From Cystobacter ferrugineus (GTDB taxonomy: Bacteria; Myxococcota; Myxococcia; Myxococcales; Myxococcaceae): 48,785 nucleotides of DNA. Shown piece by piece: positions 1-48,785 of this stretch. Position numbers and translations under genes: made by a program. The first letter of the stretch is position 1; each line of letters opens with the position of its first letter. The stretch is from contig NZ_MPIN01000031.1 of NCBI RefSeq assembly GCF_001887355.1, positions 1-48,785 on the forward strand, given 5' to 3'. The notes beneath the pieces were generated by a model. It was not told where the DNA came from. It made no database searches and saw only the letters and a program-made list of their open reading frames with translations.

Positions 1-1
1 G

Positions 2-64
2 CCGGTGAAGGACCTCTTCGCGCGCATCGCCCAACAGCTCCACGAAGTCCCAACTCCCTCCTGA
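2..64 (+). CDS. C-terminal tail of a truncated gene
   Basis: An open frame enters from the left edge and ends at a TGA at 62-64, giving about 20 residues ending in EVPTPS. It is too short to identify. It may be the end of another island gene on the plus strand. Nothing else supports it. Confidence 0.3.
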   Translation, partial: PVKDLFARIAQQLHEVPTPS

Positions 65-123
65 CGCCTCGCAGCTCTTTGACAACCTCGACGGGCCTGA
101 ACGCCGGCTGGTGCAGGCCACTG

Positions 124-372
124 TCATGCCCGCAGCTCGCTGCCGCGTGTCCATTCGCCACGCGCCGCGCGCAGACGCCGCCAATTGATGCCTGGCCACC
201 CGGCGCGGGCCTTCGTGTGACCGATCCGGGCTAGCGCGTTCCGAAGGCGCTGTTGTTCCAAGCGCCCCTGGACAAGCCAGGTACCGAGCGCACCACCCGC
301 AGCACCAGCCAGGGCACCGAGAATGGCCGCAAGGACAGGGACAGGGATGTAAGAAGTCCATTCGGGTGGCAT
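124..372 (-). CDS. small membrane protein of unknown function
   Basis: About 82 residues. The N-terminus holds one strong Gly/Ala-rich membrane segment (about residues 9-31), followed by a charged Arg/Gln-rich cytoplasmic stretch. The ATG at 372 is preferred over the in-frame ATG at 378 because an AAGG lies six bases before it. The gene follows the zinc-finger/HTH gene at 402 on the same strand, so the two are probably co-transcribed. A single-pass small protein in an island could be a phage- or plasmid-type accessory protein, but no family is recognised. Confidence 0.5.
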   Translation of the reverse strand: MPPEWTSYIPVPVLAAILGALAGAAGGALGTWLVQGRLEQQRLRNALARIGHTKARAGWPGINWRRLRAARGEWTRGSELRA

Positions 373-401
373 GTGCATCCTTCTGGCACATGAGGGTAGG
401 A

Positions 402-1085
402 CTAGAACTTCAGCTTGCGTATCTCCTTCCCAGGCGATTCCGAGGGCCTGGGCGTGGCTGTTCTCGGGGCCCGGCGAGACCTGGAAGGCTGCGGCTCGGT
501 AGCGGGGACGCCCTCGCTCAAGATGCGCTCGATCTCAGACACGGGAATGCGCTGGTGCCCGTTGACGTCCACCGTCTTGATGCGGCCCGAGGCGATGAAC
601 TGCGCCAGGGTGGTGGCCCGATCCATCCCGAGGCGACGGGCTGCCTCTTTCTTCGACAACAGCCCGGAACTGGTCTTGTGCTGCTGACGGGCCAGGACTG
701 GAGACATGGCGGGGATCGGCAAGACCGGGAGGGCCGAACCCGCGCTGAGTCGCGCCAGCAGGTGCCGGTTCACCTCCACCGCGCGCTCCTCGGGCTCCAT
801 CGCCTTGCGGCATTCAACGCAGGGCATGTCGAGTTCCTGCTCTGTCGGAGGCCGGTACGGGTGCCACTCCCACCACTCCGTGCATCGTCTGCACACCCAT
901 CCGTCGGGACGCCCCCGCCTCACGGGAAGTGGAAGACGGAGGAACTCCGGAGGAGGCGGCGGCGGTGGCGCGCAGATGGCTTCAGTCCGAATGGGCGGTA
1001 GCCGGGCTGGTTTCTTGGTGTCGAGAAGCTTTGGCTCCTCGGAACCTGCTGCTGGCTTCTCGACCTCTTCCCTGTTGGTCGTCAT
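402..1085 (-). CDS. zinc-finger and excisionase-type HTH DNA-binding protein
   Basis: About 227 residues. The N-terminal part is Pro-rich with a run of seven prolines. Then come two CxxC pairs (VCRRC and PCVEC, about residues 65-93), which look like a zinc ribbon. A C-terminal MerR/excisionase-like helix-turn-helix follows (LLSKKEAARRLGMDRAT, then a wing ending in VSEIERIL). The tail is basic. The ATG at 1085 follows a GAGG; a GTG three bases upstream is an alternative. Proteins of this kind act as excision factors or local regulators on mobile elements, which fits the island, but the exact role is inference. Confidence 0.65.
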   Translation of the reverse strand: MTTNREEVEKPAAGSEEPKLLDTKKPARLPPIRTEAICAPPPPPPPEFLRLPLPVRRGRPDGWVCRRCTEWWEWHPYRPPTEQELDMPCVECRKAMEPEERAVEVNRHLLARLSAGSALPVLPIPAMSPVLARQQHKTSSGLLSKKEAARRLGMDRATTLAQFIASGRIKTVDVNGHQRIPVSEIERILSEGVPATEPQPSRSRRAPRTATPRPSESPGKEIRKLKF

Positions 1086-1118
1086 CACCCATCACCTCGA
1101 CCGGGGACGCCTGCTCGA

Positions 1119-1265
1119 ATGCCCTCCAGCTTGGAAACAGAAGAGGAGATCGCCTCCATTCTCGCGCTGCTGCTCACGCTCCCCCGTTCGTTCGAGGAGG
1201 TGACGAGCGAGGTGCCACGCTGCCCGGCGACTCGACCGTCATTACATCGGCATGGGTGGGGCTAG
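1119..1265 (+). CDS. possible 48-residue ORF or gene remnant
   Basis: A short frame from ATG 1119 to TAG 1263-1265. It encodes an acidic start (SLETEEEIAS) and a short Leu-rich stretch, then a Pro/Arg/His-rich end that looks uncoded. There is no clear ribosome binding site. It fills the gap between the divergent genes at 1085 and 1359. It could be the remains of a gene or chance. Confidence 0.2.
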   Translation: MPSSLETEEEIASILALLLTLPRSFEEVTSEVPRCPATRPSLHRHGWG

Positions 1266-1358
1266 GGTCGCTCCCGAATGACCGCATTCCTCGGCGGTCC
1301 GCCCCACTCTCTTCATCGAGGAGGCGCCGCGCGCAAGGGCGCATGAGGAAGCGGGCCC

Positions 1359-2897
1359 GTGAGCAACCAGCTTGAGGAACGGCACCATCACGAGTTGGAC
1401 TCGGTGCTCTCCGCGTTGCGAGATCGAGCGCAGGCGGGCCCGACCGGGCTCCTGGACACCGCCATCAACGTCATCGTCCGCGTCGAGCAACTTCAACGTG
1501 CGCAAGTAGGTGATGCCGAAGCCCAGCTCCTCGCAGAACGGCTGGCGGAGTGGCTCCATCATCTCGCCGCGTGGCTGGAGTCCAACAAGCCGAAACTCTC
1601 CCAGGAATACGAGGGGATGCTGGGCTTGGATGCCGCCCTCGCAATGTACCTGCGGACTTACTTCGGACAGGAGGGCGAAGAGGTTACCGCGAGGCTTGCG
1701 ACTCCAGCCCGCATGGCCTGGGACGATTACAAGCGCAGCGCGAGCATCTTCGCCCTTCATGGGCTCTTTCGTCGATTGAAGGGAGATCCTCAAGGCTCGC
1801 CGCTCAACGCGCTGCTGGATTTGGTGTGGAAGCTGTGGGTGAAGCCGGACCAGGCCGCCGTCACCGCCCGCCGCTCGGAGTTGGAGGCCGCCGAGGAGAA
1901 CACGCCCGAGGCGCAAAACGAGCCACCCTCTCCGGCGCCGCAGATGCCAAAGGTCCCAGCGGTGGCCAGCGGCGTGCTGACGCCGCTCTTCGCCGCCTTC
2001 TGGGAGCCGCACCGTAGCATCCAGGAGGAAGCGGGCGAGGTGCGCATCGTGGACCGTCACCGTAGGACCGTGGGCCAGCTCCGGTTGGAGGGGTTGAGTC
2101 TGGAGGAGAGACAGGCACTCCAGGGCAGCATCGACGACACCCAGAACCTCCCCACCCACCACCTGTTCCGGTGGCTGGTGGCGAAGGTGGCCGAGCAGGC
2201 ACAAGGCGATTCCGGCGAAGCTCGACGGATACTGGTCGAGGGGGGCCTGGACGGGCTCAGGAAGGATCTGGGCTTGAACAGCGCGAAGGCGAGTGGCGCG
2301 CTGAGGACCGCCCTGGAACTGTTCCAGCGAGTAGCGATTCCGCTGCCCGATGGGCACACGCGCCCGTTGCTCACCTGGACGGAGAGCCGCTCAGGGCCGG
2401 GCAAGCGGGCGAAGCTCACCATCGACGTGGATGACGCGCTGCTGCCGAGCTTCGTTTCAACCCTTGGTAAATCCCTCCGAGAGCGGGAAGCGAAGCGGCT
2501 GGTGCCAGTCCCTCGGCGGCTTCCACCCCTCCAGGGACATCCCAGCTCGCATGGCGCGCAGGCCGCGTTGCAGCTCCTGATTCTGGAGGAGTTCCGGCAA
2601 CAAGCGGGACAAGTAGCCGCCAGCGGCTACGCCATCATTCCGTCCGAGCGGTGGACGCAGATGTTCGAGGGCTCCGGGGTTCCGATGCGCCTGGACGAAG
2701 ACATCCTGGTCCGTTGGGTGGGGCTCGCGAATCCCGAGCAAGCGCCCTTTCTGTGGCGCAACTCCGATGACCCGGCCAACGCCTACCGGCTCGCGAGCAG
2801 ATACGAGGCGGACCATCAGCTCATCTCCAGGTCCGGCATGCGCGAGAGCCGAGGGCGCGAGATCCAGAGGCGAGGCTTGAGGCCGAGGCTCGGGTAG
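1359..2897 (+). CDS. large Rep-like protein of an integrated plasmid (putative)
   Basis: 512 residues from a GTG preceded by a good GAGGAAG. No family was recognised with certainty. The N-terminal half is helical, an Ala/Pro/Glu linker lies near residues 170-210, and the C-terminal half (about 285-490) looks like two winged-helix-type segments, including SERWTQMFEGSG. No catalytic motif is visible. Three direct repeats with an exact 22-bp period start three bases after the stop codon. A large basic protein followed by iteron-like repeats is the usual layout of an iteron-type replication initiator, so that role is inferred from context. The C-terminal tail is very Arg-rich. The alternative is an island protein of unknown function whose terminator region happens to be repeated. 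Confidence 0.55.
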   Translation: MSNQLEERHHHELDSVLSALRDRAQAGPTGLLDTAINVIVRVEQLQRAQVGDAEAQLLAERLAEWLHHLAAWLESNKPKLSQEYEGMLGLDAALAMYLRTYFGQEGEEVTARLATPARMAWDDYKRSASIFALHGLFRRLKGDPQGSPLNALLDLVWKLWVKPDQAAVTARRSELEAAEENTPEAQNEPPSPAPQMPKVPAVASGVLTPLFAAFWEPHRSIQEEAGEVRIVDRHRRTVGQLRLEGLSLEERQALQGSIDDTQNLPTHHLFRWLVAKVAEQAQGDSGEARRILVEGGLDGLRKDLGLNSAKASGALRTALELFQRVAIPLPDGHTRPLLTWTESRSGPGKRAKLTIDVDDALLPSFVSTLGKSLREREAKRLVPVPRRLPPLQGHPSSHGAQAALQLLILEEFRQQAGQVAASGYAIIPSERWTQMFEGSGVPMRLDEDILVRWVGLANPEQAPFLWRNSDDPANAYRLASRYEADHQLISRSGMRESRGREIQRRGLRPRLG

Positions 2898-2899
2898 CC

Positions 2900-2965
2900 G
2901 GAACGCTTTCCCCGAGACCCAGCAACACCTTCCCCGACTTCTGGGAACGCTTTCCCCGACTCGGA
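2900..2965 (+). repeat. three 22-bp direct repeats, iteron-like
   Basis: Units start at 2900, 2922 and 2944. Units 1 and 3 share the 16-base core GGAACGCTTTCCCCGA exactly. Unit 2 has GCAACACCTTCCCCGA. The last six bases vary. The 22-bp period is about two helical turns, as in plasmid iterons. The repeats begin directly after the stop codon of the gene at 1359. Being outside any gene and in exact phase, they are probably protein-binding sites, either a replication origin or an operator. Confidence 0.65.
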
Positions 2966-3016
2966 GCCCAATCCCGAGGAGTTACCAAGGGTTACGAGAG
3001 CCCAAGGTGCACACTA

Positions 3017-3032
3017 CACCACGCTAGTGGTG
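3017..3032. repeat. short perfect inverted repeat
   Basis: CACCAC and GTGGTG flank a four-base spacer GCTA. It lies 50 bases after the iteron-like repeats. It could be an operator or a nick/partition site of the plasmid-like module; no specific protein is implied by the sequence. Confidence 0.35.
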
Positions 3033-3107
3033 ATAGGGTCCTCCGCCCTCCGCTGGCGCTCGGGCGTCGTCCCCCTGTTCTTCTCCCTCATGTTTCCCTC
3101 CCATGTT

Positions 3108-3139
3108 CCGCAAGGAAGGCGCGAAGCGCCTTCTGGCGG
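3108..3139. repeat. strong GC-rich hairpin
   Basis: Two nested stems: CCGC with GCGG outside, and GAAGGCGC with GCGCCTTC inside, loop GAA. No T-run follows on either strand, so it is not a standard intrinsic terminator. It may be a structural element of the plasmid-like origin region or a repetitive palindrome. Confidence 0.45.
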
Positions 3140-3496
3140 AGGGATGCACCCGTTTCTCGGGCAACATGAAGTCCCACCATCCCTCGACTCATTTCCCATC
3201 TTCTCGGTGATCAACTCCTCGTTCTTCTTCTCCTCGTTCTTCTTCCACTCCTCGGCCGCTGGAAAGAACACCAAGATGAATCGGGAGAGCGGATCCACCC
3301 CTCGTCTTCGACTCCGTGGCGGAAGTGATCGAGATGACACCTCCCCCTCGCATTGAAGCTCAACCCGGAGGGTAAGAGGCTCACTGCTCGACCATTCCCT
3401 CGTAGGAGCAGGAGCAAGCAAGGAGCCAAGCTCTCTCGGCCTCGTACCTCAAGGTTCCCCTTCCCACAGATGGAATCCCGGCTGGAGAATTCCCGG

Positions 3497-4369
3497 ATGA
3501 ATCCCTCTGTCCGCTCCGCCCGACAAGCCGCCACCAGCGCGATCAACGGGGCCAAATCCCACGGTCCCAAGACCTCCGAGGGCAAGGCCACCTCCTCGCT
3601 CAACTCCGTCCGCTACGGGTTCTCCGCCTCGCATCTTCTTCTTCCCGGAGAAGACCCGGATGCCTACGAGAAGTTCGTGAGCGAGTGGTTCACCAGCTTC
3701 TCCCCCAGCACCATGCCCGAGGCCACCAGCGTCGCACAGCTCGCGGACACGAGCTGGAAGTTGGAGCGGCTGAGCCGGGTGGAGAACGGCCGGATGCGGG
3801 CCCGGCTGGAGGAGGAGCTGGAGAAGACGGACGAGGGCAAGACCTACGACAGCACCCGTATGGCACTGGCGATGATGACGGCCTTCGTCGAGTCCGTGGA
3901 GGTCATCCCCACCCCGCCGAAGGACGCGGACAGGACGAGCGCCTTCCTCTCCGGCGTGGAGAAGACCGTGACCGTGCTGCGCGAGGTGCCGGGCCTGCCG
4001 ATGGTCGTGGTGGAGCCCCTGGCCTTCGCGCTCAAAATGGCCGAGGAGAACAAGGAGACGGAGCGCATCCCCCCGGCCATCTACGAGAACCTGGGCAACA
4101 TGGCCCGGGTGGTGAAGGGCGCCCTCACCATGAAGCTGGCCGAAGAAGAGGCCGTCCTCGGTCCCGTGCGTGAACGACTCGCCGCCGAGGTGCTGCTACT
4201 CGAAGACGCGGATCTGCGGAAGCTGGAGAAGGCCCGCCGGATCCTGGAGGGCACCATGCAGCGGCAGTTTGCCATCTTCCACCAGCTCCGCGCTGAGCTG
4301 GCGAACACGAAGACGGAGAACACGCCTGAGGCGCAGGCGTTGAGGGTGAAGCTGCGGCTCGTGAAGTGA
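3497..4369 (+). CDS. GPKTxEGK-family protein of unknown function
   Basis: 290 residues from ATG 3497, which has a GGAG nine bases upstream; an in-frame ATG at 3470 lacks one. The N-terminus carries a recognisable signature, SHGPKTSEGKATSSLN followed by RYGF and then LLLPGEDPDAYEKF, seen in a family scattered through many bacterial phyla in multiple copies and with no known function. The rest is strongly helical and acidic (ENGRMRARLEEELEKTDEG), suggesting coiled coil. The next gene starts 66 bases downstream on the same strand. No enzymatic motif is visible. Family membership rests on motif recognition only. Confidence 0.65.
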   Translation: MNPSVRSARQAATSAINGAKSHGPKTSEGKATSSLNSVRYGFSASHLLLPGEDPDAYEKFVSEWFTSFSPSTMPEATSVAQLADTSWKLERLSRVENGRMRARLEEELEKTDEGKTYDSTRMALAMMTAFVESVEVIPTPPKDADRTSAFLSGVEKTVTVLREVPGLPMVVVEPLAFALKMAEENKETERIPPAIYENLGNMARVVKGALTMKLAEEEAVLGPVRERLAAEVLLLEDADLRKLEKARRILEGTMQRQFAIFHQLRAELANTKTENTPEAQALRVKLRLVK

Positions 4370-4435
4370 GACAACCACTCTGCACTTCCTAGGGAGTGCC
4401 AGCTCCACGGACTTGCAGCCGACCCCAGGGGGAGC

Positions 4436-5359
4436 ATGCTGGTCACCACCATGACCGACAGTTCCAATTCCCCACCGCTGCCGGAGCAGCGGGATGAAAT
4501 CTTGATGACGCTGAACGAGGCCATCAACGCCTACGTCGTAACCAAGAGGCGCCACCCGCTCTTGCTGGCCATTTCCAAGGAGCTGGACAAGGTCATGGAC
4601 CAGCTCAGCCAGAAGAAGAAGACCAGCCGCAGGAGAGTCCGCATCTGGAACGATGCGGTTTTCCAACTCGCCCGCGACAGTTTCGACATGTTCGTCATCG
4701 ACCTCTTCTCCATCCGCGAGCGCCTGGTCAAACGCGGGCTCCTCCACCTTCTGGAACAGGACTGCTCCCGTCTACGACGGTGCGACCCGTCGGAAATTCC
4801 CATGGTGCCCGCCATGCTACATGGCGACATAGATAGCCCTGAAGACTACGCCCGCATTCAAGCCGAGGTGCAGCAGCACCATCGCGAGCTTGTGACCCGG
4901 AGCATTAATGGCGCGCTCGACCGTTTGATACCCGGCGAGTACCCGGTCACGCCAAAAGGAGTACAGGCGCTCGTCAAACGGTTCATGAAACAAACTGAGC
5001 CGCTGGAACGGGACCGTAACAGGGTCCGCGCGCACCGTTACGAGCGGCACTTCGACGCACGGCACTTCCAGTCTCTGGGCGACCTACAGGGCCAACTCGA
5101 CATTTTCGAGCGTCTCCTCGGTGACCTCTACCTGGTCCTTACGAGGAATGCGTTCATCTTCCATCTGAACTTCCACGCGAGCACGGAAGGGACTGCCAAG
5201 GATCTTGCGGACATCATGGTGCATGGGTCCATCAACAGCGCCGTGAACGCCTACGGTGTCGCGCGGAAGACCAATAAGAATCCGGTGCCCTGGTACTACT
5301 TCCATCGCAGGACGTTCTTCGAGTCGCCATCGGAGCCCAAAGAAGGAGGAGAAAGCTGA
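4436..5359 (+). CDS. HEPN-like protein, putative AbiU2-type ribonuclease
   Basis: 307 residues from ATG 4436 behind an AGGGGG; ATG 4451 is an alternative start. The protein is all-helical in appearance. Residues 65-105 (RRVRIWNDAVFQLARDSFDM and on) resemble the first helices of HEPN/AbiU2 proteins. Residues 194-200 give an R-x5-H motif (RNRVRAH) followed by more charged residues, matching the R-x4-6-H signature of HEPN ribonucleases. Established members act in abortive infection or toxin-antitoxin systems. No antitoxin such as a MNT partner lies next to it. Base composition looks lower in GC than the core genes, in keeping with transfer. Family assignment is inference from pattern. Confidence 0.5.
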   Translation: MLVTTMTDSSNSPPLPEQRDEILMTLNEAINAYVVTKRRHPLLLAISKELDKVMDQLSQKKKTSRRRVRIWNDAVFQLARDSFDMFVIDLFSIRERLVKRGLLHLLEQDCSRLRRCDPSEIPMVPAMLHGDIDSPEDYARIQAEVQQHHRELVTRSINGALDRLIPGEYPVTPKGVQALVKRFMKQTEPLERDRNRVRAHRYERHFDARHFQSLGDLQGQLDIFERLLGDLYLVLTRNAFIFHLNFHASTEGTAKDLADIMVHGSINSAVNAYGVARKTNKNPVPWYYFHRRTFFESPSEPKEGGES

Positions 5360-5909
5360 TCCGCGCCGTCAGCTTGCCCCCAGCCATGCCGGGCCAGGTT
5401 CGTCGGGTTCGTTCTGACGGCTCCTCCCGACCCTCTTCTCCCTTCTCGCTAATCGGTAGCCCTATCCAACCTGGGTGAGCACCCCCGGGATGGGGGGGAC
5501 AGGGGTTCCCTTGTCGCAGGACCACCTGCAAGCCCCGCCGGTCTTCCTTGAGCCCCCCGGGGGGATGGGGGTTCTCAAGATTTTTTCGGGGGGATTCTCC
5601 AGCGGGCTGCTACCGGCACACGGGCCCTGGCGAGCTTCGCCCAGGGGTTACTGATGGCCGTACCCTGTGTTCGCCCTCCAGCTCCTCGCGCACGAGGGGT
5701 AGGGCACCCCTGACACTTAAAAATCTCAAGGACCACCGGGAGAAGTGCCCGGGGACCTCCGGCGATGGAACTGCACCGGAGCTGGTGCCACCGGGATCGG
5801 AGCCCAGGGAGACGAACCGGCCCCGCCACACCACCCGGCCAAGACCGGGAGCACCATCGTTGGTGTTGGTGTTGGTGTGACGGGGACGGTGCTTCAACTC
5901 CGGGCCTCT
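5360..5909. other. gene-poor stretch with G-runs and a terminator
   Basis: No gene is supported here. The DNA has runs of five to seven G or C (5480-5600), a terminator at 5547-5586, and a short GTTGGT tandem near 5860-5880. Open frames on both strands are Pro/Arg/Gly-rich with no ribosome binding site. It looks like decayed or spacer DNA between two oppositely oriented island transcripts. Confidence 0.4.
5547..5586 (+). terminator. intrinsic terminator candidate
   Basis: CTTGAG pairs with CTCAAG. Inside it a C-run pairs with a G-run, and six T residues follow at 5581-5586. It would end transcripts from the plus-strand genes 1359-5359, although it lies about 190 bases beyond the last stop codon. 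Confidence 0.55.
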
Positions 5910-6023
5910 TCACCGCCTGTGTCGCGTCACCTCGCGCAGGTGCTCGGCCAGCCCGATCAAGATGGCCGCTGCCACCCGGAGGGTGAGCGGTGAGGCGGCC
6001 AGCTTCTTCACGGCACCCAGCAT
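5910..6023 (-). CDS. 37-residue small basic amphipathic protein
   Basis: ATG at 6023 to TGA at 5910. The start is preceded by GGGAGGTGAAGACG, an unusually strong ribosome binding site for a chance ORF. The product begins MLGAVKKLAASPLTLRV, has a short hydrophobic core (AAAILIGL), and ends in HRR. It could be a membrane-associated or amphipathic small protein. It lies 53 bases downstream of the gene at 6077 on the same strand and is probably in the same transcript. Function unknown. Confidence 0.5.
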   Translation of the reverse strand: MLGAVKKLAASPLTLRVAAAILIGLAEHLREVTRHRR

Positions 6024-6076
6024 CGTCTTCACCTCCCTTCCCCTGGAACTCCAGGCACGATGCAGGCCGCAGCCAG

Positions 6077-6520
6077 TCAGTCCGGCTCTCCGGTACGGGG
6101 CGGTTGCTCCTCCTGCGCGCCGGGCTGGGCGGGAGGGCTCTCCTCTAACGGATGGGTGGGCTCCGTTCCCGCTACTGGACGGGGTTGCTCGGTCTCCTTT
6201 CTCTTGGACGGAGACGGCCTCGGCGCTGCGCTCCAGTCCCAGGGCCGCAGAACCACGTCATCCCTGTCCGCGTACTCACCGGCGGTGACGTTGTGCGGCG
6301 TCAACAGGTGCGCCGGGTTCTCCTCGCCTCGGAGCACACGACCGAGCTGATGCAGCCTGGTCTCCACCAGCAGCAGGATGGCGCTGATGATGACGGGTGC
6401 GCTGTGCGTCCGTTCAGGGTCGGGCACCGCGCCCATGGCGACGCTGTCCGCGATCCAGTGGGCACCCTCGATGGCGTAACGAATTTCCCCCAACTCGGCG
6501 GAGAGGCTGACGTGTTCCAT
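6077..6520 (-). CDS. hypothetical island protein with disordered tail
   Basis: 147 residues. The start at 6520 follows a perfect AGGAGGA with proper spacing. The first 65 residues are a compact helical domain (GEIRYAIEGAHWIAD, then IISAILLLVETRLHQLG). From about residue 85 the chain is Pro/Glu/Lys-rich and likely disordered. No family was recognised. The strong translation signal and the change from ordered to disordered composition support a real gene. It is divergent from the sitA-like gene. Confidence 0.65.
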   Translation of the reverse strand: MEHVSLSAELGEIRYAIEGAHWIADSVAMGAVPDPERTHSAPVIISAILLLVETRLHQLGRVLRGEENPAHLLTPHNVTAGEYADRDDVVLRPWDWSAAPRPSPSKRKETEQPRPVAGTEPTHPLEESPPAQPGAQEEQPPRTGEPD

Positions 6521-6743
6521 CTGGATTCCTCCTCGGGTGGATTGGATGAAGACGAACTGGCCAACCAGCCAGGACGTCAGCGGGGATGACCGCCAAGGTC
6601 CTTATGCCGAAGCACGGGCGCTCTTGATGAGCCCCTCGATTGACGCCGCCGAGAGCGGCGGACACCGGGAGTTGTCAGACCAATAGGGTACACGGTTGGA
6701 ATGGCTACCCATCAGGGGGTGGCCATCATCAGGGGGAATTCCC

Positions 6744-8060
6744 ATGAAGCTGGGCTGGACGGCGGCGCTGCTGGTGCTCCTCGCCGGGTGTGCTACCGCT
6801 TCTCGGGTCGTGCGCCTGGACACGGGCCAGGCCGACACTCTCGTTTTCACCCCACGCTCCGGTGCCGAGCCGGTGAAGTTGAACGGCAACGAGTTCAAGG
6901 AGGCCGTGGCGAAGCGTGCCTGGGAGGTTCGGCCCTCCACTCGGCCCCAGGAAGCCGCCCGGAAGTTGTTCGAGGTCGAGGCGCGGAGTGGTTCGTACAC
7001 GTACGAGACACGCAGCCGCCGCGTTACTCCGCTCGGGCCGGACGAACATCTGGAGGGGACACCACCGGCGGCGGAGGTGGAGTTGACGCGCGCCTACCTG
7101 CGCTGGTGCGAGCGCACCGGCAGGCCCGGAGACTGTCTCCGCCTGCTGACGGAGAGCCCCATCGTCAACGGGGACGGCCGTTTCGCCCTGGCCCTGGCCC
7201 TTGCCAAGGGCGCCGTGCTCGACGAGATGCTGGAGGCGTTCAAGGACATGGCCGACCCCCACGCCATGGTGGCGGCGGTTCTCTGGACCTGGACCACGTA
7301 CATGCTCCTCATCTCGATTCCCGACGTGACGGTCTCGAAGGGGCTCGCGGCGGTGATGACCGCCACCCTTATCTCCTACGTGGGCGTCGACACCTTCTGG
7401 GGTCTCGTCGTGGGCTTCAAGCGGCTGATGGACGAGGCGGATCGGGCCGCCACGTTCAACGAGCTGCGCGAGGCCGGGGAGCGGTACGGGAAGGTCATGG
7501 GCCGCAACGCAGCGCGTGCGTTCGCCATGCTGGCCACGGTGGCGCTCGGCAACACGGCGACGGGGTTGGCGGCGAAGGTGCCGACGCTGCCCGGTGCGAT
7601 GCAGGCGGCGGCGCAGGCGGAGACGCAGGTGGGCCTCCGCCTCGCGGCAGTGGGGGAGGTCGAGACGGTTGCCGTGAGTGCCGAGGCCGTCACCATCACC
7701 CTTGCCCCCAATGCGGTCGCGATGTCGGCGGGAGATGGCCGAGGCAACGGTCATGTCACGGGCGAGTTGACAGGAGGCGCGTCGGATATCCACGTTGACA
7801 AGGTGGTCAACAGCAACATGCCGCACGCGGCGGAACGTGCGGTTGAACGGGCTGGTTTCTCAAGCGTGCAGGATGCTCGCGCGGCCTTGCAGGAGTTCGG
7901 CCGACAGATCGAGAAGTCGGGGCTTCCGCCGGGAACCATTCGGGACACGGCCCACGCGGACCGCGTCATCGTTCCTGGCTTTGGTCGAGGTGGTGCGGTC
8001 GTCTATCAGCTCAGGGATGGTGTATTGAAGCTGAAGACCGTTTTGCAGTGGAGGCCGTAA
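6744..8060 (+). CDS. sitA: SitA-family polymorphic toxin lipoprotein (SitA5-like)
   Basis: 438 residues. The ATG at 6744 starts a lipoprotein signal with lipobox LAGC (Cys16). The long conserved region (about 20-330) matches my memory of the myxobacterial SitA5 family: RVVRLDTGQ at 22-30, STRPQEAARKLFEVEARSGS at 65-84, LTRAYLRWCERTGRPGDCLR, AFKDMADP, then membrane-like helices at 175-225 and RYGKVMGRNAARAFAML. The last 90 residues (350-438) are a distinct domain ending in KTVLQWRP, presumed to be the toxin. Sit toxins are known to pass between kin by TraA/TraB outer-membrane exchange and kill cells lacking the matching immunity protein. The stop overlaps the start of the next gene (TAATG). 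The biochemical activity of the toxin domain is not established; a small RNase fold is possible. Confidence 0.8.
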   Translation: MKLGWTAALLVLLAGCATASRVVRLDTGQADTLVFTPRSGAEPVKLNGNEFKEAVAKRAWEVRPSTRPQEAARKLFEVEARSGSYTYETRSRRVTPLGPDEHLEGTPPAAEVELTRAYLRWCERTGRPGDCLRLLTESPIVNGDGRFALALALAKGAVLDEMLEAFKDMADPHAMVAAVLWTWTTYMLLISIPDVTVSKGLAAVMTATLISYVGVDTFWGLVVGFKRLMDEADRAATFNELREAGERYGKVMGRNAARAFAMLATVALGNTATGLAAKVPTLPGAMQAAAQAETQVGLRLAAVGEVETVAVSAEAVTITLAPNAVAMSAGDGRGNGHVTGELTGGASDIHVDKVVNSNMPHAAERAVERAGFSSVQDARAALQEFGRQIEKSGLPPGTIRDTAHADRVIVPGFGRGGAVVYQLRDGVLKLKTVLQWRP

Positions 8061-8284
8061 TGGGGCAGACGGATTCCAAGAAGAAGCTCGGGCACTTCGA
8101 ACTGCGAGTCTCCGAAGACGATCAGGACGTGGCCTATTTGCGTCTCCCAAGTCACCCCGGTGAGACCTGCAAGATGTCGAAGTCGATCAGGCTGGCCGAA
8201 CTCATGGGTTCCTACACGGGCCCTGATGTGGTGCTCGACTTCGACCAGGATGGAGTCCTGGTCGGAATCGAGATCCTGGCGTGA
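8060..8284 (+). CDS. DUF2283-type immunity protein for the SitA-like toxin
   Basis: 74 residues. The ATG overlaps the toxin stop codon by one base. The pattern DVAYLRLP in the middle and VVLDFDQDGVLVGIEILA at the end matches the DUF2283 fold (a short beta-rich domain ending in a D-G-x-x-x-GIEIL motif). The overlap with the toxin gene and small size argue for a cognate immunity protein that protects the producer and its kin. DUF2283 proteins are known from toxin-antitoxin-like settings; the immunity role here is inferred from position. Confidence 0.7.
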   Translation: MGQTDSKKKLGHFELRVSEDDQDVAYLRLPSHPGETCKMSKSIRLAELMGSYTGPDVVLDFDQDGVLVGIEILA

Positions 8285-8344
8285 TGCTCTGCCGATGATG
8301 ACGCGCATGGTCCCGCTTTGAGCTGAGCACCCAGTGGTGGGCTT

Positions 8345-8622
8345 CTACTGGTCCGGGTTCTCACCGGCCCCGGGCGGAGGGCCGGTGTTATCGCCCTCGT
8401 GGGCTTGGGCACCCAAGAACAGGAGCACGTCCGAGGAGAGATGCCCAGGGTCTCGCACATGCGCCGCCGCGTGAGCACGCCGAGCATCATCCCGCGCTCG
8501 ACCTGTCCGTAGACGCCGGACTTCAAGCCCACCTTCTTGGCCACCTCCGCCTGCGTGAGCCCGAGCCACAGGCGAGCAGCCCGGGCCGCTTCACCCAGGA
8601 GGCGTTGCAGCTTCTCGTCCAT
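8345..8622 (-). pseudogene. XRE-family HTH regulator broken by a frameshift
   Basis: The frame from 8622 encodes an XRE helix-turn-helix (RLGLTQ-like: LGLTQAEVAKKVGLKSGVYG, then VERG) up to MCETLGIS. There the expected continuation (SDVLLFLGAQAHEGDNTG, ending at a stop at 8345) is in another frame. The switch lies near 8438, where the sequence has two bases more, or one fewer, than needed. Read straight on, the frame becomes Arg/Ser/Pro-rich and runs into the immunity gene. Either the gene is inactive or the assembly has an indel. It is convergent with the toxin-immunity pair. Confidence 0.6.
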
Positions 8623-8664
8623 GCGGTGCGTCTACCGTAACGGGAAGGAGACCGCGACAAACCG

Positions 8665-9165
8665 TTATCGACGTATTTCTGCGGCTCCCTGACCTTCAAC
8701 GTCCCGGCGCAGCGCCTCGCGCGCGGCTACTGCAAGCTCGTCCGCGCGAGCGTTCTCCGGGTGGTTGGCGTGACCACGCACCCATTGCCACTCGATTTCA
8801 TGTATCGCTGACAGTTGGTCGAGTTCACGCCAGAGGTCCGCGTTCTGGACCGGGCTGCGCGCCGCCGTTCTCCAGCCCTTCGCCTTCCAGTTCTCCAACC
8901 AGCCCTCCTGGAAGGCCTTGCTGACATACGTCGAATCAGTGGTCAGTCGTACACGACTGGGAACCTTTAGTGCCTGTAGCCCCTTGATCGCGGCGGTGAG
9001 CTCCATCCGGTTGTTCGTCGTGTTCTGCTCCGCCCCCGTGATCTCTTTCGTGTGCCGGTTGTGCTGGGGCGAGACGAGGATCGCAGCCCAACCGCCCCAT
9101 CCGGGATTCGGGGAGCAAGCCCCGTCCGTGTAGATTTCAACATATGGGCGCGTCTGCACTGTCAC
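8665..9165 (-). CDS. rnhA: ribonuclease HI
   Basis: 166 residues from a GTG start; a second GTG six bases on is a possible start. All RNase HI signature residues are present: D14 in YTDGACS, E55 in NRMELTAA, D77 in TTDSTYV, H132 in [10 protein letters not shown] and D142 in RADELA. The protein cleaves RNA in RNA-DNA hybrids. The basic handle region ([11 protein letters not shown]) is present as in E. coli. It starts 16 bases after the stop of the TIR gene, so the two are probably one operon inside the island. A chromosomal RNase H would be expected elsewhere, so this is an accessory copy. Confidence 0.93.
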
Positions 9166-9181
9166 CTCTTCAGTTCTGAGG

Positions 9182-9928
9182 TCAGGAGGATGCGGCCGTG
9201 ATGTTCTCCGGCTTCAGCTTGAAACCAGCATCGATCAGCCGCTGAGTAAGCTTGGGGACGGTCTCGCGGACGTGGTCGTTGAAACCTACGTAGAGGATAC
9301 CCCCGGCGTCTGACGGGATTTCCAGGTGCCCCTTCTTCAGGATAGCGACCTTGGGCCGCCCCAAGCGAGAGAGCAGCATTCCCATTTCGAGCACCACGTT
9401 CTGACGGGCTCGCGGCAGCTCGTCTTTCGGGTCGGTCTTTTTCGACCGCCCCACATCGTCGGGGGTGAGCAAGACGATGCCGAACTGCGGTCCATCCTCT
9501 GAATGAATCTCCGCCTCCAGGGCCTCAATGATCGTCAGGCCCTTGCCGGAGGTGTTCTGAAGGACGAACGGGTCGAGTCCCAGGCGGCGTAGGACAAGTT
9601 CGAGCTGATCCCTGGCGGTCTCATCATGGCCGTGGACGACGAATACCTTCGACTTCTTCGGATCGGCGGGAAGCTCGGTTCTAGGCAGAGCAGGCGTGGA
9701 ATCTGAGCCCGCAACGCCAGCGCTGGATAGCACCTTCGTCAGCTTGGTCGCGTCTGCCGCATCGCCCTGAACCAGCAGCGTCTTCTTCTTGCTGCTCGGC
9801 CACCAGTTGACGACAGCGCCGTTCTCGCTACGGAAGACGCACTTGTCTCCCTCTTCGCTCCAAGCCCCCTTGATGCCAGCGCCCTTGATGATCCCGACCA
9901 AATCGTCCTTCGAGCCAGCGAACTGCAC
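9182..9928 (-). CDS. TIR-like (CAP12/Pycsar-type, PF10137) nucleotide-binding protein
   Basis: 248 residues from a GTG. Residues 93-235 are a TIR-like domain of the predicted nucleotide-binding type: [17 protein letters not shown] at 94-110, [10 protein letters not shown] at 151-160 and [19 protein letters not shown] at 173-191, with E181 the likely NADase glutamate. Related domains are effectors in CBASS and Pycsar defence and destroy NAD. The N-terminal 70 residues form a separate small domain ([20 protein letters not shown], then TLLVQGD). This pattern is reminiscent of the TBP-like nucleic-acid-binding domain of RNase HIII, which is inference. No cyclase gene is adjacent. It is followed closely by rnhA. 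Confidence 0.8.
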
Positions 9929-10039
9929 CGATTCTCCCTTCGCCTCGGAGTGACGGATGCCACCCCATGGGCCGGAAGAACACGCCCAGACCGTCTGTCT
10001 ATTCCTCCCGACCTGCAGTGCCGTTTCCTACGAGCCCCG

Positions 10040-11092
10040 TCAGCGCAGGGTGGGCACCTTCGTCGGGACGGCGTGCGTCGCGTAGAAGCGCCGTGTGGTG
10101 CTCGGACTCTTGTGGTTGAGGAAGGCCGCCACCGAAGCCGGGTCCGCGCCCTTCTCGATGGCCCAGGTGGCGACGGAGTGCCGGAACCGTCCCGGGGTGA
10201 AGGGCGGGATGATCGCCGCGTTGCAGGCTCCCTTGATGGCCAAGCCGTACTTCTCGAAGCTGAACGAGCCCCGCTCCAGCAGCCGCTTCCCGGCCTCCAG
10301 CACCTCGGCGGACACGGCGGTGCGCAAGGGCTCGCCGCTCTTGCTCTGGGGACACACCAGCACGCCCGCGATCTCCTCGGCCTCGCCCCGGTACGGCTCC
10401 ACGCTGCCCATCCTGGCGAAGCGCACCAGCTCCGAGACGTGCCATCCGGTGCCCGCCTGCACATCCATCCCGTCACGCCAGTGAGGCGCAAGGTGCTCGC
10501 GGGCGAGGAGATAGTGCTCCCGGGGAATCGCCTTGTTCCGCTTCCACTGTTCGGGCTTAGCCTGGGGCACGGTGAGCCGCCCGAAGGTCGGATCCTCGGC
10601 TACCGAGAGGACGTGCTTCACCTTGCGCAACCAGGAGTAGACGCGCTTGAGGACCGCGATCCGATGCCCCCGGGCCTTCGCTCCCTCCAAGGCGGGGAGG
10701 ATGTCATCGAGGAGTGTGGCCTTCCGCAGGTCGCGGCCCTTGAGTTGGTCGGCCCACCACGCGAGGTAGCCCTGCTGCTTCTTCACCCAGGTGGGGCTGT
10801 TCTTGTCCACGTCGCGCGAGTAGGCGAGGAATTCCCCAGCGAGCGGCGCGTCGAGGTAGATGGGCGCCTCGTGCGCCGAGCCCGCCGGGTTGTAGTGCTC
10901 CGGGTCGGCCTCGAACCGCTTGAGCTGCTCCATGGCTGCCCGGAGCGTGGTCGCCCGTGTGCTGACCTTGTAGCTCCGCCCGTTGATCATCCGGCGGATG
11001 ACGTAGACCTTGCGGCCCTTCGAGTCGTGGCGGATGAACCCGCCTTCCCACGTCTCCGCGTAGCCCTGGCTCTTGCCCGTGCTCTCGCCCAT
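10040..11092 (-). CDS. tyrosine recombinase (island integrase)
   Basis: 350 residues from ATG 11092; the frame stays open upstream but would run into the tRNA. The C-terminal half is a phage-integrase domain: GTGWHVSELVRF (214-225), K251 in PQSKSGEP, GRFRHSVATWA (301-311), FLNHKSPSTTRRFYATH (324-340). K251, R304, H327 and the nucleophile Y337 are present. The first Arg of the usual TGLRxSEL motif is His218, and the His of HxLRH is Gly301. The N-terminal part (1-170) holds the arm-type and core-binding regions. Orientation and position beside the tRNA-Asn 3' end are classic for a tRNA-targeting integrase. Confidence 0.88.
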   Translation of the reverse strand: MGESTGKSQGYAETWEGGFIRHDSKGRKVYVIRRMINGRSYKVSTRATTLRAAMEQLKRFEADPEHYNPAGSAHEAPIYLDAPLAGEFLAYSRDVDKNSPTWVKKQQGYLAWWADQLKGRDLRKATLLDDILPALEGAKARGHRIAVLKRVYSWLRKVKHVLSVAEDPTFGRLTVPQAKPEQWKRNKAIPREHYLLAREHLAPHWRDGMDVQAGTGWHVSELVRFARMGSVEPYRGEAEEIAGVLVCPQSKSGEPLRTAVSAEVLEAGKRLLERGSFSFEKYGLAIKGACNAAIIPPFTPGRFRHSVATWAIEKGADPASVAAFLNHKSPSTTRRFYATHAVPTKVPTLR

Positions 11093-11167
11093 ACGCCCGC
11101 GCCCTCCATTGGGGAGAACGTCCGGGGGGTTGCCCGTATTTTGCCCACGAGCAGGAGAGGGCAAATG

Positions 11168-11198
11168 AAAAGGGCCTTGAACTTTCGTCCAAGGCCCC
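11168..11198 (-). terminator. intrinsic terminator after tRNA-Asn
   Basis: On the minus strand GGGCCTTG (11197-11190) pairs with CAAGGCCC (11179-11172), loop of ten bases, followed by TTTT. It lies about 20 bases after the tRNA 3' end and ahead of the integrase gene, so it separates the two transcripts. Confidence 0.75.
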
Positions 11199-11218
11199 GA
11201 AATTACTTGTAAATCTTG

Positions 11219-11291
11219 CTCCCCGACGTGGACTCGAACCACGGACCTAGTGATTAACAGTCACCCGCTCTACCGGCTGAGCTATCGGGGA
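11219..11291 (-). tRNA. tRNA-Asn (anticodon GUU)
   Basis: A 73-base cloverleaf: acceptor TCCCCGA paired with TCGGGGA, discriminator G, D arm GCTCAGCCGGTAGAGC, anticodon loop CTGTTAA, T arm with GGTTCGAGTCC. CCA is not encoded. The 3' half adjoins the integrase gene, so it is the probable attachment site of the island. Confidence 0.95.
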
Positions 11292-11414
11292 ATATGTCCG
11301 CTGCGTGGTGGCCCGGGTGGGCCGCCGCGACAACGAGGTGCTTTCTAGAGAAGGGAGTCTCTCCTGTCAACAACCTGTTTCGACCCACTCGCACGACTTC
11401 GCTCGATTCCCTGG

Positions 11415-12635
11415 TTGGCCCTCGAAGGACTCGCCCCCCTGGTCACCGGTTCCCTCTCCCAGGTCTTCTCGGGCCAGCCCGTGGAACGCGTCCTCGACCG
11501 CACCCTCCGCGCCCATCGCCACCTCTCGCGCGACCAGCGCCAGGTCCTCGCCGAGGCCCTCTTCAATGTCTCCCTGTGGCGGCGCCGGCTCGGTTTCCAC
11601 CTCGGTATCCCGGACGCCCCCGGGTCCTCCCTCCTCTATGCCTTCTTGCACCTGCTCGCGGGCCTTCCGTCCGACGTGGCCGCGCGGCTCGCCGAGGTTG
11701 GCACGCCGCCCCCACCCCTCGTCCTGGACGCGCCTCCATCCCTTGCCCTGCGTTGCTCGCTCCCCGACTGGCTCGCCGACCACTTCGCCCGGGAGTGGGG
11801 CCCCGCGGCCGAGGACTTCTGCTCCCATCTCAATGTCCCCGGTCCCATCACCCTCCGGGTCAACCGCCTGCGCACCGACCGCGACTCCCTCCAGGCCCGG
11901 CTGCGCGCCGAGGGCGTCGAGACCCGGCCCGGTCTCCTCAGCCCCCTGGCGCTCCATGTCGTCGGCCCCCGGCCCAACCTCTATGGGCTCGCCTCCCTGC
12001 GCGAGGGCCTCTTCGAGGTGCAAGACGAGGGCAGTCAGCTCCTGGGGCTGCTCGTCGAGCCCCGCCCCGGGGAGACCGTGCTCGATCTGTGCGCGGGGGC
12101 GGGGGGCAAGACGCTCCAGCTCGGCGCCGCCATGGAGAACCAGGGCCGACTGCTGGCGTATGACCCGGATGCCGGGCGGCTCGACCGCCTCCTGCAGCGC
12201 TGTGCCCGGGCGGGTGTCTCGAATGTCCACGTGCTGCGCGCTCCCCCCGAAGGACTGCTCATGGACCGGGTGCTGGTGGATGCCCCGTGCTCGGAGCTGG
12301 GCCCCCTGCGGCGTGGACCGGATCTGCGCTTCCGTCTCGCTCCCTCCTCCCTGTCCGAGCTGCCCCGGGTCCAGCGGGAGATCCTCGACCGGGCCCGCCC
12401 GCTCGTGCGCCCGGGAGGCCGCCTCGTCTACGCGACCTGTACCGTCAACCGCGCGGAGAACGAGGAACTGGTGCTCGGGTTCCTGCGGGATGCCCCCGAG
12501 TTCCGGCTCGTGCCGGCGGAGGGGTCCGGCGCGCTGCCCGGCTCGTGCGCCCGGGACGGCTTCTGGGTCTGCGCGCCACACCTGCACGGCTGCGATGCCT
12601 TCTTCGCGGCCGTGCTGGAGCGGACGGAGCGGTAG
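11415..12635 (+). CDS. rsmB: rRNA (cytosine-C5-)-methyltransferase, RsmB/NOP2 family
   Basis: 406 residues counted from TTG 11415. An N-terminal NusB-like helical domain (1-95, with RVLDRTLRAHRHLSRDQR) is followed by a Rossmann methyltransferase. SAM motif DLCAGAGGKT is at 224-233. The two cysteines of the family are C292 (VDAPCSELG) and C342 (ATCTVNRAENE). It methylates 16S rRNA. The start is uncertain: a CTG at 11364 sits eight bases behind AAGGGAG and would add a plausible N-terminus (STTCFDPLARLRSIPWLALE). The PCSELGPLRRGPD motif is slightly divergent from PCSGTGxxRRxPD. It is followed after 86 bases by ldcA. Confidence 0.88.
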   Translation: MALEGLAPLVTGSLSQVFSGQPVERVLDRTLRAHRHLSRDQRQVLAEALFNVSLWRRRLGFHLGIPDAPGSSLLYAFLHLLAGLPSDVAARLAEVGTPPPPLVLDAPPSLALRCSLPDWLADHFAREWGPAAEDFCSHLNVPGPITLRVNRLRTDRDSLQARLRAEGVETRPGLLSPLALHVVGPRPNLYGLASLREGLFEVQDEGSQLLGLLVEPRPGETVLDLCAGAGGKTLQLGAAMENQGRLLAYDPDAGRLDRLLQRCARAGVSNVHVLRAPPEGLLMDRVLVDAPCSELGPLRRGPDLRFRLAPSSLSELPRVQREILDRARPLVRPGGRLVYATCTVNRAENEELVLGFLRDAPEFRLVPAEGSGALPGSCARDGFWVCAPHLHGCDAFFAAVLERTER

Positions 12636-12721
12636 GCAGGGGAGCGGGGAGGGAGGTTGTCGTCTGGACAGCCCCTGTTCGAAGCACGGGCGCATCGCGC
12701 CCCGGGTGGTATGAAGCGCCT

Positions 12722-13621
12722 GTGCGTTGGCTCAAACCCCTTCCGCTGCGTCCTCGCGACAAAGTCCAGATCGTCGCCCCCGCGGGCCCCTTCGACGTCC
12801 AGTCCTTCGAGAAGGGTCTGGAGGTGATCGGACAGCGCTACACGCCCACCTACCGGCCGGATCTCTATGACGCGTGGCGCTACCTCGCCGGGAGCGATGC
12901 CCGGCGGGCCAAGGAGCTGTCCGGGGCGCTCTCCGACACCTCGTCCCGCGCCATCTTCTGTGCCCGGGGTGGCTACGGCTCCATGCGCCTGTTGCCGTCG
13001 CTGCCCCTCAAGGACCTCGCCCCCTCCGCCCTGGTGGGCTTCTCCGACATGACGTCCCTGCACGCGGTGCTCCAGGCCGCGGGACGCGTCTCCATCCACG
13101 GGCCCGTCGTCACCCACCTCGGGGTCCAGCCTCCCTCCGTCCAGGAGTACCTCTTCCGTCTCCTCGAGTCCCCCGAGCCTCCGCCGCCCCTGCGGGGCAC
13201 GACCCTGTTCGTTCCGGGCGTCGTCGAGGGGCCACTGCTCGGGGGCAATCTCTCCGTCTTCTCGCGGCTGCTGGGCACGCCCTATCTGCCGCCGCTCGAC
13301 GGCGCCATCCTCCTGCTCGAGGACGTGGGCGAGAAGCCCTACCGGCTCGACCGGATGTGGACGCACTTGAGGCTCGCGGGCGTCTTCGAGCGCGTGCGCG
13401 GCATCGTGCTCGGCCAGTTCACCGACTGCGAGAACAAGGACGCGCCCTACAGCTCCGCGGATGTCCTGCGTTCGCTCGCCGAGGAGACGGGACTGCCGTG
13501 CGCGGCGGGCTTCCCCATCGGCCACGACACGCCCAACTATCCCGTCGCCCTGGGCACCCACGTGCGCTTGGACGCCGGCGCCGCCCTCCTCACCTTCCTC
13601 GAGGGCGCGGTCCAGGCATGA
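12722..13621 (+). CDS. ldcA: murein LD-carboxypeptidase (peptidase S66)
   Basis: 299 residues from GTG 12722. The S66 pattern is clear: VQIVAPAGPF near the start, FCARGGYGSMRLLP (79-92), Ser108 in GFSDMTSLH as the nucleophile, GGNLSVFSRLLGTP, E200 in LLLEDVGEKPYR and H268 in FPIGHDTPNYP as the Ser-Glu-His triad. It removes the terminal D-alanine from muropeptide tetrapeptides in the cytoplasm, giving the tripeptide that Mpl reuses. The stop overlaps the next start (ATGA). Together with mpl two genes on, it marks a peptidoglycan recycling operon. Confidence 0.9.
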   Translation: MRWLKPLPLRPRDKVQIVAPAGPFDVQSFEKGLEVIGQRYTPTYRPDLYDAWRYLAGSDARRAKELSGALSDTSSRAIFCARGGYGSMRLLPSLPLKDLAPSALVGFSDMTSLHAVLQAAGRVSIHGPVVTHLGVQPPSVQEYLFRLLESPEPPPPLRGTTLFVPGVVEGPLLGGNLSVFSRLLGTPYLPPLDGAILLLEDVGEKPYRLDRMWTHLRLAGVFERVRGIVLGQFTDCENKDAPYSSADVLRSLAEETGLPCAAGFPIGHDTPNYPVALGTHVRLDAGAALLTFLEGAVQA

Positions 13622-14793
13622 GCTCGCACCCCATCGCCCAGCTCCAGCAGGTGCTCGACGAGGCCGTCACGCTCGGCATCTTCCCGTCCGCCCAGGCCGT
13701 GGTGTTGCACAAGGGCGTCCAGGTCTTCGGCGGGGTGGCGGGGCCCGTCACGGGCGACACGCGCTTCGATCTGGCGTCCCTCACCAAGGTGCTCAGCACC
13801 ACGGCGCTCTTCCTGCGGCTGTGGACCGAGGGCAAGGTGGGGCCCGAGACGCCCGTGGCGCGCTTCTTCCCCGGCTCGCCCGTGGGGGATGCCGGCGCCA
13901 CCGTGGCGGACCTGCTCTACCACCGCTCGGGGCTGCCCCCCTTCGTGCCCTTCTTCGCCGAGGCGCTCACCTCCACCCCCGAGCTGTTGGACCCCGCCTG
14001 TTCCGCCGCCACGCGCGCCCGGGTCCGGGACGAGGTCCTCCAGGCCGCCGCGCGCACGCCGCTCGCGGCCCCGTGGCGCACCCGCACCGCCTACAGCGAC
14101 GTGGGCTTCATCCTCCTCGGGGAGATCCTCGCCCGGGTGGGGGGAGCGCCGCTGGACATCCTCTTCTCACGCCATGTCGCCGGGCCGCTCGGGCTCGGCG
14201 CGCGCTACCAGCGGCTCACGGACTTCCCCACCGATGGTCTCGTCGCGCCCACGGGCGCCACCCGTCCGCGCGAGCCCGCTCCCGGCCAGGAAACCATGTG
14301 GGGCGAGCTCCCGTCCCGGCCCGCCGTCCTCGGCGAGGTGGATGATGACAACGCGTGGGTGATGGACGGCGTGAGCGGCCATGCGGGCCTCTTCGGCACC
14401 GCGGTGGACGTGGCGCGTTTCGGTCAGGCCATCCTCGCCGGGTGCGCGGGGGACGCGGCGATTGCCCCCGGGCCGCTCTGGTTCCGCGCGCTGGCCACGG
14501 ATCCGCTCCTGCCGGGCAGCACGCGCTCCATGGGCTTCGACTCCCCCTCCGAGGGCCTGTCCAGCGCGGGCCACTTCATCGGCGACACGCCTCCGGGCGC
14601 GGTGGGCCACCTGGGCTTCACCGGCACCAGTCTCTGGGTGGACCTGCGCCGCTCGCTCGTGGTGGCGCTCATCACCAACCGCGTGGCGCATGGCCGCAAG
14701 GAAGTGCGCATCCGCGACTTCCGCCCCATTTTTCATGACCTCGTCGTGGATTCCCTCGGGCTCGACGACCTCACCCCGAAAGCACATGGCTGA
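13618..14793 (+). CDS. class C beta-lactamase-family serine hydrolase
   Basis: 391 residues. Motif I is S54-L-T-K57 (DLASLTKVLSTTALFL), motif II is YSDVGFILLGE, and motif III appears as HLGFTGTSLW in place of KTG. No signal peptide is visible, so the enzyme may be cytoplasmic. It lies between ldcA and mpl, overlapping the first by four bases and the second by eight. This suggests a substrate in muropeptide recycling, for example a D-amino-acid peptidase or amidase, but esterase or lactonase activity is equally possible from the fold. It is not expected to be a true antibiotic beta-lactamase. Confidence 0.85.
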   Translation: MSSHPIAQLQQVLDEAVTLGIFPSAQAVVLHKGVQVFGGVAGPVTGDTRFDLASLTKVLSTTALFLRLWTEGKVGPETPVARFFPGSPVGDAGATVADLLYHRSGLPPFVPFFAEALTSTPELLDPACSAATRARVRDEVLQAAARTPLAAPWRTRTAYSDVGFILLGEILARVGGAPLDILFSRHVAGPLGLGARYQRLTDFPTDGLVAPTGATRPREPAPGQETMWGELPSRPAVLGEVDDDNAWVMDGVSGHAGLFGTAVDVARFGQAILAGCAGDAAIAPGPLWFRALATDPLLPGSTRSMGFDSPSEGLSSAGHFIGDTPPGAVGHLGFTGTSLWVDLRRSLVVALITNRVAHGRKEVRIRDFRPIFHDLVVDSLGLDDLTPKAHG

Positions 14794-16252
14794 CGACAAC
14801 GGCAACGTCCTCGACACCCTCTCTCCCGGCGCGGTGCGCCGCATCCACCTCATCGGCGTGGCCGGCACGGGCATGGGCTCGTTCGCGGGCATGCTCAAGG
14901 CCGCGGGCTACGACGTCACCGGCAGCGACGAGAACGTCTACCCGCCCATGAGCGACATGCTGCGCGCCTGGGGCATCCAGGCGCTCACGCCCTACAAGCC
15001 GGAGAACCTCGACGTGGCCCGGCCGGACCTCGTCATCGTCGGCAACGTCATCCGCCGGGTGAACCCCGAGGCCACCGCCGTGCGCGAGCGCCGCCTGCCG
15101 CAGATGAGCTTCCCGGCCGCGCTGGGCTCGCTCTTCCTGGAGCACTCGCACTCGGTGGTGGTGGCGGGCACCCACGGCAAGACGACCACGTCCTCGCTGA
15201 TGGCCCACGTCCTGGTGGAGGCGGGGAGGGACCCGTCCTTCCTCGTGGGCGGCGTCACCCAGAACTACGCGGGCAACTACCGGGTGGGCAAGGGCGCGCA
15301 CTTCGTCGTCGAGGGCGACGAGTACGACACCGTCTACTGGGACAAGGGCTCCAAGTTCCTGCACTACCGGCCCAAGACGGCCATCCTCACGAGCGTGGAG
15401 TTCGACCACGCGGACATCTTCCGCGACCTGCCGCACTACGAGGCCACCTTCGACAAGTTCGTCCGGCTCATTCCCAAGGATGGCCGGCTGGTGGTGTGCG
15501 CCGCGTACCCCAACGCGGTGAAGCTCGCGCGGGCGTGCCCGGGTGAGGTCATCACCTATGTGGCCCGCGAGGGCGCCGAGGCCGACTACACCCCGCGCAA
15601 CGTGCGCTTCGGCGCCGAGGGCGCGCGCTTCGAGGTGGTGGAGCGGGGCAGCGTGCTGGGCACCGCTCTGGTGACGCTCTCCGGCATGCACAACGTGGAG
15701 AACACGCTGAGCGTCATCGCCGCGGCGCGGGGGCTGGGCCTGTCGTTCGAGGAGATCTGCCGGGGGCTCGCCACCTTCCAGGGCGTGAAGCGCCGGCAGG
15801 AGGTGCGCGCGGAGGTGGGCGGCATCCTCGTGGTGGACGACTTCGCGCACCACCCCACGGCGGTGCGCGAGACGATCGCCGCCATCCGCCACCGCTACCC
15901 GGAGCGCCGGTTGTGGGCCATCTTCGAGCCCCGCTCGAACACGAGCCGCCGCAACATCCACCAGGAGGACTACGCCCACGCCTTCACCGGCGCCGCGCGC
16001 GCGAGCCTCAAGGTGCCCGAGCGCCATGACAAGGTGCCCTCGGGCGAGGAGCTGGACGTGCCCCGCGTCATCGAGGCGCTCAAGGCCCAGGGCATCGCCG
16101 CCGACTCCACGGTGGACGTGCCCTCGCTCGTGGAGCGCGTGGCGCGCGAGTCCCAGCCCGGCGACGTGTTGCTCGTCATGAGCAACGGCGCCTTCGGGGG
16201 CTTCATCGACAAGCTGCTCGCCGCGCTGCGCGCCCGGATGGGGGAGGGCTAG
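14786..16252 (+). CDS. mpl: UDP-N-acetylmuramate:L-Ala-gamma-D-Glu-meso-DAP ligase
   Basis: 488 residues. The Mur ligase layout is complete: HLIGVAGTGMGSFAGMLK (21-38), GNVIRRVNPE, ATP P-loop GTHGKTTTSS (128-137), EGDEYDTVYWDKGSKF, VEFDHADIFRD and FAHHPTAVRETI, then EPRSNTSRR, which distinguishes Mpl from MurC. It joins recovered tripeptide to UDP-MurNAc, feeding it back into cell-wall synthesis. The start ATG lies inside the end of the serine hydrolase gene, so the two are translationally coupled. Confidence 0.95.
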   Translation: MADDNGNVLDTLSPGAVRRIHLIGVAGTGMGSFAGMLKAAGYDVTGSDENVYPPMSDMLRAWGIQALTPYKPENLDVARPDLVIVGNVIRRVNPEATAVRERRLPQMSFPAALGSLFLEHSHSVVVAGTHGKTTTSSLMAHVLVEAGRDPSFLVGGVTQNYAGNYRVGKGAHFVVEGDEYDTVYWDKGSKFLHYRPKTAILTSVEFDHADIFRDLPHYEATFDKFVRLIPKDGRLVVCAAYPNAVKLARACPGEVITYVAREGAEADYTPRNVRFGAEGARFEVVERGSVLGTALVTLSGMHNVENTLSVIAAARGLGLSFEEICRGLATFQGVKRRQEVRAEVGGILVVDDFAHHPTAVRETIAAIRHRYPERRLWAIFEPRSNTSRRNIHQEDYAHAFTGAARASLKVPERHDKVPSGEELDVPRVIEALKAQGIAADSTVDVPSLVERVARESQPGDVLLVMSNGAFGGFIDKLLAALRARMGEG

Positions 16253-16255
16253 ACC

Positions 16256-16792
16256 ATGCGTTCCATCCGACTCCTGTTGGCCTCGCTCGCCTTGTCTGGC
16301 TGTGTCTCCGCGATGCCGCCGCTCACCGAGTCCCAGCTCCGCACCTCTCAGGCGGGCCTGGGGGGAGGCGAGCCGTTGGAGTTCACCGTCAAGCGCCATC
16401 CCGGTGGTGAGCCCTATTCGCTCTCCGAGGATCGCGGGAGCGTGGTGCTCATCGACGTGTGGGCGACCTGGTGTGAGCCCTGCCGCGATGCGCTTCCCCT
16501 GTACCAGGAGCTGGCGAAGCACTATGGCGCGCGGGGCCTGAAGGTCTACGCGCTCAACGTGGACGAGGACGTGCGCGCCGTGCCGCCCTTCCTGGAGGCG
16601 ACGAAGGTGGTGCTGCCCGTGCTCCTCGACGCGCAGGCGGCGGTGGCGGACAAGGTGCTGCGCGTGCGCGGCCTGCCGACCATGCTGCTGGTCGATCGCA
16701 AGGGGCACGTGCGCTACATGCACGAGGGCTTCGCCGAGGAGTACCTCATGAAGTACCAGAACGAGATCGAGGAGTTGCTGTCCGAGCAGTGA
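16256..16792 (+). CDS. TlpA-like thioredoxin-fold lipoprotein
   Basis: 178 residues. The lipoprotein signal ends at LSGC with Cys16. A thioredoxin-like domain carries the redox pair C73-EP-C76 in WATWCEPCRDALP and the cis-Pro region VRGLPTMLLVDRKG. It would act on the periplasmic face as a thiol-disulfide reductase. It starts three bases after mpl ends. The exact partner is unknown. Confidence 0.88.
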   Translation: MRSIRLLLASLALSGCVSAMPPLTESQLRTSQAGLGGGEPLEFTVKRHPGGEPYSLSEDRGSVVLIDVWATWCEPCRDALPLYQELAKHYGARGLKVYALNVDEDVRAVPPFLEATKVVLPVLLDAQAAVADKVLRVRGLPTMLLVDRKGHVRYMHEGFAEEYLMKYQNEIEELLSEQ

Positions 16793-16821
16793 ACCCGGAG
16801 TCCCCTGGAGGAAGCCGTCCC

Positions 16822-17646
16822 ATGTCCGATGAGTCTCCGGCCGCGCTGCGCCGTATCGCCGAGGAAGGTGCCCGCCTGGCGGGCCGCCTGCTCGCCGAGC
16901 GTTTCCATGGCCAGCGCACCATCGAATACAAGGGGGGCATCGATCTGGTCACCGACGCGGACCGCGCGGCGGAGGCGGCGGTGCTCGGCTTCATCCGCCA
17001 GCACTACCCGCACCACGCGGTGCTGGCCGAGGAGAGCGGCGCCACGGGGGGCTCGGGCATCCGGTGGATCGTGGATCCGCTGGATGGCACCACCAACTAC
17101 GCGCACCAGGTGCCGCACTTCTGCGTGAGCGTGGGGGTGGAGGGGCCGGACGGGCTGCTCGCGGGCGCCATCTACGATCCGATGCTCGAGGAGCTCTTCT
17201 CCGCGGCGCGGGGGCAGGGGGCGACGCTCAACGGACGCGCGTTGAAGGTCTCGGGGTGCACGGAGTTCTCGCGCGCCCTGTTGTGCACGGGTTTTCCCTA
17301 TGACGTGCACCACAAGCCCGAGGGGCCACTGGGGATGTTGCGGCGCTTCATCGTCCGGGCGCAGGGCATGCGGCGCACGGGCAGCGCCGCGTTGGACCTG
17401 GCGTACGTGGCGGCGGGGCGCTTCGACGGCTACTTCGAGTTCGGCCTCAAGCCCTGGGACGAGGCGGCGGGAGCGCTGCTCGTGGCGGAGGCGGGTGGGG
17501 TGGTGGTGCGCATCGACGGGGAGCCGCACCGGGTGGGCTACGGAGACGTGCTCGCGTGCGCGCCGGGTCTGGCTCCGCAGTTCATCGCCGAGAGCAAGGG
17601 CTTCCTCGCGGACATCGGCTGGAGCCCTCGCGCGTTTCAGCCCTGA
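16822..17646 (+). CDS. suhB: inositol monophosphatase family protein
   Basis: 274 residues from ATG 16822, which follows GGAGGAAG; a GTG at 16789 is in frame but less likely. Metal-binding motifs are present: GIDLVTDADRAAE, E70 in AEESG, D85 and D88 in WIVDPLDGTTNYAH, and D213 in KPWDEAAGALLVAEAGG. The reaction is hydrolysis of inositol-1-phosphate or related sugar phosphates. SuhB-type members also act in rRNA transcription antitermination, which cannot be told from sequence. It overlaps by ten bases with the convergent gene at 17637. Confidence 0.9.
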   Translation: MSDESPAALRRIAEEGARLAGRLLAERFHGQRTIEYKGGIDLVTDADRAAEAAVLGFIRQHYPHHAVLAEESGATGGSGIRWIVDPLDGTTNYAHQVPHFCVSVGVEGPDGLLAGAIYDPMLEELFSAARGQGATLNGRALKVSGCTEFSRALLCTGFPYDVHHKPEGPLGMLRRFIVRAQGMRRTGSAALDLAYVAAGRFDGYFEFGLKPWDEAAGALLVAEAGGVVVRIDGEPHRVGYGDVLACAPGLAPQFIAESKGFLADIGWSPRAFQP

Positions 17647-18086
17647 CGGGCGGACAGCCGGGCATTGGCCTCGCGCACCCGGGCCGACAGGATGCGCGCG
17701 ATGTTGAGCACGACGAAGGTGAAGCCGTCGCGGTGCTGCTGCCGGAAGGTGGCCAGGTGCTCGGTGGTGAGCCGCAACAGCTCCGTGTCCGTGCGTGCCC
17801 GCACGGTGGCGGAGCGGTCCTCGAGATCGATGAGGCTCATCTCCCCGAAGAAGCCCGGTGCGCCGAGCACCGTGAGGGGCCGGGAAACGCCGCCGCCATC
17901 GCGCCGCGTCAGTTCCACTTCTCCCCGGGCGATGAGGTAGAGGCTGTCTCCGCGCTCGCCCTCCTCGAAGATGAGTTCTCCGGCGGAGTAGCGCCGCCGC
18001 TCGGACAGCTCGGCCAGGTGGGCGAGTTCCGTGCTGGAGAGCATCTCGAACAACGGCGATGACGATACGACGGCCAGCTTCTCCAT
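17637..18086 (-). CDS. cyclic-nucleotide-binding domain protein without HTH
   Basis: 149 residues from ATG 18086 behind GGGAG. A single CNB domain: LFEMLSSTELAHLAELSERR, YSAGELIFEEGERGDSLYLI, then GFFGEMSLIDLEDRSATVRA, which is the phosphate-binding cassette with E and R in place. The chain ends with a helix (LSARVREANARL) and no DNA-binding domain, so it is a stand-alone sensor rather than a Crp regulator. It follows mglA by 107 bases on the same strand, so a link to polarity control is possible but unproven. Confidence 0.85.
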   Translation of the reverse strand: MEKLAVVSSSPLFEMLSSTELAHLAELSERRRYSAGELIFEEGERGDSLYLIARGEVELTRRDGGGVSRPLTVLGAPGFFGEMSLIDLEDRSATVRARTDTELLRLTTEHLATFRQQHRDGFTFVVLNIARILSARVREANARLSARQG

Positions 18087-18193
18087 GTCTCCCGTCCCCC
18101 CGGGACAGATGGTTGGCCCGGAGTCTACTCCGTGCGCACCCGTCCGATGGCGAGGGCCTGCCAGGCCTCGCCTCCGGGTTGGGCGGGAAACAC

Positions 18194-18781
18194 CTAGCCG
18201 CCCTTCTTGAGCTCCGTGAGCACCAGCTTGGCCACGGCCTTGAGCGTGTCGAAGACGCCCACGCCCGTGGGAGCCACCGCCTGGTACTCGGGGATGTTCC
18301 GCGCGTTGAGCGTCTTGTGCATCTCCTCCATCGAGACCGCGTTGGGCAGGTCGCGCTTGTTGTACTGCATGACGGAGGGGATCTTGTTCAGGTCGTAGCC
18401 CTGCTCGGCCAGGTTGATGCGCAGGTTCTCCAACGATTCCATGTTGGCTTCCATGCGCTCGACCTGGCTGTCGGCCACGAACACCACGCCGTCCACGCCC
18501 TTGAGGATGAGCTTGCGGCTGGCGTCGTAGAAGACCTGACCGGGCACCGTGTACAGGTGGAAGCGCGTCTTGAAGCCGCGGATCTCCCCGAGCGACAGTG
18601 GCAGGAAGTCGAAGAAGAGCGTGCGGTCCGTCTCCGTGGAGAGCGAGATGAGCTTGCCCTTCGTCTCCGCGGCGGTCTTGTTGTAGATGTACTGCAGGTT
18701 CGTCGTCTTCCCGCACAACCCGGGACCGTAGTAGACGATCTTGCAGTTGATTTCGCGAGACGAGTAGTTGATGAAGGACAT
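18194..18781 (-). CDS. mglA: gliding-motility Ras-like GTPase MglA
   Basis: 195 residues. P-loop GPGLCGKTT (19-27), switch II TVPGQ (78-82) with the Thr78 characteristic of MglA in place of the usual Asp, and NKRD (141-144) for guanine. In Myxococcus xanthus MglA-GTP sits at the leading pole and drives both gliding and type IV pilus motility, with MglB as its GAP. It lies 11 bases downstream of mglB, the standard order. Length and motifs agree with the known protein. Confidence 0.97.
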   Translation of the reverse strand: MSFINYSSREINCKIVYYGPGLCGKTTNLQYIYNKTAAETKGKLISLSTETDRTLFFDFLPLSLGEIRGFKTRFHLYTVPGQVFYDASRKLILKGVDGVVFVADSQVERMEANMESLENLRINLAEQGYDLNKIPSVMQYNKRDLPNAVSMEEMHKTLNARNIPEYQAVAPTGVGVFDTLKAVAKLVLTELKKGG

Positions 18782-18792
18782 GGCTTCTCGGA

Positions 18793-19272
18793 TTACTCGC
18801 TGAAGAGGTTGTCGATATCGTCGTCGGAAATCTCGGCGAACGGAGAGCCGACCCCGGGGCCATCGGTCTTCTTCACCAGGCTCTCGAAGATCTTGGTCAA
18901 CTCGTCGCTGGCCTTCTTGATGCGCAGGCGCACCAGACCGAGACTCGTGCGGTTGTCGAAGATGACGACCAGGACCACGCGGCTGCCCACGATGGTCATG
19001 TAGAGCGAGTCCTTGGCCCCCTCGTGGAACTGATGGGGGAACTCGTTCTCGCCAATCAGCTTGGCCAGGCCGCCCATCGCCGCCACGTTACCGGCCGTCA
19101 GCGAGGCCAGCGACGTGGTGTCGATGTTCTGGGTCTGCCCCGCGGAAGAGATGAGCTGACCGTTCTTGTCGACGAGGAACACCACCTTCGCGTTCGCGTC
19201 CTTGGTCAGCCGGTCGCAAACCGCGTTGATTTTGGTGAACTCCTCTTCGTACATCACCAATTGCGTGCCCAT
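18793..19272 (-). CDS. mglB: MglB, Roadblock/LC7 GTPase-activating protein
   Basis: 159 residues. One Roadblock/LC7 domain: VVFLVDKNGQLISSAG, TSLASLTAGNVAAMGGLAKL and LVVIFDNRTSLGLVRLRIKK, followed by a short acidic tail (AEISDDDIDNLFSE). It is the GAP for MglA and marks the lagging pole. A TAGGAG lies upstream of the start. It is the first gene of mglB-mglA. Confidence 0.96.
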   Translation of the reverse strand: MGTQLVMYEEEFTKINAVCDRLTKDANAKVVFLVDKNGQLISSAGQTQNIDTTSLASLTAGNVAAMGGLAKLIGENEFPHQFHEGAKDSLYMTIVGSRVVLVVIFDNRTSLGLVRLRIKKASDELTKIFESLVKKTDGPGVGSPFAEISDDDIDNLFSE

Positions 19273-19700
19273 GGGCGTTTACGCTCCTACGCGTCTCGCT
19301 CGACCTGTGCTTCGGCGGCCCCTGCCGGTTTCCGGAGTGAATTTCGGAGGTTAGGTGCGGTGCTCCCGACCTGGGGAGCTTTAGCAAAGCCCCTGCCACC
19401 CCGCAAGAAGCCGCCACCGTCTGTCCGGAGTCGTCCGCACGTCGGGCGCCCGTGCGCGTGCAGGGGGGAGGAGAAGGCCGTCATCAGGTGGGGAGCATCT
19501 TCCATGCGAAGGGGATTTCAAAATTCCGGACGAGTCCACCCATTACCGGGGAAATCATCCGGTATCCACTATACTGCGCCCATCGGGGTCCGCTCGAACT
19601 TCGAACGCGTCTCACGCCCCTCCTTCTTGCGCTCGGCGGGGGGGCGGGTTCCAGGCCAGGCGTCCCCCCGTGTGCGAAGGCGAACACGCCCCGCTTGCCC
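19273..19700. other. divergent intergenic region between mglBA and a kinase
   Basis: 428 bases without a supported gene. It must hold the mglBA promoter on the minus strand and the kinase promoter on the plus strand. A TATACT at 19570-19575 on the plus strand is a possible -10 box, without a good -35 at 17 bases. The plus-strand frame running into the kinase here has non-coding composition. Confidence 0.4.
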
Positions 19701-21344
19701 ATGACGGAAACTCCTCCTCCCCTGGACCCCAACACTCCGGGCCCATGGATACGCCAATCCTTCGGGCCGTACGTGCTCCGGCGCAAGCTGGCCGAGGGCG
19801 GAATGGCGGAGATCTTCCTCGCCCGGCGCTCGGACGGACAGGATGGGGCGCGCGAGGTCGTCATCAAGCGGATCCGGCAGGCCCTGGTGGGCCAGCCGGA
19901 CTTCCTGGAGATGTTGCGCCAGGAGGGCCGCCTGGCGACACAACTGGTCCACCCCCACCTGGTGCGCGTGTATGAGCAGGGGAGCGTGGAGGGCCGTGCC
20001 TACCTCTGCATGGAGTGGCTCGCCGGCGAGGACTTCTCCACCCTGGTGCGCCTGGCGAGTCTCCGGCGGGAGTTCATGCCGGTCCCCCTGGTGCTGAGGG
20101 TGCTCGCCGACGCGGCGCGCGGGCTGCACTACGCGCACGACTTCGTCGATGCCTCGGGCCAGGCGCTGAACATCGTCCACCGCGACGTGTCGCCCTCCAA
20201 CCTGTACGTGACGTTCGAGGGGCAGGTGAAGGTGCTGGACTTCGGGGTCGCGCAGGCGGGAGGGGCCGCCACGCGCCCGGGAGAGATGAAGGGCAAGGTC
20301 ATCTACATGGCGCCCGAGCAGGCCCTGGGCGGCGCGGTGGATCGGCGCGCGGATGTCTTCTCCCTGGGCGTGTGTCTCTACGAGGCCCTCACCCACGTGC
20401 GGCCCTTCGCCCGGGAGCGGGACGCGGCGGTGTTGGATGCGCTGCGCGAGGGGGACTTCCCGCCGCCGCGCGCCCTGCGGCCCGAGCTGTCGCCGGAGCT
20501 GGAAGCGGTGGTGCTCAAGGCGATGGCCCCCGCGCCCGCGCGCCGCCATGCCTCCGCCGCCGAGTTCGCCGACGCGCTCGAGCGGTTGCTGTCGCGTGAG
20601 TACCCTCCGGCGACCTCCGCCCACCTCGCCGCGTACCTGCGCGCGAGCGTGGGTGAGGAGCGCTACCGGGAGAAGACGTTCGTCCCGCCGTTCGACCCGT
20701 CCGGGAAGGGGGGGGGCTCCAAGGTGGTGCGCTCCCCGATGCTCACGGAACCTCCCCGGCGGAGGTCCAGGCCTGGGGCATGGCTGCCGTGGGCCGCCGG
20801 GGCGTTGGCGCTGGGTCTGGTGGGCGGGGGCGGCGTGCTCTTGCTGAGCCGGACCGCCTCCGTCCCGGCTCCCCCCGTGCCAGAGACGCCCTCCCTGGCA
20901 CAGGTGGCGAGCCGTGCTCCGGAGTCCGAGTCACTTCCGGATGCGGGGACCCAGCCGCCCGTCCCAGAGTCCGCCGGGAAGGAGTCGCCCAGGACACGAC
21001 AGGCGGGGCGGGGCTCGTCGCGGCAGGCGTCCGGGTCGGGCAGGGGCAAGGTGCCCGCCACGTTGGAGGTCGCGGACATCCAGCGCGTGGTGACGCGCAA
21101 CCGGGCGAGCTACCTGTCCTGCTTCGAGCGGCACAAGGAGGACCTGCGCGCGGACGAGGGCGAGGTGCGGATGCGCTTCACCATCCAGGCCTCGGGCCGG
21201 GCGGAGACGAGCACCCAGGGGGCGCTGGCGGAGCGCCCCCTGGGCAAGTGCCTGGAGCAGAAGTTGAACCGGTTGCGCTTTCCCGCGCACCGCGGCGACG
21301 CGGTGACGGTGGTGTTGCCCCTGGGCTATCGCGTCACGCGCTAG
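19701..21344 (+). CDS. Ser/Thr protein kinase with AgmX/PglI-type C-terminal domain
   Basis: 547 residues from ATG 19701. Kinase domain 22-300: glycine loop LAEGGMAEIFLA, K56, IVHRDVSPSN (158-167), LDFGVAQ (179-185), MAPEQ. A membrane segment is near 361-383. A Pro/Ser-rich periplasmic linker leads to a C-terminal domain from about 450 (IQRVVTRNRASYLSCFERH, then LGKCLEQKLNRLRFP). Its two cysteines and pattern match the AgmX/PglI C-terminal domain common in myxobacteria. It would be a membrane receptor kinase; its ligand is unknown. It converges on recR. Confidence 0.9.
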   Translation: MTETPPPLDPNTPGPWIRQSFGPYVLRRKLAEGGMAEIFLARRSDGQDGAREVVIKRIRQALVGQPDFLEMLRQEGRLATQLVHPHLVRVYEQGSVEGRAYLCMEWLAGEDFSTLVRLASLRREFMPVPLVLRVLADAARGLHYAHDFVDASGQALNIVHRDVSPSNLYVTFEGQVKVLDFGVAQAGGAATRPGEMKGKVIYMAPEQALGGAVDRRADVFSLGVCLYEALTHVRPFARERDAAVLDALREGDFPPPRALRPELSPELEAVVLKAMAPAPARRHASAAEFADALERLLSREYPPATSAHLAAYLRASVGEERYREKTFVPPFDPSGKGGGSKVVRSPMLTEPPRRRSRPGAWLPWAAGALALGLVGGGGVLLLSRTASVPAPPVPETPSLAQVASRAPESESLPDAGTQPPVPESAGKESPRTRQAGRGSSRQASGSGRGKVPATLEVADIQRVVTRNRASYLSCFERHKEDLRADEGEVRMRFTIQASGRAETSTQGALAERPLGKCLEQKLNRLRFPAHRGDAVTVVLPLGYRVTR

Positions 21345-21356
21345 CCTGTCCGGGGC

Positions 21357-21950
21357 TCAGAGGTCACGCCGGGCGCTGAGGGCCTTGGCGAGCGTGGCCT
21401 GGTCGGCGTACTCGAGATCTCCTCCCATGGGGAGACCCTGGGCGATGCGACTCACGCGGATGCCCGCGGGCTTGAGCAGGCGCGTGAGGTAGAGCGCCGT
21501 GGCCTCGCCCTCCACGTCGGGGTTGGTGGCGAGGATGATCTCCTCCACCCGTCCATCCCCGAGCCGCTCGAGCAGCTCCTTGATGCGCAACTGCTCGGGC
21601 CCCACGCCGTCCAGGGGCGAGAGCACGCCGTGCAGCACGTGGTAGCGCCCCTTGAACTCGCGCGTGCGCTCCAGGGCCATCAGGTCCGCGAACGTCTCCA
21701 CCACGCACACGACCCGGTCATCGCGCCGCTGGTCCTGGCAGAAGCCGCACAGGTGCGCATCGGTGAGGGAGAAGCACCGGCCACACAGGTGCACCTTCTC
21801 CTTCACCTCGCGGATGGCCTGCGACAGGTCCGAGGCGTAGTCGCCCGGGGCGCGCAGGATGTGGAAGGCGAGGCGCTGGGCGGTCTTCTCCCCGATGCCA
21901 GGGAGCTTCGCGAGCTGGGCGACCAGGCGGTTGAGAGGATCAGGCGTCAT
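21357..21950 (-). CDS. recR: recombination mediator protein RecR
   Basis: 197 residues, the usual length. Helix-hairpin-helix LAKLPGIGEKTAQRLAFHIL, zinc finger C56, C59, C68 and C71 (CGRCFSLTDAHLCGFC), then a Toprim domain (VCVVETFADLMALE, ATNPDVEGEATALYL). It loads RecA at gaps together with RecF and RecO. It starts six bases after ybaB ends, in the widely conserved dnaX-ybaB-recR order. Confidence 0.97.
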   Translation of the reverse strand: MTPDPLNRLVAQLAKLPGIGEKTAQRLAFHILRAPGDYASDLSQAIREVKEKVHLCGRCFSLTDAHLCGFCQDQRRDDRVVCVVETFADLMALERTREFKGRYHVLHGVLSPLDGVGPEQLRIKELLERLGDGRVEEIILATNPDVEGEATALYLTRLLKPAGIRVSRIAQGLPMGGDLEYADQATLAKALSARRDL

Positions 21951-21956
21951 TCGGTC

Positions 21957-22274
21957 TCACGTAACACCGGGGATCTTCACTCCGCCCGAGATCTTGCCCA
22001 ACTCGCGCTGCATCTTCTCGCGGCTGCTCGCCAGGGCAGCGTTGACGGCGGCGGTCACCAGGTCCTCGAGCAGGCCCAGATCGTTCGGGTCCACCAGGGA
22101 CTTGTCGATCTTGATGCTGCGCACTTCCTGCACGCAGTTGGCCACCACCTTGACCCGGCCGTCGCCGGCCTGCGCCTCGACAGTCTCCTCGGCCAACTCC
22201 TTCTTGCGCTGCTCGATCTTCTCCGTGAGCTTGTTGGCCTGACGGATGAAGTAGTTCAGGTCGATGCCGGGCAT
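21957..22274 (-). CDS. ybaB: YbaB/EbfC nucleoid-associated protein
   Basis: 105 residues. The family pattern is clear: N-terminal helix DLNYFIRQANKLTEKIEQRK, beta region VKVVANCVQEVRSIKIDKSLVD, and LEDLVTAAVNAALASSREKM. It forms a small dimer that binds DNA. The gene lies between dnaX and recR on the same strand. Confidence 0.95.
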   Translation of the reverse strand: MPGIDLNYFIRQANKLTEKIEQRKKELAEETVEAQAGDGRVKVVANCVQEVRSIKIDKSLVDPNDLGLLEDLVTAAVNAALASSREKMQRELGKISGGVKIPGVT

Positions 22275-22294
22275 GTGCTTCCTCTTGGGGCGTG

Positions 22295-22322
22295 CGAGCG
22301 GGCAAGGATACGCGCCCGCTCG
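22295..22322. repeat. GC hairpin between dnaX and ybaB
   Basis: CGAGCGGGC pairs perfectly with GCCCGCTCG across a ten-base loop. There is no T-run. It may act as an mRNA stability or attenuation element between dnaX and ybaB. Confidence 0.4.
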
Positions 22323-22365
22323 GGGTGAATCGGAGCGCGCACCCTAGCGTCGGTCGAGCGCGTTG

Positions 22366-23289
22366 TCAGGGGCTCTCGTCAGGAGACTCGCTCGTCGGGG
22401 CCACCACCGGGCGCACGGGCAGATCGTAGACCTGGATGTGTTCGATCTCCCCGCCGAGCAGCTTGAGGGTGGCTCGCACCGCGGGATGGGCGCGCACCCG
22501 GCCCTCGGTGCTCTTCTCGTAAGCGGCCCGCTCGGAGGCATCCTGCTCGGCGAGGCTGATGAGTCCCGTGCCCGTCTCCGGACCACCGGCCCCCTCCGCC
22601 GCCTTGTCGCCTTCCGCGCAGTCCTGCACCACGAGCTTCGTGGGGCGGCCGAAGTGCTCGGCGAGGGCCTTCTCGACGATGGCGCGCCCGGTGCCCGAGA
22701 CCGTGCTCTTGTGGAAGCCATCCTTGGGCGTGTAGGCGATGGCCACCTCTCCCTCGCGGATCCACAAGAGGCGGCCACAGGCGAGCGACTTGGCGTGCCG
22801 GCCCGAGGCCTGACGCATGGTGTCCACGGCCGCGCGCCACCGGTCCTGGAGCGGACGCCGGGGATTGTCGCGGCCGGAGACGGCCATGGACGCCGGGGCA
22901 GGGGGAGCACCCCTGGGCGTACTGGCCTCCATGGGCGGGGGCTCGGGTTCGCTCGAGCTCGAGGGAACGAACTCGCTCAGGGGCGGGGGGGGCTCCTCCG
23001 GGAGGCACTCGCCGGACGCGCAGCCGTCGGCCGGGCCCTCCTCGGGAAAGTAGCGCTCGTCCTCGATGGGAGGCGGCTCCGGTGCGGGAAGCGGCGCCCG
23101 TGGAGGAGGGCGCACGTTCGTCACGCGCACCACGGGCGTGGCGGGCGCGGGGCTCGCCGGAGGCATGTCCCGAGCGATCGCGGCCGGGCGCGGGGGCTCG
23201 GCCACGGGAGGGCGGGGTGAGGGCGTGGGCGCGCGCTCAGTGGGCGCGAAAGTTGGCCGAGCTGGAGCGACCTCCTGGCGCTCCAGGGG
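22366..23289 (-). CDS. dnaX: DnaX tau-type C-terminal part in the shifted frame
   Basis: This frame is open from 23289, just after a TAG, to 22366. After a Pro/Ala-rich linker it encodes a folded domain from about two-thirds along: RWRAAVDTMRQASGRHAKSL, GRLLWIREGEVAIAYTPKDG and AIVEKALAEHFGRPTKLVVQ, ending near LLGGEIEHIQVYDLP. I recognise this as the C-terminal domain of myxobacterial DnaX. It is displaced by +1 relative to the ATPase part, with an overlap window of 23237-23289. A GTG at 23205 could start it separately but has no Shine-Dalgarno. Either a frameshift joins the two, or the gene or assembly has a one-base indel. Confidence 0.7.
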   Translation of the reverse strand, partial: PLERQEVAPARPTFAPTERAPTPSPRPPVAEPPRPAAIARDMPPASPAPATPVVRVTNVRPPPRAPLPAPEPPPIEDERYFPEEGPADGCASGECLPEEPPPPLSEFVPSSSSEPEPPPMEASTPRGAPPAPASMAVSGRDNPRRPLQDRWRAAVDTMRQASGRHAKSLACGRLLWIREGEVAIAYTPKDGFHKSTVSGTGRAIVEKALAEHFGRPTKLVVQDCAEGDKAAEGAGGPETGTGLISLAEQDASERAAYEKSTEGRVRAHPAVRATLKLLGGEIEHIQVYDLPVRPVVAPTSESPDESP

Positions 23290-24451
23290 CTACCTTGTGG
23301 GCGTCCTCGGCGCCCAGGCCGGCGGCGAGACGATCCACGCGCGCGAGCAGATCCGGGATGGAGCCGGCGGGCGAGAGCTGGATGGCCTTGAGCAGTGCCA
23401 TCTCCAGCGCGAGCCGGGGTTGGGCCGCGCGCGACACGTCCCACACGCACCCGTGCACAATGTCGAAGAGGCGGGAGATCTGCGCCGCGTCCGCGTCCTT
23501 GGCGAGCGCGGTGAGCGCGGTGCGCTCGGTCTCGGCGAGCTCCGTGGGGGCTTCTCCCAGCGTCTTGGCCACGAAGAGGTGGCGCAGCTGCAGGGCGAGC
23601 TCCTCCGTGAGCCGCTTGAGATCCGTGCCGCGGTTGAAGACCTCCTCCACGCGCTCGAGCACGCGTTTGGCGTCCTTGCGCACCAGGGCCTCGGCGAAGT
23701 CCTGCACCACCGTGCGATCGATGGCGCCCAGGGCATCGGCCACGGCCTCGTCGCTGGGGTTTGCGCCACAGGCGGAGAAGATCTGATCCAGGAGGCTGAG
23801 CGAGTCGCGCATGCCTCCCTCGGACTGACGCACCACCATGGAGAGCGCCCGCTCGGAGATGGCGACCTTCTCCTGCTCGCAGATGTACTTGAGTCGCTCG
23901 AGCATCACCTTGGCGGGGATGCGCCGGAAGTTGTGGCGCTGGCAGCGCGAGAGGATGGTGTCCGGGAGCTTGTGCGCCTCGGTGGTCGCGAAGATGAACT
24001 TCACGTGGCCGGGCGGCTCCTCCAGCGTCTTGAGGAGCGCGTTGAACGCCGCCCCCGAGAGCATGTGGACCTCGTCGATGATGTAGATCTTGTGCCGGTC
24101 GCGCTGCGGCAGGTACTTGGCGTTCTCGCGGATCTCCCGGACGTTCTCCACGCCGTTGTTCGAGGCGCCGTCGATCTCCGCCACGTCCACCGAGGTGCCC
24201 GCGGCGATCTCCCGGCACGCCTGGCAGGTGTCACAGGGGTTGGCGGTGGGCCCCTTCTCACAGTTGAGGGCCTTGGCGAGCAGACGGGCGGCGGTCGTCT
24301 TGCCCACGCCTCGTGGTCCGCAGAACAGGTAGGCGTGCGCCACCCGGTCCATCTTGATGGCGTTGGCGACGGTGCGGACCACGTGCTCCTGGCCGGTCAT
24401 GTCGTCGAAAGTCTGCGGGCGCCATTTACGGGCGAGAACGAGGTAGCTCAT
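23237..24451 (-). CDS. dnaX: DNA polymerase III gamma/tau ATPase part
   Basis: 404 residues from ATG 24451 (SYLVLARKWRPQTFDD). Walker A GPRGVGKTTAARLLAKALNC (45-64), zinc-binding C64, C73, C76 and C79, Walker B IYIIDEVHML, sensor 1 region FIFATTEAHKLPDTILSRC and lid DSLSLLDQ are all present. It is the clamp-loader ATPase, here ending at a TGA at 23237 just after domain III, like gamma. The tau-type C-terminal domain continues in the +1 frame. It begins the dnaX-ybaB-recR operon. Confidence 0.93.
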   Translation of the reverse strand: MSYLVLARKWRPQTFDDMTGQEHVVRTVANAIKMDRVAHAYLFCGPRGVGKTTAARLLAKALNCEKGPTANPCDTCQACREIAAGTSVDVAEIDGASNNGVENVREIRENAKYLPQRDRHKIYIIDEVHMLSGAAFNALLKTLEEPPGHVKFIFATTEAHKLPDTILSRCQRHNFRRIPAKVMLERLKYICEQEKVAISERALSMVVRQSEGGMRDSLSLLDQIFSACGANPSDEAVADALGAIDRTVVQDFAEALVRKDAKRVLERVEEVFNRGTDLKRLTEELALQLRHLFVAKTLGEAPTELAETERTALTALAKDADAAQISRLFDIVHGCVWDVSRAAQPRLALEMALLKAIQLSPAGSIPDLLARVDRLAAGLGAEDAHKVAPGAPGGRSSSANFRAH

Positions 24452-24640
24452 GGGGGTAGGTGAATCTAACCATGGCGTCCCCTCCAACGCACGTCTTCAG
24501 CGCGTCCCACTCGACTTTCGAGGTCACTTTCCGGAAAGGGGGGAGACCACTTCGGGAGTCGGGCACTTCACGCGGGGTCGGGGACGTCGCCCGTCTTGCG
24601 CTCACCCGGGAGGCCGGGGAGAGTCACGCCGAGCCTCCCG

Positions 24641-26086
24641 ATGACCGTTCCCGCCCCGCTGCCCCCATTTCCCGCCTCCACTGAACCCGTGCCCGACGGG
24701 GCTCCTCGCCAGCGGGGTCTGCCCGCGTGGGGTGTGGGGGTGGGGGCGGGGGTCGCGCTGTTGCCCGCGCTCCTCGCGGTGGCGCAGCTCGGGCGCATCC
24801 ACCCGGACGAGGTGTACCAGTTGTTGGAGCCGGCCTGGTTCCGGGCCCACGGGTATGGCGTCCTGGCGTGGGAGTGGCGCGTGGGTCTGCGCAACTGGGC
24901 CGCGCCCCTCGTGGCCTCGGGGCTCCTGCGCCTCGCCTCGGTGCTCGGCCTCATGCACCCACTGGCCTACCGGGCGCTGCTCGCCGTGCCCCAGGTGGCG
25001 CTGCACGGGTGGATGTTGTGGGCCGCGTACCGCTTCGCCGAGCGGCGCGTTGGTGCTCATGGCGGACTGCTCGCGATGCTCGCCGTGGGCCTCTATGGCC
25101 CGGTGCTCGTCTTCGCGGGCCGCACGCTGGGCGAGTCGCTCTCCGCTGCCTTCCTGGTGGTGGCCATGGAGGCGCTGGACCGTCCGGAGCGCTCCGCTCG
25201 CGCGGGCCTCGTGGGTGGAGCGGTGCTGGGACTGGCGGTGGTGGTGCGTTACGGCTCGGCGGTGATGGTGCTGATGGCGCTCGTCTGGCTGGTGGGGGCC
25301 CGGCGGTGGCGGACCCTCGCCTGGACCTGCCTCGCGGGAGGTGTCGTCGCCGTGGGCCTGGGGGTGCTCGACCACGTGACGTGGGGCCGACCCTTCCACT
25401 CGTTCCTGGCCTACGTCGACTTCAACGTCCTCTCGGGCCAGGCGGCGCGACAGTTCGGTGCCTCGCCTCCCTCCTTCTACCTGGGACCCTGGCTGCGCGG
25501 CCTGCCCGGGTGGATCTGGCTGGCAGTCCCCCTGGCCTGGGTGGCCTGGCGCCAGCGGCCCTCCCTGTCCCTGCCAGCACTGTGCGCGGTGGGCTACTTC
25601 GCCGCGCTCCTCTTCACCGCCCACAAGGAGGAGCGCTTCCTCTACCCGGGGCTGCTGCTGCTCGTGCTGGCCGCCGCCCCGGTGGCCGCGGGTTTCGTGG
25701 TGTCCCGTGAGGCGGCGGCCTGGCGGGCGGTGGGGGGCGCGCTGCTCCTGCTCACGGCGGTGGTGCCGGGCGGCTTCTTCCTCTCGGAGGACCTGCGCGG
25801 GGACCAGTTTCGCGCCATCGTCTCGGCCACCCGGGACGAGGGCACTCGGGGCCTGCTCATCGTCAACGAGGGGCTGTGGGGCGCCGGGGGCTTCTTCTAC
25901 ATCGGCAAGAACATCCCCTGGATGACGTGCGACTGGCCCCAGGACGCCAACTTCCAGCGGGCCATGCGGGACACGCGCTTCAACCGCGCCGTCACCTTCG
26001 AGGGCCGGGCACTCGCCGAGCTCCAGGCGGCGGGCTTCCGGGTGGTGGGGCGGGTGGGGCGCGAGACGATGCTCACCCGGCCCTGA
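24641..26086 (+). CDS. GT22 (Alg9/PIG-B-like) membrane glycosyltransferase
   Basis: 481 residues from ATG 24641; no good ribosome binding site separates this from nearby starts. About ten membrane segments. The first lumenal loop reads HPDEVYQLLEPAWFRAHGYG followed by LAWEWRVGLRNW, which is the H-x-D-E and WEW signature of GT22 mannosyltransferases. AHKEERFLYP near residue 330 is the second family motif. These enzymes use polyprenyl-phosphate sugars on the periplasmic side. It may act in cell-surface glycan or lipid synthesis. It is divergent from dnaX. Confidence 0.82.
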   Translation: MTVPAPLPPFPASTEPVPDGAPRQRGLPAWGVGVGAGVALLPALLAVAQLGRIHPDEVYQLLEPAWFRAHGYGVLAWEWRVGLRNWAAPLVASGLLRLASVLGLMHPLAYRALLAVPQVALHGWMLWAAYRFAERRVGAHGGLLAMLAVGLYGPVLVFAGRTLGESLSAAFLVVAMEALDRPERSARAGLVGGAVLGLAVVVRYGSAVMVLMALVWLVGARRWRTLAWTCLAGGVVAVGLGVLDHVTWGRPFHSFLAYVDFNVLSGQAARQFGASPPSFYLGPWLRGLPGWIWLAVPLAWVAWRQRPSLSLPALCAVGYFAALLFTAHKEERFLYPGLLLLVLAAAPVAAGFVVSREAAAWRAVGGALLLLTAVVPGGFFLSEDLRGDQFRAIVSATRDEGTRGLLIVNEGLWGAGGFFYIGKNIPWMTCDWPQDANFQRAMRDTRFNRAVTFEGRALAELQAAGFRVVGRVGRETMLTRP

Positions 26087-26107
26087 GGGGCGGCGAAGCG
26101 GGCGGCC

Positions 26108-26157
26108 AAAAAAAGAAGGAGCCGAACTCCCTGGGCAGGGAGCTCGGCTCCTTCACA
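26108..26157 (-). terminator. intrinsic terminator of the SRP RNA
   Basis: On the minus strand, GAAGGAGCCGAGCTCCCTG pairs with a nearly perfect complement ending in CGGCTCCTTC, followed by seven T. It ends the whole serS-to-ffs run and converges with the glycosyltransferase gene. Confidence 0.92.
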
Positions 26158-26162
26158 AGAAC

Positions 26163-26242
26163 GGCCGGGACACACGCGGAGGTGCGCTACCGTTGCTTCC
26201 TTCCGGACCTGGCGGGATTCACGTCCCCACGTTGTCCCGACC
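26163..26242 (-). ncRNA. ffs: signal recognition particle RNA (small bacterial type)
   Basis: The minus strand carries the universal SRP core, CCAGGTCCGGAAGGAAGCA, with the GGAA tetraloop and asymmetric loop. Flanking arms GGTCGGGACA and TGTCCCGGCC close the hairpin. The RNA binds Ffh and targets membrane proteins. Exact ends are estimated. It is followed by a strong terminator. Confidence 0.9.
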
Positions 26243-26267
26243 ACAAGCTCTTCAGCTACAACAACTA

Positions 26268-26354
26268 CGGAGAGGGTGGGATTCGAACCCACGATACCCT
26301 TTCAGATATACACGCGTTCCAGGCGTGCGCCTTCAACCGCTCGGCCACCTCTCC
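26268..26354 (-). tRNA. tRNA-Ser (anticodon GGA)
   Basis: 87 bases with acceptor GGAGAGG/CCTCTCC, discriminator G and a long variable arm. The anticodon loop reads CTGGAAC with the anticodon at 26318-26320. It is the last tRNA of the cluster, 25 bases before ffs. Confidence 0.95.
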
Positions 26355-26367
26355 ATGAGACTATCTG

Positions 26368-26454
26368 CGGAGAGCGTAGGATTCGAACCTACGATACCGT
26401 TCCCGGTATGCCTGATTTCGAGTCAGGTGCCTTCGACCACTCGGCCAGCTCTCC
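26368..26454 (-). tRNA. tRNA-Ser (anticodon CGA)
   Basis: 87 bases with acceptor GGAGAGC/GCTCTCC, discriminator G and a long variable arm typical of class II tRNA. Anticodon CGA at 26418-26420. It begins only five bases after the tadA stop codon. Confidence 0.95.
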
Positions 26455-26459
26455 AATAT

Positions 26460-26927
26460 TCACTTGTCGCGTTTCTTCGCGCGCAACCGCTCGAAGAAGT
26501 CCTTCAAAACCTGGCGGCTCTCGTCCGCCATGATGCCACTCGTGACCTGGAGCCGGTGATTGTGCCGGGGCTCCTCGGCCAGGTTGTAGAGCGAGCCAAC
26601 AGCGCCCGCCTTGGGATCCGGGGTTCCGAACACCAGCCGGGTGACCCGGGATTGAACCAGCGCTCCCGCGCACATCGCGCAGGGTTCCAACGTCACGTAC
26701 AGGGTGACACCGGAGAGCCGCCAGGCGTTCAAGGCCTTGGCCGCCGCGTCCATCGCGAAGATTTCCGCGTGCGCCAGGGGGTTGCGGTCGATCTCGCGCC
26801 GGTTGAAGCCCGTACCGATGACCTTGCCATCGTGGACCGCCACCGCGCCGACAGGAACTTCCCCGAGTCCAGCGGCTTCCCGCGCGAGCGCGAGTGCCTG
26901 CTGCATGAAAGCTTCGTCCAGACTCAT
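26460..26927 (-). CDS. tadA: tRNA adenosine(34) deaminase TadA
   Basis: 155 residues. Zinc deaminase motifs H53-A-E55 (NPLAHAEIFAM) and P82-C83-AM-C86 (TLEPCAMCAGAL) are complete, with the family's FGTPDPKAGAVGSLYNL. It converts A34 to inosine in tRNA-Arg(ACG). That tRNA gene lies 29 bases upstream on the same strand, so enzyme and substrate are likely made from one transcript. It is followed by two tRNA-Ser genes. Confidence 0.95.
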   Translation of the reverse strand: MSLDEAFMQQALALAREAAGLGEVPVGAVAVHDGKVIGTGFNRREIDRNPLAHAEIFAMDAAAKALNAWRLSGVTLYVTLEPCAMCAGALVQSRVTRLVFGTPDPKAGAVGSLYNLAEEPRHNHRLQVTSGIMADESRQVLKDFFERLRAKKRDK

Positions 26928-26956
26928 GGGAGGGGAAGAGGACCGAGGAAAGGTGG

Positions 26957-27030
26957 CGCTCCCTGGAGGATTCGAACCTCCGGCCTTCGGATTCGTAGTC
27001 CGACGCTCTATCCAGCTGAGCTAAGGGAGC
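26957..27030 (-). tRNA. tRNA-Arg (anticodon ACG)
   Basis: 74 bases with acceptor GCTCCCT/AGGGAGC, discriminator G, D arm GCTCAGCTGGATAGAGC and anticodon loop CTACGAA. Its A34 is the substrate of TadA, encoded next downstream. Confidence 0.95.
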
Positions 27031-27121
27031 TTGCCGTTTCCTTCGTACCGCTTCCTACAACCACTGCCGACCTACCACAACAACTTTTTTCCGCCTGCTT
27101 CTACAACCTTTTGATGAGTGG

Positions 27122-27208
27122 CGGAGAGAGAGGGATTCGAACCCTCGATACCCTTTCGAGTATGCAGGTTTAGCAAACCTGTGCCTTCAGCCTCTCGGCC
27201 ATCTCTCC
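27122..27208 (-). tRNA. tRNA-Ser (anticodon GCU)
   Basis: 87 bases with acceptor GGAGAGA/TCTCTCC, discriminator G and a long variable arm. Anticodon loop TTGCTAA reads AGC and AGU codons. Confidence 0.95.
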
Positions 27209-27246
27209 AGTGTGCCAGACCTGTCAAAGAACCACGGACAACAAAA

Positions 27247-27333
27247 CGGAGGAGGTAGGATTCGAACCTACGGGAAGCTTTCGCCACCTGCGGTTTTCAA
27301 GACCGCTGCCTTCAGCCGCTCGGCCACTCCTCC
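27247..27333 (-). tRNA. tRNA-Ser (anticodon UGA)
   Basis: 87 bases with acceptor GGAGGAG/CTCCTCC, discriminator G and a long variable arm. Anticodon loop CTTGAAA. It is the first tRNA after serS, 80 bases beyond its stop codon. Confidence 0.95.
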
Positions 27334-27413
27334 ACTTCGTGGAGCCGCGCGACCCACCGAACTGCGTGGGTCGCCCTTCTACAACATCCGACGCCCATTG
27401 CAACAACGTCTTT

Positions 27414-28784
<1,371 letters not shown>

Positions 28785-31700
28785 CTACTCGAGGAAGGTG
28801 ATCTCGTCCTCGATATCCTTGCGATCCTGCGCGTCGGGCTTGCGCGAGAGGTACTCGCGGAAGGCTTTGACGGCGTCCTTCCTCTTGCCCTTCTCCTTGT
28901 AGGCGTAGCCCAGGTGGTACCAGCCGTCGGCGTTGTCCGGCGCGATCGCGATGGCCTTGGTGTACCAGTCGATGGCCTTGCCGTACTGGTTCTGCTCGCC
29001 CCAGGCGCGGCCCAGCTTGTAGTAGAGGCCGGTGAGGCTCGGATCCGCCTTGAGGGCCTGCTCGTAGGAGCGGACGGCGTCACGCCAGTGCATGGCGGTG
29101 AAGTGCGCGTCTCCGATGGAGGCCAGGGTCTGGCTGCTCTTGGGGTTCACCTTGAGCGCCGCCTGGAAGGCCTTGAGGGCGTCGTCGACCTCGCTGCGTG
29201 CCAGATGGGCATGACCCAGGGCCTCGTAGGCCTCGATCCGCTTGGGATCCAGCTCGACGGTCTTCTTCCACGCCTCGATGGCCTCTCCGGGTTGCTTGGC
29301 GTCGCGGTAGATCAGGCCGAGGGCGAAGTGGTAATCGGCCCGCTTGGACGCGCGCTCCACGGCGGTCTTCATGCTCTCGATGGCCTTCTCGAACTCGCCA
29401 CGCTGGGCCTTCACCTGCGCGAGGTAGAAGTTCGCCTCGGCGTTGGAGGGCTCGAGCTTGAGCGCCTGCGTCAGGTTGCCCTCGGCCTCCTTGAAGCCCG
29501 CGTTGGCCTCGCTTTCCTTCTGGGCCTGCCGGGCGATGCCGCCCTTCTCGAGGTAGATGGCGCCCAGGCTGACGGCGAGGGCCACGTCGCGCGGATCCTG
29601 CTTCTTGGCCTGCTCCAACTCGGTGATGGCCTCGTCCAGCTTGCCCTGGCGCCACATCACCATGCCGCGCTGCAGCCGGCCCCCGGTGAGCGCGTGCGGC
29701 TCCAGCTCCATCGCCTTGTCGATCTCCTGCCGGGCCTTGTCCAGATCTCCGGCGAGCAGCGCCATGCGCGACAGCCCCAGGTGGGCCTCGGCCGACTGGG
29801 CGTCGAAGCCCACGGCACGCTCGAACTCCTCCAGGGCGCGCGCGGTGTCCCCCTCGGCGAGCGCCAGCTCTCCCAGGCCCACGTGCACCACGGCGGTCTC
29901 GGGCGCCTTGCTGGCGGCCTCCGTGAAGTTCGCCTTGGCCTGTTCCAGGCGGCGCATGCGCAGCTGGAGCCGGCCGAGCGCCACCTGGGCCTCGGTGAAC
30001 TGGGCGTTGGCCTTGAGGGCGCGCGTGTAGTTCTCCTCGGCGGCGCTGGTGCCGCCATAGGCCTCTTCGATGCGGCCGTGGAGGTACGCGAGGTGGGCAT
30101 TGTCCGGGAAGCGCTGGAGCGCCTCGGCCACCAGCGTCTTCGCCTCCTCCATCTTGCCGAGCTTCACCAGGAGCGAGGCATAGCCATCCGTCGCCTCGAG
30201 GTCCTCCGGCGCGGCCTTGGCCACCGTCTCGAAGAAGGGCAGGGCCTCCTCGAACTTGCGCTGGGCCTGGAGCACGTGCCCCAGGTAGCGCTTGCCCAGG
30301 AGGGACTCGGGATCCTTCTCCACGGCGATGCGCAGCTCCTGCTCGGCCTCCGGAATCTTGGCGAGCTGGAAGAGGGCGATGCCCTTGAGGGTGCGGGCGC
30401 GCGACAGCTCCGAGGCGCCCATGCCCTCCCCGAGCTTCTCGTCGAGCGCGCGCTCGGCGGCCTCCAGTCCCTTCTGGGGCGCCTGCTTGCGCAGCAGCAG
30501 CTCCACCGAGGCCAGCTCCACCGCGGAGATGATGTGCGAGGGGTCCGCCTTGAGCGCGGCCTCGTAGGCCTGGACCGCCTCGTCCGCCTTGCCCTCGTCC
30601 TGGTAGAGGTTGCCCAGGGCATGCTGGGCCTTGGCCAGCTCGGGCTGCTGCTCCACGACCTGCTGGAGCGTCGCGATGGCCTCCGCGTTGCTCTTCTTGG
30701 CCGCCTGGGCCTCGGCGAGCAGGAGCGCCACCTCCACGTCGCCCTTGTTGGCGTTGCCCAGGTGCCCGAGCGCCGCGTCCGGATCGCGCCGGCTCAGCGC
30801 CGCACCCGCCAGGTACTTGAGGAACTCGGGGTGGTGCTCGCCCATCAGCTCCAGGTTGCCCTGCTCTTCCTCGGACTGGCAGCGCGACAGCTCACCGCTG
30901 TTGGCGGCCGAGTAGCGGCGCTGCAGGTAGAAGACGGACTGGCACCAGAGCGCGCGGACCTCGGGGTACTCCTTGTTCGCGAGCACCCGGGCGGTGGCCT
31001 CGCGCGCCTGCGTATAGCCCTGGAGCGAGTCCTGCAGCAGCGCCTTGCGCGCGGCCTCCACGTCCGCGTGGCCCTCGTCCCCGGGCTTGATCTGCGCGGG
31101 GAAGAACTTCTTCATGCCGAAGACGCCGTAGCGCGTGGCGCCGAAGCTCAGCCCCGTGAGGACGACCACCGCTCCGGCCGCGACGGAGATCACCAGCGGC
31201 AGCCGCTTCTTCAGCTTGCCGAGGATGAGCTCCGCGCGCGAGGTGCTGTCCACCACGGAGACCTGGGCCATGCGGCCGCCATAGAGCTGGTTGATGCGCT
31301 CCATGTTGGCGGCGGTGTTGTTGCCCGCGGCCGGAGCGGCCTTGGCGCTGGACTCGGTGGCGGGCGCCGCGGCGGCGGCGGCCGCGGCCGGAGGAGACGC
31401 CGGGCCCTCCATCAGCTTCGCGATGGCCGTGGCGAACAGCGGCACCGTGCCGATGGGTGACCAGCCCTCTCCATCCGCGGAGACCTCCTCGTTGCCGAGG
31501 AGCTGGCCATCCTCGAGCATCTTGACGATCACGCCCTCTTCGAACGGGCCGAAGACCTTGCCCGAGCGGCGGCGCACCTGGAAGCGCCTGGCCTGGGGCC
31601 GGGCCTTGTTGGCGCTGCCCTTGGCCGCGTCGTCGATGAAGCTGAGCATCTCCAGGCCATCGGCCGCGCCCGTGGTGGGCGGCGGCGGCAGCGGCGCGGA

Positions 31701-32876
31701 GAGGTCCACCTCGAGGTCATCTCCGCCCGCCGGGGGAGGCGCGGTGGGGTCGAACTCGAGCGCGTCCGGAATGGACGCGGGCGCCGCCATGGGAGGCTCC
31801 GAGAAGTCGAGGCCCACGTCCATCGAAGCGGGCCCGGACACCATCGGCGCGGAGTAGTCCATGGCGGGCGCGTCGGCCGCGGGAGGTGGCAGGACGAAGG
31901 GGTCCTCCTCGACCGGGGCGGCGGCGTAGGGATCCTCGGCCGGCGGGGGCGGCAGGGCGAAGGGGTCCTCCTCGACCGGGGCGGCGGCGTAGGGATCCTC
32001 GGCCGGCGGGGGCGGCAGGGCGAAGGGGTCCTCCTCGACCGGGGCGGCGGCGTAGGGATCCGCGGCCGGAGGCGGCAGGGCGAAGGCGTCGTCGGCGCCC
32101 GCGGAGGCGAAAGCGTCGTCGGCCGCGGGGGGCGGTGGCAGGGCGAACGCATCCGCTCCGGGCGCGCTCCCGTACGCGCCGAAACCGTCATCCGCGGCGG
32201 CGTACGGATCCGAGGCCGGCGGAGGCGGAAGCGCGACGGGATCCTGGGCGTACGGGTCCTGGGCGTACGCGTACGGCTCCCCGGAGGCCGGCGGAGGCGG
32301 AAGGGCGACGGGATCCTGGGCGTACGGGTCCTGGGCGTACGCGTACGGGTCCCCGGAGGAAGCCGGAGGCGGAAGGGCGACGGGATCCTGGGCGTACGGA
32401 TCCTGGGCGTAGCCGAAGTCGGAGGCCCCGGGCAGCGGGACGGCGCCCGCCGAGCCGCTCAGGGACGGGTCCGAGCCGTACGCCGAAGAGGGCTCGGACG
32501 TGCTGACGTCGAAGTCACCCGTGGAGGGGGCGGGCAGCGGAACGGCGGCGGCCGCGGGCGGTGGCTGGTTGTCCCGGTAGGCGGCGGTGGGCAGCGGCAT
32601 GGACACCACGCGCGTGGTCTCCGGGTAGTCCTGCCGGGAGTAGTCGTTGGAGGCCGACGCACGCGGCTGGGGCGACGTGGGGGCGGGCAGCGGGACGGCC
32701 GCGGGCGCGCTGGGTCCGGGCAGCGGGATGGCGGCGGGAGTGGGAGGACGCGGCTCCTCGGCCTTGATGGGGAAGGTGTTCTGGCACCGCGCGCACTTGA
32801 GCTTCGCGCCACCCGGGGGGATCCGCTTGTCATCGATGTTGTAGTTCGTCTGGCAAGACGGGCACGAGACTTTCAT
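28785..32876 (-). CDS. zinc-ribbon, GYF and TPR membrane protein (GltI/GltJ-like modules)
   Basis: 1363 residues. Residues 1-37 are an MJ0042-type zinc ribbon (C5, C8, C28, C31; MKVSCPSCQTNYNIDD). Residues 40-420 are Pro/Ala/Asp-rich with two families of tandem repeats. About 429-485 is a GYF-like domain (RSGKVFGPFEEGVIVKMLED, then GWSPIGTVPLF). One membrane segment near 557-580 is followed by about twenty TPR units to the C-terminus. The zinc-ribbon plus GYF cytoplasmic head is known from GltJ/AgmX of the gliding machine, where it contacts MglA and AglZ. Here the outer part is TPR instead of TonB-like. A motility or envelope scaffold role is inference. Confidence 0.85.
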   Translation of the reverse strand: MKVSCPSCQTNYNIDDKRIPPGGAKLKCARCQNTFPIKAEEPRPPTPAAIPLPGPSAPAAVPLPAPTSPQPRASASNDYSRQDYPETTRVVSMPLPTAAYRDNQPPPAAAAVPLPAPSTGDFDVSTSEPSSAYGSDPSLSGSAGAVPLPGASDFGYAQDPYAQDPVALPPPASSGDPYAYAQDPYAQDPVALPPPPASGEPYAYAQDPYAQDPVALPPPPASDPYAAADDGFGAYGSAPGADAFALPPPPAADDAFASAGADDAFALPPPAADPYAAAPVEEDPFALPPPPAEDPYAAAPVEEDPFALPPPPAEDPYAAAPVEEDPFVLPPPAADAPAMDYSAPMVSGPASMDVGLDFSEPPMAAPASIPDALEFDPTAPPPAGGDDLEVDLSAPLPPPPTTGAADGLEMLSFIDDAAKGSANKARPQARRFQVRRRSGKVFGPFEEGVIVKMLEDGQLLGNEEVSADGEGWSPIGTVPLFATAIAKLMEGPASPPAAAAAAAAPATESSAKAAPAAGNNTAANMERINQLYGGRMAQVSVVDSTSRAELILGKLKKRLPLVISVAAGAVVVLTGLSFGATRYGVFGMKKFFPAQIKPGDEGHADVEAARKALLQDSLQGYTQAREATARVLANKEYPEVRALWCQSVFYLQRRYSAANSGELSRCQSEEEQGNLELMGEHHPEFLKYLAGAALSRRDPDAALGHLGNANKGDVEVALLLAEAQAAKKSNAEAIATLQQVVEQQPELAKAQHALGNLYQDEGKADEAVQAYEAALKADPSHIISAVELASVELLLRKQAPQKGLEAAERALDEKLGEGMGASELSRARTLKGIALFQLAKIPEAEQELRIAVEKDPESLLGKRYLGHVLQAQRKFEEALPFFETVAKAAPEDLEATDGYASLLVKLGKMEEAKTLVAEALQRFPDNAHLAYLHGRIEEAYGGTSAAEENYTRALKANAQFTEAQVALGRLQLRMRRLEQAKANFTEAASKAPETAVVHVGLGELALAEGDTARALEEFERAVGFDAQSAEAHLGLSRMALLAGDLDKARQEIDKAMELEPHALTGGRLQRGMVMWRQGKLDEAITELEQAKKQDPRDVALAVSLGAIYLEKGGIARQAQKESEANAGFKEAEGNLTQALKLEPSNAEANFYLAQVKAQRGEFEKAIESMKTAVERASKRADYHFALGLIYRDAKQPGEAIEAWKKTVELDPKRIEAYEALGHAHLARSEVDDALKAFQAALKVNPKSSQTLASIGDAHFTAMHWRDAVRSYEQALKADPSLTGLYYKLGRAWGEQNQYGKAIDWYTKAIAIAPDNADGWYHLGYAYKEKGKRKDAVKAFREYLSRKPDAQDRKDIEDEITFLE
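31890..32085. repeat. 63-bp coding tandem repeat, about three units
   Basis: Three nearly identical 63-base units encode the 21-residue repeat DPYAAAPVEEDPFALPPPPAE in the zinc-ribbon/TPR protein. The period is a multiple of three, so copy-number changes would keep the frame. Confidence 0.85.
32205..32420. repeat. about 72-bp coding tandem repeat, about three units
   Basis: Repeats encode DPYAYAQDPYAQDPVALP followed by a Pro-rich end, in three near-identical copies. They lie in the same disordered region as the 63-bp repeats. Confidence 0.85.
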
Positions 32877-33052
32877 GGGTTTCCTTCAGCGGGGGCCCTC
32901 GGACCTGAGCAGCCGGACTCACGCAGCGCGGGGCAGGTTACCAGAGGCGTTTTCCAGGCGGCAAAGAACGCGACGTCGGGCGGGTGGCGGAGGGGCAGGC
33001 GGGCAGAGGACCCCTTGATGTGGCGCGAGAGGGTGCTAGACCCCTGTCTTCC

Positions 33053-34366
33053 ATGCAACCCATCGTCATCCTGGGCGCGGGCCTCGCGGGGCTCTCGGCC
33101 GCGCACTTCCTGCAACATCCCTGGATCCTCGTCGAGAAGTCCGAGCGCGTCGGTGGGCTCATCAAGACCGAGGTGCTCGATGGATGCCTCTTCGATGCCA
33201 CCGGCCACTGGCTGCACCTGAGGGATCCGGAGATCAAGGAACTGGTGAATACCCGCTGGATGCCGGATCAGTTCGTGTCCATCCAGCGCAGGGCCGCCAT
33301 CTTCTCGCGCGGCGTGTTCACCCGCTTTCCCTACCAGGTGAACACCCACGGTCTGCCGCCCGAGGTGGTGGCGGAGAACCTCATAGGTTACGTGGAGGCC
33401 ATCTACGGCGAGAAGGGCCGGGAGCTGCGCGAGCGCGAGCCGCGCGATTTCGCCGAGTTCATCCTGCGCTACATGGGGGAGGGGTTCGCCAGGAACTTCA
33501 TGTTCCCCTACAACAAGAAGCTGTGGACGGTGGACCCCTCGGAGATGTCCGCCGCCTGGGTGGGGCGCTTCGTGCCCCGGCCCACCCTCAAGGAAGTCGT
33601 GGACGGGGCGCTGGGCGTGGGCAGTGACGCGCTCGGCTACAACGCCTCCTTCCTCTACCCGCGCGAGGGCGGCATCGAGAGCCTCGCCCGCGCCATGCTC
33701 TCCCACCTGCGCGGCGGCGAGCTGCGCGTGGGCACCGAGCCCACCGCCATCGACTGGAAGGCCCGGGTCGTCACCCTGTCCGACGGGCGCACGCTCGGCT
33801 ACTCGCAGCTCATCTCCTCCATCTCCCTGCCCGGGCTGGTGCGGTTGCTCGACAGGGGTGGGGCGCGCGTGCCCGACGAGGTGCTCGCCGCCGCCGGCCG
33901 GCTGCGGGCCACCACGGTCACCTACGTGTGCGTGGCGGCTCGGGGCAAGAACCGCCAGCCCTGGCATTGGATCTACCTGCCCGAGCCCGAGTTCCACGCG
34001 TACCGCATCGGCTCGCCCTCGGCGGTGTACGCGCCCCTGGCCCCCGCGGACACCGCCACCTTCTCCGTGGAGTACAGCCACCACGGCGAGCTCTCCCTGG
34101 AGCGCGCCGAGGCGCTCGCGGTGGAGGACCTGGTGCGCTCGCGGATGGTCCACTCGGCGGACGACCTGCTCTTCACTCGCGCCCGGGAAATCCCCCATGC
34201 CTACGTCATCTATGACGAGGCCTATGGGCCGGCCAAGGCGGAGATCCTCCGCTTCCTGGAGCACGCGGGCATCCTCCCCGCCGGGCGCTACGGCCAGTGG
34301 GAGTACTCCTCCATGGAGGACGCCATCCTCGCCGGACGCTCCTGCGCGCGACGGCTCAACGGTTGA
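33053..34366 (+). CDS. FAD-dependent amine-oxidase-like oxidoreductase
   Basis: 437 residues from ATG 33053. The N-terminus is a dinucleotide fold (VILGAGLAGLSAAHFL, then LVEKSERVGGLIKT). The middle (FMFPYNKKLWTVDPSEMSAAWVGR cut in two motifs: FMFPYNKKLWTVDP and MSAAWVGRFV) resembles UDP-galactopyranose mutase/protoporphyrinogen-oxidase-like proteins found in surface-sugar loci. The C-terminus closes the FAD site (GRYGQWEYSSMEDAILAGR). It is followed at 45 bases by a GT2 gene, so a role in sugar-nucleotide or polysaccharide chemistry is inferred. Confidence 0.82.
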   Translation: MQPIVILGAGLAGLSAAHFLQHPWILVEKSERVGGLIKTEVLDGCLFDATGHWLHLRDPEIKELVNTRWMPDQFVSIQRRAAIFSRGVFTRFPYQVNTHGLPPEVVAENLIGYVEAIYGEKGRELREREPRDFAEFILRYMGEGFARNFMFPYNKKLWTVDPSEMSAAWVGRFVPRPTLKEVVDGALGVGSDALGYNASFLYPREGGIESLARAMLSHLRGGELRVGTEPTAIDWKARVVTLSDGRTLGYSQLISSISLPGLVRLLDRGGARVPDEVLAAAGRLRATTVTYVCVAARGKNRQPWHWIYLPEPEFHAYRIGSPSAVYAPLAPADTATFSVEYSHHGELSLERAEALAVEDLVRSRMVHSADDLLFTRAREIPHAYVIYDEAYGPAKAEILRFLEHAGILPAGRYGQWEYSSMEDAILAGRSCARRLNG

Positions 34367-34410
34367 CGGTCGACGGACCCCCGGGGGCGTGCTACGTCGC
34401 TCGACCGCCC

Positions 34411-35121
34411 ATGGCCCCGTACCTCTCCATCGTCATTCCCGTCTACAACGAGGCATCCATCGTCGCCTCCGCCGCGGCGGAGCTCACCCAGGGCCTGGAT
34501 GCGCGCGGTTGGGACTACGAAATCATCTTCGCGGAGAATGGCTCGCGCGACGCCACGCCGCGCATCCTCCAGGAGATGTGCGAGCAGAACCCGCGGCTGC
34601 GCTGGTTCCACTCGGAGCGTCCCAACTACGGCGTGGCGCTCAAGGCGGGCATCCAGCAGGCGCGCGGCACCTACGTCTTCTGTGACGAGATCGATCTGTG
34701 CGACCTGAGCTTCTATGACGCCGCGCTGCCCCTGCTGGAGAAGGGGGGCGTGGACATGGTGGTGGGCTCCAAGGCCGCCAAGGGCGCGAGCGATGAGCGG
34801 CCCCTGGTGCGGCGGCTCGCCACGCGGGTGCACAACGGACTGTTGCGCGTGGTGCTGGACTTCCAGGGCACGGACACGCACGGCCTGAAGGCCTTCCGGC
34901 GCGAGGCGCTGCTGCCCGTGGTGGCGCAGTGCGTGGTGGACATGGACGTGTTCGCCAGCGAGTTCGTCATCCGCGCCTGGCGCCAGGGGCTGCGCGTGGT
35001 GGAGATCCCCATCAAGCTCCACGAGAAGCGCCAGCCCTCCATCCACCTCTTCAAGCGAGTGCCCAACGTGCTCAAGAACGTGGGCAAGCTCGTCTACGTC
35101 ATCCGCATCCGCGGCACCTGA
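34411..35121 (+). CDS. family 2 glycosyltransferase (DPM1/ArnC-like)
   Basis: 236 residues. GT-A fold: LSIVIPVYNEASIVASAAAE (5-24), FAENGSRDATP (40-50), CDEIDL (91-96) in the DxD position, then VHNGLLRVVLDF and GLKAFRREALLPVV. There is no C-terminal membrane pair, so it resembles soluble polyprenyl-phosphate sugar transferases. It lies between the FAD enzyme and a polysaccharide deacetylase. Confidence 0.85.
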   Translation: MAPYLSIVIPVYNEASIVASAAAELTQGLDARGWDYEIIFAENGSRDATPRILQEMCEQNPRLRWFHSERPNYGVALKAGIQQARGTYVFCDEIDLCDLSFYDAALPLLEKGGVDMVVGSKAAKGASDERPLVRRLATRVHNGLLRVVLDFQGTDTHGLKAFRREALLPVVAQCVVDMDVFASEFVIRAWRQGLRVVEIPIKLHEKRQPSIHLFKRVPNVLKNVGKLVYVIRIRGT

Positions 35122-35160
35122 CGCCCCGAGCATCCCCGAAGTCCCCAAGGAGGCACGCGC

Positions 35161-36105
35161 ATGGCGCCGCGGCTCGCATCCATCTCCGTCGATCTGGACT
35201 CCCTGCCGCACTACTGCCGCATCCACGGGCTGCCCGAGTCGCTGCTGGACGCGCGTGCCCGGGGGCTCGTCTACACCACGGCGGTGCCCCGGTTGCGCGA
35301 GCTGCTCGCCCAGGTGGGTGTGCCCGGAACGCTCTTCGCCATTGGCGAGGACGTGGCGGGGGACGCGAGGGCCGCCGGGGTGTTGCGCGAGGCGCACGCG
35401 GCGGGCGTGGAGGTGGCCAGTCACAGCTTCTCGCATGACTACGCGCTGACGCGCCGCACGCCCGACGCCATCCGCGAGGACCTGCGGCGCGCGGACGAGG
35501 TGCTCGAGGCGGCCACGGGCGCGCGTCCGGAGGGTTTTCGCGCCCCGGGCTACACCCTCAACGCGGCCCTGTACGCGGCGACGGTGGAGCGGGGCTACCG
35601 CTATGGCTCCTCGGCGTTTCCCGCTACCCCGTACTACGCGGCGAAGGCGGCGGTGATGGGGGCGCTGGCGATGCTGCGGCGTCCCTCGCGGGCGGTGCTG
35701 GACTCGCCCCGGGTGCTGCTCGCGCCGCGCACTCCCTACTGGCCGGATCCGGCGCGGCCCTACACGCGGGGCCAGGGCGCGGTGCTGGAGTTGCCGATGA
35801 CGGTGGTGCCCGGCGTGCGCTTTCCCTTCATCGGCACCTTCGTCACCACGCTGCCCCTGCCGGCCGTCGAGGCCGCGTACCGGGCCTGTCAGGGGGACGT
35901 CTTCTTCAACCTGGAGCTGCACGCGGTGGACGTGCTGGACGCGGAGGATGGCATTCCGCCCGAGCTCGTGCGCCAGCAGCGGGATCTGCGCGTGCCCGCC
36001 GCGCGAAAGCTGGAGCGGCTGCGCACCGTCTTCCAGTGGCTCCGGGCCGATCGCGACGTGGTGACTCTGCGGGACGCGGCCCTCCAGCTCGCCCCCACCG
36101 TGTAG
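35161..36105 (+). CDS. NodB-type polysaccharide deacetylase
   Basis: 314 residues, with AAGGAGG before the ATG. NodB motifs: D11 and D13 in ISVDLDSLPHY, H88 and H92 in EVASHSFSHDYALTRR, and RAPGYTLN (126-133). It removes acyl groups from amino sugars or lipid-linked sugars using a divalent metal. No signal peptide, so it may act inside the cell on a lipid-linked precursor, like ArnD. Follows the GT2 gene by 39 bases. Confidence 0.88.
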   Translation: MAPRLASISVDLDSLPHYCRIHGLPESLLDARARGLVYTTAVPRLRELLAQVGVPGTLFAIGEDVAGDARAAGVLREAHAAGVEVASHSFSHDYALTRRTPDAIREDLRRADEVLEAATGARPEGFRAPGYTLNAALYAATVERGYRYGSSAFPATPYYAAKAAVMGALAMLRRPSRAVLDSPRVLLAPRTPYWPDPARPYTRGQGAVLELPMTVVPGVRFPFIGTFVTTLPLPAVEAAYRACQGDVFFNLELHAVDVLDAEDGIPPELVRQQRDLRVPAARKLERLRTVFQWLRADRDVVTLRDAALQLAPTV

Positions 36106-36120
36106 CCGCGCCGGTCGCCC

Positions 36121-38991
36121 TCAGGGGACGGGCCTGGCCACCGGGGCCTTGTTCCCGGGGGCGCCCTCGCGTGCCCGCTCCAGCAGCGCGCGCAGCTCGG
36201 CACGGCGCGGCTCGGGGGTAAGACCCAGGGCGCGTTCGAGCAGGGGGATGGCCTCGTTGCCTCGCTTCATGTGCACCAGCAACTCGCCCAGGTGGGCGAG
36301 CGAGACCGCGATCGCGGGGTGTCCGGGCCGCAGCGCCTTCTCCTGGATGGCCAACGCGCGCTCGTGGTGCGCTCGGGCCTCGGCATACCGGCCCATGTCC
36401 GCGAGCACCCGGCCCAACTCGTCGAGGATCGGGGCCACGTCCGGGTGGTCGGCACCCAGGGCCTTCTCGCGCAGGGCGAGTGCGTGCTCGAGGTGGGTGC
36501 GTGCCTCGGCGTAGCGGTGGAGTCCCCGGAGTGCCCCGCCCAGGTTGGCCAGAGGGGTGGCCAGGTCGGGGTGCTCGGGGCCCAGCAGCTTCCGCCGGAG
36601 GGCGAGCGCGCTCTCCTGCATCGTGAGCGCCTCGGAGTAGCGCCCGAGCTCGGTGAGCGCCACGCCGAGGTTGGTGAAGGAGGAGGCGACGTCGGGGTGC
36701 TCGAGCCCCAGGGCCTTCTTGCGGATGGCCAGGGCGTGCTCGTACATGTCCCGGGCCTCCTCATGGCGGCCGAGCTCCGAGAGCACCGTGCCGAGGTTGC
36801 TGTAGGACTGCGCGACGAGCGGGTGACCCTTGCCCAGGGTCTTGCGGCGCAGTTGCAACGCATGGTCGTACGAGGCGCGCGCCTGCTCGAACTGGCCCAG
36901 CTCCGCGAGCACGATGCCGAGGTTGTTGTACGAGGTGGCCACAAGGGGGTGCTCGGGTCCCAGTACCTTCTGGCGCAGGGCGAGTGCGTGCTCGTGCTTC
37001 TGCCGGGCCTCTTCGTGCCGGCCCATGCGCTGGTACGTGACGGCCTGGGTGTTGAGCGCATCCGCGCGCGTCTCGTCGTCGTCCGCGCAGTCCACGGCGG
37101 ACTCCAGTGCCAGCATCAGGCCCATGGCCTCCGGGTAGCGTCCCTGCCTCCAGCCCACCTGCCGCACGAGCACGGTCCACGCTTCGGCCACCAGCACGAG
37201 ATCCTTGCTCTTCGCGGCGAGGGGGATGGCCTGGCGCGCCAGGGCCTCGGCGTCCGCGTACTTCCCGACGGACTCCTTCAGCTTGGCCATCTGGTGGTAG
37301 GCCAGCGCTCGGAGGCGGGGGTAGCCCACCTGCTCCACCTCCCGCAGCCATTCGGTTCCGGATTCCAGCGCCTCACCATATCGAGCCGCCTTGCGCAGTG
37401 TCTCCAGCCGCTCCATCTGTGCTTGCAACGTCTCCACCCGGGCCCGCAGCGCGGGTTCCTCGGGAGGCGGTACGGCCGCCGACATCGCGTTGATATCCGT
37501 GCAGGTCTCCAGGGGAGACAGGGAGCGCGCGGCGGTCTCGGCCTGTTCCAGATGCTCCGCGTCCATATCGCGCGTGAGGACCTCCGTCGTGAGGACTCGC
37601 AACTGTTCGCGCCTGCTCTCCAGACATTCCGTTCCCCGGGCCAGCCAAGCGGGTGGGGGCTGCTCGGCTCCCTGGCTGGCCGTGCACACCTCGCCGCGCA
37701 GCTTCACCCACTGGGCGGAGTAGCCATCGAGCAGCTCCGCCACGCGCGTGAAGCTCTCCTGGGCATACGGCAGGTGGGTGTTCAGGATGGCATGCCGCAC
37801 CCGCCAGCGCATACCGAGGTCCCAGACGCCATGGAGTTGGCGCTCCAGGCGCACGCATCGGGGCCGCTCCTTGAGCATCACCACGGCGCCGACAATTAGC
37901 GCCGACAGGGTCGACATCAGGGCGGCCACGAGCACCACGCGCCTGCGCAGCCGGCGCCGCACCTCGGGGTCATCCTCCAACTCCGCGACGAGGGCCCGCA
38001 TGGACTCGGGGCGTTGCGCGGGATCGGCCCGCAGGCCCTGCATCAAGGGGTGCTCCACCCACGCGGGCACCGGCGAGTTCATGGGCGGTGGCCGCGCGCG
38101 GCCCTCGCGCTGGTTCTGGATGGACTCGGCCTGGGTGGCGCCCGCGAAGGGGTGTTGTCCGTAGAGCGCCTCGTAGAGGGCCACGCAGAAGGCGAACACG
38201 TCACTGCGGGCATCGGCCGCCTCGCCGCGCAGCAACTCGGGGGCCATGTAGCGCGGCGTGCCCAGCAGCGTGCCATGCAGGGTGAGGGGGCTGTCCAGGG
38301 CGCCCGGAGGCAGCGAGAGATTCCGGGAGACCTCGGTCGTGGGGGAGGCCGAGGCGCGCGCCAGGCCGAAGTCCGTCACCCGGGCCCGCTCGTCCCGGCC
38401 CACCAGGACGTTCTCGGGTTTGAAGTCGCGGTGGACGAGCCCCGCCTCGTGCGCGGCCGCCAGTCCGTGTCCGGCGCCCAGGTACACCGTGAGGATGTCG
38501 CGCCAGGAGCGCGGGGCCTGCTCGCACCAGCTCCGCAGCGTCTGCCCCTCCACACGCTCCATGGCGATGAAGATGGCGCCATCCTCGATGGTTCCGACGT
38601 CGTAGACGGCCACCACGTTGGGGTGGGAGAGGCGGGCCATGGCCTGGGCCTCGCGCACCATGCGGGCCTCGAGGTCCTCCTGGGGGTGGATGGCGTCCGT
38701 CTCGCGGCGCAGCAGCTTGAGGGCCACGCACCGGTCCAGCCGCGCGTCGTACGCGGACACCACCTCGCCCATGCTCCCACGGCCGAGCACCTGGAGCACC
38801 GTGTAGCGGTTGGCGAGAAGCTGTCCGGCCACCATGGGCAGGGGGGGCAGCGCGGGGGAGGCGGAAGGCGGGGCCGTCCGGGGATTCAGATCGATGACGT
38901 CCCGGATGACGGTCCGCACGAGGGTGGCATCTTCCTCGAACACGCCGGTGCCCGACTCACCGCCCTCCCCCGGTGGAGCCTTGTCCCTCAT
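36121..38991 (-). CDS. Ser/Thr protein kinase with C-terminal TPR domain
   Basis: 956 residues from ATG 38991 behind GGGAG. Kinase domain about 62-340: LGRGSMGEVVSAYD, K92, LVHRDFKPENVLVG (185-198), VTDFGLARA (205-213). A membrane segment is at 351-373. The C-terminal half (about 540-930) holds kinesin-light-chain-type TPR units of 42 residues (HEEARQKHEHALALRQKVLG and variants). This kinase-membrane-TPR design is common in myxobacteria. It converges on the deacetylase with 15 bases between stops. Confidence 0.92.
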   Translation of the reverse strand: MRDKAPPGEGGESGTGVFEEDATLVRTVIRDVIDLNPRTAPPSASPALPPLPMVAGQLLANRYTVLQVLGRGSMGEVVSAYDARLDRCVALKLLRRETDAIHPQEDLEARMVREAQAMARLSHPNVVAVYDVGTIEDGAIFIAMERVEGQTLRSWCEQAPRSWRDILTVYLGAGHGLAAAHEAGLVHRDFKPENVLVGRDERARVTDFGLARASASPTTEVSRNLSLPPGALDSPLTLHGTLLGTPRYMAPELLRGEAADARSDVFAFCVALYEALYGQHPFAGATQAESIQNQREGRARPPPMNSPVPAWVEHPLMQGLRADPAQRPESMRALVAELEDDPEVRRRLRRRVVLVAALMSTLSALIVGAVVMLKERPRCVRLERQLHGVWDLGMRWRVRHAILNTHLPYAQESFTRVAELLDGYSAQWVKLRGEVCTASQGAEQPPPAWLARGTECLESRREQLRVLTTEVLTRDMDAEHLEQAETAARSLSPLETCTDINAMSAAVPPPEEPALRARVETLQAQMERLETLRKAARYGEALESGTEWLREVEQVGYPRLRALAYHQMAKLKESVGKYADAEALARQAIPLAAKSKDLVLVAEAWTVLVRQVGWRQGRYPEAMGLMLALESAVDCADDDETRADALNTQAVTYQRMGRHEEARQKHEHALALRQKVLGPEHPLVATSYNNLGIVLAELGQFEQARASYDHALQLRRKTLGKGHPLVAQSYSNLGTVLSELGRHEEARDMYEHALAIRKKALGLEHPDVASSFTNLGVALTELGRYSEALTMQESALALRRKLLGPEHPDLATPLANLGGALRGLHRYAEARTHLEHALALREKALGADHPDVAPILDELGRVLADMGRYAEARAHHERALAIQEKALRPGHPAIAVSLAHLGELLVHMKRGNEAIPLLERALGLTPEPRRAELRALLERAREGAPGNKAPVARPVP

Positions 38992-39117
38992 GTGCCTGTC
39001 TCCCTTCGGGTCCGCGCCGTGATGGGCAGGCACTCATATCCTGGATGGGCGGCGCTTCGACAGGGGACGTTCCTGGATGTCCTGGAAGCGGGCGGGCAGG
39101 GGATGCCCCGGACGACA

Positions 39118-39144
39118 CCACCCGCCCCTGGACGAGGCGGGTGG
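39118..39144. terminator. terminator-like hairpin between DUF4142 gene and kinase
   Basis: CCACCCGCC pairs with GGCGGGTGG over a nine-base loop. No T-run follows. A smaller palindrome GAGCCCGGGCTC at 39165-39176 overlaps the DUF4142 stop codon. Together they may end that transcript or insulate the kinase promoter. Confidence 0.4.
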
Positions 39145-39174
39145 GCCGGGTTCGGCTCATGGCGGAGCCCGGGC

Positions 39175-39834
39175 TCAATCGCCGATGAAGCCCTTCAGGG
39201 TGCTGATCTGCCGCTGGTGGCTCAGCAACACGGGCGCGGTCCTGCCGAGCAGCAGGGCCAGGGACGTGTCCCCGCGGTACTCATCCAGCCCCTCATCGAC
39301 GAGTTCCCTGCCGCGCTCCTGGTCCTCCTTCACTTGATCCAGGAAGGCCCGGTCGAAGTCGACGCCGCTGCGGCTCGCCAGCTCGTCGCGCCGCTCGATG
39401 AACTCGCGCACCTGCTTGTCGACCTTCTTGTCGTAGGACTTCACGCCCTTGTGCGCGCCCTTCTCCGCGCCCTCCCAGCCGGCGCCGCCCGTGGCCGATT
39501 CCCGCGTGTTCAGGTCCACCAGGGCCAGCGAGAAGGCCTGGGCGTCCGCCAGCGCGCGCAGATCGCTCAAGTGGTTCTCATGATCCCGGACGAGCCGCTG
39601 GGCGAAGCGCCGCACCTCGGGGTTGGACGCGCGCTCCGCGGCCAGTTGGCCCAGGGCGATCTGCTGCTGGTCCAGCAGGGCGAGCTGGTCGGCGAAGCGG
39701 ACCTTCTCGGCGAGCGCCTCACCCACCATCTCCCCTCGGTTCCGGGCGGCCTTCGCCTCGTCGTGGGCACATCCCGCGCCCAGGCCCAACGCCATCACCA
39801 GACCCATGCCGCACAACATCCGACCCGTTCGCAT
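39175..39834 (-). CDS. DUF4142-like lipoprotein
   Basis: 219 residues. Lipobox GAGC with Cys22. The mature part is a helical DUF4142/ferritin-like bundle: LDQQQIALGQLAAERASNPE, VRRFAQRLVRDHENHLSDL, and FDRAFLDQVKEDQERG. The DHENH metal-like motif is typical of the family. Periplasmic or outer-membrane location; function unknown. Confidence 0.85.
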   Translation of the reverse strand: MRTGRMLCGMGLVMALGLGAGCAHDEAKAARNRGEMVGEALAEKVRFADQLALLDQQQIALGQLAAERASNPEVRRFAQRLVRDHENHLSDLRALADAQAFSLALVDLNTRESATGGAGWEGAEKGAHKGVKSYDKKVDKQVREFIERRDELASRSGVDFDRAFLDQVKEDQERGRELVDEGLDEYRGDTSLALLLGRTAPVLLSHQRQISTLKGFIGD

Positions 39835-40047
39835 GCGTTTTCTCCTTGGTTTGGAGGACCCCGGAAAGCTGGGGAGGGAGTGTGGGGCCTACAAGCGCCA
39901 GAGCGGGCGGGGGAGCGGGCCCCTGCCTCGTGCCGGGGGACGAGGGGGGCCATGGGAGCGGCCCCAGCCCGGACGCTTCTTCACTCGGACGACGCGTGTG
40001 ACGTCTTCCCCTCCCGGTGCGGAAGGCGATGGTGTAGACAGCCCTCC

Positions 40048-40902
40048 ATGCTCGAGCAGCTCGGCGACAAGGTGAAGCAGGGGCTCCGGGAGTGGACGGA
40101 GCGCATGGTGGGCCCGGAACGCAGGGGCCGCTTGAAGGCACTGGCGCGCGGCGACCACGAGTACGGGGTGGATCCCTTCGGATTCAACCTCGACTACAGC
40201 TTGTCGGCGCTCGCCCCGTTCGTGTGGCTCTACCGCAACTACCACCGGGTGGAGGTGTCCGGCATCGAGAAGCTGCCCAAGGGCCGCATGCTGCTCGTGT
40301 CCAACCACTCCGGCCAGCTCCCCATGGATGGCGCGATGATTGGCGTGTCCCTGCTGCTGGAGGCCGATCCCCCGCGCCACGTGCGCAGCATGGTGGAGAA
40401 GTGGGTGCCCACACTGCCCTATGTCTCCACGTTCATGGCCCGGGTGGGGCAGATCGTCGGCACGCCCGAGAACTGCCGCCGCCTGCTGGAGTCCGAGGAA
40501 GCCATCCTCGTCTTCCCCGAGGGCACGCGCGGCCTGGGCAAGCTGTGGCCCCAGCGCTACCAGTTGCAGGAGTTCGGTCTGGGCTTCATGCGCCTGGCCC
40601 TGGAGACGAACACGCCCATCGTCCCCGTCGCCGTGGTGGGCGCCGAGGAGCAGGCCCCCGCGCTCATGGATTTGAAGCCCGTGGCCCGGATGCTCGGCTT
40701 TCCCTCCTTCCCCATCACCGTCACCGGTCTGCCCTTGCCGCTGCCCACCAAGTACCACATCTACTTTGGTGAGCCGCTGCGCTTCACCGGCCGCCCGGAT
40801 GACGAGGACAGCGAGCTGGACAAGAAGGTCCGCACGGTGAAGACCGCCATCCAGACCATGCTCAACCAGGGACTCAAGGAGCGCCAGGGCGTCTTCTGGT
40901 AG
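40048..40902 (+). CDS. lysophospholipid acyltransferase family protein
   Basis: 284 residues from ATG 40048. The acyltransferase block I reads NHSGQLPMDG (H87, D94), with six residues between His and Asp rather than the four of PlsC. Block III is FPEGTRG (156-162). The second half includes VPVAVVGAEEQAP and KYHIYFGEPLRF. It would add a fatty acid to a glycerolipid or related acceptor at the inner membrane. The following SDR-like gene starts 20 bases downstream. Confidence 0.85.
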   Translation: MLEQLGDKVKQGLREWTERMVGPERRGRLKALARGDHEYGVDPFGFNLDYSLSALAPFVWLYRNYHRVEVSGIEKLPKGRMLLVSNHSGQLPMDGAMIGVSLLLEADPPRHVRSMVEKWVPTLPYVSTFMARVGQIVGTPENCRRLLESEEAILVFPEGTRGLGKLWPQRYQLQEFGLGFMRLALETNTPIVPVAVVGAEEQAPALMDLKPVARMLGFPSFPITVTGLPLPLPTKYHIYFGEPLRFTGRPDDEDSELDKKVRTVKTAIQTMLNQGLKERQGVFW

Positions 40903-40922
40903 GCCGCCCGGCCCCGCGTGCC

Positions 40923-41867
40923 ATGAATCAGGATCCTTCCAAGAGACCGGCCGTCGTCGTCACCGGCATCAGCGGCAACCTGGGCCGGACGCTCGCCAAG
41001 TTGCTGCACAAGCACGAGCGCATCATCGGCATCGATCGGCGCCCCTTCGCGGGCCGGCCGAAGGACGTCGAGATGCACCAGTTGGACCTGCGCAAGAAGA
41101 AGGCGGAGGACGTCTTCCGCAAGAACGAGATCCGCGCGGTCATCCACATGGGCATCATGCACGACCCGCGCATGAGCGAGGAGGAGCACCACTCCTTCAA
41201 CGTGGTGGGCACCACGCGGCTGCTCGAGTACTGCGCCAAGTACGGCGTGTCCAAGGTGGTGGTGCTCTCCTCGGCCAACGTCTACGGCCCGAGCCCGGAC
41301 AACTCCAACTTCCTCACCGAGGACGCGCCGCTCATGGCGGCCAGCCGCTTCTCGGGGGTGCGCGACCTCATCGAGGTGGACATGCTCGCGCACAGCTTCT
41401 TCTGGAAGCACCCCCACATCCAGACCGTCATCCTGCGGCCCGTGCACATCGTCGGCCCCACCATCAAGAACGCGCCGAGCAACTACCTGCGGCTGCGTCA
41501 CCCCTGGGTGATGGCGGGGTTCGATCCCATGGTGCAGCTCATCCACGTGGAGGACGTGGCGCGCGCCATGGTGGAGGCCGCCCTGCGCCCCGAGCCCAAG
41601 GGCGTCTACAACGTGGTGGGCCCAGGTGAGGTGCCCCTGTCCTCCATCCACCGCGAGCTCGAGCGCGAGCCCATCCCCGTGCCGCACCTGGTGGCCCGCC
41701 CGCTGCTCGGGGTGCTCTTCAAGTACCGGCTGGCCAACTTCCCCCCGCCCGAGTTGGACCACATCCAGTTCCTGTGCAACGTGGACGGCGCCCGCTGGCG
41801 CAAGGACGTGAGCTGGCAGCCCCAGCACTCCATGCGCGAGACCATCCGCTCCGTCCTCGGGGAGTAG
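40923..41867 (+). CDS. SDR-family NAD-dependent epimerase/dehydratase-like protein
   Basis: 314 residues. Rossmann motif VVVTGISGNLGR (11-22), LSSANVYGPS (115-124). The expected YxxxK is F143-SGV-R147 (SRFSGVRDLIE), so both catalytic residues are changed. The C-terminal half (VQLIHVEDVARAMVEAAL, YNVVGPGEVPLS) is family-typical. It may bind NAD and act as a structural or regulatory protein, or use other chemistry. It follows the acyltransferase closely. Confidence 0.85.
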   Translation: MNQDPSKRPAVVVTGISGNLGRTLAKLLHKHERIIGIDRRPFAGRPKDVEMHQLDLRKKKAEDVFRKNEIRAVIHMGIMHDPRMSEEEHHSFNVVGTTRLLEYCAKYGVSKVVVLSSANVYGPSPDNSNFLTEDAPLMAASRFSGVRDLIEVDMLAHSFFWKHPHIQTVILRPVHIVGPTIKNAPSNYLRLRHPWVMAGFDPMVQLIHVEDVARAMVEAALRPEPKGVYNVVGPGEVPLSSIHRELEREPIPVPHLVARPLLGVLFKYRLANFPPPELDHIQFLCNVDGARWRKDVSWQPQHSMRETIRSVLGE

Positions 41868-41874
41868 GCGCCGC

Positions 41875-41896
41875 CCCCTGACATCCGTGTCAGGGG
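41875..41896. repeat. perfect hairpin, REP-like
   Basis: CCCCTGACA pairs with TGTCAGGGG across a four-base loop, eight bases after the SDR gene stop. The TGTCAGG element recurs in the next hairpin. There is no T-run after it. Confidence 0.6.
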
Positions 41897-41928
41897 AGGG
41901 CTCACCCCGCGTACCGTGGAGAAAACGG

Positions 41929-41955
41929 ACACAGATGTCAGGCACCTGTGTTTTT
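41929..41955 (+). terminator. intrinsic terminator candidate for the acyltransferase-SDR unit
   Basis: ACACAG pairs with CTGTGT; the loop contains TGTCAGG as in the hairpin upstream, and five T end the structure. Stem length is modest. Confidence 0.5.
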
Positions 41956-42026
41956 CGTGACTCAGCCGGTCCCCGCTGCCCCGCGCAACCCCTTGAATTT
42001 CCAGCGCCAGGTGGCGGACAGGGGCA

Positions 42027-42042
42027 TGGCACCCCGATTGCT
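42027..42042 (+). promoter_or_regulatory. sigma-54 promoter
   Basis: TGGCAC, five bases, TTGCT: an exact match to the -24/-12 consensus with correct spacing. Predicted start of transcription is near 42053. No coding gene follows on this strand before 42678; instead an sRNA-like structure does. Confidence 0.8.
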
Positions 42043-42052
42043 CTAGCACCGG

Positions 42053-42178
42053 GACATGAAACGCGGTGAGGGCGGGCCCCGAATGCCCCTCACGTCGCGA
42101 ACCTGGTGAGGAAGTTCCATGGGGGAACTTCCGACGCCCACCGCCTCGGCCGGCCCCGGGACGGTGGGCGTTTTTTTT
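42053..42178 (+). ncRNA. sigma-54-dependent small RNA with three stem-loops (Pxr-like)
   Basis: Predicted RNA of about 126 bases. Stem-loop 1 (42062-42099) has GTGAGGG with CCCTCAC and an outer CGCG pair. Stem-loop 2 is GGAAGTTCC (42110-42118) with GGAACTTCC (42124-42132). Stem-loop 3 is CGCCCACCG with CGGTGGGCG and eight T. No ORF is present. In Myxococcus and relatives the developmental regulator Pxr is a short sRNA with a sigma-54 promoter and three stem-loops, so this may be a homologue; sequence identity could not be checked. It ends eight bases before a convergent lipoprotein gene. Confidence 0.72.
42135..42178 (+). terminator. intrinsic terminator of the small RNA
   Basis: CGCCCACCG at 42135-42143 pairs with CGGTGGGCG at 42162-42170, followed by eight T. 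It is one of the clearest terminators in the window. Confidence 0.92.
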
Positions 42179-42186
42179 GCCCGCGC

Positions 42187-42606
42187 TCAGGGCAGCGCGC
42201 CGTCGAAGGGACCTCCGGTCTGCTTCTCCAGCAGCCACTTGCCGTCCCGGTAGACGAACTCCGAGGTGACCTGCTCCTCCTTCACCGACATCGAGGGCAG
42301 GCGCGTCCAGCGCATGCGGCTGGTGACGCGCGCCCGCTGTCCTTCCTCCAGCAGCTCGACGCCCTCGAGCTCATAGTCGGAGATGTCCAGGTCCTTCTCG
42401 TCGTTGTTCTCCCGGAGGGCTTTCTCGAAGTCCTTCTGGCGCTCGGGCACGACGTACCGGCTGGCGACCCGGTAGTCCTTCCATCGCACCCGCTGGTGGA
42501 AGGCGTCCACCGTGGGGCTCAGGGTCTCGAGGTCGATCTTCTTCTTCGTGTGGGCGCATCCCCCACCCAGGCAGAGCGCGAGGAGCACGGCAAGCAGGCG
42601 ATTCAC
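42187..42606 (-). CDS. small lipoprotein of unknown function
   Basis: 139 residues from GTG 42606, which gives a clean signal MNRLLAVLLALCLGGGC; a longer frame to 42648 is less likely. After the lipidated Cys the protein is a NTF2-like or cone-shaped domain with VDAFHQRVRWKDYRVASRYV, VPERQKDFEKAL, and SEFVYRDGKWLLEKQTGG. No family is named. It converges on the sRNA and is divergent from the TPR gene. Confidence 0.8.
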   Translation of the reverse strand: MNRLLAVLLALCLGGGCAHTKKKIDLETLSPTVDAFHQRVRWKDYRVASRYVVPERQKDFEKALRENNDEKDLDISDYELEGVELLEEGQRARVTSRMRWTRLPSMSVKEEQVTSEFVYRDGKWLLEKQTGGPFDGALP

Positions 42607-42677
42607 CCGAAGGACGCTAGCACCCAATGTCGGGGGGGCGAAACGCACGAGGGCGCGGTGCTATGTTCCGCCACCGC

Positions 42678-45600
42678 ATGGCCAAATCGTTGGTGGAGCG
42701 GTACGAGCAACTCCTCGCCCAGGATCCCACGTCGTCGGTCTTCGTGGAGCTGGCCAAGGCATTGATCGCCAAGGGCGAGCATGCGCGGGCCATTACCGTC
42801 TGTGAGCAGGGAATCTCCCATCACCCGCAGTCGGTGACGGGGCGCGTGTTGTGGGGCAAGGCCCTCATCTTGATGGGGCGCCCCGCGGAGGCGATGGCGC
42901 AGTTCGATCAGGCGGTGACGATCGACAAGGAGAACCCGCACGCCTACAACCTCATCTCCGAGGTGTTGTTGCAGCGGGGCCTGTACCGCTCGGCGCTGCC
43001 CATCCTGCGCAAGGCGCTCGCGCTGCAGCCCAACGATGCCCGCGTGCGCGGGTGGATGGAGCAGGCCCAGGCCGCGCTCGCCGGCGGTCCCGCCCCGGCT
43101 TTTGGTGACCTGAGTGCCCTGGACGCTCCGGCCGAGGAGCCCCCCGCCGAGGAGCCCGCCGCCGCGGACACGGCGTCGGAGGAGAAGACCGAGCTCGTCG
43201 TGGCCGCCGAGGCGTCCGCGCCCGCCGCCCAGGAGCAGGCCGCTCCCGCGCCGGAGGTGCCGCTGCTGGAGCTGGCGGCCGATGACGAGGCGGGTGCCCC
43301 CCAGTCCGCGACCCCACCTCCGCCCCCGATGGAGGCCTTCGTCACGACCCTTGAGGTGCAGCTTCCCTTCGACGAGGAGGCGCCGCCCGCCGTGGGCGAG
43401 GAGCCACCGGCCGTCGCGGCGGAAGCGGCTCCGAGTGGCGATGCGGGCGAGGCGCCCGCCGTGGAGGCCGCCGCCGTCGAGGAAGAAGGTGGATTGCTCG
43501 CGGACCTGCCCCCGCTGGAGCCGCCCCCGCTCATGCCTCCGGAGTCCGAGGCCGCGGCTCCCACCGAGGAGCCGGCCCCTGTCGGCGCGCGCTCGGGTGA
43601 CACGGGCTCGCGGCGGGGCCTGCTCGAGGGACTTCCCGAGGTGGCCGCGGTCCAGCCCCGCGTGCCCGCGCCGGCCGCGGCTCCGGCGCCCAAGGCCGCC
43701 GTCCCGGACATGGCGGCCCAGGTCGCCGCCTACGAGAAAGAGCTGCGCGCGAAGCTGCTGCCCCAGGTCTCCGGCCCGTGGATCTCCGCGCGCGCGCTCA
43801 AGGGGATCGCCGCGGTGGGCGTGGTGGTGTTGGCGCTCGGCGTGTTGCTCGTCGTCCGGGCCAAGCAGGGAGGCCAGGCGCTCATCGCCGCGTTGGATCG
43901 CACCGCGCTCCTGCTGCAGAAGGACACGGAGACCTCGCGTCGGGACGCGCTCAAGCTGCTGTCCCAGGTGTCCTCGCTGGAGCCGGACAACACCCGCGCC
44001 TGGGCCCTGTCGGCCGAGGCCCATGCCCTGCGCTACGCCGAGAATGGCGACGCGCAGGAGCGCGCCGAGGCGCTCGCCGCGATCGATCGCCCCGGCGTGC
44101 GTGCCGAACAGCCGGCGCTCGCCCTCGTCGTGGACGCGCTGGTGGCGGATGCGAAGGGCCGGGACTCCGCCAACCGGGCCCTGCTGGGCGCCACCGTGCA
44201 GAGCTCGGAGGTCGAGGCCCTGGCCGCCGAGGCGCTGCTGGCGCGTGGCCAGTCGAAGGACGCGCTGGAGCGGCTCTCCCGCTCGTTGAAGCTGTCGCCC
44301 CGCAACGTGCGCGCCCTGGTGACACTCGGCGAGTACTACCGGGACGCGGAGGATCCAGTGAATGCCCTGCGCCTGTTCTCCGCCGCCACGAAGCTCGCCC
44401 CGGATCACCCCGTGGCGCGGCTGGGCGTCGCGGAGAGCCAGCTCGTGCTCGGCAAGGAGCTGGAACAGGCGCTGGCGGATGTGCAGGCGCTGGCCGAGGA
44501 CGGGACCGTGCCGGCTTCCGAGAAGGATCGCCTGCGGCTGGTGCGTGGCCGGTTGATGACGGAGCGTGGCAAGGCCCGGGATGCGCGGACCCTGCTCGCC
44601 GAGGGCACCCAGGGGCCGCTCGCCCGCGACACCCTGGTGGCGTTGGGCGAGGCGCACCGGGCGTCCGGCGACATGGTCGCGGCGCAGGGCTCCTTCGAGC
44701 AGGCCTTGAAGCTCTCGCCCGACAGCGAGGCGGCGAAGGTGGGCCTGGGCCGGGCGCTGCTGGATCGGGACCGCGAGCGCGAGGTGCTCACCCGGGTGGA
44801 GGGAGAGGGCCGTCACGTGGCGCTGGTGCGGGCCGCGGCGTACACGAAGCTGGGCGACTGGAAGCGCGCCCGGTTGGAGCTGGCGCGCACGCGCGTGGAG
44901 TCGCGCTATCCCGCCGAGGCCATCGTCTACATGGCCCGCGCGGATGCCGCCGAGGGGGAGCGTGATCGGGCGCAGGTGGCGCTGGAGAAGACGCTCGCGG
45001 CGGCCAGGCGCGAGCGCGCCGGAGTGCGCACGGCGCTGGCGCTGATGCAGTGGCAGGACAAGGCCGCGGACAAGGCGGGCGGCCTGTTGGAGACGGCCGT
45101 GGCGGAGGACGCGCGCAACTACGAGGCCGCGTGCGCGCTGGGCCGGCTGCGCCTGTCCCAGGGTCTGCCGGACGTGGCGCTCAAGTCGTTGAATCAGGCG
45201 CTCGAGCGCAATGCCTCCCACGGCGAGGCGCGCGAGGCGCTCGGCCGCTCCCTGTTGTTCCTCGGCAAGCCCTCCGAGGCGCTCCAGCAGTTCGATACGT
45301 GGCGGCTCGACAACCCGGAGGCCGCGGGGGCCCACAAGGGCGCCGCGATGGCGCTCTACCACACGGGGAAGATGAAGGACGCCGAGTCCTCCTCGGCGCG
45401 CGCGGTGAAGCTGTCGTCGAGCGATCCGGAGGCCCACCGCGTGCGCGCGGACATCCTCTTCGCGCTGGGCGACACCAAGGGCGGCTTCGGTGCCCTGGAG
45501 AGCGCCAACAAGCTGGACAGCAAGTCGCCGGAGACCTTCTGCGCCATCGCCTCCGCCTTCCTGCGCCAGGGCCTGGAGGACAACGCCGACAAGGCCTTCG

Positions 45601-46112
45601 AGGCGGCGCGGCGCGAGGGGCCCGACACCGTGTGCGGCCAGATTGGTGGGCATTGGGTGAAGGACTCGGGCGGGCGCGCGGCGGCCAGGACGCTGCAGGA
45701 GATCGCCAAGAAGGCGCTCACCCCCTGGGACAAGGCGTTCGCCCAGTCGGCCATGGCGCGGGTGCTGCTGTCCGCCGGCGCCACCAAGGAGGCGCGCGAG
45801 GCGGCGAACGAAGCGGTGCGGCTGGAGCCCTTCTCCGGACGCGCCCACCTCGTCCTGGGCCAGGTGGCGCTCAGGCAGCGCGAGGAGGCCGTGGCCATTC
45901 AGGAGCTGTCCCGCGCGGTGGAACTGGAGCCCGTGGATGGTCCGGCGTGGCTGTCCCTGGGGGATGCGCTCGCGCGTCAATCCGCGGAGACGCCGCGCGC
46001 CATCCAGGCCTATCAGACCTTCTTGAAGCTCGCGTCGGCCTCACCCGAGGCGGGGCGGGTGAGGAAGGCCCTTCCCCTCCTCATTCGCCGCGCCAGGGCG
46101 GGAGGCCGTTAG
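42678..46112 (+). CDS. large TPR membrane protein
   Basis: 1144 residues from ATG 42678; an ATG at 42663 is an alternative. Residues 1-140 hold about four TPR units (VERYEQLLAQDPTSSVFVEL, GEHARAITVCEQGI). About 140-365 is a Pro/Glu/Ala-rich disordered stretch. One membrane segment lies at 376-394. The rest is more than fifteen TPR-like repeats up to ELSRAVELEPVDGPAWLSLG. The design, a cytoplasmic TPR head and a periplasmic TPR rod, suggests a scaffold. The next gene starts directly after its stop. Confidence 0.85.
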   Translation: MAKSLVERYEQLLAQDPTSSVFVELAKALIAKGEHARAITVCEQGISHHPQSVTGRVLWGKALILMGRPAEAMAQFDQAVTIDKENPHAYNLISEVLLQRGLYRSALPILRKALALQPNDARVRGWMEQAQAALAGGPAPAFGDLSALDAPAEEPPAEEPAAADTASEEKTELVVAAEASAPAAQEQAAPAPEVPLLELAADDEAGAPQSATPPPPPMEAFVTTLEVQLPFDEEAPPAVGEEPPAVAAEAAPSGDAGEAPAVEAAAVEEEGGLLADLPPLEPPPLMPPESEAAAPTEEPAPVGARSGDTGSRRGLLEGLPEVAAVQPRVPAPAAAPAPKAAVPDMAAQVAAYEKELRAKLLPQVSGPWISARALKGIAAVGVVVLALGVLLVVRAKQGGQALIAALDRTALLLQKDTETSRRDALKLLSQVSSLEPDNTRAWALSAEAHALRYAENGDAQERAEALAAIDRPGVRAEQPALALVVDALVADAKGRDSANRALLGATVQSSEVEALAAEALLARGQSKDALERLSRSLKLSPRNVRALVTLGEYYRDAEDPVNALRLFSAATKLAPDHPVARLGVAESQLVLGKELEQALADVQALAEDGTVPASEKDRLRLVRGRLMTERGKARDARTLLAEGTQGPLARDTLVALGEAHRASGDMVAAQGSFEQALKLSPDSEAAKVGLGRALLDRDREREVLTRVEGEGRHVALVRAAAYTKLGDWKRARLELARTRVESRYPAEAIVYMARADAAEGERDRAQVALEKTLAAARRERAGVRTALALMQWQDKAADKAGGLLETAVAEDARNYEAACALGRLRLSQGLPDVALKSLNQALERNASHGEAREALGRSLLFLGKPSEALQQFDTWRLDNPEAAGAHKGAAMALYHTGKMKDAESSSARAVKLSSSDPEAHRVRADILFALGDTKGGFGALESANKLDSKSPETFCAIASAFLRQGLEDNADKAFEAARREGPDTVCGQIGGHWVKDSGGRAAARTLQEIAKKALTPWDKAFAQSAMARVLLSAGATKEAREAANEAVRLEPFSGRAHLVLGQVALRQREEAVAIQELSRAVELEPVDGPAWLSLGDALARQSAETPRAIQAYQTFLKLASASPEAGRVRKALPLLIRRARAGGR

Positions 46113-46478
46113 GTGCGGACTTCGTCGACTCCTCCGCCGCTGCCGCTCATGCGCATCATGAGTGGCAATGCCTTCCTGCTGTCCATCCTCTACCTGCTGG
46201 TGGGCATTGGGGTGGAAGCGGCGCGGCGGCTGAGGCCCTCGGCCTTCATCCTGCGGCTGTCCCTGTCGCTCGACTCGCTTCCGGCCCGGGTGCTGGAGCT
46301 GGTGGGGTTGATGGAGCCGCTGCGCGAGGCCTATCTCTCCGGCCGCATCTCCGAGGCCATGTTGCGCCTCGTCTTCAGCTCCACCACCATCGGCATCATC
46401 TTCCTGCTCGCCGTGGGGGTGGGGCTGTTCATGGGGACGTTGCGCGGCTTCCTGCTGCGCCAGGCCGCCCGGCGCTAG
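46113..46478 (+). CDS. small two-segment membrane protein
   Basis: 121 residues from a GTG placed directly after the TAG of the TPR gene; ATG codons further in are possible starts. Two hydrophobic segments (NAFLLSILYLLVGIGVEA and TIGIIFLLAVGVGLFMGT) flank a helical region. The close coupling suggests it works with the TPR protein. Function unknown. Confidence 0.7.
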   Translation: MRTSSTPPPLPLMRIMSGNAFLLSILYLLVGIGVEAARRLRPSAFILRLSLSLDSLPARVLELVGLMEPLREAYLSGRISEAMLRLVFSSTTIGIIFLLAVGVGLFMGTLRGFLLRQAARR

Positions 46479-46526
46479 TCCGCCCCTGCCTGGGGCGGGC
46501 GTCGAAGTGAGGCGCCGCTCCCGGGC

Positions 46527-47921
46527 TCACCCGCCGAGTGCCACCGCGACGGCCTCCTCCCGGGGTTCGACGAGCGATTTCCTCTCCCAGGCGCGGCTCT
46601 TCCAGCGGTACCAGAAGACGAGACCGCGCATCCACTCGTCCGCCGCGATGGCCAGCCAGATTCCGGGCAGTCCCCATTGCAGGCGGAAGACGAGCAGGTA
46701 GCCCAGCGGCAGGCTCATGCAGACCATGGAGATGAGGGCCATGTAGACGCAGAACTGCGCATCCCCGGAGGCGCGCAGGGCGTTGACCAGGACGAGATTG
46801 AAGGAGCGTCCGGACTCCAGCAGCAGGCTCAGCAGGAGGACCCGCGAGGTGAGCTGGAGGATGTCCGCGTTGGTCGTGAACAAGCCCACGATCGGCTGGC
46901 GCAGCAGGATGACGAGCAGATCCACCAGCACGGTGATGGCCACGGCCCACTTCAGGCTCTCGAGCGCGCGCCGGTAGGCCTCGTTCGGTTGGTGGGCCCC
47001 CACCATCCGTCCCACCAGGATGGCCGTTCCCGTTCCAATCGCGAGGCTGAACAGGAAGATGTATTGGGAGATGGCCATGGCGTACTGCCGGGACGCGATG
47101 GCCGTGGGTCCGAGGAACGTGACGTAGTACAGGAACACCGTCTGGCAGGACTGGTAGGTGAACTGCTCGATGCCGGCGGGCACGCCCACCTTGAGGAGCT
47201 TGCCGCAGTACTCGCGCGAGAACGTCATGTAGTCGCGCGCCACCATCCGCACGTCCATCACCCGGTAGAGCATCCACACGAAGACGACGAGCGCGGTGGC
47301 CCGGCTCACCCCGGTGGACACCGCCGCCCCCGTCACTCCCCACGCCGGCAGTCCGAAGTGGCCGAAGATGAGCGCGTAGTTGCACACCACGTGCAGCACG
47401 TTCATCCCCAGCGACACGTACATGGATTGCCGCGTGAAGCCGTAGGTGCGGATGAGGGCGGCGACGACGTTGATGAGGGCTTGCAGGAAGATGAATCCGC
47501 CCGCGATGCGGATGTACGCCCGCGCGTGGGCCAGCACCGGGCCCTGCAGGTTCATGTGCGTCAGGATGAAGCCGCTGAGTGACAGCAGCGCCGCGCTCAC
47601 CACGAGCCCGAGCATCAGGTTCATGGTGATGGCCAGCGCCGAGATGCGGGCGGCCTCGGCGTTCCTGCTTGCTCCGAGATACTGCGCCACGACGATGGAG
47701 GCGCCGTGGCTGACCACGTTCATGATGAGGATGCACAGGGCGATGTACTGATTGACCACGCCCACCGCGGAGACGGCCTCGTCCGAGACCCCGCTGAGCA
47801 TCAGCGTGTCCGACGTGACCATCAGCATGAACAGCATCATCTCCAGGAAGATGGGCCAGGTCAGGCGGAACAGTCCCAGCGTGGGCTGCGCGAGGGCCGC
47901 CGTTCGATGCGGTGCGTCCAT
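46527..47921 (-). CDS. MATE family efflux transporter
   Basis: 464 residues with twelve membrane segments in two similar halves. The start region LGLFRLTWPIFLEMMLFMLM and ADTLMLS-like VTSDTLMLSGVSDEAVSAVG are typical of the DinF/NorM superfamily, as is GVPAGIEQFTYQSCQTVFLY at the start of the second half. It exports organic cations or lipid-linked substrates by Na+ or H+ antiport; the substrate cannot be told from sequence. Confidence 0.9.
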   Translation of the reverse strand: MDAPHRTAALAQPTLGLFRLTWPIFLEMMLFMLMVTSDTLMLSGVSDEAVSAVGVVNQYIALCILIMNVVSHGASIVVAQYLGASRNAEAARISALAITMNLMLGLVVSAALLSLSGFILTHMNLQGPVLAHARAYIRIAGGFIFLQALINVVAALIRTYGFTRQSMYVSLGMNVLHVVCNYALIFGHFGLPAWGVTGAAVSTGVSRATALVVFVWMLYRVMDVRMVARDYMTFSREYCGKLLKVGVPAGIEQFTYQSCQTVFLYYVTFLGPTAIASRQYAMAISQYIFLFSLAIGTGTAILVGRMVGAHQPNEAYRRALESLKWAVAITVLVDLLVILLRQPIVGLFTTNADILQLTSRVLLLSLLLESGRSFNLVLVNALRASGDAQFCVYMALISMVCMSLPLGYLLVFRLQWGLPGIWLAIAADEWMRGLVFWYRWKSRAWERKSLVEPREEAVAVALGG

Positions 47922-48273
47922 GCCCCGGCATGTCGCACGCCGCGCGAGTGCTGTCGAGCGTCGGCCGGACGCCCGCTCAGCCGCTCATGAAAGATTGCAC
48001 GCCGTTGAGGCCGCAATTTTCTGGTGATTCTTCAACTCCTGGGCCAATCCAAGACAGCGGAAGCCCCGGTGCTCTGCGCGAAGGACAACAAACGCAGCGC
48101 GGGAAGAGGGGACGTGTCGTCGCCAGCGGGGTGAGGACAAAAACGGGATTAAACCCGAAAAAATGAGCGCACCGCTCAATAGGATTGTCGTGCCCATGCT
48201 CGGCACGGCGAGGCTGACACCGTGTGTCGTCTCGGGGACTCCCAAACACCCAACTCTCAAGGAGAAGCTGACT
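47922..48273. other. intergenic region upstream of the chitinase
   Basis: 352 bases between divergent genes. No gene is supported. CGGGATTAAACCCG, a small palindrome followed by six A, lies near 48140-48160. The chitinase ribosome binding site AAGGAGAAG is at about 48259-48267. No convincing sigma-70 or sigma-54 promoter was found. Confidence 0.4.
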
Positions 48274-48785
48274 ATGTGGCGACAGGGACTGCGTGGTTTT
48301 GCGAAGACTTTCTTGTCCGCGGCGGCGGTGGTCTCGTCGTTGGGGATGGGACTTGCCGCGCAAGACGCGGCCGCGGCGTGTCGAGGCACCTGGGCCGAGG
48401 GCACGGCCTACAACGTGGGTGACGGGGTGTCCTACAACGGCGGCAAGTACACGGCGCTCGTTTCGCATACCGCCTGCGTGGGTTGCGGCTGGAACCCTGT
48501 CGCGGCACCGTCGCTGTGGAAGACGGGCGGCGATTGCGGCGGTACCACCCCGCCGCCCACGGATCCCCCTCCCCCCACGGGCACGGGCATCGCCGCCATC
48601 CTGAGCGAGTCCACGTTCAACTCGATGTTCCCCGGCCGCAGCAGCTTCTACACCTACTCGGCCCTGGTGGCCGCGGCGAACACCTTCCCCGGGTTCGCCA
48701 CCACGGGTGACACCACCACGCGCAAGCGCGAGGTGGCGGCCTTCCTCGCCAACATCGCCCACGAGACCGGTGGCCTCTATTACGT
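48274..48785 (+). CDS. GH19 chitinase with chitin-binding module, 3' end cut off
   Basis: 170 codons up to the window edge. ATG 48274 has AAGGAGAAG upstream. A Sec signal peptide (about 1-34, ending AAQDAAAA) leads to a CBM5/12-type module (WAEGTAYNVGDGVSYNGGKY, WNPVAAPSLWKTGG). A Thr/Pro linker follows, then a GH19 domain start (ILSESTFNSMFPGR, FYTYSALVAAANTFPGF). It reaches FLANIAHETGG, whose Glu is the expected catalytic acid. Secreted enzyme for chitin breakdown, fitting a predatory soil myxobacterium. Confidence 0.9.
   Translation, partial: MWRQGLRGFAKTFLSAAAVVSSLGMGLAAQDAAAACRGTWAEGTAYNVGDGVSYNGGKYTALVSHTACVGCGWNPVAAPSLWKTGGDCGGTTPPPTDPPPPTGTGIAAILSESTFNSMFPGRSSFYTYSALVAAANTFPGFATTGDTTTRKREVAAFLANIAHETGGLYY

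Follow-up and report, generated by a model that had tools for sequence, protein, structure and literature searches.

Near its start, the Cystobacter ferrugineus contig analysed here (48,785 nt, referred to as the window) carries part of a genomic island in which positions 1359-3090 probably constitute an iteron-type replication module with a 512-amino-acid protein as its initiator; taking sequence comparisons and the predicted fold together, we assign this reading a probability of roughly 0.8. The comparisons support the view that the gene at 1359-2897 and the block following it represent a new family of iteron initiators together with its origin. The initiator family would be new within a known kind of system, and it shows an unusual mix of features: a RepE-like predicted fold, an IncQ-like layout, in some members a helicase of the IncQ type, and a location on integrated myxobacterial elements. 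In the portions of open-licence papers available to us we found no report of such a module. Two plasmids are known from myxobacteria according to the accessible text of PMC11705834, and the accessible text of PMC3235114 describes myxobacterial shuttle vectors built on pMF1. A second replicon, unrelated and compact with its about 1.7 kb between the start of the gene and the end of the block, could be a new vector backbone, and the module would show that chromosomal islands of myxobacteria can be replicating elements.

Gene, iterons and conserved block

The features of the putative module are the following (positions in the window):

1359-2897, forward strand: 512-aa putative initiator (Rep) of a new family (open reading frame, homologue alignment, AlphaFold2; no family match)
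1944-2858, forward strand: residues 196-500, predicted fold of two-winged-helix iteron initiators (AlphaFold2 and PDB matches)
2891-3090, no strand: conserved block, almost all non-coding, proposed origin (alignment with the copy in genome G020)
2900-2915, forward strand: iteron 1, GGAACGCTTTCCCCGA (repeat search; 22-bp phase)
2922-2937, forward strand: iteron 2, GCAACACCTTCCCCGA, imperfect, 81% (repeat search)
2944-2959, forward strand: iteron 3, GGAACGCTTTCCCCGA (repeat search)
3017-3032, no strand: palindrome CACCAC-GCTA-GTGGTG within the conserved block (read from the sequence)
about 3108-3140, forward strand: strong hairpin beyond the conserved block (folding as single-stranded DNA)

The reading frame starts with GTG and ends with a TAG stop codon at 2895-2897. 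Its 512-aa product matched 0 families at E 1 in Pfam, PHROGs and NCBIfam, and tblastn with this protein gave 0 matches in 72,556 plasmid records or 50,697 phage records. The preliminary description of this DNA had called the protein one of no known family and had suggested a new Rep family; the former agrees with our family searches, and the latter is supported at the sequence level by the family, plasmid and phage searches combined. The domain formed by residues 196-500 found 0 Pfam families at E 10, and at the same threshold the domain sequences of all six family members introduced below gave no Rep_3 match, the sole Pfam match being to a DUF with an E value of 0.038. A sequence search of the PDB with the family alignment returned two rows, the better one at E 0.18.

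The stop codon is followed, after only 2 nt, by the first of three direct repeats, each 16 nt long and spaced 22 and 22 nt from start to start. Across the three copies 12 of 14 columns are identical, compared with a best value of 8 in 100 resampled sequences in which nearest-neighbour frequencies were preserved, and the exact core GGAACGCTTTCCCC is present in 2 copies in the 12-Mb genome, both of them in this array. It is the phased array and not the motif that is significant, because the motif by itself, with 3 mismatches allowed, occurs in the window no less often than expected by chance (11 found vs 7.15 expected). The three repeats in exact 22-bp phase directly after the stop codon, which had been pointed out before, are thus confirmed at 2900, 2922 and 2944, and so are the palindrome and the strong hairpin said to follow them. 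An inverted repeat (2459-2474/2978-2993) was also detected in the window and was judged to be a chance occurrence.

The block at 2891-3090 contains the iterons, a GAGGARTTACCA box, the palindrome and GGGCGTCGTCCC (boxes recognized by eye). In comparison with G020, 150 of 196 positions of the block are identical (76.5%), versus 858 of 1507 positions (56.9%) in the coding DNA, 159 of 359 (44%) in the DNA following the block and 192 of 364 (53%) upstream. The non-coding block is therefore better conserved than the gene itself, as a cis-acting origin should be. In G020 the palindrome has kept 5 of its 6 arm pairs, judged by eye on the alignment. The hairpin, whose region (3020-3160) folds as single-stranded DNA with a z of -2.84, may be unrelated to the origin block. 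A clear AT-rich melting region is missing from the block, where 40-nt windows reach 45% AT (50% in G020), and this counts against an origin. DNA matches to the block in two further genomes (G126 and G081; E 1.9e-4 and 8.3e-4, 42-43 nt) lie inside long, ordinary-looking open reading frames and were regarded as chance. The heptamer CTAGTGG, which is common to the block and to the 15-bp IncQ oriV motif as given in the accessible part of PMC7557826, was dismissed as too short and is broken in G020.

A family of six genes with arrays at their 3' ends

The family comprises six genes, the window's included, in 5 of 195 Myxococcota genomes, with five homologues in four other genomes, namely G020, G041 (JAJYLH01, the record of a metagenome-assembled Myxococcales bacterium), G154 and G193 (JAKLEG01, the record of a metagenome-assembled Myxococcota bacterium, with two genes). 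Whole-genome searches with the window protein retrieved two relatives, one in G020 with 45% identity and a distant one in G041; a profile built from the three proteins then found the gene in G154 and the two in G193. In the six-protein alignment, identity to the window protein ranges from 24 to 44%. When genome contigs were scanned with the profile, 3 loci were recovered, all of them known members (both G193 contigs and G041); the single window protein found no homologue in the genome contigs, and the family to which G193 belongs added no genome (1 of 3, G193 itself). With the G193 protein as query, no homologue was found in the plasmid and phage collections. Viral contigs contained no homologue of the family, and the iteron-pair pattern had 0 matches there. 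The plasmid collection searched includes pMF1, which likewise carries no family homologue. Besides the six members, the profile produced 13 weak matches with E values of 0.007-0.82; inspection by eye, which covered ten of these 13 (L040-L049), revealed unrelated open reading frames or antisense frames, the best array among them reaching 8 of 14 columns. The relatives reside on draft contigs without known topology, which counts against a replicon, as do the rarity of the family (5 of 195 genomes) and the absence of a copy from the plasmids, phages and viral contigs searched.

All six genes possess a tandem array at their 3' end, with periods of 22, 22, 22, 22, 22 and 21 bp. Three copies agree in 11-14 of 14 columns, depending on the locus, whereas the maxima in resampled sequences are 6-8 per locus. 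Relative to the last nucleotide of the stop codon, the start of the best array block falls in the range from 79 nt before to 22 nt after. As a control we analyzed 400 nt around the stop codons of 150 genes predicted with our own script at eight loci, an array being defined by at least 11 of 14 identical columns and a period of 18-26; the G041 member, which is too close to the end of its contig, and both G193 contigs were left out of this set. Three genes had an array, all of them family members, and none of the 147 others did (0/147). Phased iterons arranged as direct repeats beside the gene, a mark of Rep_3-type systems, are hence found in 6 of 6 homologues, the window gene included; this was also the outcome of a check proposed in the preliminary description, which had asked for downstream 22-bp repeats in homologues (five arrays have a period of 22 bp and one of 21 bp). 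The repeat sequences themselves vary among lineages as judged by eye, a clearly common repeat being confined to the window and G020. Differing repeats at a constant position and with a constant period are as expected for a co-evolving pair of protein and site, and the protein probably binds the repeats. The six natural pairs of protein and array, mostly with different repeats, would be a ready set for studies of initiator DNA specificity.

Integration at tRNA genes

The island in the window has the following further features:

1-230, no strand: right end of an insertion sequence that interrupts the island at the assembly break (inverted ends, CTAG duplication)
402-1088, reverse strand: HTH_17/excisionase-like DNA-binding protein (PF12728, E 1e-5, slightly below the curated cut-off; phrog_66, E 3.8e-7)
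6744-8060, forward strand: SitA5-family lipoprotein toxin, cargo (NF050093, E 3.3e-111)
10040-11242, reverse strand: tyrosine integrase of the island (PF00589, E 4.6e-9; phrog_1, E 2.2e-17)
11214-11262, no strand: attR, exact 49-bp repeat of the 3' part of tRNA-Asn (repeat comparison)

An island at a tRNA gene had been postulated earlier, and integrase, tRNA-Asn and the exact 49-bp repeat bear this out. The integrase gene in its longest reading (10040-11242; it may instead start later, at 11092) overlaps the end of the tRNA-Asn gene (11218-11291, reverse strand), and the second 49-bp copy, attL, is located on contig C7 (G000:C7:559966), 1.6 kb from its end. Both the end of C7 and the start of the window fall within an insertion sequence, whose inverted ends match and which is flanked by a CTAG duplication; its left end is at G000:C7:561302. 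C7 and the window contig are therefore very probably neighbours, and by this inferred join of two contigs the island would comprise about 12.4 kb plus the insertion sequence. The insertion sequence itself matched the IS1380 model only with an E value of 0.035, on a fragment of 46 aa, and the 299-aa protein encoded after the proposed origin had one match, to AAA_25, with an E value of 0.0028, which is below the curated cut-off. The G020 copy is part of a 49.9-kb element with a 46-bp tRNA-Met repeat at both ends and its own integrase. The combination that marks elements of the tyrosine-integrase/tRNA type is thus present twice, with the 49-bp repeat in the window and C7 and with the 46-bp repeat in G020. 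Two genomes of the same genus, G002 and G003, contain only integrase fragments at this tRNA-Asn, which are 84-85% identical to the window's integrase, and C7 holds another broken integrase copy; this tRNA-Asn is a reused integration site.

It had further been proposed that the island harbours the replication module of an integrated plasmid. With respect to the replication module this is supported by the predicted fold and the arrays, while the search for homologues on circular plasmids, suggested at the same time, came back empty for all 72,556 records of the plasmid collection. Because neither the plasmid and phage collections nor the viral contigs contain a homologue, "integrative element with plasmid-type replicon" describes it more accurately than "integrated plasmid".

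One might ask whether the island is a decayed relic, i.e. a former replicon that is now an integrated island and no longer replicates. The insertion sequence interrupting the island and the mere integrase fragments at this tRNA gene in G002 and G003 would fit such a history, as would the outcome of tblastn searches for replication enzymes, in which five queries at E 0.01 detected no helicase or primase gene in the window, at the end of C7 or in the whole G020 element (the island having an unsequenced gap), a result that also counts against the module as such. However, the reading frames of both initiator and integrase are intact, two of the three iterons agree at all 16 nt, the two att repeats match exactly along their 49 bp, and the block is still conserved relative to G020, although the protein encoded there is only 45% identical. 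We thus consider a relic unlikely for this copy, if clearly the most serious of the alternatives, and relic status would leave the identity of the module unchanged.

Predicted fold, neighbouring genes and known systems

The structure prediction for a Rep fold that had been recommended as a check was carried out with AlphaFold2 on the six-member alignment and reached a pLDDT of 78 for the whole protein, and a pLDDT of 89 with a pTM of 0.89 for residues 196-500. When this domain was compared with the PDB by Foldseek, replication initiators took the first 39 places and made up 41 of the 50 matches listed; the best E value was 0.0066 for the domain and 0.024 for the whole protein, whose model agrees with the domain model on the fold matches. 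After re-alignment of the domain, RepE54, pi, RctB or RepA of pPS10 accounted for 46 of the 50 matches listed, where rows titled "Isoreticular co-crystal 1" were counted as part of the RepE54 series and most matching rows represent one protein, RepE54. The best re-aligned match had a Z score of 8.0 with an rmsd of 5.2 over 185 aligned residues, values of Z below 8 being, according to the warning of the tool, possibly due to a common arrangement. The TM-scores of the domain matches, about 0.4 or less and 0.43 for the pPS10 fragment, count against our reading, as do the modest Foldseek E values. With such scores, the predicted fold is Rep-like, and two winged-helix domains in the RepE/pi arrangement are suggested, at the limit of what the tool itself regards as safe; what makes this result persuasive is that iteron-binding initiators rank first for a protein which had already been picked out by its iterons.

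In addition, three of the six family members have primase and/or helicase genes immediately upstream of the initiator gene. In G041 it follows without a gap on two such genes, one for Prim-Pol (PF09250, E 1.6e-12) and one for DnaB_C/AAA_25, in G193 (contig C455) a single fused gene encoding Prim-Pol and AAA_25 is found directly upstream, and in G154 this position is occupied by an AAA_25 gene, which is itself preceded by a weak Toprim match (E 0.075). The contig of the second G193 gene (C554) ends at the initiator gene. RepA of the IncQ-2 plasmid pTC-F14 recovered the helicases of G193:C455 (E 2.6e-16) and G154 (E 5.8e-15) by tblastn with 31-32% identity, and did not match the G041 helicase at E 0.01. 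Judged by their sequences, the helicases of G193:C455 and G154 are homologues of IncQ RepA.

These findings also bear on the possibility that the array is an operator or a centromere (a repressor or ParB-like site), to which the protein binds for autoregulation or partition only. Iteron proteins commonly autoregulate. Moreover, in the myxobacterial plasmid pMF1 short repeats are ParB sites, as stated in the accessible text of PMC3235114. Yet the array is located downstream and not upstream of the gene, and no ParA-family match was obtained among the window island proteins scanned. Above all, the replication-initiator type of the predicted fold and the upstream primase and/or RepA-type helicase genes of three relatives make a role restricted to regulation or partition less likely, and we regard it as improbable. 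Lambda O, too, binds iterons beside or inside its own coding region. A phage-type replisome organiser of this kind, belonging to a prophage or satellite and not to a plasmid-like element, seems slightly more improbable still: a weak structural match to a model of the lambda-O N terminus (E 0.7) and a weak terminase-small-subunit match of the HTH protein at 402-1088 (phrog_57, E 0.058) hint at it, but the viral structure library contains nothing better than E 0.1, no capsid or packaging family apart from the phrog_57 match was seen among the island proteins scanned, and the lack of any homologue in phages or viral contigs, i.e. of a viral relative in the collections searched, renders it less likely.

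If the region is an iteron-type replication module, as we prefer, its mode of action might be envisaged as follows. The N-terminal region of the initiator, about 195 residues, would be helical and be followed by a two-winged-helix, iteron-binding part (residues ~196-485). Integrase and the excisionase-like protein (402-1088, reverse strand) would excise the island as a circle, and Rep would bind to the three repeats in 22-bp phase that follow the stop codon of its gene; these should be exposed on one face of the DNA because they are about two helical turns apart. Bound there, Rep would then distort or open the adjoining conserved 200-bp block, whereupon the replicative helicase could be recruited and the circle replicated. 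As no helicase gene was found in the part searched of the window island or in the G020 element, both would depend on a helicase of the host or on one supplied in trans. Complexes of initiator and iterons might also limit copy number, and the module as a whole would serve the excised circle between excision and re-integration.

Among known systems, the layout is most readily compared with IncQ plasmids. In pTC-F14 a helicase gene is followed by the initiator gene and then by 22-bp iterons at its stop codon, an order shared by those members of our family that have a helicase gene upstream; the 4.9 copies of the 22-bp repeat (7625-7732) run past position 7681, where repC ends. Another IncQ-2 plasmid, pK433-qnrS, carries 3.0 copies of a 22-bp repeat where its repC gene terminates; the pRAS3.1 stretch showed no array at the same threshold (score 40). 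IncQ iterons overlap the 3' end of the gene, which is also seen in G041, and they number about three with a length of 20-22 bp, similar to the 3 x 22 bp of the window (three 22-bp iterons are reported in the accessible text of PMC4948828). The helicases beside the initiators of two relatives, discussed above, add to this likeness. In contrast to IncQ, no helicase was detectable for the window and G020 copies, G041 and G193 have a primase of the Prim-Pol type, and RepC comprises 297 aa versus 512 aa here. No mobilisation/primase gene repB/mobA was seen among the window island proteins scanned (from an island with a gap). Homology to IncQ RepC was rejected, with an hhalign probability of 0.2% against an alignment of four RepC sequences and no PF06504 match; RepC of pTC-F14 shows a weak-to-fair Rep_3 match (PF01051, E 3.7e-5).

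RepE of F, pi of R6K and RepA of pPS10 are the best fold matches in the PDB (Z 6.6-8.0), RepE and pi aligning over about 185-196 residues and the pPS10 fragment over 115. In their plasmids, too, iterons adjoin the gene, although the usual placement differs from the arrays 3' of the gene described here, and, unlike these Rep_3 proteins, the window protein has no Pfam Rep_3 match and an extra N-terminal region. Domains 2-3 of RctB, the initiator of Vibrio chromosome 2, match with a Z of 7.6 over 218 aligned residues, and RctB is likewise a larger protein with additional domains. RctB acts on a chromosome and not on a mobile element, and its sites carry Dam sites, whereas GATC does not occur in 2890-3140. 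The window initiator would therefore seem to work like an iteron initiator of the IncQ/RepE type, by analogy, while being a member of neither group by its sequence.

One tentative and, on balance, doubtful extension is that Myxococcota possess a replicon lineage of their own, characterized by an IncQ-like RepA-type helicase and 22-bp iterons at the initiator stop codon in combination with a different initiator family. Some of its members would have integrated at tRNA genes, shed helicase and primase in favour of host enzymes and taken up kin-killing and defence cargo, and such a pool could explain why free plasmids are rare. The plasmid pMF1 of Myxococcus fulvus also provides a replication locus of a myxobacterial mobile element, and both elements carry a Sit-type toxin gene, for pMF1 according to the accessible text of PMC11705834. 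Homology of the window protein to pMF1.14, the replication gene of pMF1, was rejected (hhalign probability 0.1%), and, unlike in our family, no array is present at the end of pMF1.14. The nearest repeats in pMF1 are one of 21 bp (2.5 copies) within pMF1.13, about 190 nt ahead of pMF1.14, and one of 24 bp (2.3 copies) within pMF1.16.

Genes downstream of the proposed origin

Two genes come immediately after the proposed origin, and a short open reading frame (ORF) lies further downstream:
3470-4369, + strand: 299-aa protein, first gene 3' of the origin (ORF)
4436-5359, + strand: 307-aa protein, second gene 3' of the origin (ORF)
6077-6520, - strand: 147-aa ORF

Neither the 299-aa nor the 307-aa protein had a match in NCBIfam. 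A 338-aa reading of the first gene gave a sub-threshold match to AAA_25 (E 0.0028; 17.7 bits versus a cut-off of 27), and the 307-aa protein matched phrog_11533 with an E-value of 0.2; both proteins could belong to the replicon. For the 147-aa ORF, noted together with locus L021 11545-11709, contig C7 of the same genome holds a partial copy at 91% identity, and the G020 element has a match at 30% identity; it is an uncharacterised gene that recurs in these elements.

Cargo and history of the island

The island also carries:
6744-8060, + strand: lipoprotein toxin of the SitA5 family, for kin discrimination in myxobacteria (NF050093, E 3.3e-111)
8060-8284, + strand: 74-aa ORF, directly after the toxin gene (by position)
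8665-9165, - strand: RNase HI (PF00075, E 1.8e-42), on the same island as the initiator
9182-9928, - strand: CAP12/Pycsar-type TIR protein (PF10137, E 3.1e-33)

A family search with the 74-aa ORF gave no match; judged from its position, it could encode the immunity protein of the SitA5-family toxin. The plasmid pMF1, too, has a Sit-type pair, which is described as SitAI (PMC11705834). The TIR protein is probably phage-defence cargo. RNase HI is an odd partner for a replicon, and possibly bears on RNA primers.

The island integrase has a second, broken copy in the same orientation, which adjoins attL on its left (G000:C7:559397-559994) and is the leftover of an element that occupied this tRNA earlier.

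Surroundings of the initiator in other genomes

Large genes lie near the initiator homologues of two other Myxococcota genomes (sequence reading):
L004 774-7291, - strand: large gene(s), G020
L006 157-4813, + strand: large gene(s), G041

As read from sequence, these look like phage-defence systems. In the G020 element, at L004 15393-17035 (+), the initiator gene is divergent from both a gene of the Rad52 family (PF04098, E 1.6e-6) and one for a PD-(D/E)XK nuclease (PF12705, E 1.3e-26), which form a recombination pair adjoining the replicon.
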